Of a DNA stretch of 64,000 nucleotides, positions 1-64,000 are shown one piece after another. How positions within the stretch are numbered: position 1 is the stretch's first letter; each line of letters begins with the position of its first letter. The notes under the pieces were generated by a model. That model ran no database searches and was not told where the DNA came from. It saw only the letters and a list, made by a program, of their open reading frames with translations. Source of the stretch: Marinibacterium anthonyi. GTDB lineage: Bacteria > Pseudomonadota > Alphaproteobacteria > Rhodobacterales > Rhodobacteraceae. The position numbers and the translations under genes are program-made. Location of the stretch: assembly GCA_003217735.2 (NCBI GenBank), contig CP031585.1, forward strand, positions 496,001 through 560,000, written 5' to 3'.

Positions 1-207
1 GGTTACGACCGCGTGGTCGAACGGCGCACCGACGATGTGACGGTGTCCTTCTGGTACTACTCCGGCGACCGGCTGATCGCGGTCGACGCGATGAACGACC
101 CGCGCGGCTACATGGTCGGCAAGCGCCTGATCGATGCGGGCAAGACGGCGGATCCGGCACTGGTCGCCGATGCCTCGGCGGATCTGAAACCGCTGCTGCG
201 GGCATGA
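1..207 (+). CDS. C-terminal end of FAD-dependent NAD(P)H-ferredoxin/rubredoxin reductase (partial)
   Basis: The frame is open from base 1 and ends at the TGA at 205-207, so the gene starts before the window. The 68 visible residues match the reductase C-terminal domain that follows the FAD and NAD domains in ferredoxin/rubredoxin reductases: a strand-rich segment (SFWYYSGDRLIAVDAMNDPRG), then an MVGKRLID segment and a closing DLKPLL. This domain helps form the dimer and the electron-acceptor face. Flavin and pyridine-nucleotide motifs would lie upstream, so the partner protein cannot be named. rsmD begins 7 bases after the stop. Identification rests on this tail alone. Confidence 0.7.
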   Translation, partial: GYDRVVERRTDDVTVSFWYYSGDRLIAVDAMNDPRGYMVGKRLIDAGKTADPALVADASADLKPLLRA

Positions 208-214
208 GGCCGGC

Positions 215-814
215 ATGAGGATCGTCGCGGGCCGCTTCCGGGGCCGCCGCCTGGCGGCACTGGGCAAGGGCGATCCGGCCGCCCACCTGCGCCCCACCGC
301 CGACCGCGTCCGCGAGAGCCTGTTTTCCATGCTGACGCACATGGACGCCATCGACGATGCCCGCGTTCTGGACCTGTTCGCGGGCACCGGCGCGCTGGGT
401 CTCGAAGCCCTGTCGCGCGGTGCGGCGCATGTGACCTTCGTGGAAAGCGGGCGGAAATCCCTGTCCCTGATCAAGGACAACGTCTCGCTTCTGGACATCG
501 ACGCCGAGACCGGGGTGATCGGCCGCGACGCCACCCGCCTTGGCCCCGGCACGCCCCACGACCTGGTGTTCCTGGACCCGCCCTATGGCAAGGGGCTGGG
601 ACAGAAGGCGCTCCAGGCGGCGGTACAGGGCGGCTGGATCGCGCCGGGCGCGCTGATCGTCTGGGAAGAAGCCGCTCCGATGGACCCGCCCCCGGGTTTC
701 CTCCCCGAGGACCAGCGGCGGTATGGAGAAACCCACGTCACCCTGCTGCGGTGGCCGGGCCCCAACGATCAAGCGCCCGATCATGTGGACGATCAAGCGG
801 AAGGACCAAGATGA
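215..814 (+). CDS. rsmD: 16S rRNA (guanine(966)-N(2))-methyltransferase RsmD
   Basis: SAM-dependent methyltransferase that makes m2G966 in 16S rRNA during 30S assembly. The 199-residue protein starts MRIVAGRFRGRRL, the usual RsmD N-terminus, followed by a LRPTADRVRESLF segment. The SAM-binding motif I (DLFAGTGALGLEALSRG) is at about residues 53-69 and the catalytic DPPY motif at 121-124. Length is that of the family. The C-terminus runs a little past the fold and ends with a stop that overlaps the next start codon in an ATGA (811-814), so it is translationally coupled to the HAD phosphatase. Confidence 0.95.
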   Translation: MRIVAGRFRGRRLAALGKGDPAAHLRPTADRVRESLFSMLTHMDAIDDARVLDLFAGTGALGLEALSRGAAHVTFVESGRKSLSLIKDNVSLLDIDAETGVIGRDATRLGPGTPHDLVFLDPPYGKGLGQKALQAAVQGGWIAPGALIVWEEAAPMDPPPGFLPEDQRRYGETHVTLLRWPGPNDQAPDHVDDQAEGPR

Positions 815-1452
815 CTGACCTGGTGATATTCGACTGCGACGGCGTGCTGGTGGACAGCGAAACCATCGCCAACACCGTCCTGGTCGAAAACCTTTCCGGC
901 TACGGGCTGTCCCTGACGCTGCAAGACAGCGAAAGGCTGTTCGTCGGCGGCACCATGGCCGGCGTGCGTGCGACCGCCATCGACATGGGCGCCGACCTGC
1001 CCGACGACTGGGTCGACGGCATCTACGACACCATCTTCGCCCGCCTGCGCGACGGAGTCGACGTGGTCCCCGGCATCCCGCAATTGCTGGATCATCTCGA
1101 CGCGCGGGGCATTCCCTTCTGCGTCGCCTCAAACGGCTCGCCGGAAAAGATGCGGATCACGCTGGGTCAGAACGGGCTCTGGGACCGGTTCGAAGCCACC
1201 ATGGTCTCCGCCTACACCCACGGCGTGGCCAAGCCCGACCCCGGCCTCTTCCTGAAGGCCGCCGAACCCTTCGGCGTGCCGCCCGATCGTACCGTGGTGA
1301 TCGAGGACAGCCGCAACGGCGTCACCGCCGCCGCCCGCGCGGGCATGCGGTGCCTGGCCTACCTGCCGGAAGGCGACGGCGCGCATTTCGAGGCCCTCGG
1401 CGCGGAGATCATCCGCCACATGAACGAGGTGCCCGCCCGCCTGGACCCATGA
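811..1452 (+). CDS. HAD-superfamily phosphatase, phosphoglycolate phosphatase-like
   Basis: Cytosolic HAD hydrolase of 213 residues acting on a small phosphorylated metabolite. Start chosen at the ATG within the ATGA overlap with rsmD because the family begins directly with the nucleophile motif: DCDGVLVDSE with Asp8 (nucleophile) and Asp10 (acid/base). Motif II is the Ser of VASNGS, motif III the Lys of VAKPDPGLF, and motif IV the acidic EDSRNG that binds Mg2+. The cap is of the helical type found in phosphoglycolate and beta-phosphoglucomutase enzymes. Substrate cannot be read from sequence. A convergent gene (map) follows after a 196-base spacer carrying two copies of a dispersed repeat. 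Confidence 0.85.
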   Translation: MTDLVIFDCDGVLVDSETIANTVLVENLSGYGLSLTLQDSERLFVGGTMAGVRATAIDMGADLPDDWVDGIYDTIFARLRDGVDVVPGIPQLLDHLDARGIPFCVASNGSPEKMRITLGQNGLWDRFEATMVSAYTHGVAKPDPGLFLKAAEPFGVPPDRTVVIEDSRNGVTAAARAGMRCLAYLPEGDGAHFEALGAEIIRHMNEVPARLDP

Positions 1453-1483
1453 CCGGCGGGGCGCCCGTGGGTGATGCCCGGCC

Positions 1484-1506
1484 GGGTATTTTGGAAGAGA
1501 AAGAAG
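1484..1506 (+). repeat. Dispersed intergenic repeat, copy A
   Basis: GGGTATTTTGG followed by AGAGAAAGAAG. Same motif as four other intergenic copies in this window (1583-1603, 9740-9760, 9837-9857, 12540-12561). Here it lies 31 bases after the HAD phosphatase stop and is in opposite orientation to copy B, so the pair could fold into a loose stem between the convergent HAD and map genes. Confidence 0.7.
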
Positions 1507-1582
1507 CTGCAGGTCGGGTACTTGATCCGCGGTACAAATACGGACAAGGCGTCCCGCGAGATTTGTACGAAACGGTCAATAT

Positions 1583-1603
1583 CTTCTTCTTGGCCCAAAT
1601 ACC
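1583..1603 (-). repeat. Dispersed intergenic repeat, copy B
   Basis: CTTCTTCTTGG then CCCAAATACC on the + strand, that is GGTATTTGGG..AAGAAGAAG on the - strand. Inverted relative to copy A 76 bases away. It lies just beyond the 3' end of map. Confidence 0.7.
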
Positions 1604-1648
1604 TCCCGCCGGAGGCTCCCGTCCCATCCACCGGCCCGAAGGCCGGGA

Positions 1649-2458
1649 TCAGCCGTAGGTCGGGTGAAACTTGCCGGCGGGCGAGAGGGTAAAGATCTCG
1701 ACGCCGTCCGCCGTCACGCCGACCGAATGTTCGAACTGCGCCGACAGCGACTTGTCGCGGGTCACGGCTGTCCAGTCGTCGGCCAGTGTCTTGGTTTCGG
1801 GCCGGCCAAGGTTCACCATGGGTTCGATGGTGAAGAACATGCCTTCTTCCAGCACCGCGCCCGTGCCCGGGCGGCCGTAGTGCAGCACGTTCGGCGGCGC
1901 GTGGAACACGCGGCCCAGGCCGTGGCCGCAGAAATCGCGGACGACCGACATGCGGTGGCCTTCCACGAAGGTCTGGATCGCATGGCCGATGTCGCCGAAA
2001 GTATTCCCCGGCTTCACCATCTCGATCCCCTTGAACAGCGCTTCATGGGTGACCTCGATCAGCCGCTCGGCCTTGCGGTTCAGCTTGCCGGCCACGTACA
2101 TGCGGCTGGTGTCGCCGTACCATCCATCCAGGATCACGGTGACGTCGATGTTCAGGATGTCGCCGTCTTTCAACACCTTCGGCCCCGGGATCCCGTGGCA
2201 GACCACGTGGTTCACCGAAATGCAGCTGGCGTGCTGGTAACCCTTGTAGCCGATGGTGGCCGATGTCGTGCCGTATTCCTCGACCAGTTCGGTGATGCGG
2301 GCATCGATGACCTCGGTCGTCTGGCCGGGAAAGACCAGCGGCGCGATGTCGTCGAGTATCCGGGCCGCGACCGCTCCGGCCGCGTGCATGCCTGCGAAAT
2401 CGGCCGAATCATAGATCCTGATGCCGTCTTTCGTCAGTCTGCCGCGCGTGTTGTCCAA
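1649..2458 (-). CDS. map: Type I methionine aminopeptidase
   Basis: Removes the initiator methionine from nascent proteins. The 269-residue protein has all metal and catalytic residues of MetAP I: His88 (VCHGIP), Asp105 (NIDVT), Asp116 (YGDTS), His179 (FCGHGLG), Glu212 (FTIEP) and Glu243 (QFEHS). There is no SH3-like or zinc-finger N-terminal extension. The start is a TTG at 2458, preceded by a GGGAG ribosome-binding site; no ATG occurs in frame before residue 24, inside the fold, so the rare start is probably real. Convergent with the HAD phosphatase. Confidence 0.95.
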   Translation of the reverse strand: MDNTRGRLTKDGIRIYDSADFAGMHAAGAVAARILDDIAPLVFPGQTTEVIDARITELVEEYGTTSATIGYKGYQHASCISVNHVVCHGIPGPKVLKDGDILNIDVTVILDGWYGDTSRMYVAGKLNRKAERLIEVTHEALFKGIEMVKPGNTFGDIGHAIQTFVEGHRMSVVRDFCGHGLGRVFHAPPNVLHYGRPGTGAVLEEGMFFTIEPMVNLGRPETKTLADDWTAVTRDKSLSAQFEHSVGVTADGVEIFTLSPAGKFHPTYG

Positions 2459-2612
2459 AACGCTATCTCCCGTTCTGTCGCCAATATTATGATCTTGTGG
2501 CCCCCGATGCCAGAGGGTGCGGCATTTCTGCCTCCGCAGGACCGGATTCGTGATCCGACGCGAGCGCCGGCAAATCGCGGCGGCTTTCTACCATGACTTG
2601 TGGCCGGGCGCA

Positions 2613-3323
2613 TCACCTGATGCCGCAGCGCGGCAATATTTGCCCCAGCTCGACACCCTCGGGCGTGATCGCGGTGCCGTGGACCAGCACCTCGACACCT
2701 GCCGCTTCGGCCCGTTCCAGGGCCTCGGCATAGGTCGGATCGATGTCGGCGGCGGGGGTGAAACAGGTGGCATCCGTGCGCTGGACCAGGAACAGCATCA
2801 CCGCCCGGTGCCCCCGGGCCGCCATCTCCGACAACTCGCCCAGGTGCTTGGTGCCGCGGGCCGTCACGCTGTCGGGAAATTCGGCGCGGCCGGGCGCGCG
2901 GGACAATGTCACCGACTTGACCTCGACATAGGCGTCCGGAAGGCCGCCGCCCTGCAGCAGGAAGTCGATGCGGCTGTTGGTGCCGTATTTCACCTCGGGG
3001 CGGACGATGTCGTAGGCCGACAGCGCCGCGACCTCGCCCGCCTCGAGCGCGGCGCGCAGGGCCCGGTTGGGCACGGAGGTATCGACGCCGGTGAAATGTC
3101 CGTTTTCGTGATCGACCAGCCGCCAGCCCCATTTCAGCTTTTTCTTCGGGTCGTCGTTGGGTTCCAGCCAGATCCGGGTGCCCGGTTCGGCCAGCCCCAT
3201 CATCGATCCGGGGTTGGCGCAATGGGCGGTCACCTCGCGTCCGTCGTCCAGCCGGCAATCGGCAAGGAAGCGTTTGTAGCGCCGGATCAGGCGGGCGTGA
3301 ACAAGGGGGGATGGAAAGCGCAT
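2613..3323 (-). CDS. sfsA: SfsA family DNA/RNA nuclease (sugar fermentation stimulation protein)
   Basis: 236-residue SfsA homologue. Start placed at the ATG at 3323 (MRFPSPLVHARLIRRYKRFL), which matches the family's N-terminus; an open extension upstream to 3542 is antisense to the next gene and has no family character. Typical elements are the N-terminal OB-like segment, HCANPGSMMGL, and the C-terminal PD-(D/E)xK-like core with RIDFLL and YVEVKSVTL. The E. coli protein was first linked to maltose regulation and binds DNA; the physiological role stays uncertain. Divergent from the CinA-like gene, 49 bases apart. Confidence 0.92.
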   Translation of the reverse strand: MRFPSPLVHARLIRRYKRFLADCRLDDGREVTAHCANPGSMMGLAEPGTRIWLEPNDDPKKKLKWGWRLVDHENGHFTGVDTSVPNRALRAALEAGEVAALSAYDIVRPEVKYGTNSRIDFLLQGGGLPDAYVEVKSVTLSRAPGRAEFPDSVTARGTKHLGELSEMAARGHRAVMLFLVQRTDATCFTPAADIDPTYAEALERAEAAGVEVLVHGTAITPEGVELGQILPRCGIR

Positions 3324-3372
3324 CGGCGTAGCCGTATACGTCGGATCGACCCGCTGCAAGGAGACCGGAGCC

Positions 3373-4095
3373 ATGGCAAACCCAACCGCTGCAATGCTTG
3401 TGATCGGGGACGAAATCCTGTCGGGGCGCACGCGCGACGCCAACATGTACCACCTGGCGCAGGAACTGACGCGCCACGGGATCGACCTGACCGAGGTCCG
3501 CGTGGTCAGCGACAATGCCGAGGCGATCATCAACGCGGTCAAGGCGCTGTCGGCGGCCTATACCCATGTCTTCACGTCGGGTGGCATCGGGCCGACCCAT
3601 GACGACATCACCGCCGATTGCATCGCCGCCGCCTTCGACGCCTTCATCGACGTGCGCGAAGACGCGCGGTCCCTGCTGGCCGCCCATTACGAGGCCCGGG
3701 GGGGCGAGCTGAACGCCGCACGGCTGAGGATGGCGCGGATCCCGGACGGCGCCGTGCTGATCGACAACCCGGTTTCGGTCGCGCCCGGCTTCACCCTGGA
3801 AAACGTGCACGTGATGGCCGGGGTCCCGTCGGTCTTCGAGGCGATGGTGGCCAGTGTCCTGTCCAAGATCACCGGCGGCGCGCCGCTGCTCAGCCAGACG
3901 CTGACCGTGCACCGCCCCGAGGGCGAGATCGCCGGGCCGCTGTCGGATCTGGCCCGGGATTTCCCCGAACTGTCCATCGGCTGTTATCCGTTCCAGCGGG
4001 ACGGGGCCTTTGGCGCCAATATCGTCGTGCGGGGCCAGGACGGCGCGCAGATCAACGCGGCGATGACCCGGCTGGCGCGGGACCTGGCGGCATGA
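3373..4095 (+). CDS. CinA-like molybdopterin-binding domain protein
   Basis: 240-residue protein with the MoeA/MogA-type molybdopterin-binding fold found at the N-terminus of CinA. The opening ML-VIGDEILSGRTRDAN and the TSGGIGPTHDDIT loop are the two family signatures. It lacks the C-terminal CinA deamidase/NMN amidohydrolase domain, so it is the short stand-alone form common in alphaproteobacteria; function unproven, with pyrophosphatase or cofactor-handling roles proposed for relatives. First gene of a four-gene operon in which every stop overlaps the next start in ATGA (4092, 4820, 5383). Confidence 0.85.
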   Translation: MANPTAAMLVIGDEILSGRTRDANMYHLAQELTRHGIDLTEVRVVSDNAEAIINAVKALSAAYTHVFTSGGIGPTHDDITADCIAAAFDAFIDVREDARSLLAAHYEARGGELNAARLRMARIPDGAVLIDNPVSVAPGFTLENVHVMAGVPSVFEAMVASVLSKITGGAPLLSQTLTVHRPEGEIAGPLSDLARDFPELSIGCYPFQRDGAFGANIVVRGQDGAQINAAMTRLARDLAA

Positions 4096-4823
4096 CACCC
4101 CAGCGCGTGATCGCGGCGGTCGACGGCACCTGGCCGGCGGCACGGGTGTTTCAGACGGGCGCCTGGACCCTGCGCGAAGGCCAGGGCGGCGGACAGCGGG
4201 TGTCGGCCGCGACGGCGCTGGCCAAGGCATCGGCGGCGGATCTGCCGGTGGCCGAGGAGGCCATGCGCGAGATGGGCCAACGCCCGTTGTTCATGATCCG
4301 CCCCTGCGACCAGACGCTGGATGCGCTGCTGGAGGCGCGGGGCTATGCGATCCACGATCCGGTGCGGGCCTGGGTCTGTCCGCCGCAGACGCTGATGGAC
4401 CAGCCGGTGCCGCGGGTCACGGTCTTTGCGATCTGGGAGCCGCTGGCGATGATGCGCGAGATCTGGGAAGCCGGGGGCATCGGGCCGGGCCGCCAGGCGG
4501 TGATGGACCGGGCGCAGGGACCCAAGACCGCGCTGCTGGGCCGCTGGAAGGAAAAACCCGCCGCCGCGGCCTTTGTCGCCATCCATGACGGGGTCGCCAT
4601 GCTGCACGCGCTTGAGGTTCTGCCGCATCAGCGCCGCCAGGGCATGGCGCAATGGATGATGCGGGCGGCGGCGTTCTGGGCGGCCGAGAACGGGGCCGAT
4701 ACGCTGGCGGTGCTGTGCACCCAGGCGAACGGGCCGGCGAACGGGCTTTACGCATCGCTGTCCATGAAGCCGGTTACCGAATATCACTATCGGCATAAAC
4801 CGGAGGAGACCGCATCATCATGA
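4092..4823 (+). CDS. GNAT family N-acetyltransferase
   Basis: 243-residue cytosolic acyltransferase. The acetyl-CoA-binding signature is in the C-terminal half: LEVLPHQRRQGMAQWMM, followed by the LCTQANGPANGLYASL helix typical of motif B. The N-terminal half is a divergent GNAT-like region, so it may be a two-domain member. Substrate unknown. The start is the ATG of the ATGA overlap with the CinA-like gene; a longer open frame upstream is antisense-like in composition and was not used. Its stop overlaps the start of the AhpD-like gene. Confidence 0.8.
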   Translation: MTPQRVIAAVDGTWPAARVFQTGAWTLREGQGGGQRVSAATALAKASAADLPVAEEAMREMGQRPLFMIRPCDQTLDALLEARGYAIHDPVRAWVCPPQTLMDQPVPRVTVFAIWEPLAMMREIWEAGGIGPGRQAVMDRAQGPKTALLGRWKEKPAAAAFVAIHDGVAMLHALEVLPHQRRQGMAQWMMRAAAFWAAENGADTLAVLCTQANGPANGLYASLSMKPVTEYHYRHKPEETASS

Positions 4824-5386
4824 CCGACCTGCCCACCGCTCTGAACCTGCCCGCACTCAGGCCGCTGCCGGAACCGACCCAGCGCTATTTCGACAAGTGC
4901 ATGGACAAGCTGGGCATGGTGCCCAACGTGCTGAAGGCGCATGCCTTCGACATCAGCAAGCTCAACGCCTTTACGGCGATGTACAACGACTTGATGCTGG
5001 GCCAGAGTCGGCTGAGCAAGCTGGAGCGCGAGATGATTGCCGTCGTGGTGTCGTCGATCAACCGCTGCTGGTATTGCCAGGTGGCCCATGGCGCGGCGGT
5101 GCGCGACTTGTCGGGCGATCCGAAGCTGGGCGAATACATGGTGATGAATTATCGCATGGCGCCGCTGGACGATCGCCAGCGGGCGATGCTGGATTTCGCC
5201 GCCAAGGTCACCACCGCCAGCGCCACGATCGAGGAGGACGATCGCGAGGCGCTGCGCGACGTGGGCTTCAACGACCGCGATATCTGGGACATCGCCAACG
5301 TGGCGGCCTTTTTCAACATGACCAACCGGGTTGCCTCGGCCACCGGAATGCAGCCGAACGACGACTACCACAGCCAGGCCCGATGA
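4820..5386 (+). CDS. Peroxidase-related protein of the AhpD/carboxymuconolactone decarboxylase fold
   Basis: 188 residues, all helical. It carries the redox-active CxxC plus His signature CWYCQVAHG at about residues 76-84, in which the second Cys and the His form the peroxidatic/proton-relay centre in AhpD. The length and the NRVASATGMQPNDDYH ending fit the 'uncharacterised peroxidase-related enzyme' subfamily rather than AhpD itself. A role in thiol-dependent peroxide or disulfide reduction is likely but not shown. Translationally coupled at both ends. Confidence 0.85.
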   Translation: MTDLPTALNLPALRPLPEPTQRYFDKCMDKLGMVPNVLKAHAFDISKLNAFTAMYNDLMLGQSRLSKLEREMIAVVVSSINRCWYCQVAHGAAVRDLSGDPKLGEYMVMNYRMAPLDDRQRAMLDFAAKVTTASATIEEDDREALRDVGFNDRDIWDIANVAAFFNMTNRVASATGMQPNDDYHSQAR

Positions 5387-6237
5387 TCCGGACCGCCGCC
5401 CTTGTCCTTTCCGTCGCCTGGGCGGCGCCGGCCCTGGCCTTCGACCCGGATCTGCCCGAGGCCCGGTCGCTGCGCACGTCCGAGGCCGCCTATGCCCTGC
5501 CGGCCGGCCCCTGGACCGAACAGGGGTTCAAGACGCTGACGGTCACCGGCAAGATCCGCAGCCGCACCTGGCGGATCGAGGAAGGCGTGACCACCCAGCA
5601 GGTGGTCGAGCCGCTGGTCGACCAGGCGCGCGCGGCGGGGTTCGCGCCGATCTACGCCTGCCAGGACAAGGGCTGCGGCGGCTTCGATTTCCGCTTTGCC
5701 ATCGACGTGGTGCCGGCGCCGGACATGTTCGTCGACCTGTCGGATTTCCGCTATGTCTCGGCGATGAACGGCGACGGCGACGGGCTGGCCATCCTGGTCA
5801 GCCGGGGGCGCAACGCGGTCTGGGTGCAGATCACCGAAGTCATCCGCGCCACGCCCAGCGTGCCCGGGGATCTGGCCAGCGCCCTGGTGGAAACCGGGCG
5901 GCTGGTGCTGGAAGACATCCGGTTCGGCGAAGGCGCCACGCTGGACGCCCAGCCGATCCCCGCGCTCGAGGTGCTGGCGTCGGTGCTGGACCAGAAGCCC
6001 GATGTGCGGCTGGCCATCGTCGCCCATTCCGGCAGCCCCGCCGATGACGACGACACCCGCGCCGAAGGCCTGGCCGAGGCCCGGTCGATCCGGGCGCGGC
6101 TGATCGCGGATTACGCCGTGGCGCCGGACCGGGTCGAGGCGCTGTGGGTCGGCCCGTTCGCCCCGCGTGCGACGCCGCTGGACGCCACCGGCCAGGCCGT
6201 CAACCGTCGGATCGAGGCTGTCCTGCTTCCGGAGTAA
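5383..6237 (+). CDS. Periplasmic OmpA-family C-terminal domain protein
   Basis: 284 residues with a cleavable signal peptide (MIRTAALVLSVAWAAPALA, then FDPD). A central domain (residues about 40-180) contains a CQDKGCGG pair of cysteines that could form a disulfide. The C-terminal third is OmpA-like: LVLEDIRFGEGATLDAQP starts the peptidoglycan-binding fold and AVNRRIEAVLL ends it. It probably tethers a small periplasmic domain to the cell wall. Its last 38 bases overlap the 3' end of the convergent glycosyltransferase gene. Confidence 0.8.
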   Translation: MIRTAALVLSVAWAAPALAFDPDLPEARSLRTSEAAYALPAGPWTEQGFKTLTVTGKIRSRTWRIEEGVTTQQVVEPLVDQARAAGFAPIYACQDKGCGGFDFRFAIDVVPAPDMFVDLSDFRYVSAMNGDGDGLAILVSRGRNAVWVQITEVIRATPSVPGDLASALVETGRLVLEDIRFGEGATLDAQPIPALEVLASVLDQKPDVRLAIVAHSGSPADDDDTRAEGLAEARSIRARLIADYAVAPDRVEALWVGPFAPRATPLDATGQAVNRRIEAVLLPE

Positions 6238-7018
6238 GCCGGGTTTTGGGACCTTTCCGCAGAACCGACCGTTCGTCCTGTTCGCGCCACCATTTCTTGC
6301 GGTCGCGGTCCGGGTACTGCAGGTGTTCGTACATGAACTGGCCCTGGTGGCAGACCGTCTTGTAGCTTTTCACCGTGAACCCGCCATCGGCCAGGGCCGG
6401 CAGCATCGCGGTGGGGCCGGTCAGCAGGTAGACGTTGGTCTGCGTCCCGGTCTGGATATTCTTGCGGATCTCGCGTTCGATCGCGGTCATGAACGGGTTG
6501 GCCGGCGCGCAGGCCAGGAAGTAATTGGTGATCTCGCCGTCGCGCATCCGCAGGAACAGCTCCTGCTCGTCCGCGGCGATCGATGACGACGGCGGCCAGA
6601 CGAAATTCGCATCCGTGTCCAGGTACACCCCGCCGTCGCGCATCAGGACCAGCACGCGCCAGTAATCGGCCTTGGCCGCGCCGATCTGCAGGCGGTCGAA
6701 GGCATCGGCGATCTCGCCCGGGAAATGCGTATCGACCCAGTCGCGGGCGGCCTCGTCGTCCACGTAGTGAAACTCGTGATCCCAGGCCATCAGCCGGTTG
6801 AAGGTCCAGGTGATATAGACCGCCAGAGACACGTCGCGCGTATAGTTGGTCTGTACCACCCGGCGCGGCACGGCGCGGGGCGATGTGCGCCGCGCCAGGG
6901 CGGGCGCATAGGCCGGAATGGTGAACCGCGCCCCGGGAAACAACCACAGGTGCACCGTGCACAGCAGCTTCACGAGCGCGCCGAGGATCTTCACCAGACG
7001 GCTGACAATGTATTTCAC
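6200..7018 (-). CDS. Glycosyltransferase with DXD sugar-binding motif (OCH1/GT32-like)
   Basis: 272 residues. The start is a GTG at 7018 preceded by an AGGAAGG ribosome-binding site 6 bases away; an open extension to 7234 lacks family similarity. An N-terminal hydrophobic stretch (residues about 3-27) suggests membrane association. RRVVQTNYT at 52-60 is the family's strand-1 motif, the GAAKADYWRVLVLMRDGGVYLDTD segment ends in the metal/nucleotide-sugar-binding DTD at 134-136. Such enzymes add hexoses to surface polysaccharide or glycolipid; acceptor unknown. It stands alone, with no polysaccharide cluster around it. Confidence 0.8.
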   Translation of the reverse strand: MKYIVSRLVKILGALVKLLCTVHLWLFPGARFTIPAYAPALARRTSPRAVPRRVVQTNYTRDVSLAVYITWTFNRLMAWDHEFHYVDDEAARDWVDTHFPGEIADAFDRLQIGAAKADYWRVLVLMRDGGVYLDTDANFVWPPSSSIAADEQELFLRMRDGEITNYFLACAPANPFMTAIEREIRKNIQTGTQTNVYLLTGPTAMLPALADGGFTVKSYKTVCHQGQFMYEHLQYPDRDRKKWWREQDERSVLRKGPKTRLTPEAGQPRSDG

Positions 7019-7188
7019 GTTCGGGCCTTCCTGCACTGGCCGGGCATGGATCACGGATCCGGCATTGGCCGTGCATAGTCGGCCCCCCCCGGCAAGACAA
7101 GCTGCGCCGCGGCAAGGCCGCGCCCCGGCGCCGGTTTCCGCCAGCCCAACCGTCGCACCGGCAGGATCGTTCCGGCCGCCAGGAAAGA

Positions 7189-7210
7189 CCCCGCCGGGGA
7201 CGCGGCGGGG
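7189..7210 (-). terminator. GC hairpin between LysR and glycosyltransferase genes
   Basis: CCCCGCC (7189-7195) and GGCGGGG (7204-7210) form a 7-bp stem with an 8-base loop, 50 bases beyond the stop of the leftward LysR gene. No T-run follows, so intrinsic termination would be weak. The rest of 7019-7260 shows no gene. Confidence 0.4.
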
Positions 7211-7260
7211 CCAGTCGGGTGCCATGGGCGGCAACGGGGGAACCGCGTGTCGGCGGGCGG

Positions 7261-8166
7261 CTACCAGTCGGTCGGACCCTTGTCGGCGAAGACCTGGACC
7301 AGGAAATCGATGAAGGCGCGGACCTTGGGCTGGGTGAAGCGGCCCGGCGGATAGACGGCATAGATGCCCTGGGTTTCCATCGGCAGCGCGGGCAGGGCGT
7401 CTTCGACCAGGCCCTTCTTCATCGCGTCGGCGTAGAGGTAGCTGGGCAGATAGGCGATCCCCAGCCCCGAAATCGCCGCATTCAGCAGCGACTGCCCGTC
7501 ATTGACCGACAGCCACCCGGCCGTGCGCACCTGGCGCTTTTCGCCCGACGGCGCGGTCAGTTTCCAGACATTGCCCGACGACTGGTTCGAATAATGCAGC
7601 AGCTTGTGTTCGTTCAGCTCGTCGATCTTCATCGGCCGACCGTGTTTCTGGAAGTACGACGGCGAGGCGATCATCCGCTTGGTGGTCTCGGTCAGCTTGC
7701 GGGCCCGCAGGGAACTGTCTTCCAGCTCGCCGATGCGGATGGCCATGTCGAACCCTTCGGAAATCAGTTCCACGTAGCGGTTGTTCAGCACCATGTTGAC
7801 GGTGATGTCCGGGAAATCGTTCAGGAAATCGCTCAGCACCGGGGACAGGTGATTGACCCCGAAATCCGTCGCGACCGAAATCCTGAGCAGCCCCGAAGGC
7901 GCCGATTGCATCGAGGTGACCAGCGCGTCGGCCTCGCCCGCGTCGTTCAGCACGCGGCGGGCGCGGTCGTAATAGGCCAGGCCGATCTCGGTCGGGCTGA
8001 CCCGGCGCGTCGTGCGGTTCAGCAGCCGCGCGCCCAGGCGCGCCTCAAGCGAAGAGACATGCTTGGAGACGGCGGATTTTGAAATGCCCATCTTCTTGGC
8101 CGCGTCCGTGAACCCGCCCTGGTCCACGACTGTCGCAAAGGCCTCCATTTCGGTCAGTCGGTCCAT
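7261..8166 (-). CDS. LysR-family transcriptional regulator
   Basis: 301 residues. The winged helix-turn-helix is at the N-terminus (MDRLTEMEAFATVVDQGGFT, then the recognition region SAVSKHVSSLEARLGARLLNRTTRRV), followed by the periplasmic-binding-protein-like effector domain from about residue 90. It belongs to the large CrgA/AaeR-like group whose C-terminus ends in FIDFLVQVF. No divergent structural gene is adjacent, so the target is unknown; the T-N11-A element just upstream suggests autoregulation. Confidence 0.92.
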   Translation of the reverse strand: MDRLTEMEAFATVVDQGGFTDAAKKMGISKSAVSKHVSSLEARLGARLLNRTTRRVSPTEIGLAYYDRARRVLNDAGEADALVTSMQSAPSGLLRISVATDFGVNHLSPVLSDFLNDFPDITVNMVLNNRYVELISEGFDMAIRIGELEDSSLRARKLTETTKRMIASPSYFQKHGRPMKIDELNEHKLLHYSNQSSGNVWKLTAPSGEKRQVRTAGWLSVNDGQSLLNAAISGLGIAYLPSYLYADAMKKGLVEDALPALPMETQGIYAVYPPGRFTQPKVRAFIDFLVQVFADKGPTDW

Positions 8167-8179
8167 GCCGGGTTCCTTG

Positions 8180-8215
8180 TTCGTACCTTGTGTCAGCCAA
8201 GGTTATGGGTACGAA
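8180..8215. promoter_or_regulatory. Nested inverted repeats upstream of the LysR gene (candidate LysR box)
   Basis: Inner arms ACCTTG (8185-8190) and CAAGGT (8198-8203) enclose TGTCAGC and contain a T-N11-A core. Outer arms TTCGTACC (8180-8187) and GGTACGAA (8208-8215) are also perfect. The site lies 14-49 bases before the start codon, where an autorepressing LysR protein would bind. Confidence 0.55.
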
Positions 8216-8302
8216 AAGGGGCAAGAACCGGGCAGGCTTAGGATAATATCGCGGTATTCGCGCCAGTGTTGGCCGACTGGAAACACGGAAACGCAGCGTT
8301 TC

Positions 8303-8980
8303 TCAGCCGAAGATGGCGTCGAACCGGCGCTGACCTTCGGGCGAAAACCGCAAGGCCCGGCTGTCGGGGACGCGGCGCACCCATCCCTGGGTCTCGAACC
8401 GGGTCAGCATGGCGCGGCCCAGCCGCCCGGCAAGGTGCGATTGCCGCATCGACCAGTCCAGGCATTCGCGGCACAGCGGCGCGCGGCCTTTCGGCAGCGC
8501 GTCCAGGTCGATGCCCAGCTGGCGGACGAACACCGCGCCGGCCGCGCTCAGCTCCAGCGTCTCGGGCCCCACGACGAAATGGCCCCGCGCCCGCATCGTG
8601 CGAAACATCTGCACGCCGCGGGTGCCGGCGATGTGGTTGTAACAGACCCGCGCCTCGCGCAGCGCCGGATCACGCGGGCCGGTCCGGGTGCGCAGGTGGC
8701 CCGCGCCCGCCGCCAGCCCCATCAGCGCTTCAAGCGTGGCGGCCACGTCATCGCTGGCCAGGGTAAAGTACCGGTGCCGGCCCTGAGGGCGATGGACGAC
8801 AAGCCCGCCGTCTTCCAGCTTGCGCAGATGCGAAGACGCCGTCTGCGGCGACACCCCGGCCTCGCCCGCCAGTTCGGTCGCGGTCAGCGCCTTGCCGGTC
8901 ATGAGCGCGCCCAGCATGTTGCCGCGCGCCGGGTCGCCGATCAGCGCGGCGATGCGGGAAATGTCGGGCCCGTCTTTCAT
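8303..8980 (-). CDS. ArsR-type winged-helix repressor with extended C-terminal domain
   Basis: 225 residues. The N-terminal 80 residues are a classic ArsR HTH: ISRIAALIGDPARGNMLGAL, ATELAGEAGVSPQTASSHLRKLEDGGLV and the wing RHRYFTL. The C-terminal half has CYNHIAGTRGVQMF and CRECLDWSMRQSHLAG; the cysteines (about 110, 172, 175) could sense metal, thiol or an electrophile, but no known metal motif such as ELCVCDL is present. Divergent from the NIPSNAP/ABM pair, with a perfect palindrome covering its own start codon, so it very probably represses both directions. Confidence 0.88.
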   Translation of the reverse strand: MKDGPDISRIAALIGDPARGNMLGALMTGKALTATELAGEAGVSPQTASSHLRKLEDGGLVVHRPQGRHRYFTLASDDVAATLEALMGLAAGAGHLRTRTGPRDPALREARVCYNHIAGTRGVQMFRTMRARGHFVVGPETLELSAAGAVFVRQLGIDLDALPKGRAPLCRECLDWSMRQSHLAGRLGRAMLTRFETQGWVRRVPDSRALRFSPEGQRRFDAIFG

Positions 8981-9002
8981 GCTTCGACCCTAATCGAAGC
9001 AT
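8979..9002. promoter_or_regulatory. Palindromic operator of the ArsR-type repressor
   Basis: Perfect inverted repeat ATGCTTCGA (8979-8987), spacer CCCTAA, TCGAAGCAT (8994-9002). One arm includes the start codon region of the repressor gene; the site sits between it and the rightward NIPSNAP gene. Size and symmetry suit an ArsR dimer. Confidence 0.7.
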
Positions 9003-9062
9003 CGCGTCCGGTCCACGGGGTATCGGGGGGCACCACGACGCATCACGACAAGGACCCAGACC

Positions 9063-9386
9063 ATGCTCACCTGCATCATCCGCTACCGCATCGATCCGAC
9101 GAAAAACGCCCAGTTCCGCCAATACGCCCGCACCTGGGGCCAGGCCATCCCCCGCAACGGGGCGGACCTGATCGGCTACTATGCCCCGCACGAAGGCTCA
9201 TCGACGCTGGCCTTCGGCATCTACAACATCGACAGCCTCGCCGCCTACGAAGCCTATCGCGCGCGACTGGCCGATGATCCGCTGGGGCGCGAAAATTACG
9301 AGTTCGCGCAGCGGGAAAAGTTTATCCTGCGCGAGGACCGGACCTGGGTGACACTCGCCTCGGCCCAAACGGAGGACCAGCCATGA
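9063..9386 (+). CDS. NIPSNAP family protein
   Basis: 107-residue ferredoxin-like alpha/beta-barrel protein. MLTCIIRYRIDPTKNAQFRQYARTW and the later AYEAYRARLADDPLGRENYEFA are characteristic of bacterial NIPSNAP proteins, which often accompany ArsR-type regulators. Enzymatic activity is not established for these small members. Stop and next start overlap in ATGA (9383), so it is made together with the ABM protein. Expression is probably controlled by the divergent ArsR-type repressor. Confidence 0.85.
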   Translation: MLTCIIRYRIDPTKNAQFRQYARTWGQAIPRNGADLIGYYAPHEGSSTLAFGIYNIDSLAAYEAYRARLADDPLGRENYEFAQREKFILREDRTWVTLASAQTEDQP

Positions 9387-9730
9387 TCGCCATCATCTTC
9401 GAAGTCATCCCTGCCGAGGGGAAGAAAGACCTCTACCTCGACATCGCCGCCGAAATGCGCCCCCTTATCGAAGACGTCGATGGCTTCATTTCAGTCGAAC
9501 GGTTCCAGAGTCTGACCAATCCGGAAAAGCTGCTGTCGCTGTCGTTCTTCCGCGACGAGGCAGCGGTGGAGGACTGGCGCCGATTGGCCGCCCACCGTCG
9601 CGCCCAGGGCAGGGGCCGCGCCGGCATCTTCGCCGATTACCACCTGCGCGTCGCCCATGTGCCCCGCGACTACGGCCTGACCGACCGCGCCGAAGCCCCC
9701 GACGACAGCAAGCAGGTCCACGAAGCCTGA
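9383..9730 (+). CDS. Antibiotic biosynthesis monooxygenase (ABM) domain protein
   Basis: 115 residues of the dimeric alpha/beta-barrel ABM fold: an opening strand MIAIIFEVIPAEGKKDLYLD, a helix, then GFISVERFQSL and LLSLSFFRDEAAVEDW. Members range from quinol monooxygenases (YgiN) to stress proteins without known activity; cofactor-free oxidation of a quinol-like compound is possible. Coupled to the NIPSNAP gene, another protein of the same overall fold, so the two might form a hetero-oligomer (inference). Convergent with the FadH-like gene. Confidence 0.8.
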   Translation: MIAIIFEVIPAEGKKDLYLDIAAEMRPLIEDVDGFISVERFQSLTNPEKLLSLSFFRDEAAVEDWRRLAAHRRAQGRGRAGIFADYHLRVAHVPRDYGLTDRAEAPDDSKQVHEA

Positions 9731-9739
9731 CGCGTTGAT

Positions 9740-9760
9740 CTTCTTCTTGGCGAAAATACC
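9740..9760 (-). repeat. Dispersed intergenic repeat, copy C
   Basis: CTTCTTCTTGG then CGAAAATACC on the + strand, 9 bases after the ABM stop. Inverted relative to copy D at 9837-9857, as copies A and B are to each other. Confidence 0.7.
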
Positions 9761-9785
9761 TCGGGGGAGGCCTCCGCAGGAGGAC

Positions 9786-9800
9786 GGGGGCAGCGCCCCC
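9786..9800. terminator. GC hairpin between convergent genes
   Basis: GGGGGCAGCGCCCCC forms a 6-bp stem with a 3-base loop in the spacer between the ABM gene and the leftward FadH-like gene, flanked on both sides by inverted copies of the dispersed repeat. Could serve either gene as a terminator, though no T-run is present. Confidence 0.4.
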
Positions 9801-9836
9801 CTCTTCGGGCGCACCCTCTGGCAAGCGCTGCGTTTA

Positions 9837-9857
9837 GGTATTTGGACCAAGAAGAAG
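9837..9857 (+). repeat. Dispersed intergenic repeat, copy D
   Basis: GGTATTTGGACC then AAGAAGAAG on the + strand, 9 bases from the stop of the leftward FadH-like gene; inverted partner of copy C. Confidence 0.7.
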
Positions 9858-9865
9858 ACAGGGCC

Positions 9866-11965
<2,100 letters not shown>

Positions 11966-12029
11966 TCATTGACTTGCCGTCGCGCGTGAGCCGGGTAAAG
12001 GAGGGGGGACAGTCAAGGAGAGGCCGCCC

Positions 12030-12515
12030 ATGACCCCCGAAGAGATCGCCCAGCTGCCCTATCGTCCCTGTGTCGGCGTGATGCTGATGAACGCGGACGG
12101 TCATGTGTTTGTCGGTCAGCGGATCGACAACGACGCGCCCGCCTGGCAGATGCCGCAGGGCGGTGTCGACAAGGGCGAGGCGCCCGAGGAGGCCGCGCTG
12201 CGCGAGCTGTGGGAGGAAACCGGGGTGACCGGGGACCTGGTGGAGGTCGTGGCCCGGACCGAGGAGCCGGTGGCCTATGACCTGCCCCACGACCTGGTGC
12301 CGCGGATCTGGAAGGGCAAGTACCGGGGGCAGGAACAGATGTGGTTCCTGTTGCGGTTCCTCGGGACCGACGACCAGGTGAACATCGCGACCGATCATCC
12401 GGAGTTTTCCGAATGGCGCTGGCTGCCCGCCGGTGAACTTGTCGCCAATATCGTGCCGTTCAAACGAGCGGTTTACCAGCAGGTGGTAGACGTGTTCCGC
12501 CCTTACCTGGGCTGA
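12030..12515 (+). CDS. rppH: RNA 5'-pyrophosphohydrolase (Nudix)
   Basis: 161-residue Nudix hydrolase that removes pyrophosphate from 5'-triphosphate RNA and so starts RNase E-dependent mRNA decay. It begins in family style with [11 protein letters not shown]; the [21 protein letters not shown] segment is the start of the Nudix box, which closes with [21 protein letters not shown] and SEWRWLP are also typical of RppH. An AAGGAG ribosome-binding site precedes the ATG. A copy of the dispersed repeat lies 24 bases after the stop. Confidence 0.93.
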
Positions 12516-12539
12516 CCGCTTGTGGCCGCTGAACGGCCG

Positions 12540-12561
12540 GGTATTTGGAAAGAGAAAGAAG
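12540..12561 (+). repeat. Dispersed intergenic repeat, copy E
   Basis: GGTATTTGGAA followed by AGAGAAAGAAG, closest in sequence to copy A. Single copy here, 24 bases downstream of rppH and before the co-directional thioesterase gene. Confidence 0.7.
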
Positions 12562-12678
12562 CAGGACCGGGGCGCCCGGATCGGCGCGCCGGGTGCGAAT
12601 TGCAACGGTCCGGCCCCAGGGGTCGGGTGTACCAAGTCCAACCGCGCCTTGTCGCGGTGAACCAGGAGTGTCGTGCAG

Positions 12679-13116
12679 ATGAGCGGCGAAGCCCAGACCC
12701 CCCTTGATCGCGGGCGCAAGCTCGGGTCCCATGGACGGCAGCAGGAAGAGGGCGTGCTGGTGATCCGCACGATCGCCATGCCGGCGGATACCAACCCGGC
12801 GGGGGATATCTTTGGCGGCTGGCTGATGTCGCAGATGGACCTTGCCGCCGGCAACATGGCCGGGCGGGTCAGCCAGGGGCGGGCGGCGACGATTTCGGTC
12901 GAGGGGATGCAGTTCCTGCGGCCCGTCAAGGTGGGCGACGAGGTGACGCTGTACGCGACGCTGTGCAAGGTGGGGCGGACATCGATGCGGATCCATGTCG
13001 ATGCCTGGCGGCGGCCGCGTTATTCCAACAAGTCCGAACCGGTTACGGCCGCGGATTTCGTCTTTGTCGCGCTGGACGAGACGGGCAATCCGCGGCCGGT
13101 GTTTGACGGCGAATAG
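12679..13116 (+). CDS. Acyl-CoA thioesterase, YciA type (hot-dog fold)
   Basis: 145 residues. The hot-dog core has the YciA/BACH catalytic signature with NPAGDIFGGWLMSQMDLAAG at about residues 39-58, in which the Asn and Asp sit at the active site, then FLRPVKVGDEVTLYATLCKVGRTSM. It would hydrolyse short to medium acyl-CoAs. Two in-frame starts are possible: GTG at 12673 and ATG at 12679; the AGGAG at 12664-12668 is 4 and 10 bases away respectively, so the choice is not firm. Confidence 0.88.
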   Translation: MSGEAQTPLDRGRKLGSHGRQQEEGVLVIRTIAMPADTNPAGDIFGGWLMSQMDLAAGNMAGRVSQGRAATISVEGMQFLRPVKVGDEVTLYATLCKVGRTSMRIHVDAWRRPRYSNKSEPVTAADFVFVALDETGNPRPVFDGE

Positions 13117-13143
13117 GGCGGGTGTACGGCCCGCCCCGCCGGG

Positions 13144-13737
13144 TCAGCGCAGGATCGGGATCTGCGGCGCGCAGGTTTCGGGCATGACGCCACTCAGGCG
13201 CGGGTCGTCGGCGATTTCCACCATGCGTTTCGTGGGCGTGAAGCCCGAGCGGATGTAGAAGCCGAGCGCCGAGGGGTGGTCGAGCGTGCAGGTGTGCACG
13301 TGGAAGCGGCGGATCGGGCGGGCCCAGGCCATGGTGATCGCCTGGTCCATCAGCCAGGCGCCGGTGCCCGAACCGACCAGCGCGGGGCCGAGGCCGAAAT
13401 AGGCCAGTTCGCATTCGCCGTCCGTGCGGAAGTCCAGTTCCAGCAAGCCCTGGGGCCGGCCGTCGCGTTCCACCGCGAAGACTTCGACCAGTGGGTCGGC
13501 GAGGATCGCCTGAAGCTGGGCGTCGGGCATGCGCAGGCGCGAGAACCAGAGCCAGTCCTGTCCCACATGGGTGAACAGCGCCCGGTACCAGCCCGGATCG
13601 GGCGCCGGCACGTGCCGCAGGCTGACGCCGTCGGCGGCTGCGCGGCCCCGCAGGGGGGCCGGCGCGCGCATGTCCAGTTCGGTGACGACCGCCGCCACCT
13701 TGCCGGTGGGCACGTCGTGATAGCCGTCGCTCAGCAT
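13144..13737 (-). CDS. GNAT family N-acetyltransferase
   Basis: 197 residues. The conserved GNAT core is GECELAYFGLGPALVGSGTGAWLMDQAI, in which the acetyl-CoA loop is degenerate (LVGSGTGAWL instead of R/QxxGxG/A), followed by HVHTCTLDHPSALGFYIRSGF, the usual C-terminal strand-helix. The closest named relatives acetylate small molecules or proteins; substrate unknown. Its start codon is 2 bases from the adenosine kinase stop, so it is the last gene of a leftward run nth-adenosine kinase-GNAT. Confidence 0.82.
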   Translation of the reverse strand: MLSDGYHDVPTGKVAAVVTELDMRAPAPLRGRAAADGVSLRHVPAPDPGWYRALFTHVGQDWLWFSRLRMPDAQLQAILADPLVEVFAVERDGRPQGLLELDFRTDGECELAYFGLGPALVGSGTGAWLMDQAITMAWARPIRRFHVHTCTLDHPSALGFYIRSGFTPTKRMVEIADDPRLSGVMPETCAPQIPILR

Positions 13738-13739
13738 GG

Positions 13740-14732
13740 TCAGTCGATCAGGCCCTTGGCGGTCAGTTCCGCCTTCATGTCGATCTGCGGGCGCGGGCCC
13801 ATGTGGGTGATGACCTCGGCCGCGCAGGCGTTGCCGATCCGCACGCAGCGTTCCATCGGATAGCCCCTGGACATGCCGAACAGGAAACCGGCCGCGAACT
13901 GGTCGCCGGCGCCGGTCGCGTCGACGGGCGTGATCTTGTCCACGCCCACGTCCATCCGGCCTTCGGGCGACATCACGGTGACGCCGTCGCCCGACCGGGT
14001 GCAGACCACCAGCGGACAGATCGCGGCAACCGCGTTCAGGTCGGCATCCAGGTCGTCGTTCTGGTAAAGCGAGCGGATCTCGGCCTCGTTGCCGATGACG
14101 AAGTCCATCTCGTTCTCGATCAGCGACAGGAAGTCGGCGCGGTGACGTTCCACGCAGAACGGATCGGAAATCGCGATGCCGGTCTTGCCGCCACCGGCGC
14201 GGCAGGCGCGGGCGGCTTTCAGGAAGGCTTCCTTGCCCTTGTCCTTGTCGAAGAGATAGCCTTCGAGGAACATCAGCCTGGCGTTGCCCGCCACGTCTTC
14301 GGGCACGTCGTCGGTGCCCAGTTCCGAGGAGATGCCCAGGTAGGTGCTCATCGATCGTTCGCCGTCGGGCGAAACGAAGATCATGCAGCGCGAGGTCGGG
14401 AGTTCGCCGCTGGCGACGGGCGCGTTCACGAAGCTGACGCCGTCGTCTTCCATTGCGGCGGCGTAGAATTCGCCAAGGGAATCGTCGCGCACCCGGCCGA
14501 TGAAGGCGGCGTTCAGACCCAGCGCGCCGGCGCCGGCGATCGAATTGGCCACCGCGCCGCCGGGCGTCTGGACCCGGCCTTCCATGGCACCGTACAGCAC
14601 TTCTGCCCGGTCGCGCTCGACAAGCTGCATGATGCTTTTCTCGATGCCCATGTGGTCAAGGAAGCTGTCATCGGCTTTCGAGATGACATCGACGATGGCA
14701 TTGCCGATGCCGACCAGGTCATAGGTGGTCAT
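13740..14732 (-). CDS. PfkB-family carbohydrate kinase, adenosine kinase-like
   Basis: 330 residues. The start at 14732 (MTTYDLVGIGNAIVDVIS) overlaps the nth stop in ATGA; an upstream extension inside nth was rejected. PfkB signature 1 is the GGAVANSIAGAGALG region near residue 59, signature 2 is PVDATGAGDQFAAGFLFG with the catalytic Asp of GAGD near residue 284. This alphaproteobacterial group is annotated as adenosine kinase (AMP salvage) though some members phosphorylate other nucleosides or sugars. Coupled to nth upstream and close to a GNAT gene downstream. Confidence 0.88.
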   Translation of the reverse strand: MTTYDLVGIGNAIVDVISKADDSFLDHMGIEKSIMQLVERDRAEVLYGAMEGRVQTPGGAVANSIAGAGALGLNAAFIGRVRDDSLGEFYAAAMEDDGVSFVNAPVASGELPTSRCMIFVSPDGERSMSTYLGISSELGTDDVPEDVAGNARLMFLEGYLFDKDKGKEAFLKAARACRAGGGKTGIAISDPFCVERHRADFLSLIENEMDFVIGNEAEIRSLYQNDDLDADLNAVAAICPLVVCTRSGDGVTVMSPEGRMDVGVDKITPVDATGAGDQFAAGFLFGMSRGYPMERCVRIGNACAAEVITHMGPRPQIDMKAELTAKGLID

Positions 14733-15373
14733 TGGGCTTTCTCCTCGTAGGGGCAGAGATCTTTGATGATGCAGGTCGGGCACATGGGTTTGCGCGCCTT
14801 GCAGTGATAGCGGCCGTGCAGGATCAGCCAGTGATGGGCATGCAGCTGGAATTCGGCCGGGATATTGTCTTCGATGGCGCGTTCGACGGTGTCGACATCC
14901 TTGCCCGGCGCGATGCCGGTGCGGTTGCCCACGCGGAAGATATGGGTGTCGACCGCCTGCGCCGGGTAATGCCACCACATGTTCAGCACCACGTTGGCCG
15001 TCTTGCGGCCCACGCCGGGCAGCGATTGCAGCGCCGCGCGCGACGACGGAACCTCGCCGCCGTACTGATCGACCAGGATCCGCGAGAGCTTCATGACGTT
15101 CCTGGCCTTGTTGCGATACAGCCCGATCGTCTTGATGTGCTGGATCAGGGCCTCTTCGCCCAGGTCCAGCATCTTCTGCGGGGTGTCGGCGATCTTGAAC
15201 AGCTCGCGCGTGGCCCGGTTGACGCCTGCATCTGTCGCCTGCGCCGACAGCGCGACAGCGACCACCAGGGTATAGGCGTTGACATGGTCCAGCTCCCCCT
15301 TGGGTTCGGGGTCCGCCGCGTGGAAGCGGGTAAAGATCTCGTGGATCGTGTGATAATCGAGCTGTTTTGCCAT
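14729..15373 (-). CDS. nth: Endonuclease III
   Basis: Bifunctional base-excision repair glycosylase/AP lyase for oxidised pyrimidines, 214 residues. The helix-hairpin-helix LPGVGRKTANVVLN contains the Schiff-base Lys, VDTHIFR the catalytic Asp, and the C-terminal [4Fe-4S] cluster ligands appear as C-x6-C-x2-C-x5-C (CKARKPMCPTCIIKDLC). Start taken at the ATG at 15373 (MAKQLDYHTIHEIF); 14 further upstream codons are open but not family-like. Translationally coupled to the kinase gene. Confidence 0.96.
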   Translation of the reverse strand: MAKQLDYHTIHEIFTRFHAADPEPKGELDHVNAYTLVVAVALSAQATDAGVNRATRELFKIADTPQKMLDLGEEALIQHIKTIGLYRNKARNVMKLSRILVDQYGGEVPSSRAALQSLPGVGRKTANVVLNMWWHYPAQAVDTHIFRVGNRTGIAPGKDVDTVERAIEDNIPAEFQLHAHHWLILHGRYHCKARKPMCPTCIIKDLCPYEEKAQ

Positions 15374-15422
15374 CCGCGCCTTGATGCCCGAGCGGCGGAC
15401 ATGCTGCAACGGCAAAGGCGGC

Positions 15423-16217
15423 TCAGGCGGTCAGACGGCCCCCGGCCAGGGCCACGGGGTCGGCGGCGACGACGAAATGATCACCCTGCCAGGCCAGGCC
15501 AAGGTGCGCACAGATCGCTTCCGAGGCCGCGTTGCCCTTGCGCACGCCGGTAAAGACCGAGGCCATGGCGAACCGGTCGCGGGCCGCCCGCATCGAATGG
15601 GCGCCCAGCACCAGCGATATGCCCGCGCCGCGCCGGTCCTCGGCCGTGGCCAGCATGCCCCACCAGGCCTGCGCGGCCCGGGGATTGTCGCGGTGGAACA
15701 GTCCGAAGGTGGCGGTGGCGCCCACGTAGCGGCCCATCAGGTCGACGGCGACAAGGCAGCAGGCCGGGCCGAATTCGCCGCGAAGGAACCGGCCCGAGGG
15801 CATCAGCACGCCGCAGCCCCGGGTCAGCGCATCCACCTGCCTCAGGTCCTGCGGCGCGGCGTCCGGCCCGATCTCGCGCAGTGTCAGGTCATGGGGCAGC
15901 TGGCGTTCGGCCAGCACCCGGTCGGCGGCCGCGAAGTCCGAGGCCGTCCATTCGCGGAAGACGTCGACGGTAAGCCCCGCGGCCTCGAGCCCCGCGCGCA
16001 ACGCGGGCAGCGCTGCGGTGGGCACGCCGTAACCGGGCGTCGCCCCCTGGGCACGGGTCAGGGCGATGTGGCGGTCCAGGTCCGCGGGATCGTAAGTGGC
16101 CAGCGTGACGGTGCGCCCGTAGGAACAATAGCGCGGATCGTCCTTCAAGAGGGTCCACAGCGCCTCGCTCCGCCGCTGGATCGCCTGCTGGTCGGGGGAG
16201 CCGAAATATTCGTCCAT
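15423..16217 (-). CDS. GNAT-like acetyltransferase of unknown substrate
   Basis: 264 residues. The C-terminal half carries the GNAT core: VAVDLMGRYVGATATFGLFH strands, then WWGMLATAEDRRGAGISLVLG, where RRGAGISL is the acetyl-CoA-binding loop, and a last VRKGNAASEAICAHLGL helix typical of the family. The N-terminal half (residues 1-110) has no recognisable motif. GTG at 16223 or ATG at 16217 could start; ATG is used. Leftward, 49 bases upstream of nth, possibly the same transcript. Confidence 0.75.
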   Translation of the reverse strand: MDEYFGSPDQQAIQRRSEALWTLLKDDPRYCSYGRTVTLATYDPADLDRHIALTRAQGATPGYGVPTAALPALRAGLEAAGLTVDVFREWTASDFAAADRVLAERQLPHDLTLREIGPDAAPQDLRQVDALTRGCGVLMPSGRFLRGEFGPACCLVAVDLMGRYVGATATFGLFHRDNPRAAQAWWGMLATAEDRRGAGISLVLGAHSMRAARDRFAMASVFTGVRKGNAASEAICAHLGLAWQGDHFVVAADPVALAGGRLTA

Positions 16218-16399
16218 GCGCACCTGCCTTTGGGGACAGGATTGGATCGGGGCCCGGTTCTGTCAAGGATTTGGCGCGCTCGGCGCGGGCGCGGGGCAAA
16301 AGCGCATGGTTCGGGTCGCGCGGGGCGAAGCGGTGGCGCATATCCTGTCCGGGCTTGCAGGCGGCGATGCGGCTGCCCAAGATGAACCGGAGACGCGGG

Positions 16400-17284
16400 A
16401 TGAGCAGGATGGACCAGGATTTCGACGCCCAGTCGGGCTATCATTTCAACGTCATGCGCCGGGCGATCGACCTGATCGACGCGGGCGGCCCCGGCCTGAC
16501 CCTGGAAGATCTGGCGGCCCAGATGAACATGAGCCCCGCGCATTTCCAGCGCCTGTTTTCCCGCTGGGCGGGGGTGTCGCCCAAGCGGTTCCAGCAATAC
16601 CTGGCGCTTGGCCATGCCAAGGCGCTGCTGTCGGACCGGTTCACCACGCTTGAAACCAGCCATGCCGTGGGGCTTTCGGGGGGCGGGCGGCTTTACGACC
16701 TGTTCCTGCGCTGGGAGGCCATGAGCCCCGGCGATTTCGCCAGGGGCGGCGAGGGGCTGACGATCTTCTGGGGCTGGTTCGACAGCCCCTTTGGCCCGGC
16801 TCTGGTCATGGGCACCGACAAGGGGATCTGCGGCATCGGCTTTGCCGGGGAAACCAGCGCTCAGGACACGATGACCGACCTGGTCGGCCGCTGGCCAAGG
16901 GCGGAGTTCGTCGAGGACCCGGTGCGCCTGCGCCCCTGGGCGCTGGCCGCCTTCGGCGCCAACCCGGAATTGTCCGAGGCGCCGCTTTTCCTGATCGGCG
17001 CGCCCTTCCAGATCAAGGTGTGGGAGGCGCTGCTGTCGATCCCGTCGGGACAGGTCACGACCTATTCCGAAATCGCCCGGGTGATCGGGCGGCCCAAGGC
17101 CGTGCGCGCGGTGGGCACGGCGGTGGGGCGCAACCCGATCAGCTGGCTGATCCCCTGCCATCGCGCCCTGCGCAAGTCCGGGGGGCTGGGCGGCTATCAC
17201 TGGGGGCTGCCGGTCAAGCGGGCGATGCTGGCTTTCGAAACGGCCAGGGCAGACGCCGGGGGCTCTTCTCCCGTCCGGGCCTGA
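16400..17284 (+). CDS. Ada-type bifunctional HTH regulator/methylated-DNA-protein cysteine methyltransferase
   Basis: 294 residues. Residues about 12-113 are an AraC-type HTH domain (LTLEDLAAQMNMSPAHFQRLF, GLSGGGRLYDLF). Residues about 120-285 are the O6-alkylguanine transferase domain with acceptor Cys253 in SWLIPCHRAL and the DNA-binding GRPKAVRAVGTAVGRNP helix. The N-terminal Ada zinc domain that reads methyl-phosphotriesters is absent, so adaptive regulation cannot work as in E. coli Ada. Start ATG 16400 has a GGAG site 7 bases upstream. Overlaps the tail of a small antisense gene. Confidence 0.9.
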   Translation: MSRMDQDFDAQSGYHFNVMRRAIDLIDAGGPGLTLEDLAAQMNMSPAHFQRLFSRWAGVSPKRFQQYLALGHAKALLSDRFTTLETSHAVGLSGGGRLYDLFLRWEAMSPGDFARGGEGLTIFWGWFDSPFGPALVMGTDKGICGIGFAGETSAQDTMTDLVGRWPRAEFVEDPVRLRPWALAAFGANPELSEAPLFLIGAPFQIKVWEALLSIPSGQVTTYSEIARVIGRPKAVRAVGTAVGRNPISWLIPCHRALRKSGGLGGYHWGLPVKRAMLAFETARADAGGSSPVRA

Positions 17285-17414
17285 CGCGCCAGCGGACAGG
17301 CACGAGGCGGACGGGCACGGGCACGGGGCGGACGGCAGGGCGGTCGGGTTTGTCCGGATCGGCCCAGCGGCCCAGGCGCAGGGTCATCATGACGTGGTGG
17401 TCGTAATAGCTCAT
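17214..17414 (-). CDS. Small Pro/Arg-rich hypothetical protein
   Basis: 66 residues, MSYYDHHVMMTLRLGRWADP followed by a proline/valine/arginine-rich tail (two VPV-R runs). No domain is recognised. It is supported by an unusually good ribosome-binding site (GGAAGGAG, 6 bases from the ATG) and by a position directly divergent from the WYL regulator, sharing its operator region. Against it: the last 71 bases overlap the end of the Ada-type gene in antisense and the composition is ordinary for this genome. It may be a real leader-like or regulator-controlled small gene. Confidence 0.4.
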   Translation of the reverse strand: MSYYDHHVMMTLRLGRWADPDKPDRPAVRPVPVPVRLVPVRWRVRPGREKSPRRLPWPFRKPASPA

Positions 17415-17456
17415 CGGGATCTCCTTCCGGCGACGCCCGACTGAACCACGACCCTC

Positions 17457-17495
17457 CTGACACCCCGTTGTCAGTGGTCCATGCTAAGGTGTCAG
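17457..17495. promoter_or_regulatory. Candidate operator of the WYL regulator
   Basis: CTGACA (17457-17462), CCCCGT, TGTCAG (17469-17474) is a perfect inverted repeat, and a further TGTCAG half-site follows at 17490-17495. It lies in the 110-base space between the divergent small gene and the regulator, 30-68 bases before the regulator's ATG. Confidence 0.55.
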
Positions 17496-17524
17496 CAGTC
17501 GTCACCACCGCCAGGACAATTCCG

Positions 17525-18220
17525 ATGCGCAAATCCACCCGCCTGTTCGAGCTGATCCAGATCCTGCGCGCCGCGCGGCGGCCGGTCACGGCCGACGAGC
17601 TGGGCGAGCGGCTGGGCGTGTCGGCGCGCACCATCTACCGTGACATCGCCGCCCTGCAGGCCATGCGCACCCCGATCGAGGGCGAGGCCGGGCTGGGCTA
17701 TGTCATGCGCCGGGGGTACGACCTGCCGCCGCTGAACTTCGACCAGGACGAGATCGAGGCGCTGCGCGTGGGCCTGGCGATGCTGTCGCGGACGGGGGAC
17801 AGCGCCCTGGTGCAGGCGGCGGGACGGATCGGCAAGAAGATCGACGCGCTTCAGGATCCGGTCGACTGGCTCAAGGTTTCGGCCCCCGGCGCGCCGCTGG
17901 ATGACCCCGAACTGGGCTGTGTGCCCAAAAGCCTGCTGCGCACGGCGATCCGCGAAGAGCGCAAGATCGAGATCACCTATCGCGACGAGACCGGCGCCGA
18001 AACCCGGCGCATCCTGCGACCCGTGGCGCTGCTGTATTACCAGGACTGTGTCGTGCTGGCGGCCTGGTGCGAATTGCGCGCCGGTTTCCGCTGTTTCCGC
18101 ACCGACCGGATCTGGGCCTATTGCCTGCTGGACGACCGCTTTGTCGGCGAGGGTCCGGCGCTGCGCCGCCTGTGGGAAGACAGCGACACCTCCTTCGTGC
18201 CCTTCGCGGCGGCGCTTTAG
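17525..18220 (+). CDS. YafY-family transcriptional regulator (HTH-11 plus WYL domain)
   Basis: 231 residues. The N-terminal HTH (MRKSTRLFELIQILRAARRP, LGERLGVSARTIYRDIAALQA) is followed by a helical linker and a WYL domain (residues about 130-215), a ligand-sensing domain that in known members binds nucleic acid or small molecules. Start ATG 17525 fits the family N-terminus; 19 more open codons upstream overlap the operator. Divergent from a small gene. Target unknown. Confidence 0.9.
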   Translation: MRKSTRLFELIQILRAARRPVTADELGERLGVSARTIYRDIAALQAMRTPIEGEAGLGYVMRRGYDLPPLNFDQDEIEALRVGLAMLSRTGDSALVQAAGRIGKKIDALQDPVDWLKVSAPGAPLDDPELGCVPKSLLRTAIREERKIEITYRDETGAETRRILRPVALLYYQDCVVLAAWCELRAGFRCFRTDRIWAYCLLDDRFVGEGPALRRLWEDSDTSFVPFAAAL

Positions 18221-18354
18221 GCGGTCAACAGGCGGTGATTTGCCGAATCTGAACGTTTTCGCGCTTGAGGTGAGGTGTGGCTCGGCCGATATTCCCGGCA
18301 AAAGCCACAGGCCGCCGACAACAGGCCGATACACGAGCAGAAGGTGTACCCCAG

Positions 18355-19047
18355 ATGACCAAGTCCCCGGCCCCCGCCGCCAGATCCCTGTTTCCCAGAG
18401 CCACCCTTGCGCTGCCGCTGATCGGTGTGCTGGCGCTTGGCGCCTGCACGAACCCGGCGGCGCTGGATCCCAACACGGATCCCAACAAGAACACCAAGTC
18501 CGGCGCGGTCGCCGGGGCGCTTGCGGGCGCCGGGCTGGCCGTGATCACCGGGGGCGGCAGCGTCGTGAAGAACGCGGCCATCGGTGCCGCTGCCGGCGGG
18601 ATCGTCGGGGCCGGTGTGGGCAGCATTCTGGACCAGCAGGCAGCCGAGCTGCGCCAGTCGCTGGCCAATGACGGGATCACCGTGGTCAACAACGGCAACC
18701 AGCTGGTCGTGACCCTGCCGCAGGACATCACCTTTGACACCGGCAAGTACGACATCAAGCCGTCGCTGCAATCCGAACTGGCCAAGGTCGCCGCGAATTT
18801 CGTGAAGTACAAGAATTCGAACCTGCAGGTCGTCGGCCACACGGACAACGTGGGCGAGGCCGACTATAACCAGAAGCTTTCGGAACAGCGCGCGGGCGCG
18901 GTGTCGGCGGCGCTGATCAACGGCGGCGTCGCGCCGAACCGGATCTCGGTCACCGGGCGCGGGGAAAACCAGCCGATCGCCTCGAACCTCACCCCCGAAG
19001 GTCGCGCGCAGAACCGGCGGGTCGAGATCTACGTTCTGCCCAAGTGA
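18355..19047 (+). CDS. OmpA-family outer-membrane lipoprotein, YiaD-like
   Basis: 230 residues. A lipoprotein signal peptide ends in LALGAC with the lipidated Cys at residue 31. A glycine-zipper segment (residues about 50-90, GAVAGALAGAGLAVITGGG and AAIGAAAGGIVGAGVGSIL) may insert in or span a membrane. The OmpA C-terminal domain follows: ITFDTGKYDIKPSL, VVGHTDNVGEADYNQKLSEQRA, and NRRVEIYV, including the Asp and Arg that bind diaminopimelate of peptidoglycan. It anchors the outer membrane to the wall. Confidence 0.92.
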   Translation: MTKSPAPAARSLFPRATLALPLIGVLALGACTNPAALDPNTDPNKNTKSGAVAGALAGAGLAVITGGGSVVKNAAIGAAAGGIVGAGVGSILDQQAAELRQSLANDGITVVNNGNQLVVTLPQDITFDTGKYDIKPSLQSELAKVAANFVKYKNSNLQVVGHTDNVGEADYNQKLSEQRAGAVSAALINGGVAPNRISVTGRGENQPIASNLTPEGRAQNRRVEIYVLPK

Positions 19048-19087
19048 CCGGACACGTCACCGCGTAGGGGCCGAATGTCTGGCCTGA

Positions 19088-19121
19088 TCCGGTTCCCGTG
19101 CTAGTTTGGCCGGGAACCGGA
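19088..19121. promoter_or_regulatory. 11-bp inverted repeat before the FMN reductase
   Basis: TCCGGTTCCCG (19088-19098) and CGGGAACCGGA (19111-19121) are perfect complements with a 12-base spacer. The element sits 40 bases after the lipoprotein stop and 22 before the reductase GTG, so it may be a terminator stem or an operator; there is no T-run. Confidence 0.5.
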
Positions 19122-19143
19122 GGCAGGACAGGGGACAGGTGCC

Positions 19144-19686
19144 GTGAGCGAAGGGTTACTTCTTGGAATTTCGGGCTCGTTAAGGGCCGGATCCGTCAAT
19201 CGCAAGCTGATACGTGAAGCCGCCCGGCTTTACGCGCCCACGCGGTTCGTCGAGGCCGACATCGACTTTCCGCTGTATGACGGCGATGTCGAAAGCGCCG
19301 ATGGCGTGCCCGCCAAGGTGCAGACCCTCGTCGACCTGATCGCCGAGGCCGAGGCGATCGTGATCTCGACCCCCGAATACAACAAGGGCCCGTCCGGCGT
19401 GCTGAAGAACGCGCTGGACTGGGTCAGCCGGGTCAAGCCGGTGCGCTGGCAGAACAAGCCGGTGGCGGTGATGTCGGCGGCCGGGGGGCGCGCGGGGGGC
19501 GAACGCGCGCAGCTGATCCTGCGGACCTTCATGGTGCCGTTCCGCGCGCGGGTGCTGGCGGGGCCCGAGATGCACCTGGCCGGCGCCGACAAGCAGTTCG
19601 ACGAGAACGGGCGGATCACCTCCGGGCTGTACCTGGAAACCCTGCAGGAACTGATGGACGGCCTGCATGGCGAGGTGACGCGCTGA
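19144..19686 (+). CDS. NADPH-dependent FMN reductase
   Basis: 180-residue flavodoxin-fold enzyme. SGSLRAGSVNRKL near the N-terminus is the FMN phosphate loop, and STPEYNKGPSGVLKNALDWVSR is the isoalloxazine loop signature of the NADPH:FMN/chromate/quinone reductase family. It would reduce quinones, azo dyes or metal ions using NAD(P)H. The start is a GTG at 19144; the upstream inverted repeat may control it. Convergent with the VOC gene, 9 bases apart. Confidence 0.9.
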   Translation: MSEGLLLGISGSLRAGSVNRKLIREAARLYAPTRFVEADIDFPLYDGDVESADGVPAKVQTLVDLIAEAEAIVISTPEYNKGPSGVLKNALDWVSRVKPVRWQNKPVAVMSAAGGRAGGERAQLILRTFMVPFRARVLAGPEMHLAGADKQFDENGRITSGLYLETLQELMDGLHGEVTR

Positions 19687-19695
19687 CGCGGGCCC

Positions 19696-20091
19696 TCAGG
19701 CGGGCGTGCTGATTTCGATCAGGTTGCCGTCCGGGTCGCGGATGTAAAGCGACAAGATCGGCCCGGCGGCCCCGCTGCGGCGGACCGGGCCTTCGAGGAT
19801 ATCGACATCGCGGGCGGCCAGGTGGTCTTGCCAGTCGGGCAGGGGGGTCTGCGTCAGAAAGCACAGGTCGGCGGAACCGGGCGCGGGGTGGCTGGCCTTG
19901 GGGTCGAATTCGGCCCCCGTGCGGTGCAGGTTGATCTTCTGCTGCCCGAAGGCCAGCGCATGGCGCGTGGTGCCGTCGGCGGGCGTGAAGGTGGTTGCCG
20001 TCATGCCGAGGATGTCGGTGTAGAAGGCCAGCGTCGCGTCGATGTCCGCGACGGTCAGCACGAGATGGTCGAGGGCGGTCAGGCTGGGCAT
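19696..20091 (-). CDS. VOC-family protein (glyoxalase/dioxygenase fold)
   Basis: 131 residues with two beta-alpha-beta-beta-beta modules: LDHLVLTVADIDATLAFYTDILGM opens the first, and LSLYIRDPDGNLIEIS closes the second. The His in LDHLVL, the His in HALAFG/HRTGAEF and the Glu in LIEIS could ligate a metal as in glyoxalase I or extradiol dioxygenases. Reaction unknown. Alone between the FMN reductase and the FAD oxidoreductase. Confidence 0.88.
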   Translation of the reverse strand: MPSLTALDHLVLTVADIDATLAFYTDILGMTATTFTPADGTTRHALAFGQQKINLHRTGAEFDPKASHPAPGSADLCFLTQTPLPDWQDHLAARDVDILEGPVRRSGAAGPILSLYIRDPDGNLIEISTPA

Positions 20092-20220
20092 GTCTTGATC
20101 CTGCGTCGGTCAGCGGGGGCGTGCTCCCACCCTGTCATCGTCGGCACGGGCGGAGACCCCGTCAAGAGCCCACCCCGCACGCCCCCGCAGCCCTTTGGAA
20201 CCCGCCGTCCCTGCAAAGGG

Positions 20221-21264
20221 TCAGAGACAGGTTTCCAGCCGGAAGTCGTCCGGGATGGTGTCGATGTCGCGCAGCACGAGGTCGGCCATGACCTGTGCCA
20301 CCTTGGGCGCCATGCCGAACCCGATCTTGAACCCGCCGTTCGCCACGAAATGCCCGGGCCGCCCCGGCCAGGCACCCAGCACCGGCGCGCGGCTGCGCGC
20401 GCGCGGACGCAGGCCGGCCCATCGGGTCAGCACCGGCGCCTCGGCCAGGGCCGGAACCGCCGCGCGGGCCTTGGCGATCACGGCGTCGAGCTGGTCGTCG
20501 GTGCTGTCGGGCGTGTCGAAGTCGCGTTCCGAGGTCGAGCCGACCGCCACCAGCCCATCCGCATGGGGCACCACGTGCACCCCGTCGGCAAACAGCTGCG
20601 GCGCATCCGCCGGCACCGCCATGTCCAGCACCGCCGCCTGCCCCTTGATCGCCGTGCCGACCGGCTGGCCCAGCACCTGCGACAGGTCGGTCAGCCCCGC
20701 CGCGCCGGTGGCCCAGACCACCGCGCCGCGATCCGGCGCCTCGGTTACCACCTGCGCGCCCCGCGATCTGAGCGCCGCGACCAGCGAGATCACCGCGCGC
20801 GCCGGGTGCAGCCGCGCCGACAGCGTGTCGCGAATCAGCCAGCCCGTCGGCGTGATCGGCGCCCAGCCCCAGGCGGCGCTGGCGGGGACGACGTCCCAGG
20901 CCGCCTTGCCCTCCCACAGCTCCGCCGCCTCGGCCGACCGTGCGCGGGCCAGCTCCAGCGCCTTGTCGTCGGGCACCGGTTGCAGGCGGCCGGTACGGCC
21001 ATAGCCCGGCGACATGCCGCCCGTCAGCGCGACATCGGTCCAGAACGCCTCGGCCATCATCAGGCTTTCGAACTGGAAGGCCTTCTTGGCGTTCCAGTTT
21101 TCCGGCACATGCGGCGCCAGCGCGCCCACCACGCCGCCGCTGGCCCCGGCGCCAGGCCCGTAGGGGTCGACCACCACCACCCGCGCCCCGCGCCGCGCGC
21201 AGGCCCAGGCGATCGACAGGCCGAAGATGCCTGCGCCTCTCACGGTCACGTCCGCCATTGCCAT
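20221..21264 (-). CDS. FAD-dependent oxidoreductase of the DAO family; possible MnmC oxidoreductase half
   Basis: 347 residues. The FAD dinucleotide loop is GAGIFGLSIAWACARRGARV near residue 10, and the C-terminus has the DAO-type GLRPRARSRAPVLG and NGGFKIGFGMAP segments. On sequence alone it could be a D-amino-acid or glycine oxidase. Its neighbour, 67 bases away on the other strand, is MnmD; in E. coli these two activities are fused in MnmC, which oxidises cmnm5U34 to nm5U34 (FAD domain) before methylation. That context makes the tRNA role plausible. It begins ATG GCA ATG, so the start may be 21264 or 21258. Confidence 0.75.
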   Translation of the reverse strand: MAMADVTVRGAGIFGLSIAWACARRGARVVVVDPYGPGAGASGGVVGALAPHVPENWNAKKAFQFESLMMAEAFWTDVALTGGMSPGYGRTGRLQPVPDDKALELARARSAEAAELWEGKAAWDVVPASAAWGWAPITPTGWLIRDTLSARLHPARAVISLVAALRSRGAQVVTEAPDRGAVVWATGAAGLTDLSQVLGQPVGTAIKGQAAVLDMAVPADAPQLFADGVHVVPHADGLVAVGSTSERDFDTPDSTDDQLDAVIAKARAAVPALAEAPVLTRWAGLRPRARSRAPVLGAWPGRPGHFVANGGFKIGFGMAPKVAQVMADLVLRDIDTIPDDFRLETCL

Positions 21265-21331
21265 TTCCGCCCCGCTTGTTCAGTGTCGCCCCGGTCGGGC
21301 GTCTCGCCGTGCGACCATAAGAGAGCCATCC

Positions 21332-22000
21332 ATGCAGTACCAGCAGGCACAGATTTCCTGGCGAGACGGCCAGGTTCCGGTCTCGGATCGTTTCGAGGAC
21401 CCGTATTACTCGCTTCAGAACGGTCTGGAGGAGACGCGGCACACCTTCCTGGCGGGCAACGCCCTGCCGGAGCGGTTCCGCGACGGGTTCCATATCGCCG
21501 AGCTGGGCTTTGGCACCGGGCTGAACTTTCTTGCCACATGGCAGGCCTGGGCGGCTTCGGGCACACCGGGCATCCTGCGCTACACCAGTTTCGAAGCCTT
21601 CCCGATGGCCGCGCCCGACATGGCGCAGGCGCTGGCGGCCTTTCCGGATCTGCCGGGGCGCGACGACCTGGTCGCGGCCTGGGACAAGGGCGCCTTCCCT
21701 GTGCGGCTCGGGGCGGTCGAGCTGGATATCCGCATGGGCGATGCCCGCGAGACCTTGCCGGACTGGGAGGGGCGGGCCGATGCCTGGTTTCTCGACGGCT
21801 TCGCCCCGGCGCGCAATCCCGAGCTGTGGGAACAGGCGCTGATGGACCAGGTCGCGGCGCACACCGCCGCCAAGGGCACGCTGGCCACCTATACCGCCGC
21901 CGGCCATGTGCGCCGGGCGCTGGACGCGGCGGGCTTTGCCGTCACGCGCCAGCCCGGGTTCGGCCGCAAGCGGCACATGACGACAGGACTATTGAAATGA
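21332..22000 (+). CDS. mnmD: tRNA (5-methylaminomethyl-2-thiouridine)(34)-methyltransferase MnmD
   Basis: 222 residues equal to the N-terminal methyltransferase domain of E. coli MnmC (DUF752). It makes mnm5s2U34 from nm5s2U34 in tRNAs decoding NNR codons. Signs are SDRFEDPYYS, the SAM motif I ELGFGTGLNFL, and DAWFLDGFAPARNPELW, the family's second signature. Start ATG 21332 gives the family N-terminus; the upstream open frame enters the divergent oxidoreductase. The EamA gene follows 10 bases after the stop. Confidence 0.92.
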   Translation: MQYQQAQISWRDGQVPVSDRFEDPYYSLQNGLEETRHTFLAGNALPERFRDGFHIAELGFGTGLNFLATWQAWAASGTPGILRYTSFEAFPMAAPDMAQALAAFPDLPGRDDLVAAWDKGAFPVRLGAVELDIRMGDARETLPDWEGRADAWFLDGFAPARNPELWEQALMDQVAAHTAAKGTLATYTAAGHVRRALDAAGFAVTRQPGFGRKRHMTTGLLK

Positions 22001-22010
22001 CACTTCTGAA

Positions 22011-22898
22011 ATGACCACGATCGAGCAGACGCCGCAGCGCAATTCCGTGGCGCTGGGTATCGCGCTGATGATCGGCTCGACCATCGTCTTCGCGCTGCAG
22101 GACGGCATGTCGCGCCACCTGGCCGACGAATACAACACCTTCATGGTGGTGATGATCCGCTACTGGTTCTTCGCCGCCTTCGTCGTGGCCCTGGCCGCGC
22201 GCCAGAAGGGCGGGCTGCGCAAGGCCGTCCGCACGCGGCAACCCGTGGTCCAGCTGATCCGGGGCCTTCTGCTGGTGGCCGAGATCTGCGTGGCGGTCTA
22301 CGGCTTCACTATCCTGGGGCTGGTGGAAAGCCAGGCGGTCTTCATCTGCTACCCGCTGCTGGTCGCCGCCCTGTCGGGCCCGGTGCTGGGCGAACAGGTC
22401 GGATGGCGGCGCTGGACGGCGATCGGCGTGGGGTTCATCGGCGTGATCTTCATTCTCAAGCCCTCCGACGGGGTCTTCAACCCCGCCGCCGTCATCCCGC
22501 TGGTCGCGGCATTGCTGTTCGCGCTGTACGGGCTGCTGACCCGCTATGCCGCGCGCAAGGACACGACCGCCACCAGCTTCTTCTGGACCGGGATGGTCGG
22601 CGCCGTGGTGCTGACCGCCATCGGCATCGGCTACTGGGAGCCGATGATCGCCACCGACTGGATCTGGATGGGGTGCCTGTGCATCACCGGCGTGCTGGGC
22701 CACTGGCTGCTGATCAAGTGCTACGAGGTGGCCGAGGCCAGCGCCGTGCAGCCGTTCGCCTATTTCCACTTTGTCTGGGCGTCGATCCTGGGCGTCGTGG
22801 TGTTTTCCGAGATCGTGCGCCCCAATGTCGCCTTCGGCGCGGCGCTGATCGTGGCGGCGGGGCTGTTCACCCTATGGCGCGAACGCGCGAAGGGTTGA
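22011..22898 (+). CDS. EamA/RhaT-family drug/metabolite transporter
   Basis: 295 residues with ten predicted transmembrane helices in two EamA repeats (first starts SVALGIALMIGSTIVFALQD; second PLVAALLFALYGLLTRYAA). Such proteins export amino acids, nucleosides or other small metabolites; substrate unknown. Likely transcribed with mnmD. The last 27 bases overlap the 3' end of the convergent lytic transglycosylase. Confidence 0.88.
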   Translation: MTTIEQTPQRNSVALGIALMIGSTIVFALQDGMSRHLADEYNTFMVVMIRYWFFAAFVVALAARQKGGLRKAVRTRQPVVQLIRGLLLVAEICVAVYGFTILGLVESQAVFICYPLLVAALSGPVLGEQVGWRRWTAIGVGFIGVIFILKPSDGVFNPAAVIPLVAALLFALYGLLTRYAARKDTTATSFFWTGMVGAVVLTAIGIGYWEPMIATDWIWMGCLCITGVLGHWLLIKCYEVAEASAVQPFAYFHFVWASILGVVVFSEIVRPNVAFGAALIVAAGLFTLWRERAKG

Positions 22899-24833
22899 TC
22901 CCTTCAGTTCCTGTGAAAACGGGATCGGCAGGGGATCCTTTCCCAGCCGCGCCCGGTAGACCGGCAGGCTTTCGGTGACCCGCATCACGTAGTTGCGGGT
23001 CTCGTTGAAGGGGATCATCTCGATCCAGTCGACGATGTCGATCTTGGCCTTGCGCCCGCGCGGATCGCCGAACTGGTCCATCCAGGCCAGCGGCCGGCCC
23101 GGCCCGGCGTTGTAGCCCGCGGCCATCATCGTGACGTTGCCGCCCAGGTCGGCGGCCAGCTTGGCCAGGTAATTTGCCCCCAGCTTGGCGTTGTAATGCC
23201 AGTCGTCCAGCATGCGCGCGGTGGAATGCGCGGCCAGGATTCCCAGCTTGTCGGCCATGTGGCGCCCGGTTGCGGGCATGACCTGCATCAGCCCCAGGGC
23301 GCCTGCGCCGCTGACCACCGTGGGATCGAATTCGCTTTCGCGCCGGGCGATGGCCAGCACCATTTCCGGCGCCATCGGCAGGGTATCCTGCGCAACCGGG
23401 TGCAGCGGATAATAATAGCCGGGCAGGATCATCCCGTCCTGCGCCGCCCGCTTCGAGATCATCACCGCCAGGTGCGGATCCCCCAGGTCCAGCGCCATCT
23501 GGCCCAGCTGCCCGGCCTCTTCCGGGGACAGGCTTTCGGTCAGGTGGGTGAAGAACCGTTCGGCCAGCACGTATTCCTTTGCGTCCCACAGCGCCACGGC
23601 GGCCTTGAACACCGACGACCGGGTGAACGCGGCCTCTTTCCAGGGGGGCAGATCGGGCGGGTTGGCCAGGTCGGAGTCAAAGGGCATTCCGGCCTTTTCG
23701 GCGGACAGCAGCCCGTAGAACGAGCTTTGATAGGCGGCGCCTTCGCGATAGGCGACCTGGGCGACCTGCTTGTCGCCAAGCGCGTCCAGCGCGCGGCCGG
23801 TCCAGTATTTCGCCCGCCCCTTCGAGATCGGCGAATCCACCGCGGCGTCCAGGCGCAGGAAATGCAGCAGCGCGGTTTCGGGCTGGTTGAGGAAGCGCAG
23901 CGCCAGGTAGCCCGACAGCCATTCCAGGTCGGCAAAGTCCGACCCGTCGATCAGCCCGTGTCGCATGGCGACGTCATAGGCCTTCTGGTAGTCTCCCTGG
24001 CTCATCAGGGTCCGCGCATAGACGCGGCGGCGGCCGGCCCATTTCTCGGGCTGGCCCAACGCCTCGGCCGAGGTCGAGCGTTCCATCATCAGCGCCAGCG
24101 CATCGTCCGCCCGCCCCTTGCGCGCGCGCCATTCGAAGCGGTCGTAGGCCAGGCCCGGATCGTCGGCCAGCGCCGGCGGCACCTTCTCGATCGCCACATC
24201 CACGCCGGCCGCCTGTTCCTGCAGCGCCAGCCGCGCCAGCGCCAGCGCGCGGTGGTCGTCATCGACAGAGGTCAGCATGCGCCGCGCGCTCAGCCGGTCG
24301 CCGCTCCATAGCAGGTTGTCCAGGCGCGCGACGTTGTGGGGTTTCAGCAGGTCGCCGCCCGAAGCGACGAAAGACTCCTGGTTGGCGGCCCCCATCGGCA
24401 TGGTGCGCCAGCCCAGCACCAGCGTCGCGTCGGCCTCGCCGTTGCGGCCGGCGGCGCGCAGCGCGTTGACATAGGTCAGCACGCCGTCGGGGGTCTGGGG
24501 TTCCTCGGCGTCGAACATGGCCAGGGCCTGTTCGTAGCTGGCCGCCACGAAGGCGCCTTCGCTTTTTTCGCGCAGCCAGGGCAGGCCGGGCCAGTCGCCG
24601 TTGCGCCGCAGGAAGTCCAGCGTCGCCGCCGCGTCCCCGCGCCCGGCGCGCAGCCAGTGCCATTCCACGATGTCATGGGCAATGGTGTCCGGCCCGCCGG
24701 CCTCGGCAAAGGCCGCTTCGAAATCCTGGCCGCGCACGGCCTCCATCGCGCCGGCGAGGTCCGCCGAGGCGGGGCGGGCAAAAGCAAGAGCCAGGGCGAG
24801 GATGAGGGAAAGTGAACGGATCAAGGCAATCAT
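22872..24833 (-). CDS. Soluble-type lytic murein transglycosylase (Slt70-like)
   Basis: 653 residues. A signal peptide (MIALIRSLSLILALALAFARPASA) leads to the periplasm. Residues about 25-470 are a superhelix of tandem helical repeats forming the doughnut-shaped U/L domain. The catalytic SLT domain is C-terminal: ARRESEFDPTVVSGAGALGL contains the catalytic Glu, followed by MQVMPATGRHMA and AAGYNAGPGRPLAW. It cleaves peptidoglycan to 1,6-anhydromuropeptides for turnover or insertion of envelope machines. Start chosen at 24833 for the signal peptide; a 19-codon extension exists. Divergent from dapA. Confidence 0.92.
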   Translation of the reverse strand: MIALIRSLSLILALALAFARPASADLAGAMEAVRGQDFEAAFAEAGGPDTIAHDIVEWHWLRAGRGDAAATLDFLRRNGDWPGLPWLREKSEGAFVAASYEQALAMFDAEEPQTPDGVLTYVNALRAAGRNGEADATLVLGWRTMPMGAANQESFVASGGDLLKPHNVARLDNLLWSGDRLSARRMLTSVDDDHRALALARLALQEQAAGVDVAIEKVPPALADDPGLAYDRFEWRARKGRADDALALMMERSTSAEALGQPEKWAGRRRVYARTLMSQGDYQKAYDVAMRHGLIDGSDFADLEWLSGYLALRFLNQPETALLHFLRLDAAVDSPISKGRAKYWTGRALDALGDKQVAQVAYREGAAYQSSFYGLLSAEKAGMPFDSDLANPPDLPPWKEAAFTRSSVFKAAVALWDAKEYVLAERFFTHLTESLSPEEAGQLGQMALDLGDPHLAVMISKRAAQDGMILPGYYYPLHPVAQDTLPMAPEMVLAIARRESEFDPTVVSGAGALGLMQVMPATGRHMADKLGILAAHSTARMLDDWHYNAKLGANYLAKLAADLGGNVTMMAAGYNAGPGRPLAWMDQFGDPRGRKAKIDIVDWIEMIPFNETRNYVMRVTESLPVYRARLGKDPLPIPFSQELKGSTLRAFAP

Positions 24834-24946
24834 TTTCGAAGCAAGCGGGGCTTGAGGAACCAATCGTATTCCGTGTATCGGCACGTACAACTCACAAACG
24901 CGGTAGGACTTAAGATGAGCTTACCGCCTAACCCAGGAGCGCGACC

Positions 24947-25819
24947 ATGTTCAAAGGTTCTTTGCCAGCCCTTGTCACCCCGTTTGCGGACGGTGCAGTG
25001 GATTGGGACGCGCTCAAGAAACTTGTGGACTGGCATGTGGATCAGGGATCCCATGGCCTTGTGCCCGTGGGCACCACCGGTGAAAGCCCCACGCTGACCC
25101 ATGTGGAACACGAGCAGGTCGTCGCCGAAGTGGTCAAGGCCGCTGCCGGCCGGATCCCGGTGATCGCCGGGGCCGGGTCGAACAACACCGTCGAATCGGT
25201 GCGCTTCATGAAGCACGCCCAGGCGGTCGGCGCCGATGGCGCGCTGGTGGTGACGCCCTATTACAACAAGCCGACCCAGCGCGGGTTGATCGCCCATTTC
25301 ACCGCCGTGGCCGAAAGCTGCGATCTGCCGATCGTCATCTACAACATCCCCGGCCGGTCCGTCGTCGACATGACGCCTGCCACCATGGGCGAACTGGCGA
25401 AACTGCCCAACATCGTCGGCGTCAAGGATGCCACCGGCGACATCGCCCGCGTGTCCAAGCAGCGCATGACCTGCGGCGCCGATTTCATCCAGCTTTCGGG
25501 CGAAGACGCCACGGCGTTGGGGTTCAACGCCCATGGCGGCGTCGGCTGCATTTCCGTCACCGCGAACGTGGCGCCCAGGCTGTGTGCCGAATTCCAGGAG
25601 GCGACGCTGGCCGGCGATTACGCCAAGGCGCTGGAATACCAGGACAAGCTGATGCCCCTGCACGAGGCGATCTTTATCGAACCGGGCGTCGCCGGGGCCA
25701 AGTACGGCCTGTCCAGGCTGGGCCTGTGTTCGCAAGAGGTCCGTTCGCCCCTGACGGGTCTTCTGGACGAAACGAAGGCAAGGATCGACGCCGCCATGGT
25801 GCATGCCGGCCTGCTCTGA
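24947..25819 (+). CDS. dapA: 4-hydroxy-tetrahydrodipicolinate synthase
   Basis: 290-residue class I aldolase condensing pyruvate with aspartate semialdehyde, the first committed step to lysine and diaminopimelate. The catalytic residues are present: Thr43-Thr44 in VGTTGES, Tyr132 and Arg137 in IYNIPGR, and the Schiff-base Lys160 in [13 protein letters not shown] ribosome-binding site precedes the ATG. Its product feeds the wall that the divergent lytic transglycosylase turns over. A strong hairpin follows at 25861-25892. Confidence 0.96.
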
Positions 25820-25860
25820 CGGGCTCGCGTTGACACTTCTGCCCGGCCTTTTCATGGTCT

Positions 25861-25892
25861 CAGAGGGGCGCCCCGACCGGGGTGCCCCTCTG
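25861..25892 (+). terminator. Strong GC hairpin between dapA and the M20 hydrolase
   Basis: CAGAGGGGC and GCCCCTCTG form the base of the stem and an inner CCCC/GGGG pair encloses GACC; one mismatch or bulge interrupts it. It ends 17 bases before the next ATG, so it could attenuate read-through or mask the hydrolase leader. No T-run follows. Confidence 0.55.
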
Positions 25893-25909
25893 CCGTGAAA
25901 GGGACCCCC

Positions 25910-27079
25910 ATGACCATTCTGACCCCCATCGCCGAGGCCACCTCTGACCTCGAGGCGATCTTCAAGGACCTGCATGCCCACCCCGAACTGGGCTTTCAGG
26001 AGGTCCGCACCAGCGCCATCGTGGCCGAGACGCTGAAGGCGTACGGCGTGGACGAGGTCCACACCGGGCTGGGCAAGACCGGGGTGGTGGCGCTGATCCA
26101 TGGCAAGGAAAAGGGCAACCGCCGGATCGGGTTGCGCGCCGACATGGACGCCCTGCCGATCGACGAGATCACGGGGCTGGACTATGCGTCGAAGACCCCC
26201 GGCGTGATGCATGCCTGCGGCCATGACGGGCATACGACGATGCTGCTGGGGGCGGCGAAATACCTGGCCGAGACGCGCGATTTTGCCGGCACCGCCGTTC
26301 TGGTCTTTCAACCGGCCGAGGAAGGCCTGGGCGGCGCGCGCCAGATGCTGGCCGACGGGCTGTTCGAACAGTTTCCCTGTGACGAGATCTACGGCATGCA
26401 CAATTCGCCGGGCACGCCGCTGGGCAAGGTCGGCATCTGCAAGGGCGCGGCCATGGCGGGGGCGGCGTTCTTCGATATCAGGATCTCCGGCCGGGGCAGC
26501 CATGCCGCCGCGCCGCACATGTCCAAGGATGCGCTGATGATCGCGGCGACGCTGGCGGCGCAGATCCAGACGATCCTGTCGCGCAACATCCCCCCGCATG
26601 AGACCTGCGTGCTGTCGATCACCCAGCTGCACGCCGGGTCGGCCTATAACGTGGTGCCCGAGACGGCGACGCTGGCCGGCACGATCCGCTATTTCAAGGA
26701 CGAGATCCATGAGCTGGCGGCCGAGCGGATGAAGGCCATCTGCGCCGGTTTCGCGACGGCGCATGACGTGACGATCGACATCGACCTGCGCAATGTCTTC
26801 GACGTGCTGATGAACGACGCCGCCCTGTCGGACGCCTATGTCGAGGCGGCGGGCGATATCGTGGGCCCCGAGAACGTGAGCGATACGGAAAAGCCGGTGA
26901 CCGGATCGGAGGATTTCGCCGACATGCTGAAGGTCGTTCCGGGCGCTTACGTGCGCGTGGGCCATGGCGGCACGGTCAGCCTGCACAACCCGGCCTTCGT
27001 GCTGGACACGGGTATCCTGCCGGTCGGGGCCTCGATCATGGCGCGGATCGTCGAGAAACGGCTGGCACCGGGCAGCTGA
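25910..27079 (+). CDS. M20-family amidohydrolase (hippurate/N-acyl amino acid hydrolase type)
   Basis: 389 residues. The di-metal site residues are visible: Asp of GLRADMDALP, His and Asp/His of HACGHDGHTTM, the catalytic Glu-Glu of QPAEEG, His of YGMHNSPG and the last His of SLHNPAFVLD. A lid/dimerisation domain lies between about residues 185 and 300 (GRGSHAAAPH). Relatives cleave N-acyl, carbamoyl or indole-3-acetyl amino acids; substrate not deducible, though a link to the dap pathway (N-acyl-DAP) is possible from the neighbour. Start ATG 25910 follows a GAAAGGG site. Confidence 0.9.
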   Translation: MTILTPIAEATSDLEAIFKDLHAHPELGFQEVRTSAIVAETLKAYGVDEVHTGLGKTGVVALIHGKEKGNRRIGLRADMDALPIDEITGLDYASKTPGVMHACGHDGHTTMLLGAAKYLAETRDFAGTAVLVFQPAEEGLGGARQMLADGLFEQFPCDEIYGMHNSPGTPLGKVGICKGAAMAGAAFFDIRISGRGSHAAAPHMSKDALMIAATLAAQIQTILSRNIPPHETCVLSITQLHAGSAYNVVPETATLAGTIRYFKDEIHELAAERMKAICAGFATAHDVTIDIDLRNVFDVLMNDAALSDAYVEAAGDIVGPENVSDTEKPVTGSEDFADMLKVVPGAYVRVGHGGTVSLHNPAFVLDTGILPVGASIMARIVEKRLAPGS

Positions 27080-27085
27080 GAGGCC

Positions 27086-27184
27086 GGGCAGTCCGCGATC
27101 ACGCTCCCACCCGTTCGTCACTGAAATCGGTCCACTGGACCGATTTCCGGGCGTTCCTCACCCCCGCGTGATCGCGGACTGCCC
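27086..27184. repeat. Nested perfect inverted repeats between convergent genes
   Basis: Outer arms GGGCAGTCCGCGATCACG (27086-27103) and its exact complement (27167-27184), 18 bp each; inner arms GAAATCGGTCCA (27123-27134) and TGGACCGATTTC (27136-27147), 12 bp around one base. The element starts 6 bases after the M20 stop and ends 8 before the soeC stop. It may act as a two-way terminator or be a small palindromic mobile sequence; there are no target duplications or open frame. Confidence 0.8.
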
Positions 27185-27192
27185 TTGGCGCC

Positions 27193-28065
27193 TTAGCGTT
27201 TGCCGTAGTACAGGCCGACGACGTGTTCGGCCTCGGCGAAGAACAGCCAGCGGGAGGCCAGCATTCCGGCGATCATCGAGATCGCGGCAAGCCCCGCCAG
27301 CGCATGGGTGAAGGGCAGGCAGATCAGGATCAGCGGCAGGGCGAAGCCAAGGGCAAAGGCGATGATCCTGAGCTTTCGGGCGTGTTTGCGGCCGACCACG
27401 TAGACCATTTCGCGCAGCAGGTAGTTGGTGCCGGTGTGCGGCGGTTCGAAAGCCCGGACCTTGCCGATTGATCCCAGTCCGGTGGCCGTGGCCATGTCGG
27501 TGCCCGAGGTGGCGAAGGCCTTGTCGCCCTTTGCCCACCAGGCCAGCTGCACCGCCCCGGCCAGCAGCAGCAGCCAGCGCGCGACCGCGATCTGTCCCGC
27601 CAGCACCGCGCCGCCGGACAGGGCGAAGGCCAGGAACAGCGCGGGCGTCAGGGGGGAATGCCATCGCGGCACGGTCTTCAGCTGGGTGTAGATCATCGAG
27701 GTGGTGACCACCGCCCCGAGGCTGAGCGCGGCGCCGAGCAGGCCAAGCGCCGTCCAGCGTGACCCAAAAAACACCAGCCCCGCGCCGTAGACCCCCATGA
27801 CCACCAGCGCCGCGACCGAGGCCCAGGCCTCGCGGCTGAGCCAGCTTGTGCGCCACTGGGTGAAGGCGCGCAGCGCCCGTTCCGGGTGGCCCAGGTGGAA
27901 GGTCGACGCCATCAGCCCGCCGACCGCCAGCAAATAGGCGAGGACGAAGAAGACGAAGGCGACCCAGCCGGTGACGGCCGGCCATCCCATCCCCAGCCAG
28001 AACAGCAGCCCGAAGCCAAGCCCCGAGAGCGTGGTGAACAGGATGACCGAACGGGCGGGATGCAT
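27193..28065 (-). CDS. soeC: Sulfite dehydrogenase membrane anchor subunit SoeC (DmsC family)
   Basis: 290 residues with eight predicted transmembrane helices, matching DmsC-type quinone-reactive anchors (SVILFTTLSGLGFGLLF, AYLLAVGGLMASTFHLGHPERA, where the HLGHP turn is a family hallmark, and NYLLREMVYVVGR). It would pass electrons from the Fe-S subunit to the quinone pool. The start is 1 base past the soeB stop. Last gene of the soeA-ribD-like-soeB-soeC operon; assignment to Soe rather than DmsC rests on the adjacent xsc. Confidence 0.85.
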   Translation of the reverse strand: MHPARSVILFTTLSGLGFGLLFWLGMGWPAVTGWVAFVFFVLAYLLAVGGLMASTFHLGHPERALRAFTQWRTSWLSREAWASVAALVVMGVYGAGLVFFGSRWTALGLLGAALSLGAVVTTSMIYTQLKTVPRWHSPLTPALFLAFALSGGAVLAGQIAVARWLLLLAGAVQLAWWAKGDKAFATSGTDMATATGLGSIGKVRAFEPPHTGTNYLLREMVYVVGRKHARKLRIIAFALGFALPLILICLPFTHALAGLAAISMIAGMLASRWLFFAEAEHVVGLYYGKR

Positions 28066-28066
28066 G

Positions 28067-28816
28067 TCAGAGCTTCTCCAGCGCCCGGTCGAGCCAGGCC
28101 AGGAACCCCTGGGGTTCGTCGGCCAAGGGCGCCAGGTAGGGGGCCAGCACGTCGATGTCGCCTTCCATCCGGTCCCTGGGGCGCGGCGGAAGGTACTTGT
28201 TGACCGGCGCGGTGCCCTGTTCGGGCATCAGGTCGATGCCGCCCCGGTCGGTGACCAGCAGCGACACCGCGCTGTCGGGATCCGCGAGATCCCCGAAATG
28301 GCGCGCGCCGGCGGGGCAGGTGCGGACGCAGGCGGGAACGCGGTCTTCTTCCGGCAGATGGTCGTTGTAGATCCGGTCGACACACAGGGTGCATTTCTTC
28401 ATGACGCCCGCCGCCTGGTCCATTTCCCGCGCGCCATAGGGGCAGGCCCAGGCGCAAAGGCCGCAGCCGATGCAGGCGTCCTCGTTGACCAGGACGATCC
28501 CGTCCTCGACCCGCTTGTAGGACGCGCCGGTGGGGCAGACGGTGACGCAGGGCGCCTGGTCGCAATGCAGGCAGGATTTGGGGAAGTGGAACAGCTGGGC
28601 CGCGCCGGTGTCGGGCTGGACCTCGTAGGAATGGACGCGGTTGAGGAAGGTGCCGGAGGGCGCCGCGCCGTAAGGATCCTGGTCCGACAGGGGCGCGCCG
28701 TAGTTTTCGGTGTTCCAGCCCTTGCAGGCGATGACGCAGGCGTGACAGCCGACACAGGTGTCCAGGTCGATCACCAGGCCCAGCTTGCGGTCGGTGCGAT
28801 CGGGCAGCGTGGTCAT
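28067..28816 (-). CDS. soeB: Sulfite dehydrogenase iron-sulfur subunit SoeB
   Basis: 249 residues of the DmsB/PsrB type with ligands for four [4Fe-4S] clusters: CVGCHACVIACKGW, CLHCDQAPCVTVCPTGA, CIGCGLCAWACPYG and KKCTLCVDRI with PACVRTCPAGA. No signal peptide, so it stays in the cytoplasm with SoeA, as described for SoeABC of Allochromatium and roseobacters. Its ATG overlaps the stop of the RibD-like gene (28813-28816). Confidence 0.87.
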   Translation of the reverse strand: MTTLPDRTDRKLGLVIDLDTCVGCHACVIACKGWNTENYGAPLSDQDPYGAAPSGTFLNRVHSYEVQPDTGAAQLFHFPKSCLHCDQAPCVTVCPTGASYKRVEDGIVLVNEDACIGCGLCAWACPYGAREMDQAAGVMKKCTLCVDRIYNDHLPEEDRVPACVRTCPAGARHFGDLADPDSAVSLLVTDRGGIDLMPEQGTAPVNKYLPPRPRDRMEGDIDVLAPYLAPLADEPQGFLAWLDRALEKL

Positions 28817-29346
28817 GGGCGCGGTCTTTCATAGATCGACTGGACAAGGCCCCGGGCCAGCGTTTCGGTGTGGACATGGCTCAGGCGAAGCGGCCCCGGA
28901 AGGGATCCGAAGAGCGGCGTTCCGCCACCCAGAAGGACCGGGACGCGGGTCAGGATCATCCGGTCGATGGCGTCGGCCGCCAGGAAATCCTGCGCGACAC
29001 GGCCGCCGTCGATGTAGAGCCTGGTATGACCGCGTTTCGCCAGTGTCGCGGTGATCTCCGCGGGAATGCCGGCCAGGATTTCGGCCTTGCCGGTCAGTGC
29101 TTTGGGCAGGGCGGTCAACGCGCGGGACAGAACGAAGACCGGTTTCGCATAGGGCCAGTCGATGCCGAAGCCCAGCACGGTTTCAAAGGTGGTACGCCCC
29201 ATGACAATGGCGTCGATGCCATCCATGAAGGCCGCGTAGCCGAAGTCGCCGTCTTGCGCCGCCGCGCCTTCGGACAGCCAGCCCAGCCCGCCGTCCCGGT
29301 CGGCGATGTAGCCGTCGAGGCTGGTCGCGATGAAGAGGCTGTTCAT
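28813..29346 (-). CDS. RibD C-terminal/dihydrofolate reductase-like protein inserted in the soe operon
   Basis: 177 residues of the DHFR-like fold: MNSLFIATSLDGYIADRDGG opens the domain, IVMGRTTFETV is the dinucleotide-binding helix, and YIDGGRVAQDFLAADAIDRM with GGGTPLF is the RibD-C signature. It should bind NADPH and reduce an unidentified pterin- or flavin-like or other substrate. Both ends overlap neighbours by ATGA (soeA stop, soeB start), so it is translated in step with the molybdoenzyme. It is not a known component of Soe or Dms enzymes; a role in cofactor supply or a chance insertion are both possible. Confidence 0.88.
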   Translation of the reverse strand: MNSLFIATSLDGYIADRDGGLGWLSEGAAAQDGDFGYAAFMDGIDAIVMGRTTFETVLGFGIDWPYAKPVFVLSRALTALPKALTGKAEILAGIPAEITATLAKRGHTRLYIDGGRVAQDFLAADAIDRMILTRVPVLLGGGTPLFGSLPGPLRLSHVHTETLARGLVQSIYERPRP

Positions 29347-32117
29347 GATTGCGCCCCGTGCGGGGGGCGGATGGGGGGAAAGGCGGGCTGCGCCTCGGCG
29401 CGGGGATCGACCTTTATCAGCCGGACCTTCAGGTCGAACCAGGCCGCCTGCCCGGTCACCGGGTCCGAGTTCGACCAGCGCAGGCCGTCGCCTTTGGGCG
29501 GCAGCAGTTCATGGATCAGGTGGTTCAGCAGGAACCCCTTCGTCGCCTCCGGCGCCCCCGGATCCAGCGCCCAGGCGCCCTTGCGCTTGCCGATGGCGTT
29601 CCAGGTCCAGACGGTATTGCCGTTCAGCGCGGCCATCTCGGCCACCGGCACCGTGATGGATCCGTGGGCCGAGGTGACCCGCACCCAGTCGCCATCCGCC
29701 AGGCCATGGGCGCGCATGAGGGGCGTCGGCACGTACAGCGGGTTGCGCCCGTGGATCTGGCGCAGCCAGGCGTTCTGGCTGCCCCAGGAATGGTACATGG
29801 CCATGGGCCGCTGGGTGAGGGCGTGGATGGGGAAATCGGTTTTCCCGGGCGGGGACCAGGCGGGCAGCGGGTCCATCGCCTCGCGCACGCGGGCGCGCAG
29901 GGGATCGGGGGGCTGGCGGTCTCCGTGGCCCTCGGCGGCGTGCTGGAAGCGGCGCATGGGTTCGACGTAAAGCTGAAAGAGATAGGGCTGGGGCGCGTCA
30001 TAGAAGCCGGTCTTGACGGCCCAGTCCTGGTAGATCGTGTTCCAGGGTTTGTAATAGGCGGCGTTTTCCGGAACGTGGGAGATCCAGAATCCCCCCGCTT
30101 CGATGTAGCGCTGCAACTGGTCGGGGTTCGGTGACCCGCGCCCGCCTTCGGCGTGCGACGACCCACCCACCCCCGAACCATCATCCCGCCACCCGGCCAG
30201 CGGGCCGATGCCCGGGCGGCGTTCGTGGGTCGTGATGTAATCGGCGTAATCCTGGTAAAGCGGCACACCGTCCCTGGTGAACCCCGGCAGGCCCAGGCGG
30301 TTGGCCAGCTGGATCAGGACCGTCTGAAAGCCGCGCACGTCGCGGTCGGGTTCCACCACCGGCCAGCGGATCGCGTCGGCGGCGGCATCGGCCTCGCAGA
30401 TCGGGCGGTCGAGCAGCGAGATGCAGTCGTGGCGTTCCAGGTAGGTCGTGTCGGGCAGGATCAGGTCGGCATAGGAGACCATCTCCGAGGAATAGGCGTC
30501 CGAGTAGATGATATGCGGGATGCGGTAGGCGCCGGTGTCGTCGGTATCGGTCAGCATCTGCATGACGCCGGCCGTGTTCATCGACGAATTCCACGCCATG
30601 TTCGCCATGTACAGGAACAGCGTGTCGATCCTGTAGGGATCGCCGGCATGGGCGTTCGAGATCACCATGTGCATCAGCCCATGGGCCGACATCGGGTTTT
30701 CCCAGGTGAAGGCCTTGTCGATGCGCGCCGCGCTGCCGTCGGGTTTGAGAGCCAGGTCCTGCGGGCCCTGCGGAAAGCCCAGGTGGGGGCCATCCAGCGG
30801 GCCGCCGGGCTGGACCTTGCAATGGGGGCGGGGATGGGCGTGGGCCGGTTTCGGGTAGGGCGGCTTGAAGCGGAAGCCGCCGGGGGTTTCGACCGTGCCC
30901 AGCAGGATCTGCAGGATGTGCAGGGCGCGGGCGGTCTGGAACCCGTTGGCATGGGCCGAAATGCCGCGCATGGCGTGAAAGCTGACCGGGCGGCCCGTCA
31001 TCGTTTCGTGCCGCTCGCCGCGGAAATCGGTCCAGGGACGGTTCAGGGTGATGGCCTTGTCAAAGGCGGTGCGGGCGATTTCACCCGCCAGCGCGCGGAT
31101 GCGCGGGGCGGGGATGCCACAGGTCTCGGCCACCGCTTCGGGGGCGTATTTCGGGTCAAGATACCGCGTGACGAGCGCGTGGAAGACCGGGCGGTGGGTG
31201 AAACCGTCGACGGTGTGGGTGGCGGACAGGTCGGGCCGGATGCCGGGGCGGTCGAAGGGCGCGGGCTGGCCGGTGCGGCGGTCGATGACCAGCGGTTTGC
31301 CGTCGGCGTCGCGCAGGAAGAGACCGTCGGCGTCCAGCAGCACGGGGGCGTTGGTGTAGCGGGCGAGGTAGTCGAGATCGACCTTGCCGGCCTTCAGCAG
31401 CACGTGGACCAGCGACAGGATCAGCGCCATGTCGGTGCCCGGCGTGATGCCCAGCCATTCGTCGGCGATGGCGTTGTAGCCCGACCGGATCGGGTTGATG
31501 CCGATGACCTTCGCGCCGCGCGCCTTCAGCTTGCCCAGGCCGATCTTGATCGGGTTGCTGTCGTGATCTTCGGCCACGCCGAACAGCAGGAACAGCTTGG
31601 TATGATCCCAGTCGGGTTGACCGAATTCCCAGAAGGCGCCGCCCATCGTGTAGATGCCCGCCGCCGCCATGTTGACCGAACAGAACCCGCCGTGCGCCGC
31701 GTAATTCGGCGTGCCGAAGTTCTGCGCCCAGAACGAGGTGAAGGATTGCGACTGATCGCGGCCGGTGAAAAAGGCGAGTTTTTCGGGGGTCTCATCGCGG
31801 ATCGGCTTCAGCCAGCTGACGGCCAGGTCCAGCGCCTCGTCCCAGGTGATCTCCTGGAACTGGCCCGATCCGCGGGGGCCGGTGCGTTTCAAGGGCGCGC
31901 GCAGGCGGGAGGGCGCGGTGTGTTGCATGATGCCCGCCGCGCCCTTGGCGCACAGGACGCCGCGGTTCACAGGGTGGTCGCGGTTGCCTTCGATATAGCT
32001 GACCTTGCCCGCCTTCAGGTGCACGTTGATGCCGCAGCGGCAGGCGCACATGTAGCAGGTCGTCTTGCGGATCTCGTCCGAGACCTTGGGGGATGTGTCC
32101 AGGGCGGGTTGGTTCAT
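29343..32117 (-). CDS. soeA: Molybdopterin oxidoreductase, sulfite dehydrogenase catalytic subunit SoeA
   Basis: 924 residues of the DMSO-reductase family. The N-terminal [4Fe-4S] ligands are Cys21, Cys24, Cys28 and Cys56 (C-x2-C-x3-C), and Cys146 in GGFCSVNM is the likely molybdenum ligand. Bis-MGD-binding segments include INPIRSGYNAIADEWLGITPGTD and the C-terminal GSQNAWLRQIHGRNP. There is no Tat signal, in line with the cytoplasmic SoeA. It would oxidise sulfite, released by Xsc, to sulfate with electrons passing to SoeB and SoeC. Other members of this family reduce polysulfide or oxidise arsenite; the adjoining xsc decides the call. Confidence 0.87.
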   Translation of the reverse strand: MNQPALDTSPKVSDEIRKTTCYMCACRCGINVHLKAGKVSYIEGNRDHPVNRGVLCAKGAAGIMQHTAPSRLRAPLKRTGPRGSGQFQEITWDEALDLAVSWLKPIRDETPEKLAFFTGRDQSQSFTSFWAQNFGTPNYAAHGGFCSVNMAAAGIYTMGGAFWEFGQPDWDHTKLFLLFGVAEDHDSNPIKIGLGKLKARGAKVIGINPIRSGYNAIADEWLGITPGTDMALILSLVHVLLKAGKVDLDYLARYTNAPVLLDADGLFLRDADGKPLVIDRRTGQPAPFDRPGIRPDLSATHTVDGFTHRPVFHALVTRYLDPKYAPEAVAETCGIPAPRIRALAGEIARTAFDKAITLNRPWTDFRGERHETMTGRPVSFHAMRGISAHANGFQTARALHILQILLGTVETPGGFRFKPPYPKPAHAHPRPHCKVQPGGPLDGPHLGFPQGPQDLALKPDGSAARIDKAFTWENPMSAHGLMHMVISNAHAGDPYRIDTLFLYMANMAWNSSMNTAGVMQMLTDTDDTGAYRIPHIIYSDAYSSEMVSYADLILPDTTYLERHDCISLLDRPICEADAAADAIRWPVVEPDRDVRGFQTVLIQLANRLGLPGFTRDGVPLYQDYADYITTHERRPGIGPLAGWRDDGSGVGGSSHAEGGRGSPNPDQLQRYIEAGGFWISHVPENAAYYKPWNTIYQDWAVKTGFYDAPQPYLFQLYVEPMRRFQHAAEGHGDRQPPDPLRARVREAMDPLPAWSPPGKTDFPIHALTQRPMAMYHSWGSQNAWLRQIHGRNPLYVPTPLMRAHGLADGDWVRVTSAHGSITVPVAEMAALNGNTVWTWNAIGKRKGAWALDPGAPEATKGFLLNHLIHELLPPKGDGLRWSNSDPVTGQAAWFDLKVRLIKVDPRAEAQPAFPPIRPPHGAQS

Positions 32118-32165
32118 GTCGGGCCGAGGCTAGGACAGAAAGGGCGGTCGCGCGACAGATTTCTT

Positions 32166-32196
32166 GATACGGGCATCTATTTGGAACGCCCGTATC
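32166..32196. promoter_or_regulatory. 9-bp inverted repeat upstream of soeA
   Basis: GATACGGGC (32166-32174) and GCCCGTATC (32188-32196), perfect, spacer 13 bases. It is 49-79 bases before the soeA start and 92 bases beyond the xsc stop. As operator it could make soe expression partly independent of xsc. A weak stem TCCCG/CGGGA with a following T5 on the - strand (32262-32284) may end xsc transcripts. Confidence 0.5.
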
Positions 32197-32287
32197 GTTC
32201 GCCCTGCCGCAGTGGGATAATTTTTCGAAAACCCGTGCCGCGCGCGGTAAAGATCTTTCGGTGAAAAATCCCGGCGCGCGCGGGAGG

Positions 32288-34063
32288 TCAGACGGTCTGG
32301 GGCCGCATGTCGGCCGGGTCGATCCCTGCGACCTCGACCGGTTTCTTCATCGCGTCGCGGCGGAAGGGTTCGCCCAGTTCCTGGTTGATCAGCGCCTCGA
32401 TCAGGGTGGTGCGGCCATGTTCCATCTGGTCCCTGATCGCCGTCGTCAGCGCCTCGGTCAGCGCCTCCATGGTCCGCGCGACGATCCCCTGAAGGCCGCA
32501 GGCCTTGGCGATCCCGGCATAGGTCACGTCGTCGTCCAGCTCTGTGCCGACGAAATTGTCATCGTACCACAGCGTCGAATTCCGCTTCTCGGCGCCCCAC
32601 TGGTAGTTGCGAAAGACAACCATGGTGATCGCCGGCCATTCCTTGCGCCCGATCGCCGTGAGTTCGGTGACCGCGATCCCGAAGGCGCCATCGCCGGCAA
32701 AGCCGACCACCGGGACATCCGGGCAACCGATCTTGGCGCCCACGATTGACGGCAGGCCATAGCCACAGGGGCCGAACAGGCCGGGCGCCAGGTATTTGCG
32801 CCCTTCCTCGAACGCCGGGTAGGCGTTGCCGATGGCGCAGTTGTTGCCGATGTCGGACGAGATGATCGCCTCGCGTGGCAGCGCGGACTGGATGGCGCGC
32901 CAGGCCATGCGGGGGCTCATCCAGTCGGGCTTGTCGGCGCGGGCGCGGGCGTTCCAGGTGGTGCCCGGATCGTCGTCTTCGTGGTCCATGGACGACAGCT
33001 GCTGCGCCCAGCGGGACTTGGTTTCGGCAATCAGCGCCTTGCGGTCGGCGCGGCCGTCGTCGCCGGCGGTGTCAGACAGCTTTTCCAGCAGGGTGGTCGC
33101 CACGGCCCTGGCGTCGCCCACGATCCCGACCGAGATCTTCTTGGTCAGCCCGATCCGGTTCGGGTTCAGGTCCACCTGGATGATTTTCGCGTCCTTCGGC
33201 CAGTAGTCGATGCCATATCCCGGCAGGGTCGAGAACGGGTTCAGCCGCGTTCCCAGCGCCAGAACCACATCTGCCTTCGAGATCAGCTCCATCCCCGCCT
33301 TGGACCCGTTGTACCCCAGCGGACCGGCGAACAGCGGATGCGAGCCGGGGAAGGCGTCGTTGTGCTGGTAACCGACGCAGACCGGCGCATCGAGCCGTTC
33401 GGCCAGCGCCATGGAGGCCGGGATGGCGCCGGACAGGACCACGCCGGCGCCGTTCAGGATCACCGGGAACTTGGCCTGGCTCAGCAGCTCGCCGGCCTCT
33501 TGCAAGGCCGTCCCGCCGCCCGTGGGGCGTTCGAATTCCACCACCTCGGGGATTTCGATGTCGATGACCTGGGTCCAGAAATCGCGCGGCATGTTGATCT
33601 GGGCGGGGGCACAGGCGCGTTTCGCCTGGATGATCACCCGGTTCAGAACCTCGGCCACGCGCGACGGGTCGCGGACCTCTTCCTGGTAGGCGACCATGTC
33701 CTGGAACAGGGCCATCTGTTCGACCTCCTGGAACCCGCCCTGGCCCAGGGTCTTGTTGGCCGCCTGGGGCGTGACCAGCAGCAGCGGCGAGTGGTTCCAG
33801 TAGGCGGTTTTCACGGCGGTGACGAAATTGGTGATGCCGGGCCCGTTCTGGGCGATCATCATCGACATCTTGCCAGTGGCCCGGGTGTAGCCATCGGCCA
33901 TCATGCCCCCCGATCCTTCGTGGGCGCAGTCCCAGAAGGTGATGCCCGCGCGCGGGAACAGGTCCGATATCGGCATGAAGGCGGAGCCGATGATGCCGAA
34001 GGCATGTTCGATCCCGTGGCGCTGCAGGGTTTTGACGAAGGCCTCTTCGGTGGTCATTTTCAT
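32288..34063 (-). CDS. xsc: Sulfoacetaldehyde acetyltransferase
   Basis: 591-residue ThDP enzyme that converts sulfoacetaldehyde and phosphate to acetyl phosphate and sulfite, the desulfonation step for taurine, isethionate and sulfoacetate. The opening KMTTEEAFVKTLQRHGIEHA and FGIIGSAFMPISDLFP are characteristic of Xsc rather than acetolactate synthase. The ThDP-Mg motif begins GDGAFGIAVTEL and ends at VVFRN. GFQEVEQMALFQDM is also an Xsc-typical stretch. pta and tpa, usual partners, are not in the window. Upstream lie TauR-box-like repeats (34150-34182). Confidence 0.96.
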   Translation of the reverse strand: MKMTTEEAFVKTLQRHGIEHAFGIIGSAFMPISDLFPRAGITFWDCAHEGSGGMMADGYTRATGKMSMMIAQNGPGITNFVTAVKTAYWNHSPLLLVTPQAANKTLGQGGFQEVEQMALFQDMVAYQEEVRDPSRVAEVLNRVIIQAKRACAPAQINMPRDFWTQVIDIEIPEVVEFERPTGGGTALQEAGELLSQAKFPVILNGAGVVLSGAIPASMALAERLDAPVCVGYQHNDAFPGSHPLFAGPLGYNGSKAGMELISKADVVLALGTRLNPFSTLPGYGIDYWPKDAKIIQVDLNPNRIGLTKKISVGIVGDARAVATTLLEKLSDTAGDDGRADRKALIAETKSRWAQQLSSMDHEDDDPGTTWNARARADKPDWMSPRMAWRAIQSALPREAIISSDIGNNCAIGNAYPAFEEGRKYLAPGLFGPCGYGLPSIVGAKIGCPDVPVVGFAGDGAFGIAVTELTAIGRKEWPAITMVVFRNYQWGAEKRNSTLWYDDNFVGTELDDDVTYAGIAKACGLQGIVARTMEALTEALTTAIRDQMEHGRTTLIEALINQELGEPFRRDAMKKPVEVAGIDPADMRPQTV

Positions 34064-34149
34064 CGCGGCGGTTCCCCCGGTTCACGCAGTTGGGGCCCGC
34101 GGGTGCGCGGGCCGGTCCCGCGAACGGTATGACCCGGCCCGCCGTCCGG

Positions 34150-34182
34150 ATAGGGCCAGACGTCAGATCGATTTAAGGCCAG
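34150..34182 (-). promoter_or_regulatory. TauR-box-like direct repeats upstream of xsc
   Basis: On the - strand CTGGCCTTAA (34182-34173) is followed by CTGGCCCTAT (34159-34150), 23 bases start to start. They resemble the CTGGACYTAA repeats that I recall for TauR of Rhodobacter capsulatus. The pair is 87-119 bases before the xsc start codon, an activator position, and a similar pair lies near the regulator gene. Confidence 0.55.
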
Positions 34183-34228
34183 ATGCGCGGGGCTGCACCG
34201 CAGGGTTCCGCCGCAGGGTTATGCGGGG

Positions 34229-34570
34229 TTATGCAGGCGTCTGCTGGTGCGACAGCAGCTCCCAGCCGCCTTTGCCGCGCACATAGGTGCTGGAACAGTA
34301 GGCGGTGTAGGGATCGGACCCTTCGCGCTGGCCGGTGGCCTTGTAGGCCAGCACCACGGTGTCCGCCGACACCGTCTCGGCTTGGTCCTGGAAATCGACC
34401 TCGGCCCAGCGGGGCGCGCCGGTCAGGGTTTCGGTGATCGCCGAGCCTGACAGGATGCCCACCGGTGCGGGAAGGACCATGCAGGCGGCTTCGGCCATGT
34501 GGCTGTGGTGGAATTCCGGCCCGTCGAGCCAGAAGTGCCGTTCCGTGGTCCAATGTTCTTCGAATGCCAT
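34229..34570 (-). CDS. Small NTF2-like/SnoaL-like fold protein
   Basis: 113 residues. MAFEEHWTTERHFWLDGPEFH begins with an N-terminal helix and the SSTYVRGKGGWELLSHQQTP end is the closing strands of an NTF2-like cone fold (DUF4440-like). DTVVLAYKATGQREGSDPYTAY fits the middle sheet. Catalytic residues of steroid isomerases are not evident. ATG 34570 has an AAGGGGG site; an upstream in-frame ATG (34594) lies inside an inverted repeat. Situated between xsc and the TauR-like regulator in the same direction; function unknown. Confidence 0.7.
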   Translation of the reverse strand: MAFEEHWTTERHFWLDGPEFHHSHMAEAACMVLPAPVGILSGSAITETLTGAPRWAEVDFQDQAETVSADTVVLAYKATGQREGSDPYTAYCSSTYVRGKGGWELLSHQQTPA

Positions 34571-34586
34571 GGGGCACCCCCTTTCG

Positions 34587-34603
34587 GTTGACATGAGGTC
34601 AAC
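34587..34603. promoter_or_regulatory. Palindrome upstream of the NTF2-like gene
   Basis: GTTGAC (34587-34592), ATGAG, GTCAAC (34598-34603): perfect 6-bp arms, 17-33 bases before the ATG of the NTF2-like gene and just after the regulator's stop. A candidate operator for a dimeric GntR-type protein. Confidence 0.45.
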
Positions 34604-34628
34604 GCGTGGGCGGGGGCACTGTTCCGGG

Positions 34629-36080
34629 TCACAGACGGCGGGCGATGCGGGCGATGCCTTCGGGAATGCGCGCGGCGGGGATCGAGGAATAGGCCAGTCG
34701 GAAGAAATTCCGGGGCCGGTTCGCGGCATGAAAGAAAGGCGCTCCGGGTTCGATCAGGACGCCGTCGGCTTGCAGCGCGGCGGCCAGGTCCGATGTGTCG
34801 GTATGGCCCGGCGCCTGCATCCACAGCGAAGATCCGCCGAAGACGCCGCGCCCGGCGATGGTCAGCTTGTGGCGGGCGATTTCTTCTTCGGTCACCTTGC
34901 GGCGTTCGTGCAGGACGCCGGCCATGCGGCGGATCTGGGCATCGTAATGGCCCAGCGACAGGAAATAGGCGGCGGTGCGCTGGATATGGCCGGGCGGGTG
35001 GCGCAACACGCTGGCGCGCAGGGCGCGGGCCTCGCGGATGAAGGGTTCGGAGCCGACGAGGTAGCCCAGGCGCAGGCCGGGGAAGAGCGATTTCGAGAAG
35101 CTGCCGACATAGATCACCCGGCCTTCGGCATCCAGAGATTTGAGCGCCGGGGAGGGCGGGCGGAGGAAGGACATTTCGAATTCGTAGTCGTCTTCCACGA
35201 TCACGGCGCCGATGTCGCGCGCGCGGGCCAGCAGCGCCTTGCGGCGGGCCAGCGGCATGGTGGCGGTGGTGGGCGACTGGTGGCTGGGGGTGGTGAAGAT
35301 CACATCCGTCCGGTCGGGGATGTCGCCGGGCGGCAACCCGTCGGCATCGACACGCAGCGGCGACAGCGCGCAGCCGGTCTGGACCAGGATGTCGCGCTGC
35401 GCGTGATAGCAGGGGTCTTCGATGGCGGCGCGGCGGTCGCGGTTCAGCAGGATCTGGGCGGTCAGCCACAGGGCGTTCTGGGCGCCCAACGTGATCAGGA
35501 TGTCCTGCGGGCGGGCGGTGATACCACGGCGGGGCAGGGTGTGGCGGGCGATGAATTCCACCAGCAGGGGATCGTCGGCGTCGTAGTAATCGGTGGTCAG
35601 CGCGGTGAAGTCCTTTTGCCCCAGCGCCTGCATGGCGCAAAGCCGCCAGTTGGCATGATCGAACAGCGCCGGGTCGGCCTGGCCGTAGACGAACGGGTAG
35701 CGGAAGCGCTGCCAGTCGCGGGGTTTGACGGGTGTGTCGCCGCCGGTGAAACGACGGACCATGGCCGCGGACCAATCGATGGCGTCAGAGCTGCGGGGCG
35801 TCGGGGTGAAGCTGGGCGGGACAGGGGCGTTGTCGGAGACGTAATACCCCGAGCGCCCGCGCGAGGTGAGGTAGTCGTTGGCCAGCAGTTCAGTGTAGGC
35901 CAACGTGACGGTGATGCGCGACACACCCAGGTGGCGGGCCAGGGCGCGGGATGACGGGAGCTTTTCGCCCTTGTGGAAGCGGCCCGAGAGGATGCCTTCG
36001 GCGACCATCTGCTGGATCCGGGCCTGCAGGGTGCCCTGTGCGTCGGGCGCCAGGAAGAAGGTGTCGACAGAGATGGCCAT
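34629..36080 (-). CDS. MocR/PdxR-family regulator, TauR-like (GntR HTH plus aminotransferase domain)
   Basis: 483 residues from ATG 36080 (MAISVDTFFLAPDAQGTLQ). Residues about 10-75 are a GntR winged helix (IQQMVAEGILSGRFHKGEKLPSSRALARHLGVSR). The rest is a class I aminotransferase fold with the PLP-binding Lys in GSFSKSLFPGLRLGY. Proteins with this N-terminus include TauR, which activates taurine use in Rhodobacter. Here it faces xsc-soe across a small gene, and TauR-like repeats lie upstream of both, so control of sulfoacetaldehyde use is likely. tpa and tauABC are not adjacent, so the inducer could differ from taurine. Confidence 0.85.
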   Translation of the reverse strand: MAISVDTFFLAPDAQGTLQARIQQMVAEGILSGRFHKGEKLPSSRALARHLGVSRITVTLAYTELLANDYLTSRGRSGYYVSDNAPVPPSFTPTPRSSDAIDWSAAMVRRFTGGDTPVKPRDWQRFRYPFVYGQADPALFDHANWRLCAMQALGQKDFTALTTDYYDADDPLLVEFIARHTLPRRGITARPQDILITLGAQNALWLTAQILLNRDRRAAIEDPCYHAQRDILVQTGCALSPLRVDADGLPPGDIPDRTDVIFTTPSHQSPTTATMPLARRKALLARARDIGAVIVEDDYEFEMSFLRPPSPALKSLDAEGRVIYVGSFSKSLFPGLRLGYLVGSEPFIREARALRASVLRHPPGHIQRTAAYFLSLGHYDAQIRRMAGVLHERRKVTEEEIARHKLTIAGRGVFGGSSLWMQAPGHTDTSDLAAALQADGVLIEPGAPFFHAANRPRNFFRLAYSSIPAARIPEGIARIARRL

Positions 36081-36181
36081 GGCTGTCCGGCGGGTGGGGT
36101 GCGGAAGATGGGTCGGATGACCCATCTTACGAACATGGGTAGGATGGGTCCTTTGGACCCATCGTTGCCGGGAAGGATACG

Positions 36182-36213
36182 CTGGACTTACGGCGCGCGC
36201 AATCTGGCCTTAC
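36182..36213 (+). promoter_or_regulatory. TauR-box-like direct repeats upstream of the regulator gene
   Basis: CTGGACTTAC (36182-36191) and CTGGCCTTAC (36204-36213), 22 bases start to start, 100 bases before the regulator's ATG and reaching the stop codon of the epimerase gene. Same sequence and spacing as the pair at 34150-34182 but on the opposite strand relative to its gene, which could mean autorepression. Confidence 0.5.
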
Positions 36214-37151
36214 GCGTGGTCCGCCGCCAGGCGCTCCAGCAATGCCTCGGCACTGGCCTTGAAGTCGAACTTCGGCCGCCAGTCCCAGTCCGTGCGCGCC
36301 GGCGTGCTGTCCATCTCGTCAGGGCCGCCGCCGACGAAGCCCACCACTTTCTCGTCCGGCTGGAAGTCGCAGGTGAAGCCCTGGACCCTTGCCTTCAGCT
36401 CCTCGGCGATCTGGGCGGCCGTCACTGTATAGCCGTGCAGGTTGTAGCCCGGGGTCTGCAGCCGCGATCCGTCGGCGCGGGTGATCTGGACAATGCTGTC
36501 GACCACGTCGTCGAGGAACAGGTTCGACATGCCGGTCTCGGGGTGGACCGGAAAGGTAAAGGGCCGCCCCTCGACCGCCGCGCGGAAGGCGTGGCTGGGG
36601 TAGGCGGTCATTGCGGCGGGCGGCGCGAAGGGCGACAGCACCATCGGGAAGCGCAGGCAGCGGAAATCGACCCCGTGCACCCGGCGCAGGTAATGGCCCA
36701 TGCGTTCCACGGCGACCTTGGTGGCGCCATAGATCGTCTCGGGCCATTGGGGGGCGTCAACCGCCAGCGGCGAAGGCAGGCCCGGCCCATAGGTCGCCAC
36801 GGACGAAGAGAACACGAAGGGCCCCGGGACAAGGTCGCGGGCCATCTGCATCAAGGTGACCGAGGCGGTGGCATTGATGGCCCACGCGGCCTCGGGATTG
36901 GCCTCCGAACTGCCGGACAGCAGCGAGGCGAGATGGATGATGGCATCGGGCTTGTGTTCGGTCATCGTCCGGCGCAGCAGGTCGCTGTCGCGGACGTCGC
37001 CCGCGACGACCGCATGGCGGGCTTCGGAATGCGGACCTTCGGAGCCCGGCAGATCGAAGCTGACGACGCGGCTGCCCTGTGATTCCAGCCGCGTGGCGAC
37101 CAGCCGGCCCAGGTTGCCGTTGCCCCCGGTGATCAGGATCGTATCGGTCAT
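36210..37151 (-). CDS. NAD-dependent epimerase/dehydratase (extended SDR)
   Basis: 313 residues. The Rossmann motif is ILITGGNGNLGRLVATRL at the N-terminus; the catalytic Tyr-x3-Lys is IYGATKVAVE at about residue 147, with the Ser in FVFSSSVATYG. It resembles the D-erythronate dehydrogenase/uronate dehydrogenase branch of the extended SDRs. Start ATG 37151 follows a GGGAGGAG site. Substrate undetermined. It lies between the TauR-like gene and the Lrp gene, same direction, but no functional tie is clear. Confidence 0.88.
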   Translation of the reverse strand: MTDTILITGGNGNLGRLVATRLESQGSRVVSFDLPGSEGPHSEARHAVVAGDVRDSDLLRRTMTEHKPDAIIHLASLLSGSSEANPEAAWAINATASVTLMQMARDLVPGPFVFSSSVATYGPGLPSPLAVDAPQWPETIYGATKVAVERMGHYLRRVHGVDFRCLRFPMVLSPFAPPAAMTAYPSHAFRAAVEGRPFTFPVHPETGMSNLFLDDVVDSIVQITRADGSRLQTPGYNLHGYTVTAAQIAEELKARVQGFTCDFQPDEKVVGFVGGGPDEMDSTPARTDWDWRPKFDFKASAEALLERLAADHA

Positions 37152-37207
37152 GTCTGTCTCCTCCCGCCCGCCACTATGGCTGCTGGACCCGGACAGGGGA
37201 AGCTTGG

Positions 37208-37666
37208 TCACAAAGGCAGGGCGGTGGTCTTGAACACGGTCCTGAGCGCGAAGGAGCTTTGCATCTGCGCCACCCCGGGCAGGCGGGCCAGGTACTGGCG
37301 GTGGATGCGGGCGAAATCCTCGGTATCTTCGGCGACGACCTTCAGGATGTAATCGGCCGTGCCCGCCATCAGGTGGCATTCCAGCACGTCGGGAATGCGC
37401 GACACGGCCTTTTCGAAGGCGTCCAGCACCTCGTCCGCCTGGCCTTGCAGGGTGATTTCGACAAAGACCGTGGTCGGCACGCCCAGCTTGCGGGCGTCCA
37501 GCAGGGCCACGTAGTCGCGGATATACCCTTCGGCCTCCAGCCGCTGGACCCGGCGGTGACAGGCCGAGGCCGACAGGTTGACCTGCGCCGACAGGTCGGC
37601 ATTGGAAATGCGACCCTTGCGCTGAAGGGCGTCGAGGATACGGCGGTCTGTCGCGTCAAGGGTCAT
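37208..37666 (-). CDS. Lrp/AsnC-family transcriptional regulator
   Basis: 152 residues. HTH at residues about 5-55 (LDATDRRILDALQRKGRISN, ACHRRVQRLEAEGYI), then the ligand-binding RAM domain (VFVEITLQG, ECHLMAGTADYILKVVAEDTE). Divergent from alanine dehydrogenase with 138 bases between, containing a symmetric AT-rich element; it most likely activates ald in response to alanine, as AldR/AlaR-type proteins do. Confidence 0.92.
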   Translation of the reverse strand: MTLDATDRRILDALQRKGRISNADLSAQVNLSASACHRRVQRLEAEGYIRDYVALLDARKLGVPTTVFVEITLQGQADEVLDAFEKAVSRIPDVLECHLMAGTADYILKVVAEDTEDFARIHRQYLARLPGVAQMQSSFALRTVFKTTALPL

Positions 37667-37701
37667 CTGGGGTGGAATCTCCGAACATATGGGTAATTCA
37701 T

Positions 37702-37716
37702 CGAAGAATATTCGAA
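37702..37716. promoter_or_regulatory. Lrp-type symmetric site between the regulator and ald
   Basis: CGAAGAATATTCGAA contains the perfect 8-bp palindrome GAATATTC flanked by near-symmetric CGAA/CGAA. AT-rich centre and dyad fit Lrp/AsnC sites. It is 36 bases before the regulator start and 89 before ald. Confidence 0.5.
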
Positions 37717-37804
37717 AGCTGGGCCAAAGGGCGAGAGGGAAATCATGCACCTTGCGCGGCGGCTCTGGCACGCTTGCAGGCATATGACATGGGGAGGAAT
37801 GACA

Positions 37805-38923
37805 ATGAAGATCGGATGTCCGAAAGAGATCAAGCCGCAGGAGTTCCGCGTGGGTCTGACACCCAACGCGGCCCTGGAACTGGCCGCGCATGGTCATGAG
37901 GTGCTGATCGAGACGGGCGCGGGGCTGGGCTCCGGGTTTTCGGACGCGGATTACATCGCGGCGGGCGCCCGGATGATCGCCACGGCCGAGGAGGTCTTTG
38001 CCGCGGCCGAGATGATCGTGAAGGTCAAGGAGCCGCAGGCGGTCGAGCGGGCGATGCTGCGCGAGGGGCAGGTGCTGTTCACATACCTCCACCTGGCGCC
38101 GGACCCGGAACAGACGCGGGACCTGCTGGCCTCGGGCTGCACGGCGATCGCGTATGAAACGGTGACGGATGCGGGGGGCGGGCTGCCGCTGTTGGCGCCG
38201 ATGTCCGAGGTGGCCGGGCGGCTGGCGCCGCAGGTGGGGGCCTGGTGCCTGCAAAAGGTCAATGGCGGACGCGGTGTGCTGATGGGCGGAATCCCCGGCG
38301 TCGGACCGGCGAAGGTCGTGGTGATCGGCGGCGGGGTGGTGGGCACCCACGCGGCGCGAGTCGCGGCCGGGATGGGGGCCGACGTGACGGTGCTGGACCG
38401 GTCGCTGCCGCGGATGCGGTATCTGGACGATGTCTTTGGCGGCGTGTTTTCCACGCGCTTCGCCAGCACGGCCCACACGGCCGAGATGGTGGCCCAGGCC
38501 GACCTGGTGATCGGCGCCGTGCTGGTGCCGGGGGCGGCGGCGCCCAAGCTGGTCAGCCGGGCGCAGCTGTCGGACATGAAGCCCGGTGCGGCGGTGGTGG
38601 ACGTGGCCATCGACCAGGGTGGGTGTTTCGAGACGTCCCGGGCGACGACGCACCAGGATCCGATCTACGAGGTGGACGGGGTCGTGCATTACTGCGTGGC
38701 GAACATGCCGGGGGCGGTGGCGCGGACGTCGACGATCGGGCTGGGGAACGCGACGCTGCCCTTCGTGCTGGCGCTGGCCGACAAGGGGTGGCGGCAGGCC
38801 TGCGAGGACGATCCGCACCTGCTGGCCGGGCTGAATGTCCATGCCGGGCGGCTGACCTATTACGCGGTGGGAAAGGCGCTGGGCATCGACGTGATCGCGC
38901 CGGCCATCGCCCTGCGGGGCTGA
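37805..38923 (+). CDS. ald: Alanine dehydrogenase
   Basis: 372 residues, NAD-dependent oxidative deamination of L-alanine to pyruvate and ammonia. MKIGCPKEIKPQEFRVGLTP holds the substrate-binding Arg, MIVKVKEPQ the catalytic Lys, and the Rossmann motif is VVVIGGGVVGTHAARVAAGMG. The LAPEP-like segment reads FTYLHLAPDPEQT with the catalytic His. ATG 37805 has a GGAGGA site; the open frame to 37745 was rejected. In taurine-using roseobacters ald recycles alanine made by taurine:pyruvate aminotransferase, so its closeness to xsc is meaningful. Confidence 0.95.
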   Translation: MKIGCPKEIKPQEFRVGLTPNAALELAAHGHEVLIETGAGLGSGFSDADYIAAGARMIATAEEVFAAAEMIVKVKEPQAVERAMLREGQVLFTYLHLAPDPEQTRDLLASGCTAIAYETVTDAGGGLPLLAPMSEVAGRLAPQVGAWCLQKVNGGRGVLMGGIPGVGPAKVVVIGGGVVGTHAARVAAGMGADVTVLDRSLPRMRYLDDVFGGVFSTRFASTAHTAEMVAQADLVIGAVLVPGAAAPKLVSRAQLSDMKPGAAVVDVAIDQGGCFETSRATTHQDPIYEVDGVVHYCVANMPGAVARTSTIGLGNATLPFVLALADKGWRQACEDDPHLLAGLNVHAGRLTYYAVGKALGIDVIAPAIALRG

Positions 38924-39341
38924 GGGGGCAATCCCTCGTGGGTCTGGCCTGTCCATGGCCGGCGGGGGAAGGCTGTCCCACGCGTGGGACATTTTCGGGG
39001 CGAGGGATTTCAATGAGTTACAGGGGCGGATTTACGATTCTTTAGGGATTGGGGGGCTTGGCGGAGAAGGATGGGATGTTGCTCGGGGTCCGGTCATTGC
39101 CTGGAGATTGGCATACCGCCAGAGGGGTTGAGGTCTGGTATGCGGCCTTTTCTGTCGTCCGTGAGTTCGCTTGGAAACAGCGCTTCCGGCCATCTGTTGC
39201 CTTTCCAACCTGGCTCTGCGAACGACCGGCCCCAGCCCATAGCTGCCTGTCACGCCCCTGCGCCGTGACGCTGCCCCGCGCGCCTCTGAAGGCAGAAAAC
39301 TAACGATTTCTGGTCGGCCGGCGAGCGCTTTCTAGCAGGCG
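38924..39341. other. Intergenic region at the left edge of the AT-richer patch
   Basis: 418 bases without a convincing gene. It holds the ald terminator palindrome at 38974-38991. From about 39060 the composition shifts and only short frames are open, none with a ribosome-binding site or domain. Looks like sequence debris beside the AAA-DUF4435 gene; no inverted repeats or target duplications mark an element boundary. Confidence 0.6.
38974..38991 (+). terminator. Palindromic terminator after ald
   Basis: TGTCCCACGCGTGGGACA is an 18-base perfect palindrome that folds into a 7-bp stem with a CGCG tetraloop, followed by TTTTC, 50 bases after the ald stop. Intrinsic terminator; as a double-stranded palindrome it could also bind a protein. 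Confidence 0.7.
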
Positions 39342-39655
39342 TCAAAGAGCTGTCACGTCGGGAAGAACCTTTCCAAGCGCGACCTTGAGCTTGTCCGCCT
39401 TGGGATCTAGCAGGGAGCGGGTAATCCAGCTTTCAAACGCACTCTTTGAGGTGTTTTTCAGTTTCTTAGCCGCCAGCGCTATTAGGGCTTTGTTGTCGAA
39501 GTTGGCCAATAACACTGGTAGATCGCATTTGCTGACCGCGTTTTCGATCCGTTCACGGGCTTCTTTAGCAACGTCAGCGACATCAAGGGCGGCGGTTCGT
39601 TCGGCGTAGATTCTGGCTAAGTCTGCTGAATCTTCAGCGTCCTTCAAGTCTATTT
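39342..39655 (-). pseudogene. C-terminal part of the AAA-DUF4435 protein, in the -1 frame
   Basis: About 103 codons open in the frame that a -1 shift at the A6 run would enter: after CTT AAA AAA the -1 reading gives ATA GAC TTG AAG and continues to the stop at 39342. There is no ATG or GTG near its beginning, only a TTG (39647) without a ribosome-binding site, so independent translation is doubtful. The predicted helical stretch (VAKEARERIENAVSKCDLPV, LANFDNKALIALAAKKLK, then LGKVLPDV) fits the missing C-terminal end of DUF4435 proteins. Either the gene is broken by a 1-base change or frameshifting restores it. Confidence 0.65.
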
Positions 39656-41014
39656 TTTAAGTGTTCTATCGATCCGCCGGCGACAGTACCGCAGTACGAC
39701 ATCCTCAATTGATCCGGGTCTGGTAACCTCCGATAGAACATCTTGAGTCAGCGAATTCAATTTTGATTTCAGTTCTTCCTCTTGATATTTCTCCTCCTGC
39801 AAGATTGCAGTGGCAATTTCCGGGAGCAAGAACAAGTTCTCAATTTCCGAGACAGGCAGCACCTCCACTCCAAGCGAAAGAAGCCGTTTCTTGTCGTCGT
39901 CATTATAGTCGTCGGCATCTACAATGCCCGAGCAGGTGATGCGCGTAAGACTCGCATTGTGCCGCATCGTTGCTACCGCATGGATAACATTCTCGCACGC
40001 ACCCCGCGGTATCACTGTCCAATCTGGATAGCAGGCTCGATAGATCGCAATGTCCAGGCTGGAGCCGGTGCCTTCCACAAACAAGATCGGCTTGCGACTA
40101 CCGAGGATCAGCGTCGCCACTTCCTCGCTGAAGCCAGTATCTTCGGGTACTTCCTCGATTTCCCATTGGCCAGGCATCTGGTAGCGGCGGATAACGAATT
40201 TTTGACCCGCTCGGGACCCTACGAAATCAAGGTCATGTGTGATAACTAGGAACGCGCAATCGGGCCGCGCCGCTTCGACTTCATCCCACAGCCTGCCAAG
40301 AATTGCACGGTGGACATGGAGTTCCGGTTCATCGAAAATTAGAACGGAATCCGGTTCGGCAACCAGAACTTGACCCAGCATGTAGAAAACAGAGCGCTCC
40401 CCATCACTCATTTCGGCAGCGCTGTACGGCGGTTGACCATCAGCGGTCGCGTTAATGTCATCTCCGGACACTCGGAGTGCGCGGTGAGGCATAATACGAT
40501 TCCAGATCGAAATAAGTACCTGGAAGCGTGTTAGCTCAGGCTTTTCGAGATTTCCGGCGTGAGCCGCATTGTGGGTTCGGAGCGCGACATTGGATTGCTC
40601 TGCGAACAGCGCCTGCACGAGAAAGTCGAAATCATTGAGAAGAAATGTCTCCGCCTTTTGACCCCATCTACTATCCGCCCGGTGTTCTGGTCCTTGCCCT
40701 TCCCTGGCATTCACGTACCCAAAGCGCAATCCAGTGCGTGCCTTCTGCTCACTGATTTTCGCGACAGTTGGGTTGAGACTTAGGGAACGATGCGCCGAGA
40801 TGCGATGGGCTTTATCGCCCCACTGGTTCTCAGCCTGCGCAGCTAGTCGAGTTTTGCCGCTTCCATTCGCTCCGACGAAGAAAGTTGATGAACCGGATTC
40901 TAGCTCAATGGCTACAGGGCTCTCAAAAAAATCAGGGACTTCGAAAGTAAAGGTCAAAGTGAGTGCTTTTCTGATATCGCCACGCTCCAAATCCTGCCTC
41001 GGTCGGAGTGACAA
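39650..41014 (-). CDS. AAA ATPase fused to DUF4435 (TOPRIM-like nuclease), PARIS/OLD-type defence protein
   Basis: 454 residues. The ABC/SMC-like ATPase has Walker A GANGSGKT (48-55), signature SDGER (203-207), Walker B VLIFDEPE (224-231) and the switch His260 in VITHDLDF. A TOPRIM-like DUF4435 domain follows from about 308: Glu314 in LFVEGTGSS and Asp366-x-Asp368 in GIVDADDYN. This is the architecture of AriA plus AriB of PARIS in one chain; related OLD nucleases are alternatives. The start is uncertain: no ATG precedes Walker A, only TTG at 41014 or 40990. The protein stops at TAG right after AAA AAA and its C-terminus continues in the -1 frame. Base composition is clearly AT-richer than neighbours, suggesting transfer. 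Target and activity unproven. Confidence 0.8.
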   Translation of the reverse strand: MSLRPRQDLERGDIRKALTLTFTFEVPDFFESPVAIELESGSSTFFVGANGSGKTRLAAQAENQWGDKAHRISAHRSLSLNPTVAKISEQKARTGLRFGYVNAREGQGPEHRADSRWGQKAETFLLNDFDFLVQALFAEQSNVALRTHNAAHAGNLEKPELTRFQVLISIWNRIMPHRALRVSGDDINATADGQPPYSAAEMSDGERSVFYMLGQVLVAEPDSVLIFDEPELHVHRAILGRLWDEVEAARPDCAFLVITHDLDFVGSRAGQKFVIRRYQMPGQWEIEEVPEDTGFSEEVATLILGSRKPILFVEGTGSSLDIAIYRACYPDWTVIPRGACENVIHAVATMRHNASLTRITCSGIVDADDYNDDDKKRLLSLGVEVLPVSEIENLFLLPEIATAILQEEKYQEEELKSKLNSLTQDVLSEVTRPGSIEDVVLRYCRRRIDRTLKK

Positions 41015-41282
41015 TACAACAATGAAATTTGGCGAAGGAGAACCCCGGAAAGGCGACTGTTGGTTCTAGGCCGAGATCACCCGCCGACATGGGAAGCCTC
41101 GCCTCAACAGCCAGGTTTGCTACCTGCGCTTCGCGGCCCCTCATGCGGTGCGCAGCGAAGATCCGCTTCCCGCCCTTCTTACTTAAGGCTGCGCGCCGGA
41201 CAGATGACTGCATCCGGCTCAAACCGGAGTTTCCCGCAACCACCCACCCCGGTTGCCCGGGGCGCGCGGGGGCGGGCCTGTC
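41015..41282. other. Non-coding spacer at the right edge of the AT-richer patch
   Basis: 268 bases between the start of the AAA-DUF4435 gene and the MscS stop. Frames are open in several directions but none has a ribosome-binding site or domain character. It must hold the promoter of the defence-like gene; no clear -35/-10 pair was found. Confidence 0.5.
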
Positions 41283-42086
41283 TCAGGCGCTTTTGACGAT
41301 CTCGACCGCGTGGGGGTAGGGGATCGAGATGCCGTTGGCGTCGAAGGCCTCTTTCACGGCCTTGGTCAGGTGGAACTTGAGGTCCCAGTAATCGGAGGCC
41401 TTGCACCACAGCCGGGCGCTGATATCGACCGAACTGTCGCCCAGGTTGGTGACCCGGGCCCAGGGCGCGGGGTCGTCGAAGACGCGGCCATCCGCCTTGG
41501 CGAGGTCAAGGATGATCTGCATCGCCCGGTCCGCGTTGTCGTCGTAATCGATGCCGAACGTCAGGTCGCAGCGGCGCGTGGTATGGTGCGAGTAATTGGT
41601 GATGATGGTGCCCCAGCACTGGCCGTTGGGCAGGATGATCTGGACATTGTCGGGGGTCACCAGTTCGGTCATGAACAGATTGAGATCGGCCACGGTGCCC
41701 GAGGTGCCGCCGATGTCGACATACTGGCCCAGCTTGTAGGGCCGGAAGAGGATCAGCATGACCCCCGCCGCCAGGTCGCCCAGCGTGCCCTGCAGCGCCA
41801 GGCCGATGGCCAGCGAGGCCGCACCCAGGACGGCGACAAGGCTGGTGGCCTGGATGCCGAAGATGCCCAGCACCGCGATGAAGACCATCAGCAGGATGCC
41901 CCACTTGATCAGGCTCGAGAAGAAGCTGGCCAGCGTCTGGTCGATGCGCGGCGTCTTGGCCAGCCGCCGCCTGACGGTGCCGCTGAGCGCGCCCGCCAGG
42001 ATCCAGCCCAGGATCAGGACGACCAGGGCCTTCACGGCATTGAGCAAAATCGGCGTGTACGCCTCGACGTTATCGAGAAGGTCCAT
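41283..42086 (-). CDS. Small-conductance mechanosensitive channel (MscS family)
   Basis: 267 residues, the size of E. coli MscS. Three transmembrane helices precede the beta domain; the pore helix is recognisable in AVLGAASLAIGLALQGTLGD and LAAGVMLILFRPYKLGQYV, with the Ala/Gly packing pattern. The cytoplasmic vestibule runs to the end (VTPDNVQIILPNGQCWGTII). Opens on osmotic downshock. Divergent from the GST gene with 158 bases between. Confidence 0.93.
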   Translation of the reverse strand: MDLLDNVEAYTPILLNAVKALVVLILGWILAGALSGTVRRRLAKTPRIDQTLASFFSSLIKWGILLMVFIAVLGIFGIQATSLVAVLGAASLAIGLALQGTLGDLAAGVMLILFRPYKLGQYVDIGGTSGTVADLNLFMTELVTPDNVQIILPNGQCWGTIITNYSHHTTRRCDLTFGIDYDDNADRAMQIILDLAKADGRVFDDPAPWARVTNLGDSSVDISARLWCKASDYWDLKFHLTKAVKEAFDANGISIPYPHAVEIVKSA

Positions 42087-42244
42087 GGGTCTTGTCCTCG
42101 TAGAAATCGGTGCTCACTGCCCTGAAAACACCACGTTATCGTATGATGCGCAATCTTTGTCCGCTGTTGCACACTTTGCGCCATGGATGATCGGCACCGG
42201 ACTGCCTAGGTAGCCTGAGACTGCCAGACGACAAGGAGTTCCCC

Positions 42245-42943
42245 ATGGCCGACCTTTCCGACTTTCCGATCACCCGCCGCTGGCCGGCGGAAAACCCTGA
42301 CGTGATACAGCTTTATTCCTTTCCCACGCCGAACGGGGTGAAGGTGTCCATCGCGCTGGAAGAACTGGGTCTGCCCTACGAGGCGCACCTGGTGACGCTG
42401 GCCGATGCCGATGTCAAAAGCCCCGAGTTCCTGTCGCTGAACCCCAATAACAAGATCCCCGCCATCGTCGACCCCGAAGGGCCGGACGGCGCGCCGATCG
42501 GGCTGTTCGAAAGCGGCGCGATCCTGATCTACCTGGCCGAGAAGGCCGGCAGGCTGATGGGGACCACGGCAAGCGACAAGGCCCGGGTCACCCAGTGGCT
42601 GATGTTCCAGATGGCCGGGGTCGGGCCGATGTTCGGGCAGCTGGGCTATTTCTACAAGTTCGCCGGCAGCGAGATCGAAGATCCCCGCCCGCTGGAACGC
42701 TATGTCAACGAGGCCAAGCGCCTGCTGAACGTGATCGAGGCGCAGCTTGACGGGCGCGACTGGATCGCCGGCGATTTCTCGGTCGCCGATATCGCCATTG
42801 CGCCCTGGCTGTGGGCGCTGGATTTCTACGGGGCGAAGGACGTGCTGGATTGGGACAGCCGTCCGCGCACCGTCGGCTACCTGGAACGGTTCCTTGCGCG
42901 ACCGGCGGTTGGCAGGGGCATGGCCATTCCCCCGCGCGACTGA
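42245..42943 (+). CDS. Glutathione S-transferase, YghU/Nu-like
   Basis: 232 residues. N-terminal thioredoxin fold with an extended beginning (ITRRWPAENPDVIQLYSFPTPNGVKVSIALEELG), NPNNKIPAIVD (cis-Pro) and LFESGAILIYLAEK (Glu-Ser glutathione site); C-terminal helical domain with DWIAGDFSVADIAIAPWL. The TPNGVKVS segment is that of the Nu/YfcG-YghU group, which has disulfide-bond reductase activity. An AAGGAG site precedes the ATG. A short tandem repeat starts at its stop codon. Confidence 0.92.
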   Translation: MADLSDFPITRRWPAENPDVIQLYSFPTPNGVKVSIALEELGLPYEAHLVTLADADVKSPEFLSLNPNNKIPAIVDPEGPDGAPIGLFESGAILIYLAEKAGRLMGTTASDKARVTQWLMFQMAGVGPMFGQLGYFYKFAGSEIEDPRPLERYVNEAKRLLNVIEAQLDGRDWIAGDFSVADIAIAPWLWALDFYGAKDVLDWDSRPRTVGYLERFLARPAVGRGMAIPPRD

Positions 42944-42992
42944 TCGGGCGATTGATCGGGTGCGATTGATCAGGCGGGATTGATCAGGCGGG
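42941..42992. repeat. Short tandem repeat spanning two convergent stop codons
   Basis: Four imperfect units of about 14 bases (TGATCRGGYGSGAT) starting at 42941, 42953, 42967 and 42981. The first TGA is the GST stop, a second in-frame TGA follows at 42953, and the TGATCA palindrome in the last unit supplies the stop of the leftward YtoQ gene. Confidence 0.75.
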
Positions 42993-43433
42993 CAGGGCGC
43001 CCGTCAGCACATAGCGCAGGATGTCGACGACCTGGGCGGGGTCCTGGGCCACGGCCAGGGCGGCGGCATCCACTTCCTTCAGCGCATGGGCATGGTCGGG
43101 CCCGTGCAGGATGATCAGCGACTTGCCAAGCGCGGCGGCATAGCCTGCGTCGAAGGCTGCGTTCCATTGCTTGTACTGGTCGCCGAAGCGCACGACCACC
43201 ACGTCGGCATCGGCGATCCCCTTGCGGGTGCGGATCGCGTTGACCTTGGCGCCCTTGTGGTCGTGCCAGACCTTGTTCGGTTCTTCGCCCAGGATCGCCA
43301 CGCCGCAATCGTCGCTGGCCGCGTGATCGGTCACGGGCCCGGAAAAGGCGACATCCAACCCCTGGGCCCCGGCAACGATCTGTTCGCGCCAGTCGGTGTG
43401 GATTTCGCCGGACAGGTATACGGTCAAGGTCAT
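42984..43433 (-). CDS. YtoQ family protein
   Basis: 149 residues of the nucleoside 2-deoxyribosyltransferase-like fold. MTLTVYLSGEIHTDWREQI is the YtoQ opening, with GPVTDHAASDDCG and NAIRTRKGIADADVVVVRFGDQYKQWNAAFDAGYAAALGK typical in the middle. No biochemical function is known; the fold suggests nucleotide or nucleoside handling. Convergent with the GST gene. Confidence 0.9.
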   Translation of the reverse strand: MTLTVYLSGEIHTDWREQIVAGAQGLDVAFSGPVTDHAASDDCGVAILGEEPNKVWHDHKGAKVNAIRTRKGIADADVVVVRFGDQYKQWNAAFDAGYAAALGKSLIILHGPDHAHALKEVDAAALAVAQDPAQVVDILRYVLTGALPA

Positions 43434-43527
43434 CTTCGGTCTCCCCTTTTGCTGCCGTCCTACCCGTTTTCGGGCCGGGGGGAAATTGCGGATGGCATTG
43501 CGAAGGGGCAGTTTGCCCGACGCCGGG

Positions 43528-44442
43528 CTACTGGTCTTCGAGCACGGGCGTGGTGTCGAGGATCTCGATCGTGGCGCGCAGGCGGTTGGCGTTGGGGGCG
43601 AGGCCGGTCAGCAGGTTGAAATCCCGCATCGCCCGGAAGACCGCCATGCCGACGCCGTTGAACACCCGGCAGCCCCGGTCGCGGGCGACCTGCGACAGGG
43701 CGGTATCGAAAGGTGCGTCCAGCACGTCGGCCACCCAGTGGCTGGCGCGCAGAAGGTCGGGTTCGATGGCGATGCCGGGCCGGTGCAGCCCGCCCCAGGG
43801 GGTGGCGTTGACGATGCCGTCGGCCTTGCCGGCGGCGTCGGCCAGGTCGGTCACCCGGGTGCCGCACAGGTCCAGCGCCAGCGCGTCGGCCCGGTCGGCC
43901 CGGGTGTCGTGGATCATCAGGTCTTTCGCGCCAAGTTCGCGCAGGGCATGGCCGATGGCCGCTCCGGTCGGACCCGCGCCCAGCAGCAGCACGCGCCCCG
44001 GTTTGCAATCCCCCAGCGCGCGGCGCAGGTTTTCGCGGAAGGCCCAGGCCGAGGTGTTGTACCCGATGCGCCGGCCCTTGCGGAAGACGATGGTGGTCAC
44101 CGCGCCGGCGGCCTGGGCGGCGGGGCTGAGTTCGTCCACATGGGCGACGGCGGCGCGCTTGTAGGGCGAGGCGACCAGCGCCCCGGCAAAACCGGCAAGG
44201 TCCAGGACATCCAGCATCTCGGCCAGGGGAGGGCGCGCGCGCACCATGGCATCGGGGTCGATCCGGTCCAGCAGCAGGTTGACGCCCATGGCCCGGGCCT
44301 CGATCGCGTGGATGGCGGGCAGTTTCCATCGGTCAAGCTGATGGCCCACCAGTGCAACGTAAATCGGATCGCGCGTCGACATTTGTGTCATCCGGGTGGT
44401 GCGTGGATCGCCGGAACGGAAGACGGGTTGGCTTCGCCGCAT
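43528..44442 (-). CDS. Shikimate dehydrogenase-like protein lacking the catalytic Asp
   Basis: 304 residues. The C-terminal Rossmann domain is clear (VLLLGAGPTGAAIGHALREL) and the order of elements follows AroE. The AroE dyad is half present: Lys95 in ASPYK is kept, but the usual NTD reads NTS (Ser131), and the NVTxP segment is LVASP. Canonical shikimate oxidation is therefore doubtful; it is probably a paralogue with another substrate, similar to catabolic or cofactor-bound AroE-like proteins. Start ATG 44442 follows an AAGGA site; a frame to 44481 is open through an operator-like palindrome. Confidence 0.75.
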   Translation of the reverse strand: MRRSQPVFRSGDPRTTRMTQMSTRDPIYVALVGHQLDRWKLPAIHAIEARAMGVNLLLDRIDPDAMVRARPPLAEMLDVLDLAGFAGALVASPYKRAAVAHVDELSPAAQAAGAVTTIVFRKGRRIGYNTSAWAFRENLRRALGDCKPGRVLLLGAGPTGAAIGHALRELGAKDLMIHDTRADRADALALDLCGTRVTDLADAAGKADGIVNATPWGGLHRPGIAIEPDLLRASHWVADVLDAPFDTALSQVARDRGCRVFNGVGMAVFRAMRDFNLLTGLAPNANRLRATIEILDTTPVLEDQ

Positions 44443-44452
44443 GAGATATCCT

Positions 44453-44481
44453 TTACGTAAGTATCTGTGACGTAACGTCAC
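44453..44481. promoter_or_regulatory. Palindromic sites before the AroE-like gene
   Basis: TTACGTAA (44453-44460) and GTGACGTAACGTCAC (44467-44481), the latter with perfect 7-bp arms about one base. They lie 11-39 bases before the ATG, overlapping the likely core promoter. A related 15-base palindrome is at 44591-44605. Confidence 0.6.
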
Positions 44482-44590
44482 GCGGATGGCTGAAGAGAAG
44501 TGAGGCCGATCGGTTGGGTGAAGTCAAATGGTTTGCAGATTAACTAAGAAGGTATCCAAGCCTGTTTTTGAAACGCGTCGATCGTATCGA

Positions 44591-44605
44591 AATGCGTAAC
44601 GCATT
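44591..44605. promoter_or_regulatory. Second CGTAACG-centred palindrome
   Basis: AATGCGTAACGCATT, 7-bp arms about one base, sharing the CGTAACG core with the site 124 bases away at 44467-44481. It lies in an AT-rich 264-base spacer (44443-44706) between the AroE-like gene and the 3' end of the exonuclease-fusion gene. Confidence 0.55.
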
Positions 44606-44706
44606 ACATTTTCAATATATATTGACGTTCATGGGGCACCACCAAACGTCGTCGGCAATTTCTTTCCCGATCAAGGTTTTGCAATGTTGTTACATGAATG
44701 TGCGAC

Positions 44707-46812
44707 TCAGTAGTTTTGGGCACGGCGCAGGCGGGTCTGCCGGTTGCCGGCGTCAATGGCGTCTTGAAGCGTTTCAATGCCCGATTGCCGCAGCAGCCCG
44801 ATCAGGTGGGCAAAGACCCTGGCCGTGGCCAGCGCATCGCCAAGCGCCGTGTGGCGGGCATGTGGCGGGATCACGATGCCGAACCGGGCGCACAGACCGT
44901 CAAGGCTGTGATCGGCGCTTTGATCGAACAGCGCGGCCGACAGCAGCACGGTGCACAGCACCGGGTGGTCGAAGGGCATGCCGATCCGATGCTCCTGGTT
45001 CTTCAGGAACGCCATGTCGAAGGGGGCGTTATGGGCCACCAGGACGGCGCCGTCGCAGAAGTCGTGAAAGCGGCGACCGACCGCAAGGATGGTCTGCGCG
45101 GTTTCGACCATCTCGTCGGTGATCCCGTGGACCAGCGTCGATCCCGGCGGGATCGGCCGTTCGGGGTTGACCAGCGCCTCGAAGGTCTCGGCCGGGCGGA
45201 CCTTGCCGTTGACGATGCGGACCCCGGCGATCTGAACGATCCGGTCGCCGTCGCGGGGCGACAGGCCCGTGGTTTCCGTGTCGAAGACCACGAAGGTCAG
45301 CTTGTCCAGCGGCATGCCGCCGAGGTCACCCAGGCCCCCCGTCCCGGCATCGCCCGGCAGGTCGAAATCGTAGAAGTCGGACCACGGCGCCGGCGGCTGT
45401 CCCGAAGCGGCGACGGCGGCGGGCAGGGCCAGCACCAGGTGCGGCCCATCCAGCATGCCCGCCGCCCAGATATCCGTCCGGTGCGCGGCCAGCGCATCGC
45501 GCCCGGTGTACCGCCCGTAACCCGCGCACAGCGGCGCCGACAGCCAGTCCTGCAGATCGCCGTCCATCACCTGCGGCCCGGTCCAGGTCAGCGACAGCCA
45601 CAGTTCATGCGCATGCAGATCGGCCTTCAGGGTCAGGTCCCGGCGGGTATCGCCGGCGGTCAGGTGGTCGATCAGGGTGCCCAGGATGGCGGCGATGGCG
45701 AAGGGATCGCAGCGCAGCCATTGTGTACCGGGGCGCACCGTCAGACGGTCGCCGAACCGGGCCTGCACCGCATCCAGCAGGTCGCTGGCGGCCAGTTCGA
45801 CCATCGGCCAGGCGCGGGTGGTGACCGCCTCGTACCGCTGTTCGATATCGCGCAGGCAGGCGTACAGGCGATCCAGCTCCTCGGCCTGGGCATGGGTGAA
45901 ACCGGCGCGGGTTTCGGGATCCAGGTCCGGCACGGAGGCCAACACGTCCAGGCTGGCCCCGATGGCCGAAGCGGGGCGGCGGACACCTTCCATCAAGGCG
46001 TTGAACAGGTCGTCGCGGTCGGCATGGGCCTTCAGGTCCGATGTCGCGTCGCGCAGGATGATGACATGGCCTTCGGGCATCTCGGCCCCGTGGATCTGGC
46101 TGATCCGGCCCAGCAGGAACCGGTCGCCATCGGCCGAGGCCGAAAGGAACGTCTCGGGCCCGGTTTCCCCGCGCATGCGCCGCGCCGCCAGCCGGTGCAG
46201 GGCCTGTTGCAGCGGTTCGGGACGCAGGACGGAAGACACCCGCCGGTCCAGCCCCAGCCCGTCCAGCAGGTTCTGTGCCGCGCGGTTGAACAGCATCACC
46301 CGGTTGTCCGGCGTGGTGACGATGACGCCTTCGGCCAGGTCCCGCACCAGCGCCTCGAACAGGCGCTTTTCGCGCTGCAACCGTTCGGTTTCGGCCTCGA
46401 TGGCGCGGGCCTGGGCGGTGCGGGCTTCGGCCAGGGCGGCGTTGATCGCATTGGCGGCGGGCGCCAGGGCGCCCAGGTAGCGGGCCGGGGTTTCGTCGAT
46501 CTGCCGGCCACCGATGTCGGCGGTGGCGCGGGTCGACAGGTCGGCGGCCAGCCCAAGGATCGGCCGGGCGACGTTTTCATCGAACAGCAGCCCGATCCAG
46601 GCGGCCAGCCCCAGGATCCCCAGCCCGCCGACGACGCCCGCGATGACATAGCCGTCAGGCGTCGCACCGAACTTGGCGAACCCGAACCAGAGGCCCAGGG
46701 TCAGGACGGCGACACCGCCCATGCCCATGGCCGCGAAGAACAGCGCGAAGCGCAGGCGCAGGCCAAGACGGGGGTCAAGACGCTGTTCAAGGCGGGGGCC
46801 AATGTCATGCAT
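44707..46812 (-). CDS. Membrane PAS/pseudo-histidine-kinase fused to a DnaQ-type 3'-5' exonuclease
   Basis: 701 residues. Two transmembrane helices (about 22-45 and 55-77), a HAMP-like/coiled-coil linker, a PAS domain (about 150-260) and a dimerisation helix pair where the HisKA motif reads EGVRRPASAI, with Glu275 in place of the phospho-accepting His. The following region resembles a kinase ATPase domain without N and G boxes. Residues 505-701 are a DEDDh exonuclease with all catalytic residues: Asp511 and Glu513 (FDTETTG), Asp599 (HNAPFD), His654 and Asp659 (HTALGD). It overlaps the CheY-like gene by 8 bases and closes the symporter operon. A signal-controlled nuclease is the inference; its nucleic-acid substrate is unknown. 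Confidence 0.85.
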   Translation of the reverse strand: MHDIGPRLEQRLDPRLGLRLRFALFFAAMGMGGVAVLTLGLWFGFAKFGATPDGYVIAGVVGGLGILGLAAWIGLLFDENVARPILGLAADLSTRATADIGGRQIDETPARYLGALAPAANAINAALAEARTAQARAIEAETERLQREKRLFEALVRDLAEGVIVTTPDNRVMLFNRAAQNLLDGLGLDRRVSSVLRPEPLQQALHRLAARRMRGETGPETFLSASADGDRFLLGRISQIHGAEMPEGHVIILRDATSDLKAHADRDDLFNALMEGVRRPASAIGASLDVLASVPDLDPETRAGFTHAQAEELDRLYACLRDIEQRYEAVTTRAWPMVELAASDLLDAVQARFGDRLTVRPGTQWLRCDPFAIAAILGTLIDHLTAGDTRRDLTLKADLHAHELWLSLTWTGPQVMDGDLQDWLSAPLCAGYGRYTGRDALAAHRTDIWAAGMLDGPHLVLALPAAVAASGQPPAPWSDFYDFDLPGDAGTGGLGDLGGMPLDKLTFVVFDTETTGLSPRDGDRIVQIAGVRIVNGKVRPAETFEALVNPERPIPPGSTLVHGITDEMVETAQTILAVGRRFHDFCDGAVLVAHNAPFDMAFLKNQEHRIGMPFDHPVLCTVLLSAALFDQSADHSLDGLCARFGIVIPPHARHTALGDALATARVFAHLIGLLRQSGIETLQDAIDAGNRQTRLRRAQNY

Positions 46813-47203
46813 CGGCGCCCTGTCCCAGCAGGCCGTTGATCGTGGCCGTCAGTTCGGCATTGGCGAAGGGTTTGATCATGACCGCGTCCGCCCCCAGCGC
46901 CAGCCCCTTGCGCCGCTCGACCTCGCCGCCGCGGGCGGTCATCATCAGCACCTTGATCGGCTTCAGATCCTCGCGCGACCGGATGACCTGGCAGACTTCG
47001 TATCCCGATTTGCGCGGCAGCATCACGTCCAGGACGACCATGTCGACGGGGCCATCGTCCAGCGCGGCCAGCGCGGCTTCGCCATCGGCGACGCGCGTGG
47101 TGCGGTGGCCCATCCGTCCGATCAGGAATTCCAGGGCGAAGGCGATGTTGTCCTCGTCTTCGACCAGCAGGATCGTTTTGGGCAGAACGTTCTTTGGCTC
47201 CAT
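46805..47203 (-). CDS. Single-domain response regulator (CheY-like)
   Basis: 132 residues, receiver domain only. Acidic pocket in LLVEDEDN, phospho-acceptor Asp in VVLDVML (about residue 58), the switch Thr in MMTARGG and the Lys in MIKPFANAEL. No output domain, so it must act by protein contact. The kinase-like partner encoded next lacks its phospho-His, so the phosphoryl donor is elsewhere or the pair works without transfer. GGAGGAGG precedes the ATG. Confidence 0.92.
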   Translation of the reverse strand: MEPKNVLPKTILLVEDEDNIAFALEFLIGRMGHRTTRVADGEAALAALDDGPVDMVVLDVMLPRKSGYEVCQVIRSREDLKPIKVLMMTARGGEVERRKGLALGADAVMIKPFANAELTATINGLLGQGADA

Positions 47204-47239
47204 CGCAACCTCCTCCTCAAGGCGCCCGGGGGGCCGCGG

Positions 47240-47740
47240 TCAGGTGCACACGGCGGTGATCAGCGGATCGGCATCCCCCAGGTCGAACCACTTGGCGGCG
47301 GCCGGGTCGGCCAGGGCGGCGTCGCTGACATCCGCCCGCGCGGGGGCGTCGCAGTTGACGAATTGCGGGATCGCCGTCGTCGCGCGCCAACGGGCGAACA
47401 GGTAGAGATCGACAAGCACCACGCCGGGCGCCTCGGGCTTGGTCTGCACGCTGGTGGTGTCGACGGCGAGGATGCGCGTGGTCTGGGGGAAGGGGTAGGT
47501 CCAGGGCTTGAACGGGAACTTGTCGGCGCGCGTCTCGATCACCTCAAGGCCCTCGGGCATGCTGTCCATGGTGCGGCCGGCCCAGGAATATTCCGACCAG
47601 ATGGTGAACAGGATCATCGCCAGCCCGCCCAGGGCCGGCACCAGCCAGCGCGGCATGGATGGCCACATGAGCGACAGGGCAAGCATGACCCCGGCGGTGC
47701 CAAGTCCGACGCAGAAGGTGGCGAAAAGTTCCAAGATCAT
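47240..47740 (-). CDS. Small membrane protein of the symporter/DUF294 operon
   Basis: 166 residues. Two transmembrane helices near the N-terminus (about 3-25 and 33-50), then a soluble domain, presumably periplasmic, with two cysteines (CDAPARAD and the final AVCT). No family recognised. The start overlaps the DUF294 stop by one base (TGATG), so it belongs firmly to this operon, between the DUF294 protein and the receiver. Confidence 0.75.
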   Translation of the reverse strand: MILELFATFCVGLGTAGVMLALSLMWPSMPRWLVPALGGLAMILFTIWSEYSWAGRTMDSMPEGLEVIETRADKFPFKPWTYPFPQTTRILAVDTTSVQTKPEAPGVVLVDLYLFARWRATTAIPQFVNCDAPARADVSDAALADPAAAKWFDLGDADPLITAVCT

Positions 47741-49563
47741 CAGCCGAGCATTCCCGTATTCTGTCCCGCGGCCGATTGCATCGTCTTGACCACCATGAAG
47801 GCGTCCCGCAGGTGGTTTCTTTCCAGATCCGAAAGCTGTCCCGGCGCCATGAAGTTGTCGGGCGCCTCGCCCCTGCGGATCCGCGCGGCCTGGTGCCGCA
47901 ACCGAGTGTCGGCGATAAGATCATAGGCATCAAGCAGTTCCGCCGTGCCGAAGGGGGAAAGCACGCCGGCGGCGCCGGCCGCGACGATGCGGTCACGGGT
48001 GTTGACCTGTTCCAGGGCACCTTTCAGCGCATAGACCCGGCCCAGGTCCACCACCGGCACCACGCCGGAGTGTTTCAGGTCGACCTGGTTCTTGTGTTCG
48101 CCCGACCGGATCAGGGCAAAGCCCCGGAACAGCGAGATCGGCGGCGTGTGTTTCAGCGAGTTCGACACCATGTGCGCGACGAAGATCGAATTGGCCCGCG
48201 CGGCGGCCAGCGTTTCCTTTTGCAGGTTGTCGAACAGGGCCCGTTCCCCGCCGATGGGCCGCAGGTCGAACATGACCGAGGCCAGCATCTGCGCTTCGGG
48301 GTCGGGCGTGGCGATCCAGCCGCGGAAATAGTCGCGCCACACCCGGCGCGGCTGCCGCCAGCGCGGGTTCGTCGCCATCATGTCACCGGGGCAGTAGATG
48401 TAACCGCAGATCGCCAGCCCGTCGGACACGAAGCGTGCGAGGTCGGCGAACCAGGCGTCGTGATCGGGCGTGGCGGCATCGTCGAGGATCAGGCAATTGT
48501 CCTGGTCCGACACGCCGGTCTGTTCGCGCCGGCCCTGGCTGCCGCAGGCGGCCCAGAGATAGGGCACGGGCGGGGGCCCGAGTTTCTGTTCGGCCAGGAT
48601 CAGCAGGCGGCGGGTCACGGCGTCGGTCACGTCGGATATGCGCCGGCAGATCGCCTGCGGGGTGACCCCGGCGGACACCAGCTGGCCCAGCAGTTCCGGC
48701 GTGCGGGCGACCACGCGGGCCATGTCGGCGGCATCCATCGCCTCGACGATTTCCGAGATCATGTGCGACGCGGTGGCGGCCTGGTGGCGGAACAGGTCGG
48801 TCTTGCCGATCATGCCGATGATGGCGCCGTTTTCGGCCACCGGCAGGTGGCTGATCCCGTGATCGGCCAGCGTGACCAGCGCGTCGAGCCCCAGCGCCGT
48901 GGGCGGGATGGTCACCGGGTTCGCTGTCATGATCCGGGTGACGGGAATGTCGCCCGACAGCCCCTCGGCCAGAACCTTGCCGGTCAGATCGCGCGATGTG
49001 ACGATCCCGGTCAGGTCGGCCCCGTCGGTCACCAGGACCGAGTTGATGGACATGTCCCGCATCATCCGGGCGGCCTGTGTCACCGTCGTGTCGGGCGGGC
49101 AGGTGATGGGCGTCGACGACATCAGGTCGGCCACCTGCAGCGCGGTCAGCCCGGTGGCATAGGACCCGCCTTCGGTGACCGTCCCCCGTTCGAACCAGGC
49201 GCCGAAGGTCGGGTGATGGCGGACGAGGTTGCGGAAGGTTTCGGGCGGGATGATGAAGACGGTGGTGTCCTCGGCCGCGCGGGTGGTCACCCGCGCCCGA
49301 CCGTCCGACAATGTCCCCTTCTGGCCCAGCATGTCGCCGGGGCCGCGCCGCGACACCACGGTGCCGTCCGCGCCTTCGGACTGGGTGGCACCGGTTTCGA
49401 TGACGTAGACGCCGGCCAGCGGCTGGCCCTTCTCGAACAGCAGCTCTCCGGCGGCGAGCGTGGCGCGCAGGATCCGCGCGTCCAGGTCCGGGCCAAGCTC
49501 CTGCGGGAGCATGTCGAAGGGCGGATGGCGCAGCAGCGCGTCGATGGCGGGTGTGGCGTGCAT
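47740..49563 (-). CDS. cNMP-binding/CBS/DUF294 nucleotidyltransferase-like signalling protein
   Basis: 607 residues. Cyclic-nucleotide-binding domain at about 15-125 (GELLFEKGQPLAGVYVIETG), two CBS domains at about 145-265, then DUF294 with the polymerase-beta-like motif GSQGRREQTGVSDQDN (341-356; Gly-Ser then Asp353-x-Asp355), and a DUF294 C-terminal helical domain. The layout resembles GlnD-type nucleotidyltransferases and is found beside VC_2705-type symporters. It may modify or gate the transporter or the nuclease fusion. Start ATG 49563 chosen over a 12-codon extension. Confidence 0.88.
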   Translation of the reverse strand: MHATPAIDALLRHPPFDMLPQELGPDLDARILRATLAAGELLFEKGQPLAGVYVIETGATQSEGADGTVVSRRGPGDMLGQKGTLSDGRARVTTRAAEDTTVFIIPPETFRNLVRHHPTFGAWFERGTVTEGGSYATGLTALQVADLMSSTPITCPPDTTVTQAARMMRDMSINSVLVTDGADLTGIVTSRDLTGKVLAEGLSGDIPVTRIMTANPVTIPPTALGLDALVTLADHGISHLPVAENGAIIGMIGKTDLFRHQAATASHMISEIVEAMDAADMARVVARTPELLGQLVSAGVTPQAICRRISDVTDAVTRRLLILAEQKLGPPPVPYLWAACGSQGRREQTGVSDQDNCLILDDAATPDHDAWFADLARFVSDGLAICGYIYCPGDMMATNPRWRQPRRVWRDYFRGWIATPDPEAQMLASVMFDLRPIGGERALFDNLQKETLAAARANSIFVAHMVSNSLKHTPPISLFRGFALIRSGEHKNQVDLKHSGVVPVVDLGRVYALKGALEQVNTRDRIVAAGAAGVLSPFGTAELLDAYDLIADTRLRHQAARIRRGEAPDNFMAPGQLSDLERNHLRDAFMVVKTMQSAAGQNTGMLG

Positions 49564-49657
49564 GGGGCATGCTCCGCGTGCGTCTGGGAAAAGGTCCAAA
49601 AAGGCCCCCGGGGACGTCTGCCGGTGAAATGTCCGGCCGGGGGGCAGTCAGGGAGGT

Positions 49658-49681
49658 GGAAGGGGGCCGCAACCCCCTTCC
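49658..49681 (-). terminator. Hairpin between the symporter and the DUF294 gene
   Basis: GGAAGGGGG (49658-49666) and CCCCCTTCC (49673-49681), 9-bp perfect stem with 6-base loop, 4 bases after the symporter stop. No T-run; probably a processing or partial termination stem that lets transporter mRNA exceed that of the signalling genes. Confidence 0.6.
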
Positions 49682-49685
49682 AAGG

Positions 49686-51470
49686 TCAGTGTGCGTGGGC
49701 TGACCCGGCGCCGCGCGGAACGCGGACGCTTTCGACAAGCTCGACGATCTCGGGCGGGGTCTCCTTGGTGATGCTGGCGACAGCATAGGCGACCGCGAAG
49801 TTGATCAGCGCCCCGATGGCCCCGAAGGAGGTCGATTGCACCGTCAGGAACAGCGGATCCGCATCCGTGAAGCTGTTGGTGTCGGGGATGAAGAACCAGC
49901 CCTTATGCAGGAAGATGTAGACCAGCGTGGTGATCAGGCCGGCCAGCATGCCCGCCACGGCACCCCAGTTGTTGATGCGGGTGGAAAAGATCCCCATCAT
50001 CAGCGCCGGGAAGATCGAGGCTGCGGCCAGGCCGAAGGCCAGCGCCACGGTCTGCGCGGCAAAGCCCGGCGGGTTGAGGCCCAGGTAGGTCGCCACCGCG
50101 ATGGCCACGCCCATGGCGATCCGGGCGGACAGCAGTTCACCCTTTTCGCTGATGCCGGGGTTGATCGCGCCCTTGATCAGGTCGTGGCTGACGGCCGAGG
50201 AAATGGCCAGCAGCAGGCCCGCTGCGGTCGACAGCGCGGCGGCAAGGCCCCCGGCGGCGACCAGACCGATCACCCAGGACGGCAGGTTGGCGATTTCCGG
50301 GTTGGCCAGCACCAGGATGTCGTTGTTGAGGTTGGTCAGCTCGTTGCCGACCCAGCCGTTTTCGGCGGCCTTGGCCTGCATCGCTTCGGACTTGTCGTTG
50401 TAGTACTGGATCTTGCCGTCGCCGTTCTTGTCTTCCCAGCCCAGAAGGCCGGTTTTCTGCCAGGTCAGCATCCAGTTGTATTCGGGGTCGGTTTCGATCG
50501 TCTCGACCGACACGGCCTGTCCTGCGGTGCCTTCGGGCCAGAACATCTGGGTGATGTTCAGGCGGGCCATGGCGCCCACGGCGGGGGCCGTCAGGTACAG
50601 CAGCGCGATGAAGACCAGTGCCCAGCCGGCGGACCAGCGTGCGTCCGACACCTTGGGCACGGTAAAGAAGCGCATGATCACGTGCGGCAGGCCAGCGGTG
50701 CCGATCATCAGCGACAGGGTGAACAGCACCATGTTGAACGTGTCGCCGTGGTGGGCGGTGTATTCGGCAAAGCCCAGTTCGCGCACGATCTGGTCGAGTT
50801 TTTGCAGCAGTGGCTCTCCGGACGCGAGTTCGGTGCCGAACAGGCCCAGGCCCGGGATCGGGTTGCCGGTCAGCTGCAGCGAGATGAAGACCGCCGGGAT
50901 CGTGTAGGCCAGGATCAGCACGACGTATTGCGCCACCTGGGTATAGGTCACGCCCTTCATGCCGCCGAACACGGCGTAGGCAAAGACGATGACCGCGCCG
51001 ATCAGCAGGCCGGTGGTGTTGGATACCTCCAGGAACCGGCCGAACGCCACGCCGACACCGGTCATCTGGCCGATCACGTAGGTGACGGACGCGATGATCA
51101 GGCAGATCACGGCGACAAGGCGCGCGGTCGGCGAATAGAACCGGTCGCCGATGAATTCCGACACGGTGAACTTGCCGAACTTGCGCAGGTAGGGCGCCAG
51201 CAGCAGGGCCAGCAGCACGTAACCGCCCGTCCAGCCCATCAGGTAGGTGGAATTGTCATAGCCGACAAAGGCGATCAGGCCGGCCATCGAGATGAACGAG
51301 GCGGCCGACATCCAGTCGGCGGCGGTGGCCATGCCGTTGGTGATCGGGTGAACCCCCCGGCCGGCGGCATAGAATTCCGACGTGGACCCGGCACGGGCCC
51401 AGATCGCGATGCCGATGTAAAGCGCGAAGGACGCGCCCACGAACAGCAGGTTGATGACGAATTGGCTCAT
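49686..51470 (-). CDS. Sodium:solute symporter large subunit (VC_2705 subfamily)
   Basis: 594 residues with 13 or so transmembrane helices of the SSS fold, closest in layout to ActP-like carriers. SEFYAAGRGVHPITNGMATAADWMSAASFISMAG carries the Na2-site region. A long extramembrane loop (about 310-390) contains an EF-hand-like DKNGDGKIQYYN (347-358). The partner is the small DUF4212 protein 12 bases upstream. Acetate or another small organic acid is the likely substrate by family, not proven. Confidence 0.9.
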   Translation of the reverse strand: MSQFVINLLFVGASFALYIGIAIWARAGSTSEFYAAGRGVHPITNGMATAADWMSAASFISMAGLIAFVGYDNSTYLMGWTGGYVLLALLLAPYLRKFGKFTVSEFIGDRFYSPTARLVAVICLIIASVTYVIGQMTGVGVAFGRFLEVSNTTGLLIGAVIVFAYAVFGGMKGVTYTQVAQYVVLILAYTIPAVFISLQLTGNPIPGLGLFGTELASGEPLLQKLDQIVRELGFAEYTAHHGDTFNMVLFTLSLMIGTAGLPHVIMRFFTVPKVSDARWSAGWALVFIALLYLTAPAVGAMARLNITQMFWPEGTAGQAVSVETIETDPEYNWMLTWQKTGLLGWEDKNGDGKIQYYNDKSEAMQAKAAENGWVGNELTNLNNDILVLANPEIANLPSWVIGLVAAGGLAAALSTAAGLLLAISSAVSHDLIKGAINPGISEKGELLSARIAMGVAIAVATYLGLNPPGFAAQTVALAFGLAAASIFPALMMGIFSTRINNWGAVAGMLAGLITTLVYIFLHKGWFFIPDTNSFTDADPLFLTVQSTSFGAIGALINFAVAYAVASITKETPPEIVELVESVRVPRGAGSAHAH

Positions 51471-51482
51471 CTGTCTGGGTCC

Positions 51483-51734
51483 TTATTGCTCGTCGACGCC
51501 AAATTCGCGGTCGAGTTTGTTCATGCGGAAGGCGTAGAAGAAGATCAGCACCAGGAAGACCAGGATCGACCCTTGCTGGGCGACCCAGAACCCCAGGTCG
51601 GATCCGCCGACCGAGATGCCTTTCAGCAATGGCCGCAGGATGATCCCGAAGCCGAAGGGCACGATGGCCCAGATCACCAGGCTGATGAGGATAAGGCGAA
51701 GGTTCGCCTGCCAGTATGCGTTTGTCTCGGACAT
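51483..51734 (-). CDS. DUF4212 symporter small subunit
   Basis: 83 residues with two transmembrane helices (LRLILISLVIWAIVPFGFG and GSILVFLVLIFFYAFRMN), ending LDREFGVDE. Always found beside VC_2705-type symporters and thought to be their small subunit. First gene of the leftward operon 51734-44707; a GGGAGTG site precedes its ATG. In this position it resembles the DUF485 protein that pairs with ActP. Confidence 0.92.
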   Translation of the reverse strand: MSETNAYWQANLRLILISLVIWAIVPFGFGIILRPLLKGISVGGSDLGFWVAQQGSILVFLVLIFFYAFRMNKLDREFGVDEQ

Positions 51735-52074
51735 CTTTCACTCCCTCGGTCCGTAGTGGATATGGCCGGGCGCGCCGGCCGAACTTGTCGGGTCACGTCC
51801 GCGGATGGCCGGGCGTGACAAGCTCTTGCGAGATGGCAGCGAAGGGGCAGGCGATATCCCGGCCACCAAAGGGGATGACCCTTGGCAAGCGGACCCGTTC
51901 GGCCATCGGCCGGACGGATCTTTGCTGTGCACGGCGCGCGTTGGCCGTGCGCCCATGTCGGGGCGGGATTGTCATGTGCTCCTCCGTGCGTGCGGGCCTG
52001 CTCCTCTGGCCCGTTGCACCACGGTTAGTCATACACCCGATTTGAAAACGAACGCGCAACTAAATGAAAAGGCG

Positions 52075-52099
52075 TGAAAGTTTTGTAAATCTACTTTCA
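52075..52099. promoter_or_regulatory. Inverted repeat in the AT-rich control region of the symporter operon
   Basis: TGAAAGT (52075-52081), 11-base spacer, ACTTTCA (52093-52099), perfect arms. About 340 bases before the first gene, so an activator or upstream-enhancer site is more likely than a core operator. Confidence 0.4.
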
Positions 52100-52226
52100 A
52101 TATCGCGCAGCATTTCTGACAAGTAATTTTCTGCGCCAGCTTATGCCGATGAGAATTAACCATTTTTGACGAAGCGTCGGCTGCATGGCTGGCCGGTGGT
52201 CATGACGCGCCGGCATGACGGTCCCG

Positions 52227-52259
52227 GGCTGCTAGCGCCAACGGATGGCGCCAGCAGCC
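52227..52259 (-). terminator. Long hairpin downstream of the amidohydrolase
   Basis: Arms 52227-52240 and 52246-52259 (14 bp) with loop ACGGA. On the + strand there is one A/C mismatch; on the - strand the same position is a G-U pair, so the fold is complete only in leftward RNA, the direction of the amidohydrolase transcript. No T-run. Confidence 0.55.
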
Positions 52260-52338
52260 GGAACGGCCCCGAAAACGGGCCCCGAAAACCGGGCCGATCG
52301 GGGGCGAATCTGCGCGTTCGTGTGCGGATCCGGGGGCG

Positions 52339-54000
52339 TCAGGCCGTCCAGGTCACTTCGCCGCCGCACAGCGTGATGGCGGCACGGGCCTGGTCGATGG
52401 TTTCGACCGGTTCGGCCTGAAGGTCGCGGTCCATGACGACGATATCGGCCAGCATGCCCGGCGCGATCCGCCCGAAGCGGTCGTCGTCGAACCCCACGTG
52501 GGCGCCGGCGGCGGTATAGCCGTGCAGCGCCTGCGCCAGGGTCGACCGGTTGTCCGGATCGCCCTCTTTCCAGGGCTGGCGGGTCATTGCCGCCTTGACG
52601 CCGCGCATCGGGTTGATGTCCGACACCGGCCAGTCCGAAGCAAACACGATCGGCACGCCCTCGGCGCGCAAAGCCGCCACCGGGAACCCCCAGGGCCAAC
52701 GGGCTTCGCCGACCCGCGACACCCAGGGGTCCAGCGGGAAATCCATCGCGCCCGGGGGATGCGGCGGCTGCATCGACGCCACGACGCCCAGCTCCCTGAA
52801 CCGGGGCAGGTCGTCGGGATGCAGCACCTCGATATGTTCGATCCGGTGGCGGCTGTCGCGTTCGCCGTTGGCCTCGCGCGCGGCCTGGTAGCCGTCAAGC
52901 ACACGGCGCACGGCCCCGTCGCCGATGGCGTGGACGGAAATCTGCAGCCCGCGCCGGTCGGCTTCGATGGCGGCCTCGCGGAAGCGGTCGGCGGAATGCA
53001 GCGGTTCGCCGCGCCAGCCGGGCTGGTCGGCGTAATCCTCGACCATGACCGCTGTGCCGCCGTCGATCACGCCGTCCATGAACATCTTGACCCGCTTCGA
53101 CTTGATCTTGTCGGTGGCGTAATCCCGGGACATGGCGCTGGCTTCCTCAAGCGACGACACCGGCTTGTCGGGCGTCAGGTGGAACGGCACCTCGACCCGG
53201 CAGATCAGCTTGCCGCGCTTGTCCAGTTCGGTCAGCAGGTCCAGCTGATAGCGGTTGCCGTCCATGTTGTGCAGCGCCGTGAATCCGTAAGAGGCGCACA
53301 GCTTCAGCCCGTCTTCCATCACCCCAAGGTCGGCTTCCCATTGCTCGGGCGTGACGTTTTCGGGTTCCACCCCCGGCATGCCCAGGGATTCCCGCCCGCC
53401 GGAGGACCGCAGCGCCAGCACCGGTTCCATCGCCGCGTGTTCGCGCAATTCGCCCGCGGCTGTGCCGTCGGGGGCCATCACGACCTCGTTGCCGGTGGGC
53501 ATCTCGCGGCCGTGCATCAGGCCGGCCCGTTCCAGCGCGATCGTGTTGGCCCAGCCGGTGTGATGATCGCCCGCGAAACACAGCACGGGGCGGTCGGGCA
53601 GGGCCTGATCCAGCATCTGGCGGGTGGTCTGCACGCCGTCGCCGAACAGGTTGTAATCGGCGGCCTTGCAGATCAGCAGCGCCTCGTCGGGGTTGGCGGC
53701 GGCATAGGCCTGCAGCTTGTCGCGCAGCGCCTCCAGCCCGTGAACGCCGTCCAGCTGCAGCAGCCGCATGCCAAAGGCGCCCTGGAACAGATGCAGATGC
53801 GCCTCGACCATGCCGGGCATCACCGTGGCGCCGCCCGCGTCGATCCGGCGGGTGTCGGGGCCCGCAAGGATCGACACCGCCGCGCGCGATCCCACCGCCA
53901 TGATCCTGTCGCCGCGGATCGCCAGCGCCTCGGCCGTGGGGCGGTCCGGGTCCATGGTCAGGATCCGGGCGTTTTCGATGAGGATGTCGGCTGGGGTCAT
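52339..54000 (-). CDS. YtcJ-like metal-dependent amidohydrolase
   Basis: 553 residues. Amidohydrolase-3 layout: small beta domain at both ends (ILIENARILTMDPDRP; GRIAPGMLADIVVMDRD), metal ligands His-x-His in VEAHLHLFQG, a later VHAIGDGA and EHIEVLH with metal His residues, and Asp in FASDWPVSD. Relatives hydrolyse N-substituted formamides and other exotic amides. Its ATG overlaps the TetR stop (53997-54000). Together with the divergent transporter and amidase it suggests breakdown of an imported amide. Confidence 0.87.
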   Translation of the reverse strand: MTPADILIENARILTMDPDRPTAEALAIRGDRIMAVGSRAAVSILAGPDTRRIDAGGATVMPGMVEAHLHLFQGAFGMRLLQLDGVHGLEALRDKLQAYAAANPDEALLICKAADYNLFGDGVQTTRQMLDQALPDRPVLCFAGDHHTGWANTIALERAGLMHGREMPTGNEVVMAPDGTAAGELREHAAMEPVLALRSSGGRESLGMPGVEPENVTPEQWEADLGVMEDGLKLCASYGFTALHNMDGNRYQLDLLTELDKRGKLICRVEVPFHLTPDKPVSSLEEASAMSRDYATDKIKSKRVKMFMDGVIDGGTAVMVEDYADQPGWRGEPLHSADRFREAAIEADRRGLQISVHAIGDGAVRRVLDGYQAAREANGERDSRHRIEHIEVLHPDDLPRFRELGVVASMQPPHPPGAMDFPLDPWVSRVGEARWPWGFPVAALRAEGVPIVFASDWPVSDINPMRGVKAAMTRQPWKEGDPDNRSTLAQALHGYTAAGAHVGFDDDRFGRIAPGMLADIVVMDRDLQAEPVETIDQARAAITLCGGEVTWTA

Positions 54001-54704
54001 GTCTGGTCCTTGGTCTTGAGCGTCGGTTGGCGCAGGAAGCCTGGTTCAAAGAGCATCCCGGCCAGGGGGCGGAACTTGGCGTCGATCTCGGCCCGGTGCT
54101 GGTCCAGCGTGCAGGCGTCGTCGCAGATCAGGGTGAAGAAGATCGGGTTCCAGGCGTCAAAGAACACCTGGGTGATCCGCGCGGCATCGGCCGGTTCGCC
54201 CGACAGCAGGCGGATGTCATAGCGCCCGACCCGAACGGACAGCGCGCGCTGCAGTTCGACGTCCACGTGCACGTATTCCCGGGACAGTTCGGTCGTGGGA
54301 TGGCGGATCATCGCGGCTTCGGCATAGCGCCAGATGCGCTTGCCCGCGATGTCCAGCGTGCGCGCCGAGATATCGGTGAAGATGTGCGTCAGGATCGTCG
54401 CGAAATCGGCGTCGGTCCGCGGGATGGCGGTTTCGTGCACGCCGCGCGCCATGCTGGTCCCTTCGGTCAGCAGCGCGATCAGGATGCCGTCCTTGTGGCC
54501 GAAGTAGTTGAAGACCGTGGGCGTCGAGACTTCGACCGCCGCGGCGATCTCGGCGACCGTGGTGCCGTCGATTCCCTTTTCGGCGAACAGCAGCCGTGCG
54601 GCGTTGAGGATGTCGTCCCGCCGCCGCGTCTTCTTGCGGTCTCTCAGGCTCCCCCTCAGGCCTCCGGTTTCGACCGTGCCGAATTTTGCACCTTTGTCCG
54701 GCAC
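53997..54704 (-). CDS. TetR-family transcriptional regulator
   Basis: 235 residues. HTH at about 28-75 (ILNAARLLFAEKGIDGTTVAEIAAAVEVSTPTVFNYFGHKDG); the C-terminal ligand domain is unclassified. The start is GTG 54704 with an AAGGG site; a nearby ATG is out of frame. Co-translated with the amidohydrolase and divergent from the ABC-transporter operon across a palindrome, so it probably represses both in the absence of the substrate. Confidence 0.9.
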   Translation of the reverse strand: MPDKGAKFGTVETGGLRGSLRDRKKTRRRDDILNAARLLFAEKGIDGTTVAEIAAAVEVSTPTVFNYFGHKDGILIALLTEGTSMARGVHETAIPRTDADFATILTHIFTDISARTLDIAGKRIWRYAEAAMIRHPTTELSREYVHVDVELQRALSVRVGRYDIRLLSGEPADAARITQVFFDAWNPIFFTLICDDACTLDQHRAEIDAKFRPLAGMLFEPGFLRQPTLKTKDQT

Positions 54705-54740
54705 GTCATGCCCTTACCGTTCCGTTATCAATAATTTTTT

Positions 54741-54770
54741 ATTGACTAAAATTTTTTAGTCAATTGCTAT
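54741..54770 (+). promoter_or_regulatory. TetR operator overlapping the ABC-transporter promoter
   Basis: ATTGACTAAAA (54741-54751), TT, TTTTAGTCAAT (54754-54764): perfect 11-bp arms. A rightward promoter overlaps it: -35 TTGACT (54742-54747), 17-base spacer, -10 TGCTAT (54765-54770). The leftward strand offers a symmetric TTGACT for the regulator gene. Bound repressor would block both. Confidence 0.75.
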
Positions 54771-54908
54771 CGGGTGGAGCGACGGCGATCTGAAGCGCGA
54801 TGCGTGGGCGATTGCCGGAGAAAAAGGCAAACGGGACTGTTGGTGGCTTGCCGGGATGGCGGCCGGGGTCCTACAAAAACTGCAAGGGTCCTTGCGGGGA
54901 AGGCAGGA

Positions 54909-56012
54909 ATGGACATGAAGGATTCCATGTCGGAGACGACCGCCGAGGTGGCCGTCGATGTCGATACCGTTTTCAAGATATTTCCGGGAGAAGACGAGGT
55001 CCGCGCGCTGGATGGCGTTTCGGTCGGGATCAGGCGCAACGAATTCTTCACGCTTCTTGGGCCTTCGGGCTGTGGCAAGACCACCCTTTTGCGCATCATC
55101 GCCGGGTTCGAACCGCCGTCCGCCGGGGCGCTGCGCCTGGACGGACAGGACATTTCCCGCCTGCCACCGGACAAGCGGCCGATCAACACCGTCTTCCAGA
55201 ACTACGCGCTGTTCCCGCACATGAGCGTGGCGCGCAACATCGCCTTTGGCCTTGAAATGCTGGGCAAGCCCCGGAAGGAAGTAAACGAAACCGTCGACCG
55301 GATGCTGAAGCTGGTGCAGATGGAGGCGCTGAAGACCCGCAAGGTGTCCGCCCTGTCAGGCGGTCAGCAGCAGCGGGTCGCGCTGGCGCGCGCGCTGGCG
55401 CCGCATCCCAAGGTGCTGTTGCTGGACGAACCGCTGTCGGCGCTGGACCTGAAGCTGCGCAAGGAAATGCAGATCGAACTCAAGCGGCTGCAGCACGAGA
55501 CGGGCATCACCTTCATATTCGTCACCCACGACCAGGAAGAAGCGCTGACCATGTCCGACCGCATCGCCGTGATGCGCAGCGGCAAGATCCTGCAGATCGG
55601 CAGCCCCAAGGACATCTATCAACGCCCCGCCGAACGCTTCGTGGCGAATTTCATCGGGGAATCGAATTTCCTGGATGGCACGCTGTCGGGCGGCACCGTG
55701 ACGCTGAAGGCCGGCGGCACCTTTGCCGTGACCCCGCCCGAAGGCGTGGCCGATGGCCCGGTCAGCGTTCTGGTGCGCCCCGAACATGCCTCCGTCCGCC
55801 CCGGCACCCCGGGCGAGGGCGAACTGGCCGCCACGATCCGCACCGTCGTCTATTCGGGTGACGCCACCACGCTGCACCTGGACCTGCCGACCGGAGAGGT
55901 CTTCAAGGCGAAGATGTCCAACCTGGCCGGCAACGGCATGGTGCTGCCCGAAGAAGGCGACGCGGCCGTGCTGACCATCGCGCCGGGCGCCGTGACCGTG
56001 CTGAGGGACTGA
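54909..56012 (+). CDS. ABC transporter ATPase, PotA-like
   Basis: 367 residues. Walker A GPSGCGKTT, signature LSGGQQQRVALARAL, Walker B VLLLDEPLSALD and the H-loop VTHDQEEAL; a C-terminal OB-like TOBE domain (VSVLVRPEHASVRPG onward) typical of spermidine/putrescine and other POT-type importers. ATG 54909 follows a GGCAGGA site; ATGs at 54915 and 54927 are alternatives. First gene of a five-gene operon with two permeases, a binding protein and an amidase. Confidence 0.92.
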   Translation: MDMKDSMSETTAEVAVDVDTVFKIFPGEDEVRALDGVSVGIRRNEFFTLLGPSGCGKTTLLRIIAGFEPPSAGALRLDGQDISRLPPDKRPINTVFQNYALFPHMSVARNIAFGLEMLGKPRKEVNETVDRMLKLVQMEALKTRKVSALSGGQQQRVALARALAPHPKVLLLDEPLSALDLKLRKEMQIELKRLQHETGITFIFVTHDQEEALTMSDRIAVMRSGKILQIGSPKDIYQRPAERFVANFIGESNFLDGTLSGGTVTLKAGGTFAVTPPEGVADGPVSVLVRPEHASVRPGTPGEGELAATIRTVVYSGDATTLHLDLPTGEVFKAKMSNLAGNGMVLPEEGDAAVLTIAPGAVTVLRD

Positions 56013-56016
56013 GCCG

Positions 56017-56958
56017 ATGACAGACGCAGCCGCCCCGTCCGAGATCCCGCCAGGTACGCTGGAACAGGAGGCCGAGGCCCAGGATTTCCGCAATCGCTGG
56101 TTCCTGTCGCTTCCCGCCGTGGTCATCATCCTGTGCGCCGCCGCCGGCCCGTTGCTGGTGATGGTGGTCTATTCCTTCCTTGCGCCGGGCGATTACGGCA
56201 ACGTCAAATGGCAGTTTTCGACCGAAGGCTGGGTGTCCGTCATCCTGCAGCGCGACATCTTCGACGATACGCTGACCTGGGCCGATGCCCACCTGTCGAT
56301 CTTCTGGCGGTCGCTGTCGCTGTCGCTGATCACCACGGTCGCGACCCTGCTGATCGGCGTGCCGACCGCATGGTTCATCGCCACGCGCCCGGACGGCAAG
56401 CGCGAATTCTGGCTGTTCATGATCACCGTGCCGTTCTGGACCAACCTTCTGGTGCGCACCATCGCCATCCAGGAACTGATCCGGGCGGAAGGCGTGATCA
56501 ACCTGTTGCTGCTGAAGATCGGCATCATCCAGGAGCCGATCCAGATGATGTTCACCAACTTCGCCATCGGGTTCGGCATGACCTATGTCTACCTGCCGCT
56601 GATGGTGTTGCCGGTCTACGCCGCCGTGGAAAAGCTGGACTTCCGCCTGGTCGAGGCCGCGCATGATCTGTACGCCACGCGCTGGACGGCCTTCTGGCGG
56701 GTGATCCTGCCACTGATCAAGCCGGGCGTCATCGCCGGGTCGATCCTGGTCTTCATCCCGTCGCTGGGCGCTTACGTCACCCCGCGCGTGCTGGGCGGGG
56801 GCAAGAACCTGATGTTCGGCAACCTGATCGAGCTGCAGTTCGGCCAGGGGCGAAACTGGCCGCTGGGGGCCGCGCTGTCGCTGACGCTGATGGTTGCCGT
56901 CATGGTGGCGCTGATCTTCTACGTGCGAGCCACCTCGCGGGAGGACGGAAATGGCTGA
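56017..56958 (+). CDS. ABC transporter permease, PotB-like
   Basis: 313 residues, six transmembrane helices. A short N-terminal tail precedes the first helix (FLSLPAVVIILCAAAGPLLV). The EAA loop that contacts the ATPase is LVEAAHDLYATRWTAFWRVILPLIKPG. Belongs with the ATPase (4 bases upstream) and overlaps the next permease by 8 bases. Substrate is set by the binding protein. Confidence 0.92.
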   Translation: MTDAAAPSEIPPGTLEQEAEAQDFRNRWFLSLPAVVIILCAAAGPLLVMVVYSFLAPGDYGNVKWQFSTEGWVSVILQRDIFDDTLTWADAHLSIFWRSLSLSLITTVATLLIGVPTAWFIATRPDGKREFWLFMITVPFWTNLLVRTIAIQELIRAEGVINLLLLKIGIIQEPIQMMFTNFAIGFGMTYVYLPLMVLPVYAAVEKLDFRLVEAAHDLYATRWTAFWRVILPLIKPGVIAGSILVFIPSLGAYVTPRVLGGGKNLMFGNLIELQFGQGRNWPLGAALSLTLMVAVMVALIFYVRATSREDGNG

Positions 56959-57775
56959 TATCTCGAACGCACCGCGCGGGCGCGCCTATTCGGCACGCAA
57001 CCTGCCGGGTTTTGGCATCATCGCCATGGCCACCTTCGTGCTGATCTACGCCCCGATCATCATCCTGGTGGTCTATTCCTTCAACGAAGGCACCTCGCTG
57101 GCGACCTGGGAAGGGTTTTCGCTGCGCTGGTACGCCCAGGCCGCGGCCAACGCACAGGTGCAAAGCGCCGCGCTGCGGTCGCTGTACCTGGCCGGTGTCG
57201 CGGCCACGGTGGCCACGATCGCCGCGACCATGGCGGCGCTGGCCACCACGCGGTCCCGGCGGTTTCCCGGCAAGACGATGATCTATGCGCTGATCAACCA
57301 GCCGCTCATGGTGCCCGAGATCGTGACCGCCGTGGCGCTGCTGATCGTCTTCGCCTGGATCAAGGTCGCCACCGGTTATACCGGCATGATCTACCTGATC
57401 GCGGCCCACACCGCCTTTTGCATCCCCTTCGCCTACCTGCCCATCCGGGCACGGCTGGAAACCATGGACATGACGCTTGAGGTCGCGGCATCGGATCTTT
57501 ACGCGTCGAAGGCACGGGTCTTTACCAAGATCACCCTGCCGCTGCTGATGCCGGGGATCATTGCGGGCTACATGCTGGCCTTCGTCATCTCGCTCGATGA
57601 CGTGGTGATCACCGAATTCGTCAAATCCGCCGGGCAGGACACGCTGCCGACCTACATGCTGGGTCAGCTGCGCCGCGTCGTCACGCCCGAAGTCAACGCA
57701 ATCTCGACCGCGATCCTGCTGGCCGGAGCGATCCTGGTGTCGCTGTTCTTCTGGTTCAGCCGGGGGCGGGAGTGA
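56951..57775 (+). CDS. ABC transporter permease, PotC-like
   Basis: 274 residues, six transmembrane helices. EAA loop LEVAASDLYASKARVFTKITLPLLMPG, then the helix IIAGYMLAFVISLDDVVI with the SLDDVVIT stretch common in PotC-type subunits. Forms the heterodimeric channel with the PotB-like protein. Confidence 0.92.
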   Translation: MADISNAPRGRAYSARNLPGFGIIAMATFVLIYAPIIILVVYSFNEGTSLATWEGFSLRWYAQAAANAQVQSAALRSLYLAGVAATVATIAATMAALATTRSRRFPGKTMIYALINQPLMVPEIVTAVALLIVFAWIKVATGYTGMIYLIAAHTAFCIPFAYLPIRARLETMDMTLEVAASDLYASKARVFTKITLPLLMPGIIAGYMLAFVISLDDVVITEFVKSAGQDTLPTYMLGQLRRVVTPEVNAISTAILLAGAILVSLFFWFSRGRE

Positions 57776-57839
57776 TCTTGCCTGCAACCGGCCAAGGCAA
57801 GAGCCGGTCAGGCCCGAAGTTCCAACAAGGAGACAACCC

Positions 57840-58862
57840 ATGAAGACGATCCTCGCCGCGACATCCGCGCTTGCCCTTCTGGCCGGCGGCGCGATGGCCG
57901 AAGAGCTTAACATCTACAACTGGGGCAACTACACCAACCCCAAGCTGATCGAGAAATTCGAGGCCGAGACCGGTATCAAGGTCACGATCACCGACTACGA
58001 CAGCAACGACACCGCGCTGGCCAAGGTGAAGGCCGGCGGCAGCGGGTTCGACATCGTCGTGCCTTCGGCCAGCTACGTGCCGATCTGGATCAACGAGGGT
58101 CTCCTTATGGAAACGCGCCCCGACCAGATGGAAAACGGCAAGAACATCGATCCGGTCTGGATGGACGTCGACTGGGATCCGGGCCGTCACTACACCGTGC
58201 CATGGCAGTGGGGGACCACCGGCGTCGTGGTGAACACCAAGTATTATGACGGCGATATCGACACTTCGGCCATCTTCCTGGATCCCCCGGAAGAGCTGAA
58301 GGGCAAGATCAACGTGGTCCCGGAAATGGGCGACGTTATGGGCCTGGCCATCATGTATTACGGTGGCGAGCCCTGCACCGACGACATGGAGATCCTGAAG
58401 AAGGTCCGCGACGGCCTGGTGGAAGCCAAGAAATCCTGGCTGGGCATGGATTACGGCAACATCGAGAAATTCGCCAAGGAAGACCTTTGGGCCGGCGTGA
58501 ACTGGAACGGGTCGACCTTCCGCATGCGGCTGGCGAACCCGGATGTGCATTACGGCTATCCCAAGGAAGGCTATGTGGTCTGGATGGATTCGGTCGCCGT
58601 GCTGAAGGACGCGCCGAACCCCGAGGCCGCGAAGACATTCCAGAACTTCATCATGGAGCCCGAGAACGCCGCGCTGATTTCGGAATTCGCGCGCTATGCC
58701 AACGGGATCAGCGGGTCGGACGAATTCATGCCCGAGGACATGAAGACCGCCCGCGAGATCGTCATCCCGGCCGAGCTGAAGGACAAGGGCGTCTTCCTGC
58801 CCACCTGCGCGCCCGAAACGCAGCAGATCTACACCCGCATCTGGACCGACCTCCAGAAGTGA
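57840..58862 (+). CDS. Periplasmic substrate-binding protein, PotD-like
   Basis: 340 residues with a signal peptide MKTILAATSALALLAGGAMA then EELNIYNWGNYTNPKLIEKF, the PotD/PotF opening. Polyamine binders use several Asp/Trp/Tyr residues; some are present (YNWGNY, SGFDIVVPSASYV, ENAALISEFARYANGI), so an amine or amide with a cationic group is plausible. A 64-base gap precedes it. The pairing with an amidase suggests the ligand is an amide rather than free polyamine. Confidence 0.9.
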   Translation: MKTILAATSALALLAGGAMAEELNIYNWGNYTNPKLIEKFEAETGIKVTITDYDSNDTALAKVKAGGSGFDIVVPSASYVPIWINEGLLMETRPDQMENGKNIDPVWMDVDWDPGRHYTVPWQWGTTGVVVNTKYYDGDIDTSAIFLDPPEELKGKINVVPEMGDVMGLAIMYYGGEPCTDDMEILKKVRDGLVEAKKSWLGMDYGNIEKFAKEDLWAGVNWNGSTFRMRLANPDVHYGYPKEGYVVWMDSVAVLKDAPNPEAAKTFQNFIMEPENAALISEFARYANGISGSDEFMPEDMKTAREIVIPAELKDKGVFLPTCAPETQQIYTRIWTDLQK

Positions 58863-58974
58863 CGGTCTTTCCGTCCCCGCTTGCGGCGGGGACGGATCCC
58901 TTTCCCCCAGAACATCGCCTTGCGCCCCGATACCCGCCCTGGCGGAACCAGCCGCTTTGCCCGGAGCATGCCCC

Positions 58975-60405
58975 ATGGACCAGACGGATCTCTGCTACCT
59001 GACGGCGGACGAGGCGATATCCGCCTTCACCGACAAGCGCCTGTCCCCGGTCGAGCTGATGGAAGCGGTGATCGCCCGCGCCGAGGCGGTGCAGGACCGG
59101 CTCAACCCCTTTACCTTCACGCATTACGACGAAGCCATGCAGGCCGCGCGCGCGGCCGAGGCGCGGTATGGGAAGGGCGAACCGCTAGGTGTGCTGGACG
59201 GGCTGCCGGTGGGGATCAAGGATGAAAGCTGGATCGATGGCCGGCCCACGTCCAACGGGTCGCTGATCCTGAAGGATTTCGTGGCCGACGCGACATCCAC
59301 CGTGAACGCGCGGATCCTGGCCGAAGGCGGCATCGCCCATGCCCGCACCGCCACGCCGGAATTCTCGGCCGCCGTGGTCACCTGGTCGCGCCTGTGGGGC
59401 GTGACGCGCAATCCGTGGAACCCCGATTACACGCCGGGCGGGTCGTCCGGCGGGTCCGCCGCGTCGCTGGCGGCGGGCACGTCGACGCTGTGCACCGGGT
59501 CCGACATCGGCGGATCGATCCGGGTGCCGTCCTCCACCTGCGGTACGGTCGGGTTCAAGCCACCCTATGGCCGCAACCCCGAAGCCGCGCCCTTCAACCT
59601 GGATTTCTATTGCCACACGGGCCCGATGGGGCGGACCGTTCGCGACGTGATCCGCCTGCAGAACGTGATGTGCGGCCCGTCGCCCACCGATATCGCCAGC
59701 CTCAAGCCCAAGCTGGTGCTGCCCACGGACTACGAACCGATCAAGGGCTGGAAGATCGCCTATTCCCCCGATCTGGGCATCTTTACCGTCGATCCCGAGG
59801 TGCGCCGCAACACCGAGGCCGCGCTGGAGGTGTTCCGCGACCTGGGGGCGATTGTGGAAGAGGTCGACCTGGGCTGGCCGGCGGACGCGCTTGAAGCGGG
59901 GATGACCTATCTCAACCACCTGTTCGGCGGGCACATGTCGCAGCTGTATGCGGACCATTCCGACAAGATGACCAGCTACGTGCGCCAGATCTGCGAGGCG
60001 TCGCTGCAATCCACCGCGCAGGATTTCGTCCGCTCGCTGGAAACGGCGGGGCGCATGTACGACCGGCTGGGGCCGCTTTTCGACGACTACAACCTGCTGA
60101 TCTGCCCCACGACCGCCCTGCCGGCGGTGCGCGCCGATTTCGATCCGGCGACCGAGGTGGCGATGATCGACGGACAGCCGGTGCCGTCGCAACTGGGCTG
60201 GGCGATGACCACGCCCTTCAACACGCTCAGCCGCTGCCCGGTGCTGGCGGTGCCGTCGGGCCATGCGTCCACCGGCGTGCCCACGGGGATTCAGATCGTG
60301 GGGCCGACCTATTGCGACGGCGATGTCTTTCGGGCCGGCCTGGCCTACGAAACCGCGCTTGGCGGCTGGTTCTCGACGCCGTCGCGCCGGCCGTCGTTGC
60401 CGTAG
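58975..60405 (+). CDS. Amidase signature enzyme
   Basis: 476 residues from ATG 58975. The Lys-cisSer-Ser triad is Lys82 (GIKDES), Ser157/158 (GGSSGGSAAS) and Ser181 (GSDIGGSIRVPSS). No signal peptide, so it hydrolyses the amide after import by the preceding ABC transporter. Substrate not deducible; known relatives take aryl, acyl and carboxamide compounds. An open extension of 6 codons to 58957 exists. Convergent with the periplasmic binding protein gene, 3 bases apart. Confidence 0.92.
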   Translation: MDQTDLCYLTADEAISAFTDKRLSPVELMEAVIARAEAVQDRLNPFTFTHYDEAMQAARAAEARYGKGEPLGVLDGLPVGIKDESWIDGRPTSNGSLILKDFVADATSTVNARILAEGGIAHARTATPEFSAAVVTWSRLWGVTRNPWNPDYTPGGSSGGSAASLAAGTSTLCTGSDIGGSIRVPSSTCGTVGFKPPYGRNPEAAPFNLDFYCHTGPMGRTVRDVIRLQNVMCGPSPTDIASLKPKLVLPTDYEPIKGWKIAYSPDLGIFTVDPEVRRNTEAALEVFRDLGAIVEEVDLGWPADALEAGMTYLNHLFGGHMSQLYADHSDKMTSYVRQICEASLQSTAQDFVRSLETAGRMYDRLGPLFDDYNLLICPTTALPAVRADFDPATEVAMIDGQPVPSQLGWAMTTPFNTLSRCPVLAVPSGHASTGVPTGIQIVGPTYCDGDVFRAGLAYETALGGWFSTPSRRPSLP

Positions 60406-60408
60406 ACC

Positions 60409-61449
60409 TCAGGGCGTGGCGCTAAGCACGAAGGCGTTGCGCCAGAGCGAGACGAGGGTTTCGCGCCGGTGCTGGTCCATGGCGACCAGCAGGGGCGGGG
60501 ACAGGGCGATCGGACGGCGCGCGCTTTGCAGCAGACCGGTTTCGGCGCGGTCGTGCTGCATCACCAGCCCGGTCCGCCGCAGCGCGCCCTGGGCCTCGGG
60601 CGACAGCAGGAAATCCAGCAGCCGGGCGCCGGCGGCGGCATTGGTGGCGGTCCTGGGGATCATGAAGCCGCGCGACAGGATCAGGGTGTAATCCTCGGGA
60701 AAGATCACGCCGACATTCGGGGTCGTGTCGTTGGCCACGTAGGACCCCAGCACGTTGTAGGCGATCAGGTAACGCCCCGCCGCCACGCTTTCGATGATGT
60801 GGGTGGAACAGCAGGTCGCCTCGGCCCCCACGCGGGCGAACCCTTCCAGCATGGCGCCAAAGGTCGTGGCCTCGAGGCTGTCCACATGGGCGAACAGGTA
60901 GCCCAGGCCGGACGCCTCGATGTCGTAGGTCGCGATCTTGCCGCGCAGCATGTCGGGTTCGGATCGCATCATGTCCAGCAGCTGGAACCGGCTGCGGGGG
61001 ACGTTTTCGCCGGACAGGGCCTGCGTGTTGTAGATGATGACGGCGGGTTCCTCGGTGATGCCCCAAAGTTCGTCCCGCCACCGGCGCGACCCGGGCAGCG
61101 CGGCGGTCAGGTCGGACCTGTAGCGATGGGCGCAGGCCGCGTTCACCAGCCAGACCAGTTGCTGCACGCCGGACGACAGCACCACGTCCGCCGGATCGCC
61201 GTCGCCCCGGCAGGCGGCCAGGGAATTGTCGAACAGCGCGTTCGATCCCCATTGTTCGTAGCGGATCGACAGGTCGGGGTTGGCGTCGGAAAACGCCTCC
61301 ATCACCGGGCGGATGACGGTGATGTCGGTGGTGGACCGGATCGTCATCGCCGTGGACCCGGCGCCAAAACCGGTCACGACCTCTTGCGCCGGGGCGGGCA
61401 GGGGGACCAGGGCCAGCAGGCAAAGGGCGATGGTCTTGAGCGTCGTCAT
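60409..61449 (-). CDS. Periplasmic binding protein encoded with a two-component system
   Basis: 346 residues. Signal peptide MTTLKTIALCLLALVPLPAPA then a type 2 periplasmic-binding fold resembling iron(III)/phosphonate-like binders (TDITVIRPVMEAFSDANPDL, LWGITEEPAVIIYNTQAL). The pair CC in GAEATCCSTH is unusual. No ABC permease or ATPase is adjacent; its ATG overlaps the sensor kinase stop (61446-61449), so it may present a ligand to the kinase rather than feed a transporter. Confidence 0.82.
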   Translation of the reverse strand: MTTLKTIALCLLALVPLPAPAQEVVTGFGAGSTAMTIRSTTDITVIRPVMEAFSDANPDLSIRYEQWGSNALFDNSLAACRGDGDPADVVLSSGVQQLVWLVNAACAHRYRSDLTAALPGSRRWRDELWGITEEPAVIIYNTQALSGENVPRSRFQLLDMMRSEPDMLRGKIATYDIEASGLGYLFAHVDSLEATTFGAMLEGFARVGAEATCCSTHIIESVAAGRYLIAYNVLGSYVANDTTPNVGVIFPEDYTLILSRGFMIPRTATNAAAGARLLDFLLSPEAQGALRRTGLVMQHDRAETGLLQSARRPIALSPPLLVAMDQHRRETLVSLWRNAFVLSATP

Positions 61450-62846
61450 GTGTCCTCCCTTGGGGCCGGGGAGGCCGGCAGCACCAGCGACACGCGAAAG
61501 CCCGTGTCGGATGGCGCCATTTCAACCCGCCCGCCAAAGGCTTCGGCCACGGCGGTGACGATGGACAAGCCCAGCCCGATGCTGCCCTCGGGCGAGGCCG
61601 CGCTGCGTTCGAACCGCGCGCCCAGCGAGGCGATGACCGACGCCGCCGGCCCGGGGCCCGCGTCCTGGACCCACAGCGCGGCTTCCGGGCCGCGCGCCTC
61701 GGTACCCACGGTGACCGGGGGCGCGCCGTGGCGCAGGGCGTTCACCAGCAGGTTCCGCGCCGCCTGTTCGACGGAAAACGGGTCGGCGGTCACCGTCACC
61801 GGGTCTTCGCCGATCTCAAGCCGCACCTCGACCCCGGGGGCCAGCAATTCGTGATCGCGCTTTTCCACCAGGTCCAGCGCGATATCGCGCAGGTCGAAGG
61901 GCAGGGGCGATACGCTGTCCGCGCGGTGCACCACCAGCGCGCGCGACAGCAGCTGATCCAGCAGTTCGCCCAGCGACCGCGTCCGCGCCAGCAGCCGGTC
62001 CTGCAGCCGCGCCCGGTCGGTTTCGGTGGGGCTGTCGGCCATGGATTCCGCCTGCGCCCGGATCGCGGCGACCGGGGTGCGCAGCTGGTGGGCGGTGTCC
62101 GAGATCAGCGTGCGCATGCCCGAGATCTGCTTGTCGAGCCGGTTCATGAACCGGTTCATCGAATCCAGCACCACCTGCAATTCGCGCGGCAGGCCCGAGA
62201 CCTGGATCGGCGTCAGATCGTAGGGGTCGCGGCGGGCCAGGTCGGCGGTCAGCGTTTCCAGCGGGCGCACGACCGACCGCATGACGACAAAGGCCACGGC
62301 CATCAGGAACAGGCCGGCGAAGGCCAGCGGGATGAGCGCGTCCAGCATCAGGTCCACGACCATCGTGCGGCGCGCGCCCATGGTCTGGCCCACGGTGACC
62401 AGCACGTTGCCCGACAGGTCCCGTTCGGCAAACCGGCGCACCACGGTCACGAACCGCGCCGGATCGCCCTGCAGGTTGCCGTCGAAGAACTGCCGCAGCA
62501 CGCCGCGCGGCGTGCTGCCCGGCGTGTCCAGCCCGTCGAGCCCGGTGATCAGCGCGCCGTCGGGGCCGTAGACGGCATAGAAGATGCGTTCATCCGGGGC
62601 CTGGGCCAGCAGTTCGAAGGCCGACACCGGCAGGTCGACCATCACGCGGCCATTCTGTACGCCGATCGATTCCGCGATATCGTTGGCCGCCCCGATCAGC
62701 AGTCTGTCGTAGCTTTGCCGCGCGGCCAGGCGGCCATTGTACCAGGTCCAGACCGCGACCAGCAGACCGCCCAGGATCAGCAGCAGGAAGACCGCCGTCA
62801 GGACCCGGCCGGTCAGGCTTTGCGCCGCGCGCGGGGGCCTAGCCAT
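61446..62846 (-). CDS. Sensor histidine kinase, TctE-like
   Basis: 466 residues. Transmembrane helices at about 16-33 and 172-192 flank a periplasmic sensor domain; HAMP (VVRPLETLTADLARR), HisKA with phospho-acceptor His253 in DTAHQLRTP, and a catalytic domain with N box LLVNALRHG, G1 QDAGPGPA and G2 GSIGLGLSIV. Overlaps the response-regulator stop by 8 bases. Partner of the TctD-like protein; divergent tctC suggests tricarboxylate or a related acid as signal. Confidence 0.92.
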   Translation of the reverse strand: MARPPRAAQSLTGRVLTAVFLLLILGGLLVAVWTWYNGRLAARQSYDRLLIGAANDIAESIGVQNGRVMVDLPVSAFELLAQAPDERIFYAVYGPDGALITGLDGLDTPGSTPRGVLRQFFDGNLQGDPARFVTVVRRFAERDLSGNVLVTVGQTMGARRTMVVDLMLDALIPLAFAGLFLMAVAFVVMRSVVRPLETLTADLARRDPYDLTPIQVSGLPRELQVVLDSMNRFMNRLDKQISGMRTLISDTAHQLRTPVAAIRAQAESMADSPTETDRARLQDRLLARTRSLGELLDQLLSRALVVHRADSVSPLPFDLRDIALDLVEKRDHELLAPGVEVRLEIGEDPVTVTADPFSVEQAARNLLVNALRHGAPPVTVGTEARGPEAALWVQDAGPGPAASVIASLGARFERSAASPEGSIGLGLSIVTAVAEAFGGRVEMAPSDTGFRVSLVLPASPAPREDT

Positions 62847-63510
62847 CGCTGTCGATCCGGTAACCGACACCCCGCTGGGTGGATATCGACACGCCGCTGC
62901 CGGTCAGCTTCTTGCGCAGGCGGGCGACGTAAAGTTCGATGGCGTTGATCCCGACATCCGCGTCGTCGAACCCGAACAGGGAATCGTAAAGCCGCTGCTT
63001 GCTCAGGTGCTGGCCCGGGTGGCGCATGAACATCGCCAGAACCGTGGCCTCGCGCCGGGTCAGGTCCAGCCGGTTGCCGGCGACCCAGGCGCTCATCTCG
63101 GACGGGGAATAGCTCAGATCGCCCAGCCGGATATGGTCGCCCTTCTGGCGCGCGTCGCGGCGCACCAGCGCGCGCAGGCGTGCTTCCAGCTCGCGCTGTT
63201 CAAACGGCTTCACCAGGTAGTCGTCGGCGCCGATGTCCAGCGCCTCGACCCGGTCGTCCACGGTGCCAAGCGCCGTCAGCATCAGCACCGGCGTGCGGTC
63301 GCCGGCCGCGCGCAAGCCCCGCAGAAACGTCAGGCCGGACCCGTCGGGCAGGTTGATGTCCAGGATCACGGCGTCATAGACCTGCACCGCGCGGCAGTCG
63401 CGGGCGGTCTCCAGGTCGCCGGCCAGGTCGCATGCGATCCCGGCACGGGACAGGCCCGCGATCGCGGCCTCGGCTAGATCGGTCGCGTCCTCGACCATCA
63501 GGACCCGCAT
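62839..63510 (-). CDS. OmpR-family response regulator, TctD-like
   Basis: 223 residues. Receiver with acidic pair in MVEDATD, phospho-acceptor Asp51 in VILDINLPDGSG, Thr in MLTALG and Lys in YLVKPFEQRE; winged-helix DNA-binding domain from about 130 (LDLTRREATVLAMFMRHPG, NAIELYVARLRKKL, GVGYRI). ATG 63510 with a AAAGGAG-like site. Probably activates the divergent tctC operon in response to substrate. Confidence 0.93.
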   Translation of the reverse strand: MRVLMVEDATDLAEAAIAGLSRAGIACDLAGDLETARDCRAVQVYDAVILDINLPDGSGLTFLRGLRAAGDRTPVLMLTALGTVDDRVEALDIGADDYLVKPFEQRELEARLRALVRRDARQKGDHIRLGDLSYSPSEMSAWVAGNRLDLTRREATVLAMFMRHPGQHLSKQRLYDSLFGFDDADVGINAIELYVARLRKKLTGSGVSISTQRGVGYRIDSDG

Positions 63511-63535
63511 CCGGTTCTCCTTTCCATTGGCCGGA

Positions 63536-63552
63536 ATCGTCACATTGACGAT
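63536..63552. promoter_or_regulatory. Inverted repeat upstream of the TctD-like gene
   Basis: ATCGTCA (63536-63542), CAT, TGACGAT (63546-63552), perfect arms, 26-42 bases before the regulator start and about 150 before tctC. Candidate site for self-control; OmpR-type proteins usually bind direct repeats, so another factor is possible. A small hairpin GGCTGC/GCAGCC lies at 63613-63627. Confidence 0.4.
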
Positions 63553-63697
63553 GCGCATGACAGGTTGGCGACAGCTTCCGGCGCTAATCCCTCTCCTAGC
63601 CCGCGATATGGGAGGCTGCCAAGCAGCCAGGACCGCGGGAGGAAACAGGCGGCGGGCCCGCACGTGCCCGACCGTCGTGAATGTGGAGGACAATAAC

Positions 63698-64000
63698 ATG
63701 TTCAATGCAACCCGGCTTTTTCTGGCCGCGGCCGTTGTCGGCGTATCGGCGTTTGCCGCCAGCGCCCAGGAAAACCCCGAATGCATCGCGCCCGCGAACC
63801 CGGGCGGCGGATGGGATTTCACCTGCCGCCAGGTCGGCAAGTCGCTGCAGGACCTCGGGCTGATCGACAAGACCATGCAGGTCGTCAACCTTGCCGGTGG
63901 CGGCGGTGGCGTGGCCTTCGCCGAAGTGGTCAACAAGCGCAATGACAGCAACGACCTGATCGTCGCGGCATCCTCGGCCACCGCGACCCGGCTGGCGCAG
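63698..64000 (+). CDS. TctC-type tripartite tricarboxylate transporter binding protein (partial)
   Basis: 101 residues visible; the gene runs past the window end. Signal peptide MFNATRLFLAAAVVGVSAFAASA then QENPECIAPANPGGGWDFTCR, the TctC opening where PANPGGGWD contacts the carboxylate ligand, and VVNLAGGGGGVAFAEVVNK, the second binding loop. TctA and TctB permease genes should follow. GGAGGA precedes the ATG. Divergent from tctD/tctE. Confidence 0.9.
   Translation, partial: MFNATRLFLAAAVVGVSAFAASAQENPECIAPANPGGGWDFTCRQVGKSLQDLGLIDKTMQVVNLAGGGGGVAFAEVVNKRNDSNDLIVAASSATATRLAQ

Follow-up and report, generated by a model that had tools for sequence, protein, structure and literature searches.

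A broken reading frame in a PARIS-type fusion gene between ald and mscS of Marinibacterium anthonyi

In the PARIS system of Escherichia coli, a hexamer of AriA sequesters AriB until trigger proteins release it, and the released AriB cuts tRNA-Lys(UUU) and others, with one tRNA contact placed at R236 (PMC12409363). Single-gene PARIS fusions, termed AriAB, are described in PMC9122126 and PMC12409363. Pseudogenes among defence genes are discussed by the authors of PADLOC, who call such remnants worth studying (PMC9252829).

The window analysed here is a stretch of 64,000 nucleotides from the 6.8-Mb genome of Marinibacterium anthonyi (G000), in which the gene under study is single-copy. Its features are as follows.

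38920..41282, no strand: insert of about 2.36 kb between ald and mscS, with low GC across the gene (178 bp in the sister species G002)
37745..38923, plus strand: flanking gene, which we take from its sequence to be ald, alanine dehydrogenase
41283..42086, minus strand: flanking gene, from its sequence presumably mscS, mechanosensitive channel
39650..41014, minus strand: first piece, AriA-type ATPase and Toprim core of an AriB-type effector (ORF, Pfam, PADLOC, homologues)
39342..39653, minus strand: second piece, C-terminal continuation in the other frame (AriAB model positions 469-568, identity to L063 and L122)
39650..39661, minus strand: frame break CTT AAA AAA TAG (A6 run absent from the three nearest relatives)
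40955..40957, minus strand: likely start codon TTG (ATG at the equivalent position in L063, L122 and L054)

The first open reading frame has 454 codons from the first possible TTG at 41014 to a TAG stop at 39652-39650 (41014..39650, minus strand), and the second frame (39653..39345, minus strand) has 103 codons before its stop codon at 39344-39342. Both are as given in a first-pass annotation of this DNA, which had described an ATPase and a DUF4435/TOPRIM-like domain in one chain ending at CTT AAA AAA TAG and a -1 frame open for about 103 codons. The annotation was also right that an ATG start is missing, although the homologue alignment places the start 19 codons downstream of 41014, at TTG 40957, so that the product of the first piece is likely to be about 435 residues long. 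By itself, the length of the 103-codon frame is only mildly unusual (at least as long an open frame of this type occurs in 165 of 20,000 first-order Markov sequences of equal make-up), and it is homology, not frame length, that decides the assignment of the tail. The gene lies in an AT-richer patch, as previously remarked: GC is 0.54 over the two kilobases 39001-41000 versus 0.61-0.74 in the other 62 kilobases of the window. In a promoter and terminator scan, the sole minus-strand promoter-like site falls within the gene, and an RNA-family search at the locus returned no family at gathering score.

Profile searches link both pieces to fused PARIS. The first piece matches the Pfam families AAA_21 (45.1 bits, cut-off 27, E 1.8e-11) and DUF4435 (30.6 bits, cut-off 27, E 3.6e-07), the latter over the first half of the model. 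Against the PADLOC fused AriAB model PDLC02982, the first piece covers positions 43-467 of 570 (E 5.2e-125, 416 bits) and the second piece positions 469-568 (E 2.5e-4). Since the two pieces match consecutive parts of one AriAB model, we identify the second piece as the missing C-terminus, in keeping with the initial proposal of a PARIS-type AAA-DUF4435 fusion. That proposal had the tail completing a DUF4435 protein; its place at the AriAB C-terminus stands, as does its kinship with the homologue L063 (78%), but going by the profile matches it resembles the fused-PARIS model and not the Pfam DUF4435 tail. Pfam DUF4435 likewise covers the first half only in three intact relatives. The Walker-type residues are invariant across the homologue alignment, as are E314, D366 and D368 of the first piece, which we take to be the Toprim-type catalytic residues (Glu, Asp-x-Asp). 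The locus has the ABC-type ATPase, the DUF4435/Toprim residues and the profile match over the length of fused AriAB, and its two pieces do not form one continuous chain. We classify it on these comparisons as a broken member of the PARIS fusions rather than a working one, because the frame is interrupted in the window yet continuous in relatives.

To place the break, the two pieces were kept separate and each was compared with every homologous locus. L063, from a Paracoccus MAG, is 85% identical to residues 1-454 and 78% identical to the tail, and encodes both in one frame of 571 codons. L122 (Kaistia granuli; 74% for the first piece, 69% for the tail) does so in one frame of 540 codons, and L062, a plasmid remnant of Paracoccus aminophilus, is 81% and 78% identical over its surviving part. 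In all three, the next codon opens the tail with no change of frame, and an A6 run is absent. The relatives encode Lys-Lys, Lys-Gln or Lys-Arg at the junction, in one frame, and the Psychrobacter homologue L055, despite a longer A run at this point, also reads in a single frame. Because the nearest relatives have no A6 and the longer A run of L055 is in one frame, the A6 run seems to belong to the lesion rather than to a conserved slippery site. Homologues that end naturally at the TAG were not found, with L063, L122 and L062 reading through the point, and the same break at this point is seen in none of the relatives among 113 loci. L054 (Rhizobium NXC24, 74% identical) has its own in-frame TAG 13 codons past the site in the window; the tail could perhaps be dispensable in a subgroup. 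A conserved frame continues beyond that TAG (L054 4309-4617).

Several of these loci have peculiarities of their own. In L062 (5983-6561, plasmid pAMI4), only the C-terminal part of the gene is present, beside an IS3 transposase. The intact fusion of L055 is carried by a 5.8-kb mobilizable plasmid and adjoins annotated RelB and RelE genes. L057 (3013-5235, Rhizobium BT04) is an annotated gene of 2223 bases whose C-terminus is about 200 residues longer than in the others.

Relatives are sparse. In the same-genus genomes G001 and G002, the first piece finds nothing beyond short matches of ATPase type. At E <= 1e-30, AriAB is present in 5 of the 385 genomes of the class, and at E <= 1e-20 in 7 of the 390 genomes of the order, the window's genome included in both counts. 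We collected relatives from plasmids (53 records), phages (2 records, both of one distant Oenococcus phage), GTDB contigs by an alignment scan (the best 80 of 151, giving 79 loci) and IMG/VR contigs (14 loci); a single-protein query against the genome contigs found no relative. From 53 intact homologues (alignment A3) we then built a profile and searched the stop-to-stop frames of 113 loci with it. The family is full length in one ORF at 95 of them, one is cut by a contig end, and 17 are not full length. Some entries repeat one genome (L077 equals L047, L084 equals L048, and L050 and L053 equal L129), and among the 17, L154 and L155 match a short ATPase stretch only, L102 ends near a contig end, and L058 and L059 share one break. 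With these corrections, and leaving out the window, there are 13 broken or partial records and no more than 93 distinct full ones. Along the model, the former end or break near positions 180, 185, 219, 221, 237, 277, 317, 346, 384, 388, 395, 408 and 445, two remnants start at positions 267 and 350, and the break in the window corresponds to about position 435. This scatter along the model speaks for independent losses in the family; some of the breaks may be draft-sequence errors, and we make no claim that the broken share is high. Homologues on twelve IMG/VR viral contigs (L142-L153) span their full length in a single ORF.

The surroundings of the gene point to an insertion. In the sister species G002 (L028, G002:C12), the matches to ald and mscS are 178 bp apart and the slot is empty. 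In G001 (L235, G001:C4:143900-147000), the slot holds a 552-codon ORF for an anti-phage dCTP deaminase (NCBIfam NF041025, 407.8 bits, cut-off 400; PADLOC dCTPase, E 6.1e-135), with only a 70-base remnant of ald matched. Three genomes of the genus thus have a PARIS fusion, an anti-phage dCTP deaminase and nothing at one place, which suggests that, within the genus, single defence genes turn over on a small scale at the ald-mscS slot. We limit this reading to the genus, as reading nine stretches elsewhere by eye showed no defence gene. mscS was matched in 46 of 198 genomes, and we examined 30 loci including the window's own; ald lies within 1.5 kb at 15 of the 29 others, one of them in a different arrangement. 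Nine stretches were read by eye, five with wider gaps and four without ald within 12 kb, and showed transport or metabolic genes or nothing clear. A family-wide defence hot spot was set aside, no defence gene having been seen by eye in these nine ald/mscS stretches from other genera. At 38955-39064, a repeat some 100 bases long, with the palindrome TGTCCCACGCGTGGGACA, adjoins the insert both in the window and in G001 and has many copies among the matches listed in the three genus genomes. We rejected it as a general island marker: in 400-kb stretches, low GC accompanies it at one of six places in G000 (the window's own) and at none of seven in G002. A distant search with the left flank of the insert found no plasmid. 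Another low-GC stretch, down to 0.48, lies 70-80 kb from the insert (L174-L175, G000:C1 ~604750-613500).

We consider it probable that a PARIS fusion was acquired here on its own, inserted between ald and mscS, and that its frame was later broken. The break is most likely recent and confined to this lineage, and it leaves a product that is most likely inactive. The insertion is supported by G002, which is without the insert. The decay is supported by L063, L122 and L062, in which one frame runs from the first piece into the second, and by the census, in which most loci are full length and the other breaks are scattered. A decayed defence gene had been one of two options in the first-pass annotation, and it fits nearest relatives that are unbroken in one frame. 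The intact form would have been a single-chain PARIS that joins an ATPase of the AriA type to a DUF4435/Toprim effector of the AriB type. If it works as E. coli PARIS does, the ATPase would hold the effector in check pending detection of a phage protein, and the effector, once freed, would cut host tRNA. After a break near the end of the effector domain, the main present product would be of about 435 residues and most likely inactive as a defence.

An error in the sequence or assembly, leaving the gene intact in the living strain, is an unlikely but not negligible alternative. A step of one base in a short A run is where such errors usually fall, and the first piece shows no relaxed selection. 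Against L063, dN/dS is 0.14 for the first piece and 0.29 for the tail; with L122 and L054 as outgroups, the first piece has 11 amino-acid changes on the window's lineage and 9 on that of L063, and the tail 3 versus 0, which are small numbers. With dN/dS this low, both pieces appear to have been under selection up to the split from L063, and so until recently, and the first piece, in which the lineage counts are near equal, bears no sign of long decay. To assess the assembly, we compared codon-position-filtered genes of the sister genome G002 with 400 kb of G000, and the reverse. From G002 to G000, 86 of 294 filtered genes were matched and 12 flagged; in 10 of these the stops all fell within the first 61 residues, and in the other 2 they lay further in. 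In reverse, 98 of 313 were matched and 8 flagged, 5 only within the first 30 residues and 3 further in. Frame errors are accordingly uncommon in this assembly, few of the 86 matched genes being flagged deep inside, which counts against an error at the locus, as does the breakage of other family members. A simple longest-ORF count (27 of 64 flagged; 23 of 63 in reverse) was discarded as swamped by wrong-frame ORFs in GC-rich DNA.

Decay is also much the better account than a functional truncation, that is, a short form kept for its own purpose without the C-terminal helices, which we consider very unlikely. A predicted structure of the intact protein L063 (mean pLDDT 89.6, pTM 0.58) shows the ATPase, followed by an alpha/beta core and a helical part. 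At L063 residue 435, where a predicted helix at 416-435 ends, the break cuts the chain and removes the predicted helices 444-456, 460-476, 480-486, 490-500, 505-517 and 522-531. In the model, the remaining product would keep the ATPase motifs and Toprim residues and lose six C-terminal helices. The retained residues, the unrelaxed first piece and the stop of L054 only 13 codons further on would all suit a working short form. It is opposed by the three nearest relatives, which keep the tail in frame, by the constraint on the tail itself, and by the other breaks, which are not clustered at the window's point.

Foldseek with the whole model has SMC, GajA (Gabija) and PtuA (Septu) ATPases on top and an OLD nuclease among the top rows. 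The effector half modelled alone (pLDDT 91.4, pTM 0.85) has as top solved match chain 8v46_D of the AriA-AriB complex, a weak match (E 2.4e-3, TM-scores 0.32 and 0.28; probability 0.99), and as second the C-terminal region of OLD; no match in this search reached E 0.001. Sequence searches of solved structures gave ABC ATPases only among the matches listed for the full profile and nothing below E 0.26 for the effector half; a solved PARIS chain was absent among the matches listed.

The other option of the first-pass annotation, a full-length protein made across the frames by -1 frameshifting or slippage on the Lys codons of AAA AAA TAG, has fared badly. One base back at the second AAA enters the 103-codon frame exactly, and a Lys-tRNA on that codon, beside the stop, could shift its pairing by one base in that direction. 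A T precedes the two AAA codons, which does not make a classical slippery heptamer. In folding, the 84 nt downstream of the site are no more stable than shuffled sequences (-14.7 versus -15.15 kcal/mol, z 0.17; pseudoknots aside), and a slippery site conserved among relatives was not found, their Lys-Lys, Lys-Gln or Lys-Arg junctions lying in one frame. The one-frame relatives, the scattered breaks and the lack of downstream structure lead us to reject a programmed frameshift, and we give slippage of any kind scarcely any credence. The suggestion that lysine-tRNA supply tunes the product had one point in its favour, the cutting of tRNA-Lys(UUU) by E. coli AriB (PMC12409363), and nothing else speaks for it. 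In a leaky version, which strikes us as far-fetched, the ribosome or polymerase would slip at a low rate at AAA AAA TAG, more so when Lys-tRNA is short, and yield a little full-length effector; if this were true, an effector that cuts tRNA-Lys would feed back on its own synthesis.

Under the decay reading, the gene adds to the broken copies of a known defence system, and it illustrates that what looks like a slippery site can belong to a lesion instead of signalling recoding. Of more weight than the broken gene may be the slot, with three contents in three species at one place. Among described systems, the closest is the single-gene PARIS fusion AriAB, with which the window gene shares the order of ATPase and DUF4435/Toprim domain, and from which it differs in not being one reading frame. 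E. coli PARIS consists of two genes, AriA and AriB, which are fused in the relatives of the window gene; the Toprim-type Glu and Asp-x-Asp are kept here. OLD, Gabija GajA and Septu PtuA have the same ABC-type ATPase class as the window gene, whose PADLOC scores are at most about 23 bits for PtuA and GajA versus 416 for AriAB.
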